A stretch of DNA of 64,000 nt from Odontesthes bonariensis (taxonomy: Eukaryota; Chordata; Actinopteri; Atheriniformes; Atherinopsidae): positions 5,901,501 to 5,965,500 of the forward strand of contig NC_134520.1 of NCBI RefSeq assembly GCF_027942865.1. The letters run 5' to 3'. Each line of letters opens with the position of its first letter. Position 1 is the first letter of the stretch. The translations under genes were made by a program, and so were the position numbers. The notes under the pieces were generated by a model that had not been told where the DNA came from, did not search any database, and saw nothing but the letters and a program-made list of their open reading frames with translations. Positions 1 to 64,000 of the stretch are shown here, one piece after another.

Positions 1-5049
<5,049 letters not shown>

Positions 5050-6030
5050 GCTACACGAGGAAAAGAGTTTTTACGGAGGCATTGACCATGGCATTTATAG
5101 ACCCCAACTTGTACAATCATCCTAAATTGTAGTGCCACACTGTGTTCATTAGACAATTAAATTGGCTGTGTATGCCATTCTAAACGGGTTTCCACTACAT
5201 GTGAACGTAGAGCCACTTCTGGCTTCTTAGTCACTTTATTGTTTCTATATAAATACGAGAATATATATGTGTATGTTGGGAGTGTTTTTAGGCTTTGAGG
5301 GTACGTATATAAAGCTTTATTTTGTTGAGGACGGAATGTAAACGATGTGTTTTTTTTAAAATACAGTATTTTATATCAGAGAACTTACTTTTCTGAAAGT
5401 ATTGAAAATTTTGATCGACGAGTGGTACATATATTTTAAGATAACGGGCTTTGCGGATGTAAAGAAGCTGTTTATACAGTTTTATGTGGATGTACAGACG
5501 TGTCGCTTCTTGTCAAGTTGCCATATTCACACGAAAGGGAAAAAAAAAAAACATGGCGTAGGATTTAGTCTGGAACATATCAGATGACTGTTGCCATCTG
5601 ACGAAGATATGCATGAGGTACACTCTTACTGTCGTTAGCGTACATGAAGAGGGCGACTACATAAATATTGTGACATATTGTGTTAATATATCTGTGGGAT
5701 TGCTCTCTGCTGGCAGAGCCAATCTTAGTGTTGAACTGCATTTCAAGGTACTGCTTTGTATTGACCAAGAAAAACATTTTTGCTTCAGATGTATTTGTAT
5801 AGATGTGAAATTCGTTTTTGTTCATTTGTTTTTCATAAGTGAAAGTTTACAGTTTTTGCTCTTTGTTCTAGAATCCTACAGTAAAGTTGTGTCAGTGTTA
5901 AGGTTTTTGTTTGTAGATGCACTGTGTATTCAATGTGCCTTTCTCTATGGTGACTGAATTCCTCTCCATTCAGCCCAGCTCTATTAAGGTACAACTCAAG
6001 GACAGCACTTGTCCTAAATCCCTGTGTGAG

Positions 6031-6068
6031 AGTGTGTGTGTGTGTGTGTGTGTATATATATTTCTATA
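6031..6068. repeat. (TG)n(TA)n microsatellite
   Basis: A run of about ten TG units is followed by TA units inside the presumed bcl6 3' UTR. It is a simple repeat, likely length-polymorphic. Confidence 0.85.
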
Positions 6069-6200
6069 TGCTTGTCAATAACCTTAGAACATGCAACTTT
6101 ATCATTGTAAATTTTCAGGACTTGTTTAGTTTTTTTTTGGATTGGGCTTTTTTAAACTGCATTAAAATTATTGTACAACGTTATAGATGTATGAATGTAA

Positions 6201-6206
6201 AATAAA
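6201..6206 (+). terminator. Polyadenylation signal of bcl6
   Basis: The canonical hexamer AATAAA lies on the plus strand about 1.15 kb after the bcl6 stop codon. A T-rich stretch occurs just upstream. Use of the signal is inferred. Confidence 0.5.
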
Positions 6207-6220
6207 GGTTCTGGATTTCT

Positions 6221-7627
6221 ATGTATTGACACCAGAGTTTGTCGTGCTTGAGAGGGATGACCATGAATGTGTGGGCAGAAGGATTCACTTGTTCCTGAAA
6301 TGTTGCTCTGAGTCCAGATGGCTACAATGATGACATCTTGTAGTCCAAACAGCACGATGTGCAACTTTGGAAAAGAAAAAAAGTTCACAAATTTAGACTA
6401 TAAAACCATGAACTGTACCCACAAAGTACACGAGACTTTGAGCTTTAAAGAAGATGACTGTTTTAATCCTGCAATACAGGCATAACTAGCAGTTGGTTCC
6501 AGAGTGTTTTGGTCAGTGCTTTTCAGCATTTAACAGTTGAGGAAAGCCAAATAATCGAGGAAACTACTCTGACTCTCAGTAACTGTTTGTGTGCACGTCA
6601 GACATTTGGTGGTTTTAGCTTCTCACTTTTCAGTTGCTGTTTGTCACATAATGAGCTGAATTACTGAGAATTGTTGCACACTGATGGGTATTTTCTGATG
6701 TCTTTTGATTATGTTTAGACCAAAACAATGAGTTAAAGAAAGATGTTGGTCTTATAACACTGATGGGATTCTTTTTTCTTTTGTTAGCATTTCGTAAAGC
6801 GGGTGATAGACTGAAAACAGCAGGAAATTTCATCTTTAAATGTGGACAAGCAGCAAAAAAACAAACATTGGATGGATGGCTTAATGAATGGATAATAAGG
6901 CCATTAAAAACATAATAGACTTGGAGAAAGATTTCACAGCTAGTGTTTTTCCCTTAAAGCACAAGATAAAAATAAAAAGCTTGGAGAAAGATTTTTTTTT
7001 TCTTCTGCTTTTGAAGGCTGGCAAATATTTTTCCACCTCTTCTCAAAATCCAAACATGTCAAACACTCGCCGTTACACTGCGAGAAAACAATATAATTAA
7101 TCCGGTTTCTACCTGCTAACTTTACACAACTATCCTGTGCAAACCTGACAGAAAAACCAACACAAATCACAATGTTTGGGACATATAGATGTTTATGGAA
7201 CTGTAGCAAAAATGCGTAAAAAGAAGGAAAGAAAACTATCCCCATAAGCAAGTGGTTTAATGTGTAACTGGTATCAAAATCAATCTGTAAATCTTAAAAA
7301 TCACGTTCAGCTGACACAAACTTTGATGTACATCACTCGGGCCGCACTGATGAGTCTTCCTGACGATCTCGTCAGTTTCAGTCATCTCAGTAATCCGACT
7401 CAGGCGACTGGCACAAAGAGGCCATGAAATTTGAATCTTTACTTCCCCAAAAAATGCAGTCAGTTACAAAATAACTTCTACCATGGTTGCAATATACGAC
7501 ACGACCAAAATCAGTTCCTTTAAAAGGACAATTTTTTTTTCTTTTAAATATTCAGTTTGGGCGAAAACTCTGAGATAATCCATAAAGAAAAAAAAAGTCA
7601 CTGAACAAGATGAAAATATAAATAACT
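6221..7627. other. Intergenic stretch between the convergent bcl6 and lsm2 genes
   Basis: This stretch lies between the last bcl6 polyadenylation signal and the lsm2 polyadenylation signal. It is AT-rich with several A/T homopolymers. I see no conserved coding segment, RNA gene or classified repeat. Confidence 0.5.
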
Positions 7628-7633
7628 TTTATT
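7628..7633 (-). terminator. Candidate polyadenylation signal of lsm2
   Basis: TTTATT on the plus strand reads AATAAA on the minus strand. It lies about 390 bases past the lsm2 stop codon. It is the first such hexamer I see downstream of the gene. Confidence 0.45.
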
Positions 7634-8020
7634 TCCAAGTGGCATAAAAAAAAAGTCTTTTTTTTTTTTACAAGGTAAGCAGACAGTCAACATAAACATC
7701 AGAGCAGATCTTTACCTCAGCTCTCTGGACTCTATTTTGGATTTGGATCGATTTCTTTTCAACAAAACAAAAGATCATCTCTGAACTGCCACTGAGGTAC
7801 AGACAATTTCCAATAAGCACTGCTTTGCAAATCATTGATCACTAATGTCAGGAATGCACTTAAAGTTGTCCGTGTTAAAGTAGAGCCTCGATGACAAGAC
7901 CTGTACGGACTGTTGACATTTTTTCCATCTTTAAATGAAGTTAACTCAAAACTTAAACTCGTCATCGTTTATCGTTACAAAAGTCCCCACCCCCGGACCG
8001 AAGCCCACCCCGCAGCCCAA

Positions 8021-10699
8021 TCACTGCTTCTGCTGCATGGCTTCTTTTCGCGCAGCGTCTTGCAGCAGCTGAGTGTCCACTTCATCTGCCGGCAGCTGAA
8101 CATATCGGACCACCGATCCACGGATGAAACAGTTTTTCACAGACAGCTGGAGCACATTAAAACATGGCAGAGTTTGATGTCAAGACGATGAAAAACAGCT
8201 TCAAAAAACACAGAATCGTCCTGTACGTCCACAATGCTTTCGATAGACAACTGATGACAGAATTGCTGAGGCATTGTATGTGCCACGCATATTTGTGTCA
8301 AGAGGTTTCATTTGTACTTCAATTAAACTTTAATGAATAGCAGTAGTCGCAAGAAATCCGTAATTTTTGTGCATTTGCTTTGTGTTGATGTGATTAAGAC
8401 AAGGTTTATTGTGGCAACCCTCTCGTTTTCTCAAACTGGGCAAATTGCACATTTGCCATTTTGTATATATAAGACTGATTTGTAAATATATAGGTTTCCA
8501 TGGACCTCCAAATGTGCAGGTGTGTGGATTGATGTAGACAAACTTCACTAGATTCAGGAGAATCTATTATCTTTGACGGGGGATGTTTGACACATTAATG
8601 TAAGAAAGCGCTTATCAGTAAATGCCATACCATTAGAAAATGTCAAGATACACAAAGTTAGTTTAAATGTCACATTTTTAAAAGCAGATAACCATGAAAC
8701 AGCCGAGGACAACCTGGCCAACAATCATCAGGTGGGAGAAATTTCTCCTCTGGAATTTTCTGGAAGAGATGTGACTAAAAAAAATAAATAATAATGGCTT
8801 AGTTATGCAATATTATGGAAAACCTCCTTTTTTCTTAGGGACAATGTAGCTTTATTAGCCAGCACTATAACATTTGCTTTTCTGTTGCAACACGGTTAAA
8901 GTGATGGTTCGGAGTAGATTCACCCTAGGGTCATTTGAACCGTGACATCCAGCCAAGTAGCCCACCCGCAGTTTTTCCGATATTGGCTGAACATCAGCCG
9001 AGTTACTGAGTTATCCCGAATAGCTTAGTACAAGCGCTAATGGAACCTGGCAGTATCTCCAAAATTACCACACTAAAATCACATACCATGACACCAAACT
9101 TCTACAGTAGTACAAATATGGTCTGTACTCACAAAACGATGCATTTGGAAGTTTGTACATAGTCCAGGAGTTTATTATTATCAACACAAGCCTAATAGCT
9201 TCTCTGCTGCTAAAGCTGCGTCGACGTCACTTCCTTGATCTGGGAGCTTCAATGTAAGATGAGGGTTGATCTACTACTGTAGACAACAAAGCAAGGCTGC
9301 TCAATTTCTCCATTGATAAAATAAATTCACAACTCTACAACATAAAAATTCATGTAGAATATAGCATATACTTTGTTGTCTAAAGTAGTAGATCAACCCT
9401 CATCTTACATTGAAGCTCCCAGATCAAGGAAGTGACGTTTTGTGAGTACAGACCATATTTGTACTACTGTAGAAGTTTGGTGTCATGGCATGTGATTTTA
9501 GTGTGGTAATTTTGGAGATACTGCCAGGGTCCATTAGCGCTTGTACTAAGCTATTCGGGATAACTCAGTAACTCAGCTGATGTTCAGCCAATATCGGAAA
9601 AACTTTGAGTGGGCTACTTGGCTGGATGTCACTGTTCAAATGACCCTAGGGTGAATCTACTCCGAACCATCACTTTAAGGACTGTTCTTCAGTCTGCCGT
9701 GCTCTGGCTTGTTTGATAAAGTTGGAGAGAAAGGAGCCCAGGGTTTACAAGCAATCCTTAAAGCAACATTTAGGTTAAGACTGACATGTTGGCAGAAAGC
9801 TGGATGAGAGGTGCCGGGCAGTGAAACTTACCATGTGTGGATATTTCTCTGGGTCTGTGACACTGATGTCTGTCAACTTAATGTTCAGGTACTGAAACAC
9901 ACAAAGGATGGTGACTTCTGATTATTCAATTAAATAAATACATTTTTAAAAAATGGACAATAATGTGATATCTGAAAGGCTTTGTTTTAAACAATGGTGA
10001 ATAAATCTGTATTTCAAACCTGGTCAACGGAATGAAGAGTTCCGCAGATGCTGAAACATAGATGTGGGGATAGAAATGACCACAGGATTTGATGGATATT
10101 CATGTTACAATACACTGCAATAAAATAACATTTTTATATTGGATAAACTCCTAAGCTCTACAACGTCCATTCACATTGCATTTCTGATACAGTTTCATAT
10201 AGGGACACCTCTCTATTTAATTCAACGACAAAAAAAAAATAAAAATAAAAATTTTAGTTGACTTCAGTGTAACGTTAATTCAAAGCTTCGGTGTAAAAAC
10301 AAAAACAAAAACAAAAAAATCACTTGTTACCACCATCCACATTACACTGCTTCAAGCAGCAAGCACGCTTTATTTAGCAAATAATCATCGGACATCGCAG
10401 TAAAAATATTATTACGCTCCGTGGTTAAATTGTAAAAACTCACCTCAAGTCGTTTTTGAGCTCCACCACCACGTCTTTCCCCACCAGCGACTTGAAAAAC
10501 GAGTAGAAAAGCTGAGAAACACAACGACACGCTAACGTTATTGTTAGCAGCGGGCTATGAGGGAGGTTTGCCGATAGCCAGCAAACTATACACCACACAA
10601 TGCAATACACCTAACTCTAAGTAAATCACAGACTGTCTTATTAAATCTTTAATGTAAACTATAAAACATATTCATGTGTTCGAACAGATTTCTTACCAT
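8021..10699 (-). CDS. lsm2: LSm2, U6 snRNA-associated Sm-like protein, 5 exons
   Basis: The minus-strand exons are 10699-10697 (ATG only), 10511-10444, 10050-10020, 9891-9832 and 8146-8021. They sum to 288 nt, giving 95 residues, exactly the human LSM2 length. The product starts MLFYSFFKSLVGKDVVVEL and ends QLLQDAARKEAMQQKQ, differing little from the mammalian protein. It carries the Sm1 and Sm2 motifs (SVKNCFIRGSVVRYVQLP in the last exon). In other eukaryotes LSm2 is a ring subunit of LSm2-8, which binds the U6 snRNA 3' end in the nucleus, and of LSm1-7, which promotes decapping in the cytoplasm. No single long reading frame covers the gene because every exon is short. Intron 4 (8147-9831) holds a foldback transposon. 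The gene is convergent with bcl6 and lies downstream of inpp5d on the same strand. Confidence 0.96.
8896..9678. mobile_element. Foldback MITE flanked by TTAA (piggyBac/Kolobok type) in lsm2 intron 4
   Basis: The element begins TTAAAGTGATGGTTCGGAG at 8896 and ends with the reverse complement of that sequence, finishing in TTAA at 9678. The two arms are long inverted repeats (about 8896-9290 and 9370-9678) with few mismatches, joined by a short AT-rich loop. No transposase frame is present, so it is non-autonomous. The TTAA ends suggest mobilisation by a piggyBac- or Kolobok-type enzyme; the superfamily is inferred. The right arm lacks roughly 90 bases that are present in the left arm (about 9139-9227). 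Confidence 0.88.
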
Positions 10700-10800
10700 T
10701 ATTGCGGTGGCTTTCTTGTGATACTGCGTCTGCCGTTGATGACGTATCAACCCTCGGCGCACGTTGCTGTGACGTACATGGGTGCAATACCGGCCCCCTC
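10697..10800 (-). promoter_or_regulatory. lsm2: lsm2 first exon and proximal promoter with two TGACGTA sites
   Basis: The ATG at 10699-10697 is followed at once by the donor gtaaga, so the first exon is almost wholly 5' UTR. Just upstream the plus strand shows TGACGTA at 10740-10746 and again at 10770-10776, exactly 30 bp apart, in a locally CG-rich patch. TGACGTA resembles CRE/ATF binding sites, which are common in housekeeping promoters. Binding is inferred. The transcription start is not located. Confidence 0.4.
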
Positions 10801-12140
10801 AGCGAGAGGGAACTATATGCATTTTCAATGTTCACATTTTGAAAGAGGCATGATCTTTGCACCATTTGAGGTTTGTAGGTTTACTGGAGTTTGTTTGATG
10901 AATGTTGTTCCCGAAAAACATTACATGATAACTGTAAGATGAAGAACCTAAAATAAAGCCTGTGAGATGAAACTTGCTGGATGTCTTTAATCTATGTTCA
11001 ACTCACCACATATAGTCACATACCAGAAAAGTGAATATTTTTTCTTACAGGTCAACATTGGAAGAGGGACACTCAATATTATCGTGGAAAGGCTTGTTAA
11101 ACCAGGGCATTCCAGGAAAATCCTTAAACACTCAGGAAAATGATCAGGAAAGCCTACAAATAGGTACTCAGTTAAGGAGCAATGTGGTCCAGCACAAAAA
11201 TATGCCATGTTTTTGTCATATGCATTCAGATTATATCAAAGTGTAGAGGACATACCCTGTTCTTACAAGCTTACCATGTGTGTAAACAAAGGATAACTGA
11301 TTCACTCTTCCTTGAAATGATTGGTTTCAGGACCCAAAAGGGTCTGTTGTCAACTGGACCCCTTCATCACGGATATCTTAATGTAAATGTTACATCAAAT
11401 TCAGTTTATCAAAGAATACTTTGAATATAATCAACTGGAATGAGTCGTTGAAGCATGCAATTCTTCAGGGAAGCAGCAGATGGAAGCACATGACCTAGTA
11501 TTGTTGTACTTGACTGGTGTCCAAAGCTGTTTTGTCAGGCTCACAGGCACAGAACATGACATGCTGTTCAAAAAAAACCACAAAGTCGAATCAAGCTTTC
11601 AAATTCGAATTTATTTCTGCAATTATTGTACATACAAAGGCAAACATGTCAATGTTTGCGCAAGATAATACTGTGCGGTAAACATTCATCGGCCACAGTA
11701 TAGTGTAAAACTTCATGAAAGCGTAGACCATTTTCTTACCTTATTTATAATGCTAGCTTAGCAGACATCAGATATAATATGTGTCTCTCGTGCTTATGTA
11801 ACCATAAAGGAGCGATGTGAAGGATTTAGTGATATCTGGTGGCAATTTTTTAAATTGCAACCAACTGAGTATCACCTAGATAAACCTGAACATGTTGGTG
11901 AAAGTATGGCGCTCTCAACAAATCTGAGACTAGAAACAGAGGAAAACTGCTAACCGTCTTTATACTTTCGACTTTCAAAAAAACAGAAGTATTTCCCAAA
12001 GTGCAGACAAATGAGTTGCCACTCTTCAGTGGTACACAGTGATAATCTTTACTGGCTAGCTTGACTTTGTATATTTCATGTTTTGGGCATGTTGGGCAGG
12101 AAGCTGTTCTGTCAATGCCAACTGTGGCTGTATCTGGATC
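10801..12140. other. Spacer between lsm2 promoter and inpp5d stop, including inpp5d 3' UTR
   Basis: No conserved coding segment was recognised. On the minus strand an AATAAA hexamer (plus-strand TTTATT at 11610-11615) lies about 530 bases after the inpp5d stop codon and could end that transcript. The remaining 0.8 kb up to the lsm2 promoter looks like ordinary AT-rich spacer. Confidence 0.4.
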
Positions 12141-15100
12141 TCAGTTCATAGGACGGCCTGTCTTGGGAACATCTGGATGCACTAAAGAAAGAAAAATAAT
12201 TTGCATCATCATATATATTAAATCACTCAGGAAATCTGAGAGCGTTACTTACTATCTTTGTGAGGCTGTGGCTGCCCAGGTCTTGCTGGCAGTCTGTGTT
12301 TGATAGGGAGCTCAGAGCTGTCTCTGTAGTCTCTGGGTTTGGGGGTCTGGGGCTCCGGTCGGGACTTGGCAGGCAATGGAGGCCGGTTTTGTGCCATCCC
12401 ACTATCCGAACGGGAGGGCACCACCGGCTTCTTGAATGTTGATGGGGTCAGGTTGATGGGTGTTGGAGCCTGAGGTTTGTTCTCAGAGCAGGTGAAGGAG
12501 CGGTTACGTGGGGTGGGCACTGGGGGGCGATCAGTGTCTCCATCTGCTACTTTGGAGGAAGCTAATTGTGATTCTGTGGGTGTAAGATGGTCTGTCTGTG
12601 GATGATCTTGGTCTTTAGACCGGCTGTGTGCTTTTCCCATTGAACCATACAGCGGATTGTCAAACATCTCTGACACCTTTTCATCCTCACCCCTTGCAAA
12701 CAAAAGATCACACAGTAAGGATTTAATATCACTTCCCAAAACTCGAAATCAGAAAAACTAGGACTGATTCCTACATTTTATATTACTTGTATTTTATTGT
12801 AGAAAGTATGAACTCAGGTATATATGATGTTTTTTCTTGTCCACTTAAGTTTAATTTGGCAATATGCATCAATTCTTGCATTTCAGGCCTTCAACACATT
12901 TCCAAAAAACAGTTGAAGTATGGGCAATTTAAGATAAGTAATATGGTAAAACAAAATAATGATGTCATTTTAAACAGGTGGTGTCAACAGGTAAGTATGA
13001 TTTTGAGCAGAAGTAGTATCCACAAAATGAGTGGAAGGAACAAAGATGGACAGAGGATCTCTGGTGTCAAAACAAATGCACTAGAAAAACATTGAAATGG
13101 GTAAAAACAATGTTCCTGAAGTAGAATTTAGCAGGGATTTGCATATTTCTCCTATTGATGATGTCATGAAACAATTCAAGGAAAGGGCAAGGCGGAAGCT
13201 ATGCCGGACACTAAGAATCTTTGATCACTTAGACAGCTACGCTATAGGAACCCTCATTAATCAATAGCTGAAATAACTTTATGGTCAAGGGATTACTCAG
13301 GTGAATCTTTGTTAAGCACCACAATACAGAGTTACATCCACCAATGCAACTTTGCCTTCTGTAAACTTTGTCCAGAGGCAGCGTCAGCTTCTCTGGGCTC
13401 AAAGGCATTTGATATGGAGCATCAGTGGAAATGTGTATTTTGGTCAAACCAAGCAGTATTCCAAGTATTCCAGTAATCTTTCTTTTTTAGAAGAAATGGA
13501 AGAAATTTACATCCAGACTGTTATCAGCAACGAGTCTGAAAGCCAGACTCTTTTATGGTATGGGGTTGTATCAGTGCCCTCGGCAAAGCTTATTCTCACT
13601 TGGGTGATGGCAGCATTAATATGGAATATATTAGTTCACTGACATTTCAAAGTAACATATGCTGCATTTTGTACGGCATCTTTTCCAGGGAAATCCATAC
13701 GTTTTTCTGCAGGACATTGCAAAACTATGTTTCGCACACATTAGAAGGGTAGGGCTAAAGGACAAGAAGGTACGGGTACTGGACTGGCCTGCCTGCAGTT
13801 CTGATATGTCTCTAATAGAGAATCTGTGGAGAGTTTTGAAATGAAAAAAGAGTGACAATGATGACTCCATATTGTTTCACACCTTAAGGCGTGTTTGCAG
13901 TAAGAATGAAAAGAAAAGTAACCTGAATTCTTCATGCACTGGTGTCTTTGGTGCCAGAAAATCTTTTAAGATTTGTGAGAAAGAACAGCAGCATTACAAA
14001 GTCCTAAAAGCTTATTTTGGAATGTAGTGCAGTCCAGAAATGCAAAAATTGATATATGCTAATGACTTCTTGTATTTTCTGTTTGTTTGCATTTTCCATA
14101 TCATCTCAACTTTTTCTGTATTGAATCATATCAGCAATAAAACAAACCTGTAGTTAATTTGCATTAAAAACTGTCACTTACGTGGAAAGTTTTCCTGTTT
14201 GACTGCGTGTGCCCAAATCATAAGCAGCCTTTTTAGGATCTTTGCCCCCTTGCCCCACAATGGGGATAGTTCGCGGTGGGATGCTGTAACTCCAGCCTTT
14301 ATCTATCGCATTCCCACTTTTGAATGACACTCCCATGTAATTCGGGTTAGAAATATCATGTGCCTGTGCGATGGAAGACCTGTTAATTGAAAGACAGAAA
14401 AAATAATTACCTCTTGGAATCAAGTTTGAGATGTGATTTGCATTACAATAATGTGAAAAATATCTTACTTGTTGGGATCTCCAGCTTTGCCTTTTGAGGG
14501 GACGGAGTCATCCTTTTCGATTTTGATGAAATCTGAAAGAGTAGAAGAATGAGACAAGATGTTTTAAGAAATAAAAAAGGTCTTCAACTTGTAATTTCTG
14601 AGATGATCTCCAGCCTCACCATATAACTTTTCTGTGGGTTTGCCCTCTGAGGTGCGTAACTGGATGCCACCTGTCAATGTGCCGGTCTTTTCTCCGTGGT
14701 GAGTCAGTGTGATCTGAAACTCCCTGTAGCAGAACTGGGCAGCCCGCAGAGCAACACAGCCCTCTCCTTTGAGAATAACACATCGGCTGACTGTAAGTAC
14801 GACTCAGCTCAACGAAAAACTGTACAACGCGCATGAGAGCTCCTTACCGTACGACTCGTCGCAGTCTGTCGATTTTACACAGATGAGGATGTGCTGGTCC
14901 AAGAGGTACTCGGGGTCAGAGATGATGGGGATGAGCTTGGAAAGAAAGATGAAAGGCAATGAAGTGAACGATTGATAGTTGCCGGAAAAAAATCATCTTT
15001 CACTCTGAGTACTGAAAACTAATTTTACCTCAACCTGGTTGCCAAACCAAACTTTTATGGAGCCGTCAGATTGTTCTGTGTTTTCTCCTTCTGAAGTCTT

Positions 15101-18100
15101 CATAGTTTCTGTTGGAAATATTTGTTTAAATTATATTTTCCCATTTAGAGAAGAATCCAAAAAACATGCGGGCCAACAAAAAGACAAAACATACTCGTCA
15201 AGCAACTTGAATGGAATTCAATGAAGAACTTTGTTTTCGATTTTGTCGCCAAGATGGCCAAACAGTTCATGATTTGTATTCCACCTTGAGATGCTTTGTT
15301 TGGATCTGAAAATGAACAAAGAAAACATCAGACAACAGTTTTGAGGCAACTTATGTATGCTTGACTCCGACTGGTGACCTTACCGTGCTTTGAGACAAAC
15401 TGCGAAGCGACTCCCACTTCAAATGAGGCGAAAACTGGCGAGTGGTCACTTGTCATGATGTCATTAGTGCAACCTGCGAGTGAAACAGTTTGGCTAAATG
15501 GGAGTTTTATTGTCAAAAAACGAAATTAAACTATGTTTTCCACATGATTTCTACACAGGAAAAGCTCTGTTCTAACCAAAGTATAATGTCTGAACGTGCT
15601 CTGTCTGAACAGCTCTGTTTTAACCAAAGTACAATGTCTGAACGTGCTCTGTCTGAACAGCTCTGTTTTAACCAAAGTACAATGTCTGAATGTGCTCTGT
15701 CTGAACAGCTCTGTTTTAACCAAAGTACAATGTCTGAACGTGCTCTGTCTGAACAGCTCTGTTTTAACCAAAGTACAATGTCTGAACGTGCTTGCTCAAG
15801 TGAGCAGTGTAGAATAAACTCAAATGGCACACATTCAATGCAACAGTGGGCAAAACAGTGAGAACAAGCCGATATACGTTCTATATTTCACATTACTTAA
15901 AGTGGCCACTGTTTGCTTTGATGACAGCTTTGCATACTACACAGCGCCAGCTTTTTGAGGGCCTTGGTTTTGGTTGAGTTTTGGTTATAGTGACAGATGT
16001 GCAGTGTTGTGCAAGCGCAGACATCAGAAGAGCTAGTTCAAAGATCTGTTTACACTGATAAAACTGAAAAAAATTAATGCTCAAAGTTCGCCGTTTGAAA
16101 TTCAGTCTCAAAATGAACGGGTTCACGTTCATTTCTCAGTTTTTTATTACTTCCTTTGGAATGTCCTCTTTATTTGGTACACAGTGTTAAAAAGTGCCAT
16201 GAAGTACTGGAACATTGGCCCCATGGCCATCTGAGCAACATGCACATCTCTGCATTTATCTGTTTTATTACTAACCATCAAAATACTAGAAATTCAAACT
16301 GTAATAACAAAAAATAAAGCTTGTGGTGCAACGAAAGCATATTAGCCAGCAGGGGCCCAGTGACACGTTTCAGTCTCACAATAAACATCACACTAACATA
16401 AGGTCATTTCAGAGGTGAGTAAAATAAAAAAATAAAAAACAATTGCAGCTTTAATAATTACTATCAACAGCTAAATATCATATTTGTAAAAGACACGAAA
16501 ACAGAACAGGAGCTGTGTGACAAAATCTGGTGTGGGAGCATGACAGCAGATAAAATCATACTGATGGGCAGTGCAGGACACAGATGTAGACAGAGTCTAT
16601 AAATGTTTGTGGCCAAGGCCAAAACAGATTTTCAATTTACATCATCTGACTTTTCTGCTGTGCTAAGACATCTATTACATCCCTCATATTAAGCTAGCTG
16701 GCCTCATTCTCTTTTTCTTTACTTCCTTATAGTGCTCTTCCAAAAATTAATTTTGTATGTGTCGGTTTCTGTGCACAGTTCTACACGTGTCTTTAATTGT
16801 CCTAATGCAGTTTTGTTAGTTGTATATACGATATTCCTAGGTCTTTTGATTGGAGCCCTTTGTGGAACTGCTCATTCACTGAATGCTTTAGATTTCCAGT
16901 GGATTTCTACGTCACATGAGAGGAAATGATCGTGATCTTTATCGCCACCCAACTTCAAGATCATACCTTGCTGCATTTGCTGTTGTGAAACTCTTGCGCT
17001 TGATTTCTGCTTTGCTTTTAACAGCAAATTCTCATCAGTAGCTGTACCATTCACTTAACATAAGAAAGAAATGAGCTGAGAAAGTTTGTCTAATGTTGTA
17101 TATCCTTACAAGGAAATCTGACTTCTGGCAGTATTAATTTTTTTCCAAGTCAAAAGTTGGAAATTCCAGTTTCTCACGTATTGTTCAATTGAACACAGCA
17201 TTATATTAGAGTAAAAATGAAATTGTAAAATCAGTATTAATCAGTATTGTGGGTTTATGGAGCTGATACGAGATGGAGGAAGTTCAACATGATTTTTGAC
17301 CAGTATTTGAAGTGGCCAGCTTGTCATTATCGTACTCTGTCTGTACGTGTTTTGATAACCAGTACAGGATCATTACAAATTGTCTTTGGTTGAACTCCAG
17401 ACAAAGGAAATGTATTTGAGAACAGAATTGAGAGTCAAGTACTATTCTACCAGTCTGGTGGGTTGTAGTCTGAGCTCTTGGGCTATTTACTTAGGCTATT
17501 TATATGCTCTTACGCTATTTATATGCTCTCTCATACAAAAATATTGTGCTGAGAGAAGGGTGGAGTATAGAAAGTGGGTTACTTACTCCACGCCTTGAAA
17601 TAAGCTGATCTAAAAAAAATCTATGAATTCATGGTTACAAAAGAAGACGGACTATCTCTGTGGTATTTTGACTCAAACATGGCACAGACATTTCACTAAG
17701 GCCTACTGAAATTGTTTCAACTTGTAAAAAAAGGGTATATAACATTTTTCCTTTGATCCATGAAGATTAATAAGTCTACAAAATGTAGATAACTTTAAAC
17801 TGAAAGATTTTGTGAGTGTTGTCACGCAAACCATGAAACGCTGTGCTGAGGGTTTCACTCATGAGAAATGGAACACTAAAAATCCCTTCAGGAAATGATC
17901 ATTAGATTTATAAGTATTGCCAGAGGATAACACCTCAGATAAGAGCCCACATCAATCCTAACCCAGAGTTAAAGTCAAAGACATATCTAAACATTAACTG
18001 TTGGTGAGACCATGAATAGACAAAGAAATCCCTCTTGAGGTAGACAAATAAGAGAAGAACAGCTTGGACCAAGAAAAGCAAGAAATTAACATTGAATCCG

Positions 18101-21100
18101 AGGAAATCTGGACCTTGGTAAGGTGAGACTTCATCTTCTAGCTGCTGTGAGTGGCAGAGACAAGACATGAGTTATGTCCGCTGCTGAGCATAGAGGCGTT
18201 AAGGTGTGGAGTGGCTTTGTTGGTGTGTTGAAGCTATTCTCGTTCAGGTCACAGCTGAAGGCAACACTGAAGCAGCATGGCAACCACAACATCCTGTAGC
18301 AACAAACCGTCCCATTTGGTTTGCACTTAATGGGGCCACCATTTTTCAACAGGACAGTTACCAAAAGTATTTGACCAACAAAAAGAGCGAAGCAGTGCTA
18401 CATCCACACTCATCCAATCAAAATCAAAGTGAGATGTGAGATGTTTGGGATGTGGAAAGGTGAGCATAAGCAACGCACTGGTCCTGTGCATATTCATTCA
18501 TAATTTAGTGATGCGTTGATATGTTGACCTATATGAATTGATTGGTCTGGCTTAGCCCAACTAATACTGGATTCCAAAATGCATAGCTAAATGCAAACAA
18601 TAGCTAAATATTTAATTTTTAGAATATTTTACACTTCTCAATCTAACCCTATACCAAAAGCCTAAACTAAAAGACAAGACAATACAATCATTTGAAAGTA
18701 AAGGAAGTGAAACAGCCAAATATGGTCTGTTTCTTTTAATTGGAATTAATTTAGTATTTGCTTCTGAAAAATAAAGCACCAACAATTAACAGCTGGGAAC
18801 TACTCACCGTATGCTTGGCAGACGACATGAACCAGTGGGTATGACTTCCGCAAGACGCGATCACACCATGAGGGTAAGTTGTATTTTGTCTGCAAATTGA
18901 ATTTGTCATAAGTGCATAAAATACTGAAAGAGTAACAGTTTTCATAGTCCAAGCTGCAATGCACTTTAAAAAATAAAGAACGGCTGAAAGTTTTGGAACT
19001 TCTGCTGGTGAATAGTGTGGTGTGTGACGGATGAGCTGACAAAAATAAGCAACATTCTTGCGGGCCTGAATCCAATCCAGAGATCAAATGTTCACCTGAA
19101 CTCTGACCTGGATATCTTAAACCAAGAAAGCCAGATGAGGTCTATGTTCAGTGATGTAGCTGCTTCTTCTGTGTGTGCATTACAGGGCAGGACAGGAACA
19201 GACATCTGACTAAACAGAGGCTTACCCCTGTGGCTTTGGCCTTTGTGTAGGCATACTTCTCTCTTGTGTCTCTCTCAAACCGGTATGTGGGTGCAAATGT
19301 AATTTCCTCTTCATCTACATAAAAAAAAAAAAAAGAAAACACTTTTTTTATAATGACAAAAAATTAGTACAATATGTCTGGATTATTTGTGTTTTCCAAA
19401 GCTCACCAAAATGCAGGAAGACCTTTCCATCATTCCTCTCCATGTTGAGCTGGTCTTTATAAAGGAGTTCCTGGTACTGCTGCTGTTTGATCTTTGTCAC
19501 AATGTTCTCAGCTTCCTGTAAAGGGAAACAGTCACTTTTCATGACTAAATGTTAGCAGCTGAGAGACCAGACACCTGACAACCAGCATGCCTCATTTATA
19601 CACCAGGCACTTTGCTTCAGCACTGCTGGATCTCTAACTTCAAGGGAAAATGTTACAAGACAATAACAAACTAACTACACAGTCTCATTCTTTGGATGAT
19701 TTGTAAGGAAAATTCTCATTAACTTACTGAAGATGGAAGTTCAACACGGTAGTTCAAGTCTCCAAGCCAGAAGAGGTGCGTGAAGCGAAGTGTGATGTCA
19801 AAGGGGTTGAGTTTTTTATCTCCGAGATTCAGAAATCGCAGGATGTTGGTGTAATTCTGATTCCGCCTGCAATTACAGCAAAAATGGTTTCAGAGACAGG
19901 AGCACAATGGAGTAAATAACTTGAATAATAGAATTGACGCATTCGGATTAAATTGGTTATGCTTTCCATAGAAAGGCAGTGCGCAGACACACACACAAAC
20001 ACACACAAACAAAAGTTAAGAAACAGGACTTGACAACTTGACTTCATTCTGGCATATTACCAGCAGAATGTAGTTTGGCATTGTCTTGCTAAAATATGCA
20101 AGGCCTTCCCTAGAAGAGAAATAATATCTCTCCCCAAAACCTGTTTATTTAATTGGACATAGATACTACCTCTTCACAGATGTATAAGTTATCCATATCA
20201 TTGAAGCAGAGGTTTTTGCAGAAGGGAAGTTGGTATTTCCCAATCAAAGTGGGAGTTTTTCAATCGCAAGACGTGAATGGCAAATTGGACTTGAAGATTG
20301 TGTATGCTGTGAACATGAATGTCATTAGTGCTGAGCCTCAGAAGCCTCAGAAGAGACTGTGGGGGAACACAAAACACGAGTCTTAATGGACTGCTTTTCA
20401 CTATCAATTCTGGAGACGTTTTGCTGTCTGAAAATAGAAACAGAAAGATATGCAAAATACACCAGCTTTCTTGGGAATTCAGCTGTATTAGATGCAGTAC
20501 ACGAGAACAGAGACAGACTCTGTGTTGCTGCCATGCTGTGGTACAGCTTGATTTCTTAAGATGCGAACAAGCTCTTCCCTCATTCAGTTAAAACATTTTT
20601 GTGGCAGAAATTTGTATTTCAGTTTTTGAATTTGTGACAGTATTCTTAATTTCTACAACTTTCACTTAAGCACCACACAAAATTACAACTACATTCTCTA
20701 TATAATTATGCAAAGACTTTGTCCATGATAGAAAAACTTATTTTCCGGGAAGAAGTAGTTCCTGGGCAAATAGTGATGCTAGCCAAACATTCATGTCTTG
20801 AAGAACATCCTTTGATAAAACATTTTTTTTTAAACTCTCACTTTGATCAACAAAGTAGAGCTTATTCTGCTCTTCCAAAAAAAAAAACCTTACTCATCCC
20901 ATCATGTGCTTAAATCACTATAAGTTTACAACATTTGAGTTGTTTTAGATGATGAGAATTCACTCTTTTCCTATCCTCGTTTCTAGCAGCTTCCCTTAGA
21001 ATTCCTTCCGGATTCTCAAAACAGGGAGCATTCGGACTGCTGCCCACTGCAGGTACGACACTGAAAATACTTCACAAAACCTAAACAAACTAAACTAAAC

Positions 21101-24100
21101 AAAAAAAAAGGTACATGTCTTTGAATGAGTGTGCAAGGCAGTGTTTCTGGTTCCCCTTCATCAACAGTTGTTGTTGTTTGCTTTTGACTTTGCTTGGTTG
21201 AGTTTCTGAACTTGAATTTGTGGATGTAGTGGCAGACAATATTCTCTGACAAATGTTTTTCAAAGGAGTTCCTGATTCCATGAAACCGGGATTCACACCA
21301 CTGATTTTTTCCTGCCACGTCCCTCTTTTCCCAACAAGGCAAGCTAACGCTAACAAAAGCAGGAACAAAACAGCGAGTAAAACAATGACGAAGTGAGTGA
21401 TCTAGCACTGGCTGGAAATTCAAAGGCACATCAAATCTTTGCAGAAAAATGTGTCTTCTCTTTAACAAGCAGTGCACACATACATGGGGGTAAGAGGAAA
21501 AATAGATAAACCACTAAATATGAACCATGGCCATGATAGAGAAAAAAAAATCAATTGGCCTTTTTGACAAAAAATATAATTTAGGTGGAGAACTTTACAT
21601 TTACATGTTTGGGCAACAGTTTAATAATTTAAATAACTATATTTTCTATTCATGTACTCAGCATGTTTTAGGCTATTTACTATGTTATTTGAGAGGGTAA
21701 GTATATCCATTGTATCCTGTAGTCAGTATATTTCAATGCACAGTTAAGTTGAGCTATGGTTGTAGCCAGGCCACAACTAGGCCATTTAATTGACTACTCT
21801 CCTTGTCCCAGTATACATGCATGGAGAGGGAATTGATTTATTGACTGCAGTGTGTCCATCTCCACTACGATACATGTCAATATGCCCCCTTTTCAGCTTG
21901 TTAGTATTGAACTTTTCTGTTTGACAAAGCAATTGACAAAAAAATTTAGCTGGGGACAAATTGGTTCCATGTCGAGTGGTGAATTGGACATCTTTGCAGC
22001 TCTGCACATTTTATACACACTGTATTTTTAACTTATTTTTACAAATGAGAGGTATGCTTTCCTTTTCTGTTGTTACAGGCTTCTTTTTCAGTGAACTGCA
22101 GAGCATGCACTGAGTGCCCAGGCCAGTTTTGATCGAATTTAACAGAGGTGCTCATCTTCCAGCTACATTCTCTGAATTAATCAGATTTCAGTCATGCTAA
22201 GGTGTTTACATGAATTTTCGGTGTTGAAAGGGCAAGCACAATAATCTGACATTTTTCTTTATTCATGTAAATGCTCTGACTATGGCAAAGAGCTGCACAG
22301 GTGAGCTAGTGAGTGGTTTTACATAAATGCAGCCAACATCAAAAGACTGTTTTTATGCTATTTTTGTAATTGCTATTTAGAAAAGTATCCAAATAAGATC
22401 ACCTTAATTTGGCATGCAGTTGTGTTATTATACAGTTCATAAGAGGACAAAGCAGGAGAGAAGCAAACAGTTGTTAAAGGATCACCCAGGGCTCAAATAT
22501 TTATTATTATATAATATCATTAGCAGTATCATCAAAGTAAATGTTTGTAGAAATTGGAGAGATATCACTGTATTGCCATCTGGTCTAAAAGAGATGGAAC
22601 ATTTTTGGTCTCATCTTCCAGCTCTAACACAGAGCTACTTTCTTCATAAGGACATTTTAAATCTTGCTAATTAAGCCTTGGGTATTTGGAAAGGTCAAAC
22701 TGAGTAATGAAAAAAAAGATGTTAATGTTGTTGATGCTTGTAACTACTGGATATATGCTGGCTGAAAGACTGATACCAATGAACTGGAAGGATGCAGATA
22801 AACTGAAAGAGGCTTCAAATATTCCTAGAAATGATTGTTAGTGAAGGGGCCGCATCCCATCTAACTGAACAACAGCTGTGGAAAAAAAATATAATGGATG
22901 TTGTTTGTAAATATTCTCACCTTTTCCAGAACTCAAAGACAAAAACCTGTGGCAATGTAAACGGGCTATATTTGCCATCTTATGGCTCTAAACATACTGT
23001 ATATTTATATCATATATAAACGTAGACCTTGATCCACACTTCTGCTGAATCTTCGTCTCATTCAGTTACACATGGTCCCTCCTACCCCACCCCCAACCCC
23101 CCTTTTCTACTTTAGTTTCTTTATTGTTCAGTGTACCTAATTTACCGTATTGTGCTTCACTGAATTTAGGCACATGTGTCTGTATATAAATGTAGTACTG
23201 CGTCTCCTTTTTCTATTTGTTGAAAAACAATAAATTTCAAGTGATTAAGAAAGTATTAAATGAAATAGCTTTCTAATTCTGAAATCACAAAAGAGCATTG
23301 TTGTTCCTGTGGTTTTGTATGCATAATAAAGAAAAATGTAAAGATGTACATTCTTTTAACTGACACAAGAAATGTAAACACCAAATCTTTTGCACTTCAC
23401 TTTTTTTCAAAGGGAACCTGTGCAAGTGAATGAATTAAAAGGTCCGCTATAGAACGCTTAAAATTTCAAACAAAGTTATACTTCTACAAATTACTTGTGC
23501 TAAAATTACTCAATATCTGTGAGTAATAAAGCAAAATCCCGATATAAGGCAGTTATTGTTAATCACTGAGAGAATTACTGTCGGTGAATGAGTAAACAAA
23601 GGTGTAATGTTTGACGTTAAATCGCAATCATAGTGGGCATAACCATAGTTATATAACCTTAGAGGTAATCCTTCAGGGAAAAATGCCCCTATATACTGCA
23701 GTCATGGTGCTATGAATGCACCCAGGCAATTAAAGGACAACAAATATAGGATTTTGAAAAGTATTGGGGACATCCTTAAAGTTACCCCCTTAGTTATATC
23801 CATATATAACGTAATACTTGATGCTACAGGAAGTGTAAGCTGCTCCTCACCTGAGCTTCTTCTCGCTTCCAGAGGTCAAGTGACTGTTGACGAAGCCAAA
23901 AGATGTTCCGTTGAACATGAAAGACACTCCTACTGCTCCCTTGTTTCCTGCAAACAAATCAATAGTCCCAGATTGTGCTAGTGTTCATGTGGAGCTTTAT
24001 GACAGCTCATTCTATGCCTTGTGTAAATATGGGACCACTTACCCAAAGTGTTTGCAATCCCCGTCTTCACACTGTCTGAGAAAACATGGGAAATCCTGTT

Positions 24101-27100
24101 TTCGTGCTCAGGCTTGGCCAGGATCACAATCCGAATGCTCCACAGGGTGTGAATCGCCACCTGGATGTTTGGAGATGTCCTTTATGATGCAGTTTTGCTT
24201 TGCACTAAAATTTTGCCTTTGCTTTGTCACTTTGTCACAAGTACTTACTTGTTTAAAGCTAATGTTTGTGATGTTCCTCAGGACACCTTTCACTGTCTCA
24301 GCCCAGTCCCTCTCACCCAAAGGATCCTCTTGACTCCCTATCACATAAAGATCGTGTGGGATGTGATCTGCCGTGTCGTCTTGTGTCTTGCCTTGGCCCT
24401 TACACTGAAACCAGGAGTCAATGTTTTGTGGAGGCCCAGCATTTCCTGTGGGTTTGAGGATCAGTTTTTATACCATCAGTCCATCCAAATGTATTCAATA
24501 GCTGAATATCATATTTTTGTTACCCATGTTCCAGGTGCCAACAAACACTGTGATCATGTCTGGTTCAGGTTTTTCCGAGTGCTTGTTCTTCATTTGTTGA
24601 AGCAGCTGACAGAAGCCTTCTCTTTTCTGAAGTTACAGCAAAAAAAAAGATCAGATCTTAAAAACTGAACAAGAATTAGGACAAACTTCATGAACAGATC
24701 TGTATCCCAAACACAACTGGCATTAGATTGAATACGATGATTACCTTTGTGTCATCAAACACAAACTCCTTTTTCAAAATCTTCTCTTTCTGCGTCTCTG
24801 CCACGATTGTAAGTTTGGCATGCATCTTCTGGGATTTTACCAACTGTAGGACTGAGGAATAATGACAGAACTCTTAAAGCTGTTGTAAAGCAAGAATAAG
24901 AGTAATACTAGCAGCACTATGAGACAGTTAGATACAGAGATGAGATGAGTGAAAAGTCTACATGCTAGCATGCTTACAGTGACAATGTCAACAAGCTTGG
25001 TTTGAGTGTGAGGGTCAAAACACAAAGAGACCCAACCAGAGCAAAGAACCGCGGCGAGTCTGAAGTGCAGCAGCCTATATCTGTTTGATGTGAACACTTC
25101 AGCCTGGGTCAGTAACATGTTCCTTTGACCCAAGAAGAAGGTAAGTTCATTAATTAATTGGCATGACAGATATAAGGCAGAGGGTTGGCTTTGGGACCGG
25201 GCAGCGGGTGACTGGGTCTGACCTGGGTATTGTCGGTGGACTCCTCTGGCAAACGAACATATAGTTGCAGGTGGGAATAAAATAAGGGTATGCACAGATC
25301 CATATGACCTCATTGGTGACTGTTTTCTTGGCCTGATTTATTTAAAAAAAAAAAATTCTGAGTTCATTGAAAATTCTTTATTTAATTTTATTGTGGCTTA
25401 TAAACTCCCTTGGTTTAATAGAACCCGCAGGTCCTTGTTTTTGCAGTCTTTTGGATTTATTACTTTTTGTACTTTTGACTATTAATTGACAAATGCTGCC
25501 ACATTGGCAGGTACAGTATGGTGTTTTAGCACAGTACTCCCAACAGCTAATGAGAAAGTTACGAGACGACACCCAGTTGCATTCAACGTACATCCTGTCT
25601 TATCTCATGGTGGAAGCATTAGAAACCTTTCAACATATAAACAACTGAGCTGCTTTTATTAAAATGAGTGAATAGCCATTGTGTAACTCTGTATATAGTC
25701 TTCCTTAAGACTACATCCAGCCCTATCTCAAGGCAATTTATGTGACTATCATGAGACAAAATGTATTGATTTGTATTCTTGGACACTGACATGAAGAAGG
25801 CAGAAAGGGGCCAAAGAGTCCGCATATGGAGGCTGTGTGGTCTGGGGTAGGACAGAATACAAGGAATTGCTTCCAAGAGATTCTTGTTAGTTAACTATGT
25901 GGACTTGGATTTTTTTTAAACTCTATTTGGTTTTACATCATTACATTCATTTTCACAATTTGATTGTTCAAGTTTAGGAAAATGGTTAGGGTTAGGTTAA
26001 GGCAGGGGTCGGCAACCTTTAACACTCAAAGAGCCATTTGGACCCGGTTTCCACAGAAAAGAAAACACTGGGAGCCGCAAATACTTTTCGACATCTAAAA
26101 GAAGACATTATTTTTCTACCTTTACGCTTTGTATAAACAATTATAGTGTGTTGTTTACGAAATCCATGAAGTGCTACAGAGAAAAGGAAATTTTATTTAT
26201 GTAATGAACACATTTTGAACATTTTGAACTCTTAAAAAAATGAAAATAAAAAAAAAACAAGCCGAGTTAAATGCAAATGAATCTGCCCAGGCATCATTAA
26301 ATGTTCTATTTTCTTCAGATCGTTTTTCCTACATTTCTCCATACTTGGTCTATCTGGGGTTGAAAGTCTCGATAAATGCACAGCGTTTTGGCGGGCATAT
26401 ACTGGCTTCCGGCGAGTGTGACGAATATTTTGAGCGATGAAAAAAAAAATATATAATTCTATTTTAATATTTCAAGATCACAATAATATTCCAATTTAGA
26501 ACTACAATAAAACAAACTAACACAAATAAAATACACTTCAATTGGATACTTTTTAATTTATTTTCCCAAGTCACACAGAGCAGCAGCATAAAGATGAAAG
26601 AGCCGCGGGTTGTATAACCCTGTGTTAGGGGGACCTTCATGGCATGAAATATGTTTCACATCTTTATTTTACAATGTTCTTGGGGAATTTATCCTGCCCC
26701 ATCTGAAAATTAGATAAAACAATGTAAAGTGATTTGTATTTTAAGCCAGTGATAACTGTGTGACTGGTTTTGTACATCCCATTTTGTGCAGTGTGTTGAA
26801 TATATTCTTCAAATGTTCTGAATTTTTTTACATGCAACCAATCAACAGTGACTTCTTTAAATTTAGAGTTGGTGAGTAACAATTTAGCAGTTCACACTAT
26901 ATTAAACTAAGCTGCAGTGCAAGATAGTTAATTTATTGGGTTGAGATAGAAAATGACAGCTCTAAAACTGGTCTAATACGTCATCTGTTGAACAATCTGA
27001 GCACAAAGTTAGAAAGAAGCAATCTTTTTTTATTTTTGTGTGACTGAATACCAGTCTGCAGATGCAGTTGATATGTGACGTAAGAAAAATTCTATGTATT

Positions 27101-30100
27101 CTAGTGTTTTTGTCAGCAACTAGCTGATCGATACTAAACTTGCATTGACATCCACTGAAAGACTAAGGCTTTTGGGATCACTTAAATTGATCATCATGGT
27201 GAAAGAGACAGTCAGGAGTATTCTCGGGATCATTTAATGGCAAAAAGTGAATAAAAATCAGATTTAGTAAACTGGATGAGTTGACTATTGCTTGAATAGC
27301 ATTACTAAGATAACATACTAATGAATCAGATAATAGATTCCTTACTTTTATTGTGAACAAAGTATTTGTCTTCAGGCCCATCTTTTGATTTCTTTAAGTA
27401 GAGCTTTCCACTTTCAACATCCACTTTCAGGAACATTTTTGTGGAAATACCAAGAGATTCTTGCTTGACCTGCCAATAAAAGAGGAATCTCATCAGATTA
27501 AACAGCAATCCTCAAGATAATGGATCTCTTTTTTTGTTGTTGTTCTCATTGCTGTGTTATATGATAACAAATAAAGGGAAGCACCTCAAATATAACAACT
27601 GGTATGATAGAGTTCCTGTGCCCTCCGTCATATCCAACTGACTCAAAAACAGAACCTTTTGCCTGAAAAAAAGAAATACAGAAGTGATTTGTCTTCCGTT
27701 GCTAAGATCATCTCTTGGTAGGACAGAAAACTACATAACCAAAGAACAAGAACAAGGACTGGTACTTTACCTTTTCCTCTATTGAGTAAAGTAGTTTTGT
27801 TAGCTGCTCAAGCCTGTAGGATACGAATTGACCTGAATTAACAAAAATCTGAAAATAAAAAAGAGAATACATAATGAGATGAGTATTTTTCATTTGTGTT
27901 GATAAAGCTACAAAAGAATCAAGGTTGAAACCAACTTGTTTTGAATACGGGCCAATCCCAGGGGACAGCTGCTGATCCAATGCTCTATGAAGGATCTCCA
28001 GAGATGGAAGGATTCGGGTAACTTCACTGCCAAGCAAAGATATCAGAACTTGGTCAAATCTTACACACAAAACACTCTGAATAAAATCAAATATCTAATC
28101 TAATACCTGTTTAGATTTTTGCAGACTGCCATGAGTAGCTTCTTCAGGCCAGGCAGGTTAGGGTTACCGTTCTGTGCTTGCTCAGCATCTAAGCAGATTG
28201 AGGTCCTGAAGTACTCTTGGATGGCCATTTGATGCTCCTCTGATAATCTGTAAATATAACATATTAGGAAATTAAAGGGATGTTCCAGTTTCTTTTTAAT
28301 TGGAACTGTGTGAGATTCTTACAATCAATGGACATTGGTCAGAGTGCTCTCTGTTTGGAGAATCAGGGAGCAATTCTGACAGGGGGAAGCTAAACTAAGA
28401 CGTACTCAAAATGGGGCCATAAAGAACATTTTCACCGTCTAAAACAACTCAGGCCTCAAAAGTTTCATAGTGGCTTGAGTAAACAATATCTATTATCAGT
28501 TTTCATTATTTTCTCAACCGAACAATGTCCATGTTGCCAGGCATCACTGCATGCTCTGCTATGTGTCCTGCTACTGATCACCTAATTCATCAGTTGTTTC
28601 TTACTGCTGGGCATTACTTTTGCATAGATTTAAAAGATGATAAGTGTATGTGCTTTTCCAGGCTTTTCACTCATTTTTATCATTTCGTAGTTTGTATTTT
28701 GGGATTGAGTCACAGCTGATTAGCAGCAGTATAGCAGGGCAGCAACCGTGCCAGCAATGAAGAGTACGAACCTGGATGTTCTTTGGTTAAGAAAACAGTG
28801 ACAAAGTAAACAACTATCTGATGCAAAACTAGGGTTGTGTAAAATTCACTTTATAACCCTCTTTGAGGTTTGAGATTTTTCAGATCCATTTTTCCTTGGC
28901 CTGGTTCTTAGTAGGGCTTAGCTCCCATGTCTGTATTCCTCAAAGATTCTCTGACTGCTGTCTACTGCAGAGAAGATACTGAGTAGTCAAAAGTACTTTT
29001 CACAATCTCATAAAAAAAGAGAGCAAGAAATAAAAGAAAAAAACATTTAGCTGATTCTGTTGGTACGTTAGAGGGATGATAACAGCAAGATGTGGACTGG
29101 CTCAATGGTGGCCATAGTTACAACTTGTGATGCAGTTTATTAGAAATATGACCGTACATGGACAAGTCCATGTGCTGCAGTCTCATCTGATAGGTTTCTG
29201 ACAGAGACTTGCTGGCTTGCTCAGAAGTCTTAGATTCACATTCTTTTCCATCAGCTGTGAAGTTCCTGGGTGGAAGGCGTGGTGGATGATTGTTGGATTC
29301 TGCAATACAAAGACATATGGGAGCTTTAAGATTTCTTAAACAGGCAATTCATTGTGCTTTCAGTTATGACCACTCATTTAATGAAGAGGATGTTTTTCAC
29401 CTTGTTCCTCGTCTATCTCCTCCTCCCTCTGGACAGGGCACTGAAGATGTGTGACCAAACCCATGTTGGGACCGTAATACGCCTCTACCAGCTCAGGTAG
29501 CATAGTGAAGAACCTAATTGGAACTCCCTCAGATGCCTACAGAGCAGATCACAGCAGAAACATAATTTTTTCCAAATCTCTTTGAAGAGAAGAAGAAAAG
29601 AAGAAAAGAAATTTCAATGTGTTCCTGTTGTTCTAAAAGAGCTATTTTGATATTCTGTTACAAAACGACATGACATGACCTTATGATGTTATTTCCTGTA
29701 TGACACGAGATATATTTAGTCTGTTTGCTATGTCTGTAGCTGCAGTTCTATCATCTGTTGAGTTATCTGTTGAGTTGAGTTAGTTGCCTCATCATTTTCT
29801 ATACATCATTTCAAATAATGCACCTGATGGTGTTGAATGAAATCCTCCCCTTGTTTACAGAAATCATTCAAACACTAATGGATCATTGGCCTTTATCTTT
29901 TACAGTTATGTGGAAAAAGTACAATGTTGCTGCCCATCAATCTGGGAAGGTTTATAAGGCCATTTCTAAACTATTTAGAAACCATCATCCAACAGTATAT
30001 ACAAAAGTGGAAAACATTAGAAACAGTTTCTAATCTTCCCAGAAGATGACATCCCAGCAAGTTCACCCCAAGGTCAGACCGTGCAATGCTCAAAGAAACT

Positions 30101-33100
30101 GCAAAAAACCCAAGAGCTACATTTCAGACTGTATAGGCCTCAGCATGTTTAAATGTTGATGAAAAAGAACGAACAAATATGGCTTGTTTGGAAGGGTTGC
30201 CAGGATAAAACCTTTTCTCTCTAAAAAAAAAACATGGGCACAGCTCAGGTTTGCAAAGTTGCAGCTGAACAAATCACAAGACTTCTGGAACAATGTCCTT
30301 TGGATAGACAAGACCAAAGTGAAGATGTTTGGTCATAATGCACAGCAGCACGTTTGGAGAAAACCCAACACAGCATATCAGCACAAAAACCTCATAGCAG
30401 CTGTGAACTGATGGATGGTTGAGGATTTGGGCTTGTTAAATCTAGGTTAAAATTTGGTCATGCAACAGAACATTGGTCCCAAACACAGCAGCAAATCTTT
30501 GTTTCCTGTCCAAAGCTCTACAGCTTTGTTTAGTCAACACTTTTACTCTGAAGCTAAGAGATGTTGGGCCTTTAAAGTGGTCCAGCTCAGTGATGTAATT
30601 GTTTTTGTCATTATTCTTGTAATAAAGAAAGCCAGTTTTCTAACGCAGCAGCACCAAGCAAAGAAACCTTTGCATATGTCTGATAAGGAGGAACATGATG
30701 AGCAGAAGTATAATTATATCAAATACTGACAGCAATTATTGTGCGTATTTAGAGGAACTGCTGACTGTACCTCACACATTTTCAGATTTTTGCTTTGGAG
30801 TTTCTGTTCAACTGGTAATCTTTACATTTTTTATTATTTAAATACACCATGAGTACCCGTCATTGAGAAAGTGACGAAACAAAGCTCTTGAGACTGTTGG
30901 CAAAGAAACTCTACTTTCTGTACTTCTTATAAATTGAACCATTCAAGCTTTGGCTTTCAATTTACCTTAATATTATATTATGCTTCATATCTTGAAACAA
31001 TAGTGCCCAATTATTTTCCTGTGTATTCTCAAACGCAAGCAATTTGCCAACATGCAGGTGAATTTCATGTTTTCTGTCTTTCACGACTTGGATACATGGA
31101 ATGGTGACATATTTAAGCCAATACAGGTCATCCGCAGACTGAGGTTGCCTATGCTTTTATCCATGCCAGCAAAATTATTTTTGGCCTAAGTCACATCAGC
31201 GTTTAGCCGAGGAAACTACACTTGCCTCTCAGTCGGGAACTAATACAAAACATAAGAAGGTATAAGTCCACTGCATTCAATGATACTTCACATTAGATGA
31301 TATATGTATTACAATACGGATGTCAATTGAAAAATACACAGCATGGTCCTAATAGATGTATTTGTGGCATATCTATCTCTTGAAACTTTAAAGATGGTGA
31401 TTTTTAAAAATGTATAATGTATGATCCCTTTGTATGAGACTGTTCTCTGCCTGTATTTTCTTTTCCTCTTACTTTGCTTAGTGTTAGACATTTCTAAGCA
31501 TCAAGGCTTTGGCGTAATCCACTCCTTCCTAACCTTTACAATAGCAGGGGAATGCCTAACCTTTCACTTATTGCTAGAGCTAACCCTAAAAGCAAGTTTT
31601 AACCTTCAGAAAGCAGTCTGAACCTGTGGGGACCAAATAGAAGTCCTTATATGTTGGTGTACAGTCAGTTTATGGTATAAAAACAAATAGCCAGACATTT
31701 ACACAGAGCTAAGAGACCACAGATAACAAGTGGAAGTCTGCTCTCCTACTGCATTCAAGATTCAACATTCTGTTTACTTATTGTTATGCAACCAGACTGT
31801 ATTCTGCAATTATGAATATTTTTATGCTAATCACAAGGGAAACAAATATGACATCTCATTCAACCAATGCTGCAGTTTCGTTTCTCCACACTTTGAACTA
31901 AATCGTCAACCTCTAAAAGACCTCATAAAAAATACTACATCTGATAAAAAAGTGTCCAGGAGTTAAAGGTGGGGTAGGGGATCTTTTTCTGGAACATTTT
32001 TTTACATATTGCTTGAAATACTCTTCACACCCCCATTGCAACCAATTAATTAAAAGTTTTGACATTAATATGAAAAGTTTTAGTGGCCTCTAGAACGTAC
32101 AATCTAGGAAAAACACTATCCAATCATACTGAACGGACCGTTCACAATGATTGGATTCTGATGCCGTCTATCAAACTGCAATCTGCTCCTCCCTCCCCCT
32201 CCTTCCCCCTGTGCGCGTACCCTGCTCCGTGAACGAATTACGCGTCCAGAAGCTTGGCAGGAAGCTAAACTAGAGCTAGCTTGGCTAGCACCTAGCATTA
32301 TTAAACGTATAGTTAGCATAAACTAAATACTAAATACTAAATACGGCAACGATCGATGCTTGCTGTCAGAACAGCGCTCGTGCACCTCCGTGCTCGTGCA
32401 CGTTCATGTACTCTAGAGGCGTGCCTTCGGGGGGAAAGTGAAGAAAAGGGTTGGGACTTTTTACCGGTGTATTTTCAAAATGCAGCTTCGCTGGACTCAA
32501 AATCCAGGATCTCCTACCCTACCTTTAAACGGCTTGATTTGGGATGTAATCATGTAAAATCTGGCAATACAGCACCTTCTCCCATGATTGTACAGAGCTG
32601 TGGGTCTGTTGATTTAATCTATTTAGCCTAATCAACAGTAGATTTGTGTATATATACAAATGTAAACCTCATCTCAGTCTAAATACGGGGCACTTTTAGT
32701 GATGATTAGAGCTACAGCTACAGTCATAGCTGTGTAAAAATAGCTGAATGAATGCATTTACCTTCTCTGATGTTATTAGAGACATACTTGAATAGTATAA
32801 CAAATATAACTCATTTTAAACTGAATAATGATTGCTTTTTTCAAACTGTCTACGCACCTGAACAGAGAGCTTCTTGTCCTCATTTGGCAGGATTCTGTAT
32901 GTGTAGACACAGTTCTGGTATCTGTGGTTAGGAATAAAATGCAAATGTCTATATCTGGGAAATTACATGTACAGCAGGAGAGGTAGAAATACATGTTAGC
33001 AAGGGCTTTCAACATGTTGAATATGCAACCAAAACAGTCTTTGTGGCATTTGAAAAGAAGATTATTTACTTAAAAAGTGTGCAAAGGAGTGGCATAGAGG

Positions 33101-33563
33101 GCAAAGAGTGGTGCTTTGTGGCAGGACAGAATGGAAATAAAGGGGAACTAGTTTTGGGTTGCAGTGTGCAAAAAAAAAAGTGATATGAAACAGTGAAAGT
33201 CAGAAGGGGAGTTTTAACTTTTAATTCATGTTACTTTAATGATGCGCACCAAAAGACATAGGCTCAAACAACCATATATTATTTACTTAGTTAGGATCAA
33301 CAGTTCATGAACAAGGACAACAAGGTCCCAGAATCATAATCATCTTTATGAAAACGTTAAAATCAACTGCCTGCTACATACACCATATAAATATATATAC
33401 ATATTTGAATATAATTAACTTACAAAACACAGAGTGCATACGCTCCTTGTATGGACTCACTGTCCCGGATAAGGAAGCTTCCATCTCTTGCTGCCTTGGA
33501 GAGTAAATTCTCAGCTGTGGATCGAGTTATATTGCCATGGTACCAAGGCTGATAACTTGACAT
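12141..33563 (-). CDS. inpp5d: SHIP1, SH2-domain inositol polyphosphate 5-phosphatase, 27 coding exons
   Basis: Minus-strand exons: 33563-33424, 32921-32858, 29536-29401, 29299-29158, 28247-28107, 28026-27936, 27848-27771, 27662-27585, 27469-27346, 24851-24745, 24626-24524, 24445-24249, 24160-24043, 23947-23851, 19866-19728, 19515-19407, 19314-19226, 18889-18808, 15473-15384, 15305-15195, 15108-15029, 14935-14848, 14766-14620, 14532-14469, 14379-14182, 12692-12253 and 12181-12141. They sum to 3294 nt in one frame, 1097 residues (human about 1189). The SH2 domain (about 1-105) has the FLIR arginine motif. The 5-phosphatase domain (about 395-690) shows [15 protein letters not shown] and [10 protein letters not shown]2-like region follows, then NPNYMG (near 885), NPLYGS (near 950) and proline-rich PPVPTPR/RPPLPAK sites. 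Two NPxY motifs indicate SHIP1, since SHIP2 has one. The enzyme turns PI(3,4,5)P3 into PI(3,4)P2 at the membrane and damps immune-receptor signalling. The exact start is slightly uncertain. Confidence 0.96.
12890..14130 (+). mobile_element. Degenerate Tc1-like DNA transposon in an inpp5d intron
   Basis: Plus-strand sequence matches a common fish Tc1-family element from its 5' UTR (gtgtcaacagg) through a broken transposase. Fragments resembling a Tc1 transposase appear around 13360-13460 and 13540-13650. The C-terminal part contains the DWPACSSDM...IENLWRVLK segment near 13780-13845. The 3' end resembles the usual tail near 14090-14120. Several frameshifts and stops show it is dead. The ends are approximate. 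Confidence 0.75.
15565..15797. repeat. 48-bp minisatellite, about 4.9 copies
   Basis: Units start at 15565, 15613, 15661, 15709 and 15757. Each begins ctctgttttaaccaaag and carries cgtgctctgtctgaacag at its end. The last copy is truncated after about 41 bases. Units differ by only one to three substitutions, such as t/c in the first unit and a tgtgct variant in the third. As 48 is a multiple of three, the array reads through without stops in more than one frame on both strands. It is intronic and not conserved coding sequence. Confidence 0.93.
17340..17600 (+). repeat. Unclassified interspersed repeat, copy 1
   Basis: The segment contains gacaaaggaaatgtatttga and, about 75 bases on, gtagtctgagctct. 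It aligns by eye with 49945-50220 in a myo7b intron, sharing the same blocks in order: the cagacaaaggaaat block, a caagta/ctat block, the ggt-gggt-gtagt-gagctct block and a terminal actccacg/actccatg block. No coding capacity or inverted ends were found. The family is unknown to me. Confidence 0.55.
18190..18400 (+). mobile_element. Tc1-like transposon fragment
   Basis: The plus strand encodes fragments typical of a Tc1 transposase C-terminal half, including a segment resembling ...IFQQDS and, in a shifted frame, [12 protein letters not shown]. Frame is not maintained and both ends are missing. It is a dead fragment inside inpp5d intron 18. Confidence 0.5.
19867..23850 (-). other. inpp5d intron 14 (4.0 kb)
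   Basis: This is the largest inpp5d intron and splits the phosphatase domain. A piece near 20050-20220 resembles non-coding parts of a fish Tc1-family repeat. Otherwise I see only AT-rich sequence with A/T homopolymers and no exon, RNA gene or classifiable element. Confidence 0.5.
26003..26622. mobile_element. hAT-like MITE in inpp5d intron 9
   Basis: The left end reads CAGGGGTCGGCAACCTTTAA at 26003, a familiar hAT-type terminus. The right end is a degraded inverted copy (gccgcgggttgtataaccctg) ending at 26622. Candidate 8-bp target duplications are ggttaagg (25995-26002) and tgttaggg (26623-26630), matching at six of eight positions. The interior is AT-rich with no transposase, so the element is non-autonomous and old. 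Confidence 0.7.
29900..30620 (+). mobile_element. Degenerate Tc1-like transposon in inpp5d intron 2
   Basis: The reading frame starting near 29930 encodes [17 protein letters not shown], a Tc1 transposase helix-turn-helix segment also seen at 47820-47870 and 63610-63650. Later pieces, out of frame, resemble the transposase centre (about 30180-30360) and the [12 protein letters not shown] segment near 30455-30500. Multiple stops and frameshifts make it inactive. Ends are approximate. Confidence 0.75.
31963..32528. mobile_element. TTAA-flanked non-autonomous DNA transposon (MITE)
   Basis: The left end reads TTAAAGGTGGGGTAGGGGAT and the right end is its near reverse complement, closing with TTAA at 32528. 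The terminal inverted repeat is roughly 20 bp with one or two mismatches. The interior (about 32150-32440) is CG-richer than the surrounding intron and includes short direct repeats of gctcgtgcac and of actaaat. No transposase was found. TTAA termini suggest piggyBac or Kolobok mobilisation. Confidence 0.75.
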
Positions 33564-36469
33564 CCTGTTTCTCACCCAAGTGTCCAAATTGAAGTATGTT
33601 GCATCTGCCTTAAAAAAAAAACTTACTCCGACACACCAACGTAGACCTGGTTTTTCTATTTTTTGGCTGTTTTCATCTTCTCATGTTGCGTACTTGAAGT
33701 TCTTTCTTTCACTTGATCATCCTCTGCCTTCTTAAACTGTAAAAGGAAGCTGCTACTAGCTCTACTCTGAACTTCCTCATTTGAGCAGTTACAGAGAGGA
33801 GGGCCCTGGTGCCTCCACTCTGCCTGCTGTATCACAGATCCCCAGAGCTGTAAAATGGAAATGCAGACTTTGGCTTGCACAGGAGCAGTCTTCATCGCAT
33901 TTTTCTTATGATTAACAAACACATATAGTTCTGTAGATTGTGTACACTTATTTGTTAATGTGCACTGTTCAGAAAGTAGTGTTGTCATGTATAAAAAAAT
34001 GAACTAAAAGAAGTGTAAATGGGAAGTAAGAGTAAACGAAAAACTGGAAAAAGGTACTTAGTTGTTGCATTGAACGAGTTTAAGCTCACAATACAAGAAG
34101 CTTCATTTGGTTTTCAGTTGCATTTTTTAACTCTCAAATTATCTTTGGCCTTTGACTGACAATAAAACAAGCACACATATTTATCCAGAGGCTCTTGCCT
34201 GAGTCTAAAAGCCAAGCTTTTAATGATTTGAATCAGGAGAGCTTGCAGGTTCTGTGGAGTACATACATTCAGGAAATACAAGTTTAGAGTGGTTTGCCGT
34301 GTTCATGTGATGGACAGGAAGTCTTGCAAATAAGAGGAGGAAAATAAGCCGCTCACAAACCACAATGTTGGTCACATGATATGAAAACAGAACTACATGG
34401 TGACGAGTCACTGCACCCTTGGAGGTTTCTTCCCCTGTACTTGAAATAACTTTGACGCTTTCACGGAGAGGACGTCAACACCGACGTCAATCAAACTTTT
34501 GCTTTCTGGACCAAATAACTGAAATGCTGAGTTGATGTTTCCCTTTACCAACAGTAAAAAGCAGATGTATTTATATGGAACTTGTATGTAATATACTTTT
34601 AAAATTGCTGAAGAACATTCAAGAGACATCTTATTTATCTGTTTCTCCATGACTCAATCTTGCCCATTTTTTTTCAAATTAAACGTCATGAATAAAAAGT
34701 TGTAGGTTTGCCATACAGTAGTCCAGAACAAATAACATAGAGGAGTTGTTAGGAAGCTGGATGAAGATGTATACAGGCAAAATTAATGTGATGCTGATGT
34801 TTTGCAGCATTTAAAAAAAAATGAAATCCTGGTTTAATGGATCATTCTCTACTTTCTGCATGTAAACACTTGACAGTGAACAATACTCCGAGGTTTTTGA
34901 CACCTACCTAGCAACCTATCATTTGCAGTCAATACTTGATTAACATATTATTAGCACTTTTTTATGACTAGTCGATGCATTTTTTTGTGATTGTGGACAA
35001 AACCGAAAGTCTATAGTTTTAGTTTTTGACCAAAGTACTGGACAAAATGTTTGACTTGACAGTTCAGAATATGTAAAAGCAAGCAAACAAACAAAACAAA
35101 AAAAAATCTCCAAAGTTCTTGTAGTTTTCATAAGGATCAAATTTCTCTATTATTTAGTTCCAGATACTTCAGTCTGGATTAAAGAGTCATGTTGCCAGCA
35201 ATGCTAAATACACCTTAAACCTAAATAAAAGCAACACACATGACAATAACCAATACAGATTTATTTAATTTGGCTTACAATGCAAAACATCAACAGGAAA
35301 TATAGGCTACATTAAAAGTTCAGTATGTACATATTTGATTGGTAAGTCTGTCACATCGACTCGACCTCCACCTCTCTCCAATCTCCAATCTCCCTATATG
35401 CAGTGAATGGAAGGAAGATTATGCATGTATATATAATTCTATTACCAGAAATGGCATTTGGAACTAGTAGACTAGAGCTTGTAGAAAAAAGAAAGAAAAA
35501 AAAACTTCCAAGAGATCTATAGCTCAAGGTGAGTGCCATTTAAAAAGCATTTGTTTCTTACATGAAATGACAAGTCATTTCATGCATTTTGACCACAGTT
35601 CATGATGGGTTCAAAAGCTAAATTTACTCCTTTTTGATCAGCTTCTGGCTGTCCATTTGAAGAGAAAAAAAAGTAGCATAGTTACCATGAATTAACCGAC
35701 CAAGCTAGCTAGATAGCACTATCGTTAGCTATTAAATTAGCATTGCCCCAACTTCTCCAACTATGGTCACATTGGGCTCAAAAAACCCATGATAGCCTGG
35801 GTCGCATTCCAAATTTCATATTGCTTCATACCAATGGTCCACAAACAAACAGGTGATGACATGATGGCTACATCTATCTCTTTATTAGTCTATGATATAA
35901 AGCTTTTGAAAGAGCAACAAGTTATTATGTTTCTAATCTAAATCAAAACAGAAGTTGTTCCACTGGCAGCTGGGATTGGCTTCTGCTCCCCCGTGACCCT
36001 GAATATGATAAAAAATAAAAGAGCTGGTATTGGACACTTAAATTAAGCTTTGGTTCCTTGGAACCATATGGAACAACGAATACCTCTGATAGAAACAACC
36101 CATGCAAAATGGTGATGACAATGAAACTCCAGTAATAGAAACATGATCAATATATATATTCACAACAGTTAACAGTTGTTTGTTGATTCTACTTTTAAGC
36201 ATGCTCAAGGAATATGCAATTTAAAAAACACTAAGTGTGGTGTTTTATAGTCCTGACACCCTCTGCCAATCACAGAAATTATATACGTCCATGAGGGTTC
36301 ATTGAATGGGTTGTACGGTGGATACCAGAATTGGGCTTTGATTTCATTCTTTGATTTTTCATCCTGCATCTTCAGTTGGCAAAGGCAATAGTCCAGGAAA
36401 AGTCAAATCAAAGTTGGATTTGCTTCAAAAGTATTTAAATGACTCAAATCTTTTTAACATCCCTTTTCC
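33564..36469. other. Spacer between inpp5d start and gpr17 stop
   Basis: The 60 bases next to the inpp5d start remain open in frame back to a polypyrimidine-AG at about 33613. They may be 5' UTR or an upstream-extended exon. Beyond that I see no conserved coding sequence. The part next to gpr17 is likely its 3' UTR; AATAAA on the minus strand occurs at plus-strand TTTATT 35881-35886. No classified repeat was recognised. Confidence 0.45.
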
Positions 36470-37486
36470 TCAGAACTCAGACTTAGCACTCAGGGAGCTC
36501 TCGTGTGTTCCCTTTAACTCTCCACTGGTGGCTGCAGACATCCCTGCCTTATCTTTACAAAGCAGTCGCCTTAGAGTGCTGCGGAATTTCTCTGCCCCAA
36601 ATAGGTAGACCAGCGGATCCATGGCACCATTCAGGCATGTGAGGGATGAGGTGAGGCGGTTGGCCATGCTCAGGGCTCTGCGTGTCTGACAGGAAACGTC
36701 AGGATGGTTGTAGCCTAGAATGAAGGTGGCCCTGCTCATATGATAAGGAAGAAAACAGACCACGTAAATGAGCATGACCACACCAATGGTGCGCAGAGCC
36801 CTCAGCTTAAGGGCTGGCTCTAACCTAGAGCCCCGATGCAGGCTGTGGATGATGAGTAGGTAACAGGACAAGGTGGCAAGGAAAGGTGGTGTGAAGGCCA
36901 CAGCCAGAGAGATTAATGCATTGCGTGAGGCCTTCTCTCGGTACAGCTGCAAACACACTGTTGTGTTGTCCACTTGCGCAGTCTGATGGGTGACAAGCAG
37001 TGGAGCCATGGAGACAGTAACCAGGACCCATAAAGAGAAGCTGATGATGTGAGCATAGCGACCATGACGAACCTTCAGTGACCTCACAGCATGAACCACA
37101 GCCAGGTAGCGATCTGCCGCCACACAGGCCAGGAAGTACAGGCTGGCATACATGTTGACATAAAACAAAAAGCCCACCACCCTGCAAGAAACTTCACCCA
37201 GGGGCCAGTGGCCTCCTGTGAAGTGGTAGGTAGCTCTGAGTGGGAGGATGATCACGTATGATAGGTCTGCCACAGCCAGATGAATTAGGAAGACATTGGC
37301 AGGAGAGGACACTCCACGTTGACGAGAAAAGATCCAGAGAGCCAAACTGTTGCCACTCAGTGCCAGAACAAAAACCACAATGTAGAACCATCCAAATAGC
37401 TGGTTCTCAATTGTGGTCTCTACTGCAGCACAGCTCTCTGATGACTGGTTTGACAGCAGAGACAGTTCCACTGTAGTGGACTCCAT
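36470..37486 (-). CDS. gpr17: GPR17, P2Y/CysLT-like class A GPCR, single coding exon
   Basis: From the ATG at 37486 the frame encodes 338 residues, against 339 for the short human GPR17 form. A longer open frame reaches 37510, but a splice acceptor (tttcctcag) lies 8 bases upstream of the chosen ATG and interrupts it, so I prefer MESTTVELSL as the N-terminus. Seven hydrophobic segments are visible. Landmarks are GNSLALW (TM1), LAVADLSY (TM2), ADRYLAVVH (the DRY box), FLPYHMSR (TM6) and DPLVYLF (TM7, DPxxY as in P2Y receptors). An N-glycosylation site NQSS and the C-terminal tail HESSLSAKSEF closely match human GPR17. In mammals it is a plasma-membrane receptor marking oligodendrocyte precursors and coupling to Gi; its physiological ligand is disputed. 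It lies next to myo7b, as GPR17 lies near MYO7B in mammals. Confidence 0.96.
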   Translation of the reverse strand: MESTTVELSLLSNQSSESCAAVETTIENQLFGWFYIVVFVLALSGNSLALWIFSRQRGVSSPANVFLIHLAVADLSYVIILPLRATYHFTGGHWPLGEVSCRVVGFLFYVNMYASLYFLACVAADRYLAVVHAVRSLKVRHGRYAHIISFSLWVLVTVSMAPLLVTHQTAQVDNTTVCLQLYREKASRNALISLAVAFTPPFLATLSCYLLIIHSLHRGSRLEPALKLRALRTIGVVMLIYVVCFLPYHMSRATFILGYNHPDVSCQTRRALSMANRLTSSLTCLNGAMDPLVYLFGAEKFRSTLRRLLCKDKAGMSAATSGELKGTHESSLSAKSEF

Positions 37487-38239
37487 TTTTGTACCTGAGG
37501 AAACAGACAAATTGCATTTATATTAAAAGCGAAACTTAACTTTAGCTAGACATTTTTCTTTCTTATAAATAAGGTATCATTCACACTTTTGCTGTACACA
37601 TAAGATCAGATATTTACATAAATTGTAGGCTACAGAACAATCAACAGTCAAGAACTTTTGAATGCAAGAAAAGAGAAAAAAAGAATGTTAATTGTTAGTA
37701 TTCTGAAAGCAAACTACCTCAGTGACAGGAAACCTTGAGAACGAAACCCTGTCAATATACACTGAATAGACAACAGGCAGGAAGAGCTTTTGTCACTGTG
37801 CCAGTCTCACAAGGTAACAATGAATGTCAGTGTCTCTGGTTAATGTGCCAATGCCCTCAGAGAACATAAGTGCTTCATTATAGAAGCACAATATTGGAGT
37901 GCTTCTATAAAGTCCAGAGAGTCAGAGCAACTCAGGTTTGCAACAACTGACTTATCTGGGATGGCAAACTCATGATTGTACAGTATTACACTCATTTTGA
38001 ACCACTACAGGTAAACTTGTGTATTTGAAGTAATGCTGTGCCACTATATTCAGTGTAACATTGTAGCGTAAAACTAAACATGAAATGTTGTAGAATTACC
38101 TTCTACATAAGCAGAAGTTTAAAAAAATTTCTATCACTTTTATCTCTGTATGTAACTTTAAATCCCTGCCTGTTGGCTTAGCCAGAAAACAAATGCACCT
38201 GACAACACCGTTAAAGCTTGCTAATCAGAATTTTATCCA

Positions 38240-38345
38240 ATACAATCCAACTTTATTTGTAAAGCTCTTTAAAAACAACACAGTGTGCCCAAAGTGCTTT
38301 ACACAGATATAAATACAAAGTGAAACATTAAAACCATAAAACAAT
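38240..38345 (-). mobile_element. Probable retroposon 3'-tail fragment
   Basis: The segment ccaactttatttgtaaagct followed by ...cccaaagtgctttacac is typical of the reversed 3' end of abundant fish LINE/SINE families. It is short and without coding sequence. The assignment rests on resemblance only. Confidence 0.4.
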
Positions 38346-40056
38346 ATAAAAAAGTCTTGTTGGCCTAATTTATATAGCCTACCCAGACTTGCTGCCCAGA
38401 AAGTCAATAAGAAGGTTAGGTAAGTATATCTGAAGTTTTCACTGTATAATGTATTATCAAGGTAGCAATAACTTTAAATGTGTATAATTAAGCCATATAG
38501 TTTGTTAACTTATTCGTTTGTTGAACTTCCTGGCATAGAGTGTGAAAAAACTTTCGGAATCAAAATGACAGACTGGGAGTCCTGAAATCCAAAATGCAAA
38601 GCAGAACGAATAAGAAGCTAAACTTGATTTGGCATGGGGCAGAAAAGTCCACAAGGAATAACAACAACAACAATATAGCAAAGAACTATAAAGAAATCTA
38701 ATTGTATATATACTGAAGTAGCTGACAAACCCAATGCAGGTGAATAGCAATGAGTTACAACCCAAGGACAGGAAGTAAAGAAAAAGCAAGAGTTTCTAAG
38801 ATGCTAACAGTGGTGACGGTGGACACCTCGTGACTGGATTGTAATGGGCAGACTCAGGGACAGTGTTAACAAAGTACATTAACATTGTACATTGTAATAG
38901 GTCCTAAATTTAATTGCAAATTTCTGTTTCATCACACTTCTTCAAAGATGGTTAAAGGTTAAGTTGGGGATGAAATGGACATATTTCAATATTCTCTCTA
39001 GGATTTTACATTGTTTTCAACTATTCAGCCACACCTATAAAATGACCACCAACTTGGTTGTACAAATTTGGCAAACTCTAACTGTCCACTCCTTTTTGCC
39101 TCTATCTGTTTGCTCTTTTTTCTGTTGCTTTCACAAGATATCTAACATGCATCACTGGGGTGTGACGAACAAAGTCTGACTTTTATTAAGCCAAGGCAAA
39201 GATTGTGGTGGATCCAGCACCATGTGCAACTAATGAATCTGTAATCCCACAGGTCAGATTTTTCCAGCTGAGGCGATATTCTAAAATGCATCATGTAAAT
39301 AGCTCAGCAAACAGGGAAATACAATTAAATAACACAGCAAAAACAACGAGGGTTGTCTTTGTCAGACTGGGATTAATCTCTTTTTCACCAGCTTGCTTTT
39401 GGTCCACGAGGAGCCAACCAGATGTAGCAGCAAGGCTCTTTTGAGTAAACGATGTGAGACCCACAATCAAAGGTTATTCTCAGTCAAGGTTCAGACTCTA
39501 AGCTTTCATTCTCCCAAAAGAAAAGGTCTGCAGCCCCAGCAGGGATAACAAACCAGTAGCGGAACAGCTGAATGGAAAAGCCGTCTTACATCTTTCTGAG
39601 GACTAATCCTAAAGAGAGACAATCCTGAAATTTGCCTTCATCACAGTGATCTGGTTATGCAGATCTCTGCAGGCGAAGAGAAGACCGAGCCTTCTGGCGT
39701 TGGTCCTTTTCAAAACTGAGACAGCTGCAATGTTTGGAATCCACTATAGCTAACTGGAATAAATTAATGTGAAATTGTGAAACTGGATTAAATGACAATC
39801 AACCGCCAAACATTAGAAGCTGATAGACTGCCATTACTTTAAAAAAAATAAGTAAAAATACTCAGCTTTTAAGGGGTTTACCAAAATGGCTAAAAATGTG
39901 ACATTAAAAAGGAATTTATTTGACAAATACTACAATCGTAAGCCGGATCATTATAAGCGGTCATTTATTCTATCCCGTTCTAGTTTACACACACATTAAT
40001 CACTTTTTTTGGGTGGTAAAGCTATCACACAATAAATAGATACAAAGAAAACTTAC

Positions 40057-40130
40057 CAGAAATCCTGTGAGGAAAAGTTTTGCTGCTTGCAAGCAAAGTG
40101 GATAACAGTCAGTACAGGGGCAGGGAGCTG
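40057..40130 (-). other. gpr17: Candidate 5' non-coding exon of gpr17
   Basis: The gpr17 coding exon begins with a splice acceptor, so an upstream exon is expected. On the minus strand a strong donor (ctg|gtaagt) ends at 40057, preceded by sequence without a good ATG frame. It is the best donor I noticed upstream, but distance and identity are inferred, and the upstream boundary is a guess. Confidence 0.25.
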
Positions 40131-43100
40131 TGTGTGGACCAAAGTGGAGACAGGGAGTTTATCTGCAGCTCTGTGGAAGAACTGGTGCTCTGACACAAAG
40201 AATGCTTTCCTCTAACCCCTCTTCTCTCCGTCAAGATGTCCTCAGGAATGAGACTGAAGCTCTTTTTGTCTCAACAAATTTGATAACAGAAAGGGAGTCC
40301 CGATGGGAGCCTTTCGTTTGAACCCTGACCCCACCCTTTCTTTCTCCATCCCCTTTTCCTCAGAGAGCCACTTGTGTGCTCCACAATAGTTTGAGTCAGA
40401 ATAAGTAGTGCGTATTCGCAGCGGGAAGAAGAATGGAATGCCTCAGTCGCAATGAGTTGTCGGGTATGACTCCATGGAAACCAGGCTTGGTGGTGCACCA
40501 AGTGCCTTCAACATGAACACCCACCCTCCCGCTGATAGATAGAAGATGGACTGTGTTGTTAATTGTGAAGTTTATGACTGAAGTCTCAGAGATGATCTTT
40601 TTGTAGATGGTCTGTTAAATTCTAAAGAGGGCCCCATGCCCTATAGGACTGTTAGAAAAAACAAGTGCGAAAAGGGGGGATGCTTGGTGAAAACAGAGGC
40701 CCTTGTTGCTCTCTTGCCTCCTGGGGGCATCTTGAATTGGAATGCTCAAAATAATCAGTCACATAACCATCAGACAGATGTGGAGAAAGGACCCTCTGGC
40801 TGAGGGGGATAATATTTCTTTCATATGTGGTCTCACAGCTGTGTTTCAGACACATAATCCCTTTTTCTTCTATGTACCATCGATATGCTAATGGTATTCT
40901 ATAGACTTGAATGAAGCCACTATCTGCTTGGGAGTGTGGAGAGGCTTTGACATCACTACCCTGTTAATCTACTGCCAACTACTAATTGGGATGGGTCCCC
41001 CACCTTTGTTTGGCCTGTCCACTTTGTCTGCTGCGTGTCTGGTAACCCTGCAGCAAAAACATTTCCTTGTGTACGTGTTGTGTTTATGATTATAAATATT
41101 ATTCTTGCTGCTGAAAAGATTTTGCTCCATTTGGCTGTTAGATACCAGAAACTCTCACACACAATGACAAACCTGCATGAGTTTACTTTGAGTCCAAGTA
41201 GGCAAAGGTTTTTAATTAATCATTTTACTAATGATTCATGTAAAAACAAAAAAACAAAACCAAACAAACAAACAAAAAACAGAGAATGCTAAGTTAGCAT
41301 GCCTTAATGGCAAATGTTCTATTTTGGAGTAGTACAGAATCTTATAGGCAATCAACCTTACGAACACACTTTCATTGGGAAAATGTTTTTTATTTGACAA
41401 TTTTTGCAGAGAAAAATACAATTCTCATCAATAAATGTTTCATTAAATATTCTCACATGGGGACAAAAAAAATTACTCTAGCACTAAACAAATTTTTAGT
41501 TTTTGAAATCTATTAGTAGTACAGAGCAACGTTTCAATGAGAAGGCTCTAGTTTTGTGTGTGTAGTACATGAGCACAAGGGGTGGTGCAATTCACCCTGT
41601 GCAGCTGGTTTCATACCATTCCAGTCATCAATAGTTGGAGGCAGTGGGCCCCAAATAAGCTTAACAAAGTTCCAACAAAGGCAGTGAAAGAGACTGAAAG
41701 CTAGCAAACAGACAAGTAAACAATGTTTGGTTTAGAATTTAAAGATAAAAAAGAAAAAGTTATTATGAGTTAGTTATTATGAGAAGGTACATTCAGCATT
41801 CATGACTCTTTTGTATTGGTTGATCAAATGATCATTTAGGCTCTCTAAACTATAAACAAATGTAATCCAACCCACATGTGCACAAGCAGTTTTACTAAAG
41901 CAAATACTTTAAGATTAATGATCTTTTAAGTCTTACAGTGGGTGCTGCTTAAAGCCCTACAAACTATTTAATGCTCATAACAGTTGCATGTTTAGATATT
42001 TTTTTCAACAATGATAATCCCATTGTGACTAAAATGGCCTGTATGTAACTCTAGTATTTGAAACACAAGAACATCGTTCCCTCCCTTCTCTTCTTCTACA
42101 GGTGTGAGGAAGCCAGTTCTGCTGCTTCACTGAGTCAGGCAGACCCTCAGTCAACACCACTGAAGTGTATTTTTTCAAGCAGGAAAAGAAAGCCCTAAGC
42201 TTTATTTATCAATCAGGAGGTCCCTGTTATTAATGACAGTTCTGTCTCAGTAGATTAAAAACACTCGTTAGGAAACTTGTGCTGCATTTACAGTGTTGCT
42301 GTTGTCAGATGGAGAAACTAATCTAAAATCCGCCTGTCCCCTCTAACGTCTTGTTTCGTCCACTGTGCCTGTGTCTGCTGTGCAGTACTCTGCACGTTGT
42401 CCATGTGGTAAAAAAGACCCCCGGAATTCCTCCGTAATCAGGATTCCACATGTTGCATAGGAATAGAACACATAACAAAGGTTTGGCAGAGCAGACACAG
42501 TGCAGAGTGGAACCCTATAGTCTGAGTACAGCAAAAAACAGAGGGTAGCAAAACAGCAGTAGAGACTCTTAACTGAAGTAAAACAAATTTGCGCAGATAT
42601 GAGCCTTTGACTTTGCTACCTAAGCACAAAGCTAATAATGTGTTGCTAACTGCTAATGTCAGATGAATCTTGCTCCCCTTCACCATCCTGAAAAGTACGC
42701 CTAATTCTGCAAGATGACAAGATTGGTTCTAGGGAATTTTTATCTATGAAACTGCCTGACAGTGTGATTATGGGACGGTCACCGGTACACTGTACTTCCT
42801 CTGTGGGTATGCTCACCCATGGGATCGACTTATTAATTAATTTAAAAACAAAACAAAGGGATATGTTTTACATTTTGTCACCTTAGGGAAGTGTTGGTTC
42901 TGCAAAGGAAGAAGCACTTGTGAGCAGAAGTAATTGTTCATTTAAAAAAAAAAACCTAACTCCATTAAACATTTTTAGGGTTTAAACAAATTTGCAAATA
43001 AACAATTTTTTTCACTTGTGATTACTTGCTACTTGCTTGGTCACTTGGATATGTGCTGATAGAACCTTTTTTTAAATAAAAAAACTGAGAAATCGACCAC

Positions 43101-43231
43101 CGTTTACTTTCATGCAATAAATCAATGTCATTTTTACCACACGGCACAGATAAATTTGACTGTTCCTTCAAAAACAGCAAACTTATCCTGCGTTCATAAG
43201 CACAAGCTGCGTTGCTCTTGTACCACTGACT

Positions 43232-46200
43232 TCACATGTCGAAGCGCTGGTTCCTGGATTGCACTGCCTTCTGCTCTCTCAGGTACATGTTGACATATGA
43301 GGTTATAAGATCATCCATCTTGTAACCCTTTTGAAATAATACAAAATGTTCAGAAAAGGAAACTGAAAGATTCCACTACTGTTATCAGAGAGTTTAACAC
43401 TTGTCTAGTGACAGCTTACCAGTGACGTTTCACACAGGAATTTGTTCCCCTTGACCAAGCTTCCAACAGTCATGTGAAAGTAGGTGCTTCCACTGCACCA
43501 ATTAGCAATGCGGTTGAATGGGTGATTGGCCAGAACCTCCTTATAAAAGGTAAAAAAAAAAAGAAAAGAAAAGTTAATTCTGTAAGGTTAAGAGTGAGAT
43601 TTTGATCTAAAGAAATATCAAATATTGCCAATTAACATTTTAAAAGACTGAAACCTTAGTTTTTGGGTGAATGATTGTAAGTCCTTGCTTGCTGACGGCT
43701 ATTTGCACGATATCTGGAAAGTTTCTCTCTGATGTTTGCTGAAAACAAAATTGGAGAAGCAAATGACAAAACAGTTCTCCGCTGCAGTTGTGACTATTTG
43801 CTTTTTCTGCTAAAAGTGCACCATGGTGACAGAGGCTGCGAGAGTCTAAGAGAGGATGAGAGCGTGAAATCAAAAATGCCGGTCATGAAAACTGATCAAA
43901 GATGGTGAGATTGATCACCGATGGTGCTGCACTCACTGCAGCGCTTACCTTCACTTCAAAGAAAGCACAGCCAAATGTCGGCCAACGGCAAACCACCTTC
44001 AGAAATGCCACCTTTGCTTCATCAACAGTCATACCACCATGTTTGTTGTAAGTGGCGACAATATTCTGAAAATATAAAAACACATATGTGTATATATGTA
44101 TACATGTGTATATATATATGTTGGAATTTCCCCTCGGGGATTAATAAAGTATAATTGATTGATTGATTGATTGATAAAAACCGTACCATACAACACTTTC
44201 ATTTTTAAAAAGTCTGCACCGCTTTTAATAAGGTCAATTATTTTTGTCCACCGCCCACCCAAAACCTTCAGGGTATGTTCTCACTGCACTGGGAGGGTCT
44301 ATAATGGTGCCATTGTTCATACAGTACAGGCAATTCAAAGGATGATTCTATATGATTTTTTTTTTTCAAACCCTAAAGAAATTCATTTGAAATATAAAAA
44401 TAAATCCAACATTTAATGTGATACATCTTATTCTTCTGTGCCACAGAGCCCCATTGTGGTCCACTGCAATGAATGACAAATTCCTTTACAAAAATAAACA
44501 CACACAGGGGTTCATTTAAAGTCACTTCACTACTTAATAGTATTAATCTGCAACCAAACAGCAGTAACTACAGTATTTTCAAGCTATTGAATATTATGGT
44601 GTACTTGTTTTATTTTCAACATACCCTTTCAGTACTTTGCCTTTGTTTTTTTTCCCATAAATAACGACACAGTGTAGTATGTCATGTGTTGTTCACAGAT
44701 TGGTTGTATTTATCTCATTTTAACTGCACAGATATTTTCTGCTCTGATATTTTGGTATCGACACGGAAAACCACTAGCAGTTTAAGTGAATTATATTATT
44801 GAAAATGGTAGCAGAGAGGTCTGATGCAGGAAAGTTTTGGGCCCTGGATAATTCAGATGTCACCTTTACAGGAATCCAACTGAATATTGTTCTCCACAAA
44901 GTACCTCCTTCCCCTTTCTATCTGAACTCTCAGATCCCCTATCTGATCAGGCAAATATGGGATGCAGCGGAACAAGCCGATTCATAGATGCTCCATCCCA
45001 AAAAGAATCTAGCGCCAAGTCCAAGGCACATGACACTGCAGGAAACCCCCCACAGATCAGAGCTGTACATCATATGGAAGCATCTTACAATATTAGACTG
45101 ATGTTTTCTAGATGGGTTGACATACAATTTGTAAAACATTTATGTTCCTTTCACATTCCCTTCGGCCAAAGCTGCACTCTGAGTTTTGTGCTAACTGGCA
45201 AACCATATCATGGTAAAATGTTAAACTAAGATGGTGAACTTTGTGCATGATAACCATAAAACATCCCCATTTAAAGATTGCCATTGGTTTAGCATGCAGA
45301 CATTAGCCCTTTAGTCAAAGAACTATGTAGTTCGAGCCTTACTGAGAGGCTTACAATAAGATTGAATATTAAGAGGGGATGAGGATGGCAAAAAGTATAA
45401 ATACTTGCATTGTTGATTTGGGTATTTCTGTGAGATTTATTGAAAATAAGAAAAAAGCTCTTGTACCTTTTTCCAGTCATTTTCAGACATGGCTTTCAGT
45501 GAGTCAGCAGGCACCAGCTCCTTCAGCGTCTTAGGAATTGTGACAAATTGGGTTTTGTCACTGCCCACCTTTACCCTGAAGAGTAGAGCTGCAATGTTCA
45601 CCATGTCCTCTTTAGAACAAACGTGATAGCCTCTCAGATACTTGGGCAACTCCTACAAGATATAATTAGGTTTGTTACTTGAAGCATTTTCAACAGATTG
45701 AAGTGTCACCATTAAACCAAATGATTGTCTTTGTAAGTTGTTCCCTGGTTGTTAAATAACTTTTTTGTTTGTGTGTCTGTTGTTGTCTGTTGGTAGGTCC
45801 TGGTCACCAACTTTTTCATCTGTAGCATTTCCACTGAACACAATGGGTACCATTGATACTATCTCATCTGTGTGCCAGGTAGGATTATGTGAATGGAGAT
45901 GGAAAAACAAAAACCAGTTAGGCTGGAAAATGTGAGCTGCTTATTTAAATGTACCTGAGGGAAATGGAAGATAAGATCAGCCTCTGTGTCTCTGCCAGGG
46001 ATCACATTGAACCACAACTTCCTCATGAAGAACACAAGGTAGGCAATGTTGACTGGCCCACCTGCAGGATACGCACAGACAGAGGATGTTACAGGGAAAT
46101 ATAGTAAAACCACCATAAGTCCCACTTTCTCTACAATCAAATGATGTGCCGTTACCATCTTTGATCCGCTTGACTTTCTTCGTCCAGTCAGTGATTTGTC

Positions 46201-49200
46201 TCAGACTGTCAAAGAAGTAGTCAGTCTCATTTAAACTGAGAACCTGAAATTACATAGGTAAAATTAGACAAAAAAAATTTTTTGGTCATAAAAGGGTGGA
46301 CGGTATTATTGGAGACAAAATTGAATAAAAATAAATAGATTCAAAATAACTTATTAAAAGATTGGAAAAGCGAACCTTGTCATGTGTTTTGACAAAAAGG
46401 CTGAAGCCGTCTGCTGAAAGCAACTGCAGCTTTTTGGAAACGGTCTGGATAAGATCCCTGATCCTGGTGTTGGTTGCCACCTCAAATACCTGGAGAGAGA
46501 TGAGAGGAATTATTGGTTTAACAAAAAGAATACTGGTCCTATGCAATGCACATAGTCCTACCTGTACCGTGTTTTTTTCACCCCCTGGAACTTTAAAAAA
46601 TAAAAGAGGCTCATGTTCGTACCTCATCTGAGTCATTGGGGAAGTGAATTTTGTGGAAGATCTTGGTGCTGTTTTGTTGGATGGCGTCTACCTCCACTTG
46701 GTGTGGTGGGAGCTTCCTGGGGTCCATCCTAGACCAGACCAGCAAATGCTTAGCAACATGCTATTTACATTATGCCTAATTTTAACTGATGATTTAACTG
46801 GCCAGAATTGCAAATGCACACTTCCACAGATGTTGGGTGTCCCATTAAGACACGTATTATGCCTGCCCACAGTCCCTTCTGCATTTCCAACCATGTGAAA
46901 AAAGAATGTACATCCTATTTCCATTCTAAGGTTTTACATATCAGGGCATCATGAAAACATTCATCTGCTTTTTTTTATTTAACAAAAACTAAGTCAAAAT
47001 GCAAAAATTACTGCCAAAGCAGTAAGTAAAAAAACTAATTACAGCCCATGATTCCATAATTTGTAGAACCACTTTCAGTAGCAATAATTTGAAGTAATCA
47101 TTTTCGATATGAAGTGACAAATGTTTCACATCTTTGTGGAGGAATTTTGTCCCACTCTTCTTTACAATGTTGCCTCAACTTATCCTGTCACAGCACCTAA
47201 ATCAGGTTGAGGTCTGGACTTTGGCTGGACCATTGCAACACCTTGATTCTTTTCTTTTTCAGACATTCTGTTGTAGATTTGCTGCTGTGTTTGGGATCAT
47301 TGTCCTGTTGAAGACCCAGTTTCAGCCAAGCTCTGGCTGTCAGACAGATGGCCTCACATTTGACTCTAGAATACTTTGGTATACAGAGGACTTCAAGGTG
47401 TCCAGGTCCTGTGGCTCCAAACAAGCCCAAACCATCAGCCCTCCAGCACCGTGCTTGATAGTTGGTATGAGGTATATGTGCTGATGTGCCGTGTTTGTCT
47501 TTTTTACCAAATGTGCTGCTGTGCATTATGACGAAACATCTCCACTTTGGTCTCATCTGTCCAAGACACATTGTTCCAGAAGTCTTGTGGTTTTTTTTTC
47601 TTGCTATGAACTTTAACATTTAACATGCTAACTTAGGCCTGTAGAGTCTGAGCTGTAACTGTAGGGTTTTTCAGTTTTTTTTTAGCTTTGTACAGTCTGA
47701 CTTTGGGGGACAACTTGCTGGTACATCCACTCCTGGGAAGATTTGGAACTATTTTCCACTTGTGAATAATCTTTTTATTTTCAGAATGATGAACTCCAAA
47801 TAATTTAGAAATGGCCTTATAATCCTTCCCAGATTGATGGGCAGCAACAATTGCTTCTCTAAGATCATTGCTGATGTATTTTATCCTTGACATTGTGTAA
47901 ACACAAACCCTACCGCTCCAAACCATCAAACTGACAAACCTGCCTTTATAGAGGCGCTGACATGTGCTGATGATCACTTAAGTGCATTTAGGTAGCAGCA
48001 CCTGGCTGCTACTTAGCCTCTCTATTGCATAGAAGCAGTATAAGTGTACATAGTAGTATTATGTCCCGACTAGTTAAATCTTAAAATTGGATGAGTGCTT
48101 AGTACTTTATCTCAGTGAAAAGATTCTTCACCTACAGGATGTGGACTTTTCTGAAGATAGTTTATAAAATTAATTGTTAGATGTCTGCTATTTTTGCTTA
48201 TTACTGAAATACTTCAATAAGAGAAAAGTCTCTTGGAGCCCGTTGTCATTACTTAAGGCAAATCCAATGCATTTATAGAAGTCATGCAAATACTAGGTGT
48301 TGTGGTCAGCCCACTGTGAAGCAGATGCAAACTTTTGTATGAAGAGCTCTGCTGTTACTGTGTTCATTGCTGCAAGCAAGTTCAGCCTCACACTGCACAA
48401 CTGGCCCTCAAAGAGAAATAGAAAAAGAAGTTCTTTATCTTTCAGAGATAAAATATGAGACACTGCAGCATGACATTTCCTCTTCTCACCACAGCATAGT
48501 GTCATGTTGTGTGATGGTGTCTGTTAACGAGTGAGGAGTTATGCAACGGTTGCTTGCATTTCTACTGGCCGCATTAGCTGCTCTTTAAATCGTCTGGCCC
48601 TCGAAGTTGTCAACACCCACACACACATTTATGTCTTGCATCCAACTTTTTTCTGCGTTGGTGATGTGTAATACAGCACAGCATGGCGGGTGAACCTGAG
48701 AGAGCTCTGCAGCCGCTTCAGGCAGTCGGAGGCGAGGGTTTCTCTGCGACGCGACTCCAGAAAGCGCTGAGCGTGCCTCAGAAGAGACTGGCCGGGAGGA
48801 AAGAGTCCACAGCAGAGCCACATCAGCTGCCAGCCCTGCTCAATGCTGAACCTGGGACAAAACAATGCACGTTCAAGAATGTGAGATCATTTGTTTTCTA
48901 ACTACTCTTGAATCAAAACATAGAATAGTTGTTTTTCAGCACTACCCCTGCAAAGAGCTTAAATGTAAAAATTTTGTTCAGGTTAAAGAAATAAAATTTA
49001 AATCCATTTTGGTTAAGAGGCTTGAATTACCAATATGTTGACATTTAAAACAGCCAGCACCATACAGATGTTTGGATGCATATACAAAGATAAATAAAGC
49101 AGCCTGAGGCAGCAGCTTACAATAAGAAGAATACCAGGTCTACCTGTTGTTGTTGCTGGTCATCTGCTTCATGATCTGGCAATAGATCTCATCCCTGAGT

Positions 49201-52200
49201 GCCTCATTTTCAGTGGCGGCGCCAAAGATCAGGTCGGTAAGCTCGAGAGCACTCTGCATCTGCCTGGTGGGGTAATCTCCCATATACTTCAGGATAGGTA
49301 CACAGTGGTCAAAGAGAAATAATGATAAGTGTTCTGCTTTTAAAAACTCTAAAAAAGAAAAGCGGATGTTTCTCAAAGAAAATGTGGCTACAGAGGGCTG
49401 AAGTTACTGATGATGTACGTAAATAGGAACTTCTGTCTCACTTTGGAGATGCATCTGTAATGCAACCGTAATCCCAGATTACTGTGTGTGTGTCCAGCCA
49501 GAACATCAGAAGCAATCTTCTTTTAAATGAATCGTGAATAAACAGGTTTGTAACACCAGAGGGCTTGTAAAGCCGATGAGAAATCGGACTTCCTGTTGCC
49601 ATTTTATTTGGATTTTTCAAGTCAGGTGTTGGAATTTAGATTTCCCATTAGTTATCAAATACAATATCAATAGGCACATAAAAGTGCAACAACAGATCCT
49701 GTGTTTACCAAAAATAACTGTAAACACCGGTGAAATGTGGTTCATATCAGCATTATTTCTTAATGTAAGCTTCTAAAAACAAAACGGAGGAATTGAGCTT
49801 GTATCCATTGGGAGGAATTAGGATGTCACTTGACGATATCGTAACTATTTGCAATATGATGCTTCACCAACTAGGGGCAGTTCAACGCATTACTCATGAT
49901 GACATTGTGCCTAAAATAGGGAGTACCAACTGTCCATGGCTTAACTGCAGACAAAGGAAATATGAGTATTTGAGAATAAAACTCCCTGCCAAGTATTTTT
50001 CTATCAGTTTGGTGTGTGGTAGTGGGAGCTCTCAGGGTAGGTTTTGTATGTTCTCTTAGTCATCAAGTGCTTCGAGAGTTATTGAGTGTAATTTGCATCC
50101 AAATTTATGTTTGCATGGTAGGACATATCTGCATCACCCCACAGAATAGAGAGGTGGAATGGAGTCGAGTGGCTCACTCCATGTTTTTTTTCTCAAATAT
50201 TTCTGTTAGATAAAGACCATCTTACTTTGGGATCACACCAGCCACAACCCAAAAAAACTGCTTTTACAACTGGAACTGATAACTTATATGTGGACTTACA
50301 AATACATTACAATAGCGAAAAAAAAGTGTGGTACAGGATCAAAAAGATGAAAGGGGGAATGGCTTCGTAGCTCCCCTACATCTGGAACACTTCACTCAGC
50401 ATACTTCACTGTAAACCTACCTATATCAAACCACACCTATTTTCTAACACCACCATCTTTGTGATCTCGACTACATCCCGTTCAGTTTCATGACAATATC
50501 TTGAATGTTTGTGAGTACTGTACTTTTTCCAGCAGGAGGCTCAAGGAACATATTGGGTCATGATGACACATTCCCCTCCACAAACACACACAAACAAAAG
50601 GTACAGAGAGTATTGCAGCAGGTCACCAGAAGAAACCCAAAGATGTGCTGTCAAAAAAACACACATAAACATAAAATTTCTATTTCAAGTGTGCATAGGA
50701 TATCAGTGAAGGCCTGACAGGCTTTGTGGCTGAGCTCTGGATTGCCCACCAGCTTCTTGAGGAGAGGCTGTCTGATTGGCTCTCTAGTGTGGGCCCACAG
50801 CCTCTCAGGAGCAGCATTCCGAGACATCACCTGCTGGTTCACATCCTTAGTCGGCTGCCTGTAGGATCAAGGAATATTGCTGCTGTCAGAAATCCTCCAC
50901 AGACCACTCCCTGCTGACCAGCTGGTAATAAAAAGCATGCAGGTTGTAGTCAAATGGAACCGATGTCTCACCTGAAATACTCGAGAGAGAACTCTTTGAG
51001 CGTGGCAGGAGCCAGCCTCTCCATTGTACCTGTTTCTTTCTGGTTTGCCTGTATGAAGTTCTTCCTCTGGTTTGGCGACAGTTTGAGGAGGCTCTGAAAA
51101 GAAGAAAAAATGTTTCATTCTTAACAGAACTAGGAGACAATAACTCATCTGAGAAAGATGTGTGATCAACAACTCCGTACCATGACCTCATTGGTGGGTT
51201 TGCTGAGTGTTGGCAGTATTAAGATGGCCTCAGTGGGGACTGCTCCTATTTTTCTGCTGCTGTCATTTTGACCCTTTAACCATCCACGCTGCTGAGAGAA
51301 CTCATTGTCTTTGATAAGTATAATGAGATCTCCTTTCTTGAAGCTGAGGAGTGTCGGGTCATCTGGAGAGGAGCACAAGACGTATAAATAAAGTCATAAA
51401 TAATAATAAGTTAGTTTGGAATATGGAATTAATTTCAAATGGATAACTCAGCATGTGAATTGAGGGGTCCGACCTTGACTGCTGACATCCCTCAGTGCCA
51501 CAGCATACTGAGAACGCTCTGACAGTCCACTGAGGAACATTGTAACCAGCTCGCTCAAGTCCTCAGCTGTCGATCCACTCAGGGTGAAGTCTCCTTTCAG
51601 TGTCAGTAGACAAACGGTCTGGCCAGATGCTTTACCATCCCTGAGTGACACAATATGGCTTTTAAAGGTTCAATCATTTTCCAAAAAAACTTTCTTCTTA
51701 CACTCCAATTCTAGTGGAAGCATCAGAAGTATCTTTACCTGACGAGGTTGACTCCAGTGACTTCTGGAAAGGAGAGTTCCAACAGTCTCTTCTCTCTTTC
51801 ATCCAGGAATGTGATTCCAGTCCAGTTTACGGCCACTATGAACTTGTTCTTTGGCAGTGAGGGACCTAAAAAACACAGCCATGGAGGAAACAAGCCCAAT
51901 AAATTCTGGCACATGGCAAACATAATGGGAATAATCAGACATTCTGTAGTCCTGTTCAGCATAGAAAGGTTGCATATCAGCTGCTGTCAATAGTCAGTCA
52001 ACAAACCAAGAGATTGATAAATTGTGTCAGCATCTTGTTGCGTTATTATTCGTTGACCACAAAGATGCAAAACTGAGCAAGTAAACTGTCTCTGAAGACT
52101 GTTACTCCTTGGTCAGGGTGGAGTCCAGTTGCCATGCATTGCACCCTTACAAACCCGCAGCCTAGCTATAATTGGCACAGAGAAAGCCCTTTGCCTTGAA

Positions 52201-55200
52201 AAAAAACCTTGTACTCTGATGCCAAAATTCTCCTCTATTGTTTTATACTAAAAACCACAGTGATACACAGTCATATTGTTGGGCCTGTCCCAATTTCTCC
52301 TCTCGGCCCTACCCCAAATCAGCTTTTGGCCCTTTTTTCCATTTAGGGATCAAGTGTGACGGTCATGTAGCTGTCCAAATGCCCCCCTACTCCTGTTGAG
52401 GAGCAATATGACAGCTACAGCTTGATCTGCATAAGAAAAGGGGCACATGCACCCTGCAAAACAGAGGGGTAGAGCCAACAGCCAGGGCCAAGTGAAGGAA
52501 CTGGGATTGAGCCTCGAGTTCTATTTGATCAAGCCTCTGATCCTCAGCAAATCAATCTGAGTGTTGTTTCAACTGAAATGACAAAACTCAACAAAATGTG
52601 ACTACTTTAACAAAAAGTACAGTGACACTAATTTCGAACAGTTTATTGATTTTCTTATTCTCAAATGAGAACATTTTCAGATTTAAATTAAATGATTCCA
52701 GATTCCCTGCTGTGTAGTCTCAGACCTCACTGTAAACAGAAATCTGTTGGTCAGTTTGTGCTGTCCATTAAAACCCCTTATGTAGGTTTGTTACATGCAA
52801 CTGTTTTGTTTTATGTTTTATGTAATCATTTTCCCATATGTCCTTTAGGACACCAAATCATCTGGCTATGATATAAATTGACAAGCAACAAAAAAACAAA
52901 AGAATTCTGCAACCAGACACCTACCTGACAGTTTGGCAACCTCAAAGAACCGGGAGAAGAACATGGGCCATTTTTCTCTGGCATAGTTGACTAACTCTGT
53001 CTTCACTGAGTCAACTTTTTGTCTTGAACTCAGAAAGGGGCCCTTGAGTGGTTTACAGAAAAGACAAAGAGTTAATTTGATTTTCTCAAAGCCTTATTCA
53101 AGCTTTTCTTGACGCTTTCCATGATATATGACTGACCTGAGCATGAGCAGTGCTGACCATTTGAACCCATTTGGCTTCTGACTTTGCTTCCAGTAAAGTG
53201 TTGGTGATGCATTCCTGCACAGCTTCTCTCACATTTTGTGGACTGGTGTCCGAGCCATGAAGGACGTACAAATGTTTTGCAGCAAGCTGAACGATGTCAT
53301 CCTCCTTTGAAACGTGGAACATGTGGAAAACAACAGTCAACTATGAGGCTAGAATGTTGTAGTTTGTTGCTTATAATTAACACGAGCCCACCTTCTGAGT
53401 CTGGTACTCTCCAAACTTCAGACCATGGATGATTTGTCTGTAGATTAGGTCTGTGCTGATCTGGTCCTCTTTGCAGTCATGCCAGGGGGTGAAGACCTCC
53501 TTGCGGAGGAAGAGACGCCACGGAGCGTGCTGCTCCTGGCTTCCCTTCCTCTTCACTTCCTGCTCACACTGGGAGATGGCATCCATCACATGCTCCCGGC
53601 CGCTACCCAGAGCCCACACCTTCAACAAAGACCAACAATTTAAGATGTTAGCCTCTTATGTTAGCCTAATATATATATTAACAAGCCCAAAGGCACAAGC
53701 TCATCTCAAGCTTAAAAGTGGGGCATACATTTGGAGTCTTTTGGAAAAAGGAATGTTGTTCTCTCTATCAATTTGTCTAATTTAGTTTTTTCTTTTAGAA
53801 ATTGAATGAGACAGTTTCACAAAGAGTTACAAAGAAACTGCGAGACACATTTATCATATGATTACCACTTTGTACCTTTTCATACATGGCTACATAGAGA
53901 GAAAAGCCAAAGGTGTCTTTGAGTTTGACTTTGTTTGAGACGAGTTGGCAGATCTCTTTGGATGTAGATGCAGAGTCGACAGGAAGGTTAATGGAGCGAC
54001 CATCCATCAGTGCCAGAGACACCATCATAGGCTTTTTGGTCTTGGTTGCCTATCACAATGCAGAGAAATGAGAAAAAAATAAATAAATAAAAAAAGTTTA
54101 GGTTAACTTATCCAGATTCTAATGCAGAATAGTGAAATAATTAGTTAATCGTTCATTGAATAATGCTCAAAAAGTCACTCTGAGCTTTGATCACCAAATG
54201 CTAATCAGTTCAGCAACAAAAAATTTCCAAAACATTCTTTTTAGGGGCTATTGAGTGCAGATAGTCAAGTGAAAAACTAAGTATCCCCCATGATTCAATA
54301 GCTTGGACAACCATCTTAAGCAGCAATAATTTGATCAGTCCCTCAAATTGTTGTGGAGGACTTTTGGTCAATTCTTCTTTACAATGTTGCTTCAGCTCAA
54401 TGTTGCTTCACCCAGGTTGTCTGGACTTTGACTGGATCATTATCATAGCTTGAATCATTTTTTTCCTTTTTTAAGTAATTCTGATGTAGATGTTCTGCTG
54501 TGTTTGGGATCATTGGGCCTCATGCAAGAACATTTTTTGTTTTTGTTTGTAAGTTTGTATTTTTATTCTAAATTTCTCTCACTTTTTTCGTACAAAGGTC
54601 TCATATGAACACGCCACGTCAGATTCAACAAACGCTCTTAACTTTGGAAAAAGTGTGTAAACGACCTGCGTAAATGATGAATGCCACCCGTGCGTATTTA
54701 AGTGCATGTGCACCAGGATAGTAAATTTGCATACTCCACGCCCAAAATAATACCATATAAGGCTGTGCTTTCTCTCCTGTGCCAGGGAGTGTTGAGTGTT
54801 GAGTCATGAGAATGGCATCAAGGTGCAAAAACGGGTTCTGAGATTGAAGTTCTGCTTTCAGGTCCAAAAAGGAAAATCTGTCATTTTTGGCTGTGTCAGC
54901 AGTGGAATTACGGGATTTGTTAAAGCGAAGAAATGGGAAGCAATTACGAGTGCTGTTAATTCCTTGTCACCTGTAGTTCGTAATGTCACAGAAATAAAGA
55001 AGAAATGGTTTGAATTGAAAATGGCTTAAAAATGCGCTCGATGACTGCAACTAAAGCCATGCAGTCAGTTGTTGCCTCATCATGATGGCACTTTGATGGG
55101 ACAGTGCATGAGGGGGGTCTTCTGGCACCACACCTTCTGGTCTGCCTGGGCTGGTTCAGTTAGTGGGAGACCCTCGTTCATGGAAATATTGAGCAAAACG

Positions 55201-58200
55201 CAGCATGCCAGAATAATCTGGCATGCCTTAACTGGGCTATAGAGCAGTTTGTCTCCGCAAGGATATCTACACGGTCTCTTCCAAGAGCCTGAGGCATCCA
55301 AAAGTAGCAAGTCAGCTGCTGGTTATACTTCCCATTGACCTTGTTATATACAGTCAAATTAACCTTCAATTAGTGTATAATTTAAGTCCAACAGAATAAT
55401 GTCAGCATAATTCTGGGGTATATTGTATATACTTATTTATGTTTGCTTCAAAGTAATTTAATATACAATCCATTAGTCAAGCAAACTTGATTCGAATAAC
55501 AGCGGACTATTTTACGAAACTCCTACGACAGGTCTGGATCACTCGTAAATTCTGTTCGTACCTGAAAGAAAACGTAAAATAGGAAAAAATTGGTGAATGC
55601 GCAAATTCTCTTAAATCACTCGTACGCACGACTTAAGAACAAATCTGTTCGTACGAACGGTTGTTGCATGAGGCCCATTGACTCCAGGTCCTGTGGCTGC
55701 AGAACAAGCTCAAATCATCTGTGATTGGTCAAGCTGTGTTTGGTTTTATCCAAACGTGCTGCTGTTTATATAACCAAACTTTTTTACTTTGGTGTCTTCT
55801 GTCCAAAGGACATTGTTCCAGAAATCTTGTGGTTTCCTTTATATATAAATAATTGCTACACAGTGTAATATGTCATGTACTGTAGTTCATCTGATTCACT
55901 TAATTTTGGTAACCAGGTTATCTTTCATAATGTCCTGATACGGAAAACCTTAAAATTAAAAGGTCTACTTTATTTTTCACATGACTGAAGATGAATTCTG
56001 AATCGACTGCAGATAATTTCATGTCACTGTCATACTTGTAGCTCCAGCCAGGCGGGAGGCTCCCCCCTTTCTCCGTTTATGACGGTGCGCCGTAGCCTTT
56101 CACCACAGTATGATGCGTAGCCTCCCGGAGCCGAACGGATGAAACTTTGGAGGTACTGCAAAGATGAAAAATAATAGGGGATCAATGAAACCTCACAGCA
56201 CACAGTTTATGACACTGAGGTTGACATTTGACTTACCCTTATAAAGCGCTCACTGGGAGAGAAAATGCCCAAACACAGTGACAGCAGGATCCAACCGCGG
56301 AGGCAGCTGTTGTGATTGTTGTTATCCTGAAGCTGCTTGCAGATTTGACAGTAAATCTCATCCCTGTGTAGATAACGCTGTATTAGCCAGGAAACTTACA
56401 GCAGAAATACATTATTTCAAAATGAAACATTATCAACCTGAGGTCACGTCTGATAATGCCATATGACACAATGATGTGGAGTTTTTCAAGGGATGTCAGG
56501 GGCCTGTCCAAGGTGGGCCCTTCTTCAATCATGACATCACTGTCCTCCCTCAAAGTCTGCAGAGTGGTGGGCTTGGACACTTCAGTTAGATCATCTGACT
56601 GTAAGAAAAAATATGAAATGCCCATCAGTGTGTGGACAGCAACATCAAGTTGAAATATTGTTAAGAATTCCACCTCACCTCCTCCATGATGATGGAGGGC
56701 TTCCTGAGGCTTGAAGTGGATTTTGGCGGTCCATTTTCTTGAACAGTGGGTGCTTTTTTGTTCCTTGACATCATGTCAGTGAACGTTGATCCCTTCCTTG
56801 CTCGAGGGTTAGCTTCTGGTACAGTGTACACCCTCGGGTTCTGAGCTGTCTCGCTGGGCATGGCAGAAGCCTTTCTGTTCTTTGTTAAAAGGTCTGTGAA
56901 AACAGAGGTCTTTCGCTTTTGTGTTGAGTCCTCGGGCACGTTGGCAGGCTGGGGTTCTTTTTTATTCCTTAGCATCCTCTTAAACAAGAAGACATTTAAA
57001 GATGCAGGATGGATTTATATTAATTTTTAAAAAACGAGTTAAAATTCTAAATTTGTCACCATCCTGTGAGGATACATACCTGATCAAGGCCCACCATGTT
57101 GCTTAGACGTCTGTCTTTTCTGGATATCAAGTCCTGTGCCAGAAATCGTTCCTGTCCGCGGTTTCCTGGAACTCTCGTTTGTTTCTTTGGCTCAGGGAGA
57201 TCTCCCATGAATCTCAGAATGATCCACCACACTGTTAGCGAAGCCTGTTGAAAACACAACAGAAAAGTCCCAGTGATGAAAAGGGGAGAAAAAAACTGTT
57301 GGAATAACTGTAGAATCTACGGTGATCTAAGAGAAGCACCAGAGCATCTCCCTCATCTTCACAGAAGAGCAGTGGCTGTCGGAGCCTCTCACGGGTGTGG
57401 GAGGGGGTGGCTGCACCTTGGAAGTACATTGAGGCAAATTTGGAGAAGGTGTACTCATCCAGGTCGTCGTAGTCTTCTTCAGGAAGATCTTCCACCATGG
57501 GATAGTCATCAATGTCTATCTCCTCAATAATGGTCCGTTTACCCTCAATATTCTACAAACATATACAGATGGTTTTAATTATACTAACACACTTTTATCC
57601 AATAATCCTACAAAACATGCCAAACTATTACCAAACCTCAAATCCCACTGGTGCCTGCCCTTCCTGCCCTCCAATAATAGTGGGAAGGAAGCCAAAAACG
57701 TCGTCCACCATCTCCACGTCACTTCTGGATTCAAACTGTGCTTTGTCCTCCATCTCTCTCTTTTTCCTCAACACTTCTTCCAGGTGTTTCTGTTTCTCCA
57801 AAAGGGCTTGCCGCTCTTCCTCTCTCTCTTTAGCAGAGAGGTATATCTGAAAGAACACAACACACCAAGAAGAAGAATTAATAAGAAGAATCATCAGTAT
57901 TAACCATGCAATGAATGACTAAAATAATACAAAATGTATATTTTTATAACATTTATAACTGGCATCAGAGCAGTTTAGGGTTCTACGTCCGGCTCACAAG
58001 CATCCTGGCAGGGGTTACAAACAGTGGACTACCACTGCAGTGCCTGCTTCTGTTGCAAGGAATTTATTTGAAAAATACCTGATTATCAAAGAAAGAAATT
58101 ATTTTATTTTATGTAGTCACTTATCAAAACATGTTTTATACTGATATAATGTACATGACTTAGCTTCCGTAGCCCACATCACTGCTTAGTGTAAGTGTGG

Positions 58201-61200
58201 CCGGCTTCTTTTACCTCAGTCCTTACAAATTTTTCCGACCATCTTTCCTTAACCTCATGTTTTCCAACAAGATCAAGGAAAAGACAATTAGATGTAATTT
58301 CTTTTACTATTCGACTGTAAGGATGGCTAAATGCCAAACTCGAGGCTTCAAAGCAGCAGTTCACAAATAAATAGAGGTCATGGAGTCGATGTCAGCTGGT
58401 TATGTACAGTCTTAGGTCCACATATCTGTTCTTACAGGGAAAAAAAGACATCCCTTCAAAAAAATAACGTGGTGTAAAACTGATCTAAGTATCTTTATCC
58501 ATGAACCACAAGCGATTGCTGCGTTCCATTTGCTTTGGAATTTGGAACTTTAACCTGGGAACGATGTCACACCCATGCTGGCCCCGTTCCAGTTGGAAGT
58601 TAGAAAACCAGTGGACTTTGCTCGTTGTTGTGCTCACTGACCAGCCACTATTAGCAATGAAAATTGATAACAACCCATTAAACAGCATTTTTGAACATAC
58701 AAATACTGTATCACCACTTTTTTCATACAGCTATACAGCTACCTTTTTTTATGCAGGGGTGGCCATGTTGGATTTTGAGGTCAGGGTTAGTGAGGATCCT
58801 CAAACTTTTTAAGACAGCTGAGTTTTCGTACTGGCAGCGTGGAAATTGTTATTTCAAATGTTCAAATGGAACGTACCATTCAACTGGCTGACTGCAATAG
58901 ATGAGGCTAACGCAGTGTGTAAGCTCCTGAAAGGTACATGTTTTCACTGAATGTGCATGAAAACTAATTAGCAACCAAGAATAGACATCTGTCCTTTAAA
59001 GTAATGGGTAAACAACTTAAATAGTTAGACAAAAGAAAATTTAAACCATTTAGCATAAAGTAATGACTGACAACTGAGATGATAGTGTAAAATTGATACA
59101 CAAATACATGAAATAAGAGGCTAAACGTAATGGTTAAGCAGTTATAATAGGGTAAACAGTTCAAATACTAAGCTGAAATTAAGTGATCAATGAGTCAAAC
59201 AGCTATGTTAATGAACTCTGATAAAACAGTAAAATAGTTATATTTTACTGTTTTATATTTATATGTTTGTTTTATATTTGTTTTATATTTTAGTAATAGT
59301 TGGCGAAGAGCAATTAAAAAAATAAGATGATTTAAAAGTAACTTGTTGGAAGTTAAACAGTTGATTCGTAAACAGGTGAAGAAGCTAAATTAGCTAAAAA
59401 AAAAAAAAAATCAGGCAATTGGAAAATAGCAAAGCTTCCTTCATGTTCTTCAGGCTGAACTTACATCTCTCCTCTTCTTTTTGAGAGCTTTTCTTGCCAG
59501 CATGCCTCTGGTTTGTGCCTGCAGCAGGATCACCGCGTCCCTCTTGCGCTTCCATTCCTTCCTGGCCAGGTATCCTCGGATTTGGGTCTGCAGCACGAGA
59601 GCGGCCTCCCGCTTCCTCTTATACTGGAGTTGGAGTATACGAGAGCGAGCCTGTGCCTGCAGCCTTGCAAAGCCAAGCTGTACCTGAAAGGAGAACATGA
59701 CTGAAGGTTTAATGCAAGCCAGGCCTACATTGCCATAAGAGTAAATACTGATGTGTTGAAAAAGTGGCTCACCACTTTGTACAGCTTTCTGCCTTTGTAT
59801 CCTCTCCAGCATTTCTGAATGACGAGCACGGCTGCCTTTTTTCTCAGGAATTCTCTCCTTTAGAAGGCACGAATCATACAGAGATAAAGCAGCAACTCAC
59901 ATGAAAACACAAAAGCTAAATGTCGGCTGCATTTTGTTTCATACCTGTATTTGTAGCCCCGAAGGACTTTCTGGATCAAAAGGGCTTTTGTGTTTAGCTC
60001 CTTCATTCGCTCCAGTTCGAGCATTGTGTCATGGAAGTCCTGTGAGAAGACAGCAGCAATTATCATTTTCTTATTTAGCCTTTCACACATCCCTCACCCA
60101 CTCTACATAAGAATGAAAGGCAGCACCTTGAGGAATATCTTTGTTTTGCCAGTTTTCCAGTCCCCTTTTCCTGTAAGCACACTTTCACAAATGCTCTCAC
60201 AGCATTTCTGTTTGCTTTCCTGTTAAAAAAAAAGAAAAAAAGAAAGTACTCATCATATGAGCTCAGAGTTTAGAAGGCTTAGAAAAGCTGAAAATTACTA
60301 TTTTATCCAACTCACTGCTTTGGGATCACAGACGGAAGTCTTCAGGAGGACGCGATAGCGTTCGAGGAACTCGCTGAAAGTGTAGCGTACGGGATACCCG
60401 GCTTTCCGGATCTTGATGGTCTCCATCATGCCAGAGTAACGGAGCTGGCGCATACACAGCTCCCTGTCAAACAGCTGACAAAAAGAGGTGCGAAACATGA
60501 TTACTACCAGCAAACTGTTTTGTGTTTGGGTGCAGATGTGTTTTTATTCTGGCTGAGTGAGCGGAGCTTCTCTCCTCACCATGGGCTTCTTGAAGTCATT
60601 GGGTTTGATGCAGCGAATGAAATAAGGCTGACATGATGTCAGAGTTTTCATCAGGGAATCCAGGGACTGACGGAACTGGCCTGTCAGGGTTGGCACACGC
60701 TTCTTGCTGTCAGCTGCTTGCTGTCAGACAAAAACGGAGGTCATATTTGTATTTTATTCTATACTCCAAGAATATGTGCATTTACAACATAATTATAGCT
60801 GAAACTCCAGGTCTTTTGAATCGTCACTTACCCGGAGGGAGTTCTTTGGCGTGGTGATGATCATCTTAGGGTTGACACTGTTCCTGATGATAGTGGAGCT
60901 GGGGGTCAGGTCGTTGTGAAAGATCTGTCTGAGGAGTTTGTTGCTGGAGGTCTCCACCAGCTGAATCAGGTCCAAGCTGAGGGCGTCTCGATTTTTTTCA
61001 AGGAAACCTAAAACAAAGCAGAAACAATAAGAGAACTGCAAACAATGTCCAAAAAAATGATTTGTTGTTTTTCAAATTCTTATCCGTACCTTTTGAGTCA
61101 TAGTTGACCACTCCAGCAAAATGCCGGATTCCAAATTGCGTCTCATGGCTGTTCTTTGGGGGGATGTAGATGTTTCCTTTGGCATGAACCTGATTCATCT

Positions 61201-61750
61201 TCTGGAGCATGGTGGCGTCTGTTCCCTGAAAATAAATAGAACTACGTATTTAAAACCTGCTTTCCTTTGTCATAACGAAAAGCTTAAAGCCAGGTATAAA
61301 GAGGACAGAGACCTGGGGGAAGCTGCTTTCCTCATCAATAAGTGCCAGCATATTCAGAGGTTTGCTTGCCAAAACATCCAGGGTGCACTGGTTATCTTGG
61401 TAATCAATGTGCGTCCAAACAATATTCTCACGGGTGTACTCGTCCTGCTCCAGCTTGAAAACGTGTTTGACGAAAAACTGCTGCAGCTGCTCGTTGGCAT
61501 AGTTGATGCACAGCTGCTCAAAGCTGTAGAAGGTGAAGGACAGATGGATTTTAGCCTAAAAACAGCAGCAAAAAAGTTCCAAAGTAATGAGAAGTGTTGA
61601 AAACGTCAACCTGTTTTTGGTGAAGTTCTCAAAGCCAAAGATGTCAAGAAGGCCTATCGACTGTCGGGGCTCTTTCTCCTCCTCAGGCGACTTGTAAACG
61701 GCAGCGTTAATTTTTCCCACCACCCAGATGAAAAGTCTTCCATAGATAGC
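43232..61750 (-). CDS. myo7b: Unconventional myosin VIIb, partial (N-terminal motor exons outside window), 37 coding exons seen
   Basis: Exons run from 61750-61611 to 43327-43232 and sum to 5520 nt in one frame: 1839 residues and a stop. The first exon starts mid-motor ([10 protein letters not shown]), so about 410 residues including the P-loop lie beyond the window. Motor parts seen are [13 protein letters not shown] and the converter stretch [20 protein letters not shown]. Five IQ motifs follow (60039-59465), two of them classic ([20 protein letters not shown]). A short charged helix (57846-57750) comes next, then MyTH4-1 with a long insert, FERM-1 (54049-51474), SH3 (51362-51181), MyTH4-2 (51093-48696) and FERM-2 (46728-43232). 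All introns but one are GT–AG; the exception is AT–AC. MYO7B works in the intermicrovillar tip-link complex of brush borders. The charged helix is shorter than in MYO7A, and gpr17 is adjacent; both favour VIIb. Confidence 0.93.
44066..45466 (-). other. myo7b intron within the second FERM domain
   Basis: The intron holds a retroposon tail near its 3' end (44120-44175). The rest (44180-45460) is AT-rich sequence in which I recognise no exon or classified repeat. Confidence 0.5.
44120..44175 (+). mobile_element. LINE/SINE 3'-tail fragment with (GATT)n
   Basis: The sequence ggaatttcccctcggggatt, then aataaagtat, then a GATT microsatellite is the standard 3' tail of an abundant fish retroposon. 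Only the last 55 or so bases are present, consistent with severe 5' truncation. The preceding (TA/TG)n stretch at 44080-44119 may be part of the insertion site. Confidence 0.6.
46920..48040 (-). mobile_element. Tc1-like DNA transposon, inactive, in a myo7b intron
   Basis: The minus strand encodes an almost complete Tc1 transposase in two pieces. The N-terminal half lies at 47893-47633 with a start [20 protein letters not shown]. The C-terminal half lies at 47619-47197 with [12 protein letters not shown] and SPDLNLI. A frameshift and stop between the pieces inactivate it. The outer ends share a terminal sequence (taaggttttacatatcaggg at 46928) with the copy at 61890. It is the best preserved Tc1 copy in the window. 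Confidence 0.85.
49298..50703 (-). other. U12-type AT–AC intron of myo7b (MyTH4-2)
   Basis: The exon upstream ends TTCACTG at 50704 and no GT donor lies nearby. The next bases are ATATCCTATG, matching seven of eight of the minor-spliceosome donor ATATCCTT. The 3' end is TGTGTAC at 49298, and the next exon starts CTATCCTGAAG. An element CTCTTTGAC, matching seven of nine of the U12 branch consensus TTCCTTGAC, places the branch adenosine about 11 bases before the splice site. Joining G to CT gives [13 protein letters not shown] in frame, equivalent to [13 protein letters not shown] in human MYO7A. The intron also contains an unclassified repeat. Confidence 0.85.
49945..50220 (+). repeat. Unclassified interspersed repeat, copy 2
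   Basis: It shares ordered blocks with 17340-17600: gcagacaaaggaaat, a ccaagta...ctat...agtttggtg block, gtagtgggagctct, and near the end gagtggctcactccatg. The copies differ by indels. It lies inside the AT–AC intron of myo7b. The family is unknown to me. Confidence 0.5.
51866..52924 (-). other. myo7b intron in FERM-1
   Basis: A 1.06 kb intron. I see no coding sequence and no repeat that I can classify. The centre (about 52270-52420) is richer in C and G than the flanks. Confidence 0.4.
54265..55840 (-). mobile_element. Tc1-like transposon remnant interrupted by a Harbinger element
   Basis: The left part (54265-54514) reads like the reversed 3' half of a Tc1 copy and aligns by eye with 47030-47300, including gctgtgtttgggatcatt. 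Tc1 similarity resumes at 55680 (gactccaggtcctgtggctg) and continues to about 55840, aligning with 47395-47590. The intervening 54515-55676 is a separate insertion. The remnant has no intact frame. Confidence 0.75.
54515..55676. mobile_element. PIF/Harbinger-like DNA transposon, internally deleted, nested in Tc1
   Basis: The ends are perfect 13-bp inverted repeats: GGGCCTCATGCAA at 54515-54527 and TTGCATGAGGCCC at 55664-55676. A 3-bp target duplication ATT flanks both sides (54512-54514 and 55677-55679), as usual for Harbinger elements. Inside, the plus strand (about 54800-55026) encodes a Myb/SANT-like piece with [15 protein letters not shown] and [10 protein letters not shown]. The minus strand (about 55310-55080) encodes [14 protein letters not shown], like the C-terminal end of a Harbinger DDE transposase. 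Divergent Myb-like and transposase genes are the normal Harbinger layout. Most of the transposase is missing, so it is defective. Confidence 0.85.
56679..56978 (-). repeat. myo7b: Repeated basic/serine module within the myo7b MyTH4-1 insert exon
   Basis: This 300-nt exon encodes 100 residues that replace the loop linking the two halves of MyTH4-1. Two similar units are visible: [17 protein letters not shown] and, about 45 residues on, [18 protein letters not shown] shorter related piece, RNKKEPQP, opens the exon. A third basic-serine site, [10 protein letters not shown], closes it. Each unit has an RKxS motif, a good fit to basophilic kinase sites. The rest is rich in P, E, N and K and likely disordered. 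Confidence 0.8.
57847..59464 (-). other. myo7b intron between IQ motifs and charged helix
   Basis: This 1.6 kb intron contains a possible MITE at about 58520-58876. The remainder is AT-rich with no recognised exon. Confidence 0.45.
58520..58876. mobile_element. Possible short-TIR non-autonomous element
   Basis: An 11-bp inverted pair, CGTTCCATTTG at 58522-58532 and CAAATGGAACG at 58863-58873, bounds about 350 bases. The interior includes gtggccatgttggattttga and ccagtggactttgctcgttg, phrases I associate with a widespread fish repeat. No clear target duplication or coding sequence was found. Confidence 0.4.
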
Positions 61751-61985
61751 CTGGACAAATCATACAGAAAACAGTAATGTCATTCTTCTCACCTTAACAT
61801 ATTTCTCAAGATGCCGTATTGCTTTTGAAAATACAGTATTCGTGACAGAAACATACAGTCGTGAAAAATGAATGTATACTCTCATCTTTAAGGTTTTACT
61901 TATCAGGACATGATATGAAATCGTCTGTTCTCTACCAGGTATGACAATTTAGTAAATAAAACTTCATAAGAATAACAACACATGA

Positions 61986-63365
61986 CATGTGGCTGCACTT
62001 TCGACCAACCACACATTCTTCCACACCTCTCGGGCACATGTCCTACCACATTCAAAGAAGCTCCGGTTATACCGCTGCTCAAGAAACTTTCCCTCCCTCC
62101 AACTCATGTGGAAAACTATCGGCCGGTCTCTCTCCTCCCGTTTCTGTCTAAAACCATTGAAAGGGCGATCTTTTAGCAGGTCACTGATTACCTCTCACAA
62201 AACAACCTCCTCATCTGTCACACCTTTCCTCACTTTACTCTCTTTATGCATATGTGACATTATTGTGGTCATTAACTCGTGTTTCCCTGTTCCAACAGAT
62301 ATCCTTTGAATGGTGTTACAGTGCCCCCCCCCTTCTGTCTTCTCAAACCCCAGCTGGTCGAGGCGGATGGCCACCCTTCCTGAGTCTGGTTCTGCCAGAG
62401 GTTTCTTCCTGTTAAAAGGGAGTCGTTTCTCTTTAAAGTCGCCTCAGGCACGCTCAGGACGGGAGATTGGACCGAAAAAGAAAAAGTTTTCAGTGCAATC
62501 TGTTGGTTTCCTTAGCTAGGAAATTGTTTTTGAATTGGCTCTATATGAACGAATTGGATTATTTTATGAATAATTATGATTACAATGAATTGAATTCCAA
62601 TTGGCTTGAATTGGACTTTATTATCTAAGTGCCTTGAGATGACATTTGTTGTATTTGGCGCTATATAAATAAAAATGAATTGAATTGAATTGAATTGAAT
62701 TGAATTGATCCAATCCAATCTGGGTTTAAAAGTGGACACTCCACTGAAACGGCTCTGTTGGCTGTGACAGAAGCCTTAAAAGAAGCCAGAGTGACAGCTA
62801 AGTCCTCAGTTCTTATCCTGCTCGACTTATTAGCTGCATTTGACACTGTCAACCACGGCATCCTTTTGTCCCTCTCAAGCATGGGCATCACAGGGAAAGC
62901 ACACTCCTGGTTTGAATCATACCTCACTGGTCAATCATTCAAAGTATCCTGGCTTGGTCACACTTCTGCAGCGCACCACCTCGCCACAGTGGTCCCCAAA
63001 GGTTCAGTACTGGGACCTCTTCTCTTTGCCATATACACCACCTCACTGGGCCAGATCATCCGATCACATGGCTTCTCATACCAATGTTATGCTGACGATA
63101 CCCAGCTCCATCTGTCATTCCCACCTGACGACCACGCGCGGTCTCAGCACAAATCTCAGATTGTCTCTCTGACATATCGAAATGGATGAAAGCCCATCAA
63201 CTCCAACTAAACCTCTCTAAAACTGAACTGCTTGTCTTCCCAGCCAAACCAACCATACACCACAGCATCTGCATCCAAACTGAATCCCTATCTCTTGCTC
63301 CATCAAAGGTAGCTAGAAACTTGGAATGTCATGATTGATGACCAACTAACATTTAAAGATCATGT
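61986..63365 (+). mobile_element. L2/CR1-type LINE reverse-transcriptase fragment, inserted in Tc1
   Basis: The plus strand encodes RT pieces: VENYRPVSLLPFLSKTIERA (62115-62175), FKSGHSTETALLAVTEAL (about 62726-62780), SVLILLDLLAAFDTVNH (62808-62860) and CYADDTQLHLSFPPDD (about 63084-63130). The YADD catalytic box is intact in sequence, but frames shift and both ends are missing. The fragment ends near TFKDHVQ (63350-63368). A separate repeat interrupts it at 62213-62706. The clade is inferred from similarity to common fish L2-like elements. Confidence 0.8.
62213..62706 (+). mobile_element. Rex1-like retroposon 3' tail nested in the LINE
   Basis: The LINE frame stops at the codons for NNLL (62200-62212) and resumes with DPIQSGFKSG from 62707. 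Between them lies ccagctggtcgaggcggatg, ttcttcctgttaaaaggga and ggcgctatataaataaaaat, and the insert closes with (TTGAA)n. That is the familiar 3' end of a very common fish retroposon, probably Rex1/Babar-like. Only the 3' portion is present. The pentamer tail at 62675-62706 marks the insertion polarity. Confidence 0.75.
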
Positions 63366-64000
63366 TCAAGTAAATGCAGAGTTTTTTTGTGAAAAACCAA
63401 GTCCACCCTAACTGCCTTCATAGGAATTTAGAGGGTAAGTAGCTAGGTGCCGCTAATCAAATGCCCTTGATGAGTTGATCATCATCATCATCGCCTCTAT
63501 AAAAGAAGACCTTTTAGGCAATTTGATAGTTTGGAGCATTCAGGTGTGTGTTAACACAATGCCAAGGATGAAAGACATCAGCCATGATTTTAGAAAGGAA
63601 ATTGTCACTGCCCATCAATCTGGTAAGGGGTTATGAGGCCATTTCCAAACAACTTAGAGTCCATCATCCTACAGTGAGAAAAGTTCAAAACATTAATAAC
63701 AGCTGCCAATCCCTCCAAGAGTGGACATCCCAGCAAGTTCACCTCAAAGCCATATGAAACTATGAAAAAACCCAAGAGCTGCATCTCAGACTCTACAGGC
63801 CTCAGTTAGCATGTTAAACGTTAAAGTTCATGACAGAACAATTAGAAAAAGACTGAACAGGTATGGACTGTTTGGAAGGGTTGCGGGAGAAAGCCTTTTC
63901 TCTTTAAAAAGAACATGGAAGCATTTAGGTTTGCAATGTTTCTTCTGAACAAACCACAAGACTTCTTGAACAATATTCTTTGGACAGATTAGACCAAAGT

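Follow-up and report, generated by a model that had tools for sequence, protein, structure and literature searches.

A predicted U12-type AT-AC intron in the second MyTH4 region of a fish myosin-VII gene

Introduction

The 64 kb stretch of DNA analysed here (the window) carries on its minus strand a gene in which two adjoining exons appear to be separated by an intron that begins with AT and ends with AC. This raises the questions of whether such an intron is real, which spliceosome would remove it, and how old it is. The initial annotation had placed an AT-AC intron with U12-type signals at 49298..50703, within a gene that it named myo7b. Among the vertebrate minor introns described in PMC6865273 are those of the voltage-gated sodium/calcium channel, matrilin, E2F and MAPK families, and according to the same source minor introns tend to be abundant in families that descend from a single ancestral gene with such an intron. 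About 700–800 human genes have minor introns (PMC6558932).

Results

Position and signals of the intron

Read on the minus strand, the intron 50703..49298 begins with ATATCCTATG and finishes with TCTTTGAC-CACTGTGTAC, and its 3' end, TCTTTGACCACTGTGTAC, lies directly before exon sequence CTATCCTGAAG at 49297 (Table 1). The U12 consensus is ATATCCTTT at the donor and TCCTTRAY at the branch site, with the branch 9–20 nt from the 3' end, and the window copy departs from it at donor position +8 and at one branch position. The coordinates and the U12 signals of the initial annotation are thereby recovered. When 50704 is joined to 49297, one open frame runs through the MyTH4 motif, and the resulting protein aligns without a gap across the junction with the crystal-structure chains of MYO7A (5mv9) and MYO7B (5xbf, 5mv7 and 5mv8), which we take to be the human proteins; AT-AC splicing thus does restore the conserved sequence, as had been claimed. 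The open frame of 1839 residues described earlier holds over the two MyTH4-FERM regions, at approximately 57.3–43.3 kb, which is the scope of our check.

Table 1. Features of the AT-AC intron and of the control regions in the window
Feature	Position	Strand	Description	Basis
Upstream coding exon, start of second MyTH4 region	50704..50858	-	3' end ...GCCTTCACTG; exon start placed by eye	Open frame; ungapped MYO7A/MYO7B alignment
5' splice site ATATCCTATG	50694..50703	-	8/9 to ATATCCTTT	
AT-AC intron	49298..50703	-	Phase 1, 1406 nt	Equal-cost spliced alignment; same intron in three paralogues
Branch-site-like TCTTTGAC	49308..49315	-	7/8 to TCCTTRAY; branch A at 49309, 11 nt before last intron base	
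3' splice site AC	49298..49299	-		Sequence; spliced alignment
Downstream coding exon	49144..49297	-	Starts CTATCCTGAAGTATATGGGAGAT	Homology; spliced alignment; Pfam MyTH4, 36.4 bits
Remaining C-terminal MyTH4-FERM region (control)	43328..49143	-	Ten introns, all GT-AG	
First MyTH4-FERM region (control)	51641..57339	-	Nine of ten introns GT-AG, one ambiguous linker intron	

Identity of the host gene

Joined by hand, the exons of the second MyTH4-FERM region match the structures 5mv7, 5mv8, 5mv9 and 5xbf (8.3e-157 to 7.2e-155), and those of the first match 3pvl (2.2e-163) and 5f3y (3.1e-147). With both of its MyTH4-FERM tandems matching MYO7 structures, the gene is, as judged from its predicted protein, a myosin VII. 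The second region scores 525.8 bits with MYO7B and 519.4 with MYO7A, while the first scores 547.5 bits with MYO7A and 494.2 with MYO7B, and over the compared stretch the window copy is 59% identical to MYO7A and 57% to MYO7B. For two of the three paralogues described below, identity to human MYO7A across the region compared is 78% (contig C14) and 85% (C21); the window copy and the third paralogue, on C19, share 68% identity with one another and 57–59% with either human protein. Because of this distribution of identities we regard the window gene as probably myo7b-like, by elimination rather than by direct proof, so that of the name myo7b the assignment to myosin VII stands and the choice of 7B over 7A depends on elimination.

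The second intron downstream of the AT-AC one (48695..46729) holds a remnant of a Tc1/mariner-type transposase at 47977-47200 on the minus strand, of which the frame 47977-47636 matches the Pfam Sleeping Beauty HTH family (E 3.2e-13). A search of the 64 kb window against Rfam gave no match.

Alternatives to the AT-AC junction

To place the junctions we used a spliced alignment in which GT-AG, GC-AG and AT-AC introns carry equal cost and no splice-site model is applied. Across the C-terminal MyTH4-FERM this yields 11 introns, of which 10 are GT-AG and one, 50703..49298, is AT-AC; when AT-AC is forbidden, the score falls from 1261 to 1235 (26 points) and a poor GC-AG junction is taken instead. 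A second AT-AC call, at 57077..56567 in the first MyTH4-FERM region, was judged to be false, as it lies in a poorly conserved linker, with its donor 2 nt inside CAG|GTATGT, and scores 1190 as AT-AC versus 1185 as GT-AG (5 points). Equal-cost alignment alone is therefore no proof of an AT-AC intron.

For GT-AG and GC-AG alternatives, the search for donors began 140 nt before the exon end and reached 300 nt into the intron, while that for acceptors began 300 nt before the intron end and reached 140 nt into the following exon. The best of 181 open-frame pairs scores 245/249 against the two references, versus 272/276 for AT-AC, and would add approximately 16 residues; all 181 score below AT-AC. 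The initial annotation had also named an alternative exon for the AFxAxLK segment as a finding that would overturn its reading, and within the intron we find no sequence resembling the start of the downstream exon (best score 10, compared with a self-score of 90).

The donor and branch motifs on their own are not rare in the window. On the minus strand of the 64 kb there are 12 AT donors of at least 8/9, compared with 8.2 in simulated sequence (first-order, 30 simulations); AC ends whose branch reaches 7/8 or better number 59, compared with 64.8. The chance that a donor and an AC end with its branch would both fall on the junction that is set by homology is approximately 12/64000 x 59/64000, or near 2e-7. 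The coincidence of the motifs with the junction demanded by homology exceeds chance, and it recurs in three paralogues.

Scoring for U12 likeness, which the initial annotation had recommended, was applied to 20 of the 21 introns returned for the two MyTH4-FERM regions of the window gene, the ambiguous 57077..56567 being left out. The intron 50703..49298 ranks first on both signals (donor 8/9, branch 7/8), with the other 19 reaching at most 6 on either. The window gene also has an intron in its first MyTH4, which is GT-AG and situated at a different residue. A search of the whole genome with a perfect-consensus donor pattern found 15 places, 11 of which share the same 24 bases, and was uninformative. 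These 11 matches to ATATCCTTTAAC-N10-AC carry the identical sequence ATATCCTTTAACTTTAGATAAAAC, are located on contigs C1, C4, C6, C7, C12, C13, C23, C26 and C28, and probably represent a single dispersed repeat.

The same intron in the myo7 paralogues

Searched at the protein level, the same genome (945 Mb, 187 contigs) gave 12 matches, and the exon pair is present in three further genes, on C19, C14 and C21, split at the identical residue. The C19 junction reads ATATCCTTTT...TGCTTGACCATGGCTGCCAC (donor 9/9, branch 7/8, branch A 13 nt before the last base), that of C14 reads ATATCCTTCA...TTCTTTGACATTGATCCTAC (8/9 and 7/8, 12 nt), and that of C21 reads ATATCCTTTG...GTCCTTGACCGTGTCTGCAC (9/9 and 8/8, 12 nt). 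All four myo7-type genes found have an ATATCCT donor, and in 4/4 the equal-cost alignment returns an AT-AC intron in phase 1 at the same residue. Forbidding AT-AC in this paralogue comparison costs 33, 47, 31 and 79 points for the window, C19, C14 and C21 respectively. A further match, C4:33713079 (E 2.63), was set aside as being at chance level and having stops in the surrounding frame.

The introns of the window, C19, C14 and C21 copies are 1406, 273, 1521 and 3217 nt long respectively, and in none of the 6 pairs among the four genes do the interiors match at E<0.01, such that only the intron ends have been kept. As all four of the myo7-type genes that we found in this fish have the AT-AC intron, it predates the separation of MYO7A and MYO7B. 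Within the C14 intron (L022, positions ~950-1450) there are frames that by eye resemble pieces of a Tc1-like transposase; a single short fragment of these, compared with Pfam, had no match.

The corresponding site in other MyTH4 genes

Across the genome, the Pfam MyTH4 family gave 47 matches, many of them weak, and 14 surrounding stretches plus one more were examined. Three genes on C26, C28 and C4 (L071, L067 and L072), presumably MYO15-like from their two-MyTH4 domain layout, have an intron at the MYO7 site, at the same residue and in phase 1. With the junctions placed by eye, the splits are ATDIFL-A|IMKFMGDFP, SVQCFM-N|VIQFMADLP and AADLFL-S|IMRFMGDSP respectively (the dash indicates the split codon). 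These introns are nevertheless GT-AG and differ from those of MYO7 in type, as their donors, GTAAGAG, GTGAGTT and GTAAGTT, are of the U2 type and have 3–5 of 9 positions in common with the U12 donor.

Two genes on C2 and C22 (L069 and L068), which we take to be PLEKHH-like, have GT-AG introns beside the MYO7 site with donors GTATTTGCA and GTCCCTCTC. These split the protein at LFK|TCQLF and LFK|SCQLF and, unlike the MYO7 intron, are in phase 0; by ungapped alignment they fall within about a nucleotide or one residue of the MYO7 site, and in this phase they are not at the identical place. No intron is present at the MYO7 site in three exons that we take to be MYO10-like and one taken to be ARHGAP39-like; C20:222026 and C22:19530700 were unreadable at the site.

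Discussion

Because the junction, the signals and their recurrence in the paralogues agree, the U12-type reading offered by the initial annotation is supported at the level of sequence comparison. The intron is real, old and conserved, a well-founded case of a conserved minor intron in a myosin family, and ordinary in kind. The second MyTH4 of this myosin-VII gene almost certainly contains a U12-type (minor-spliceosome) AT-AC intron that was present before MYO7A and MYO7B separated and has been retained.

The history of the site beyond that separation is a more tentative matter. The simplest history would be that a single ancestral minor intron has persisted in MYO7 and has changed to the major type in MYO15; it is quite possible, if somewhat short of an even chance, that the minor intron predates the MYO7/MYO15 split, became major in MYO15, and has stayed AT-AC in every MYO7 copy examined. 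The direction of the conversion is something we infer, and the U2-type intron that the MYO15-like genes have at this site fits a change from minor to major; intron type conversion is assumed to proceed almost exclusively in that direction (PMC10639083). The intron could instead be U12-type with another history, having been inserted separately in MYO7 and MYO15, or having changed from major to minor in MYO7. The adjacent phase-0 GT-AG introns in the two PLEKHH-like genes hint at recurrent insertion near this site, which makes separate gain a little more likely and slightly lowers the probability of an ancestral minor intron, and the MYO10-like and ARHGAP39-like exons that are intronless there point the same way. 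Against this, the residue and phase 1 are the same in 7/7 of the MYO7- and MYO15-like genes read, and conversion from major to minor would run counter to the near-exclusive direction just cited. We consider separate insertion or reverse conversion unlikely, notwithstanding the PLEKHH-like introns.

With regard to type, U2-type AT-AC introns exist, and this one might have AT-AC ends and yet be removed by the major spliceosome; terminal dinucleotides alone are indecisive, and the window donor is off consensus at +8. However, the donors in all four paralogues are ATATCCT rather than ATAAGT-like, with a U12-like branch in every case 11–13 nt before the last base, making a U2-type intron very improbable. 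A broken gene, an assembly error or the use of an undetected GT-AG junction or exon is barely credible given the lower scores of the best GT/GC-AG pair, an intron with no alternative exon, downstream hand-joined exons that match MYO7B across the remaining C-terminal MyTH4-FERM (8.3e-157), and an arrangement repeated in three paralogues.

If the minor spliceosome does act on intron 50703..49298, as the U12-type reading predicts, then by the generally known steps of the pathway U11 and U12 would bind ATATCCTATG and the branch site CTTTGAC, respectively. U6atac would displace U11 from the donor and, with the branch A located 11 nt upstream of the terminal C, 50704 would be joined to 49297.

The intron resembles vertebrate U12 AT-AC introns in its ends, in its ATATCCT donor and in a CTTGAC-like branch near the 3' end, as well as in being a single minor intron among GT-AG introns, common to paralogues and not in phase 0. 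It differs from the listed families with such introns in that its host is a myosin VII. A literature search, with genome-wide intron databases outside its scope, found no paper on a minor intron in MYO7 genes in the text available to it, and we expect that the intron of the human orthologue is already in intron databases. Myo10, likewise a MyTH4-FERM myosin gene, is reported to have a minor intron (PMC6558932). That intron probably differs from the MYO7 one, as at the MYO7 site no intron interrupts any of the three MYO10-like MyTH4 exons read in this fish.

The most useful addition made here is the contrast between MYO7 and the MYO15-like genes at one site, minor in the former and major in the latter, which provides a natural pair for the study of type conversion. 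Myosin VII is important for hearing and for the gut brush border, and the U12-type reading predicts that myosin-VII transcripts are sensitive to defects of the minor spliceosome. If the minor intron does predate the MYO7/MYO15 split, then the myosin VII mRNAs of hair cells and brush border would be limited by minor-spliceosome capacity, a limit from which MYO15, a neighbour in function, has escaped. Such a limit could bear on the need for rnpc3, a minor-spliceosome gene that zebrafish reportedly require for hair-cell regeneration (PMC9604452).
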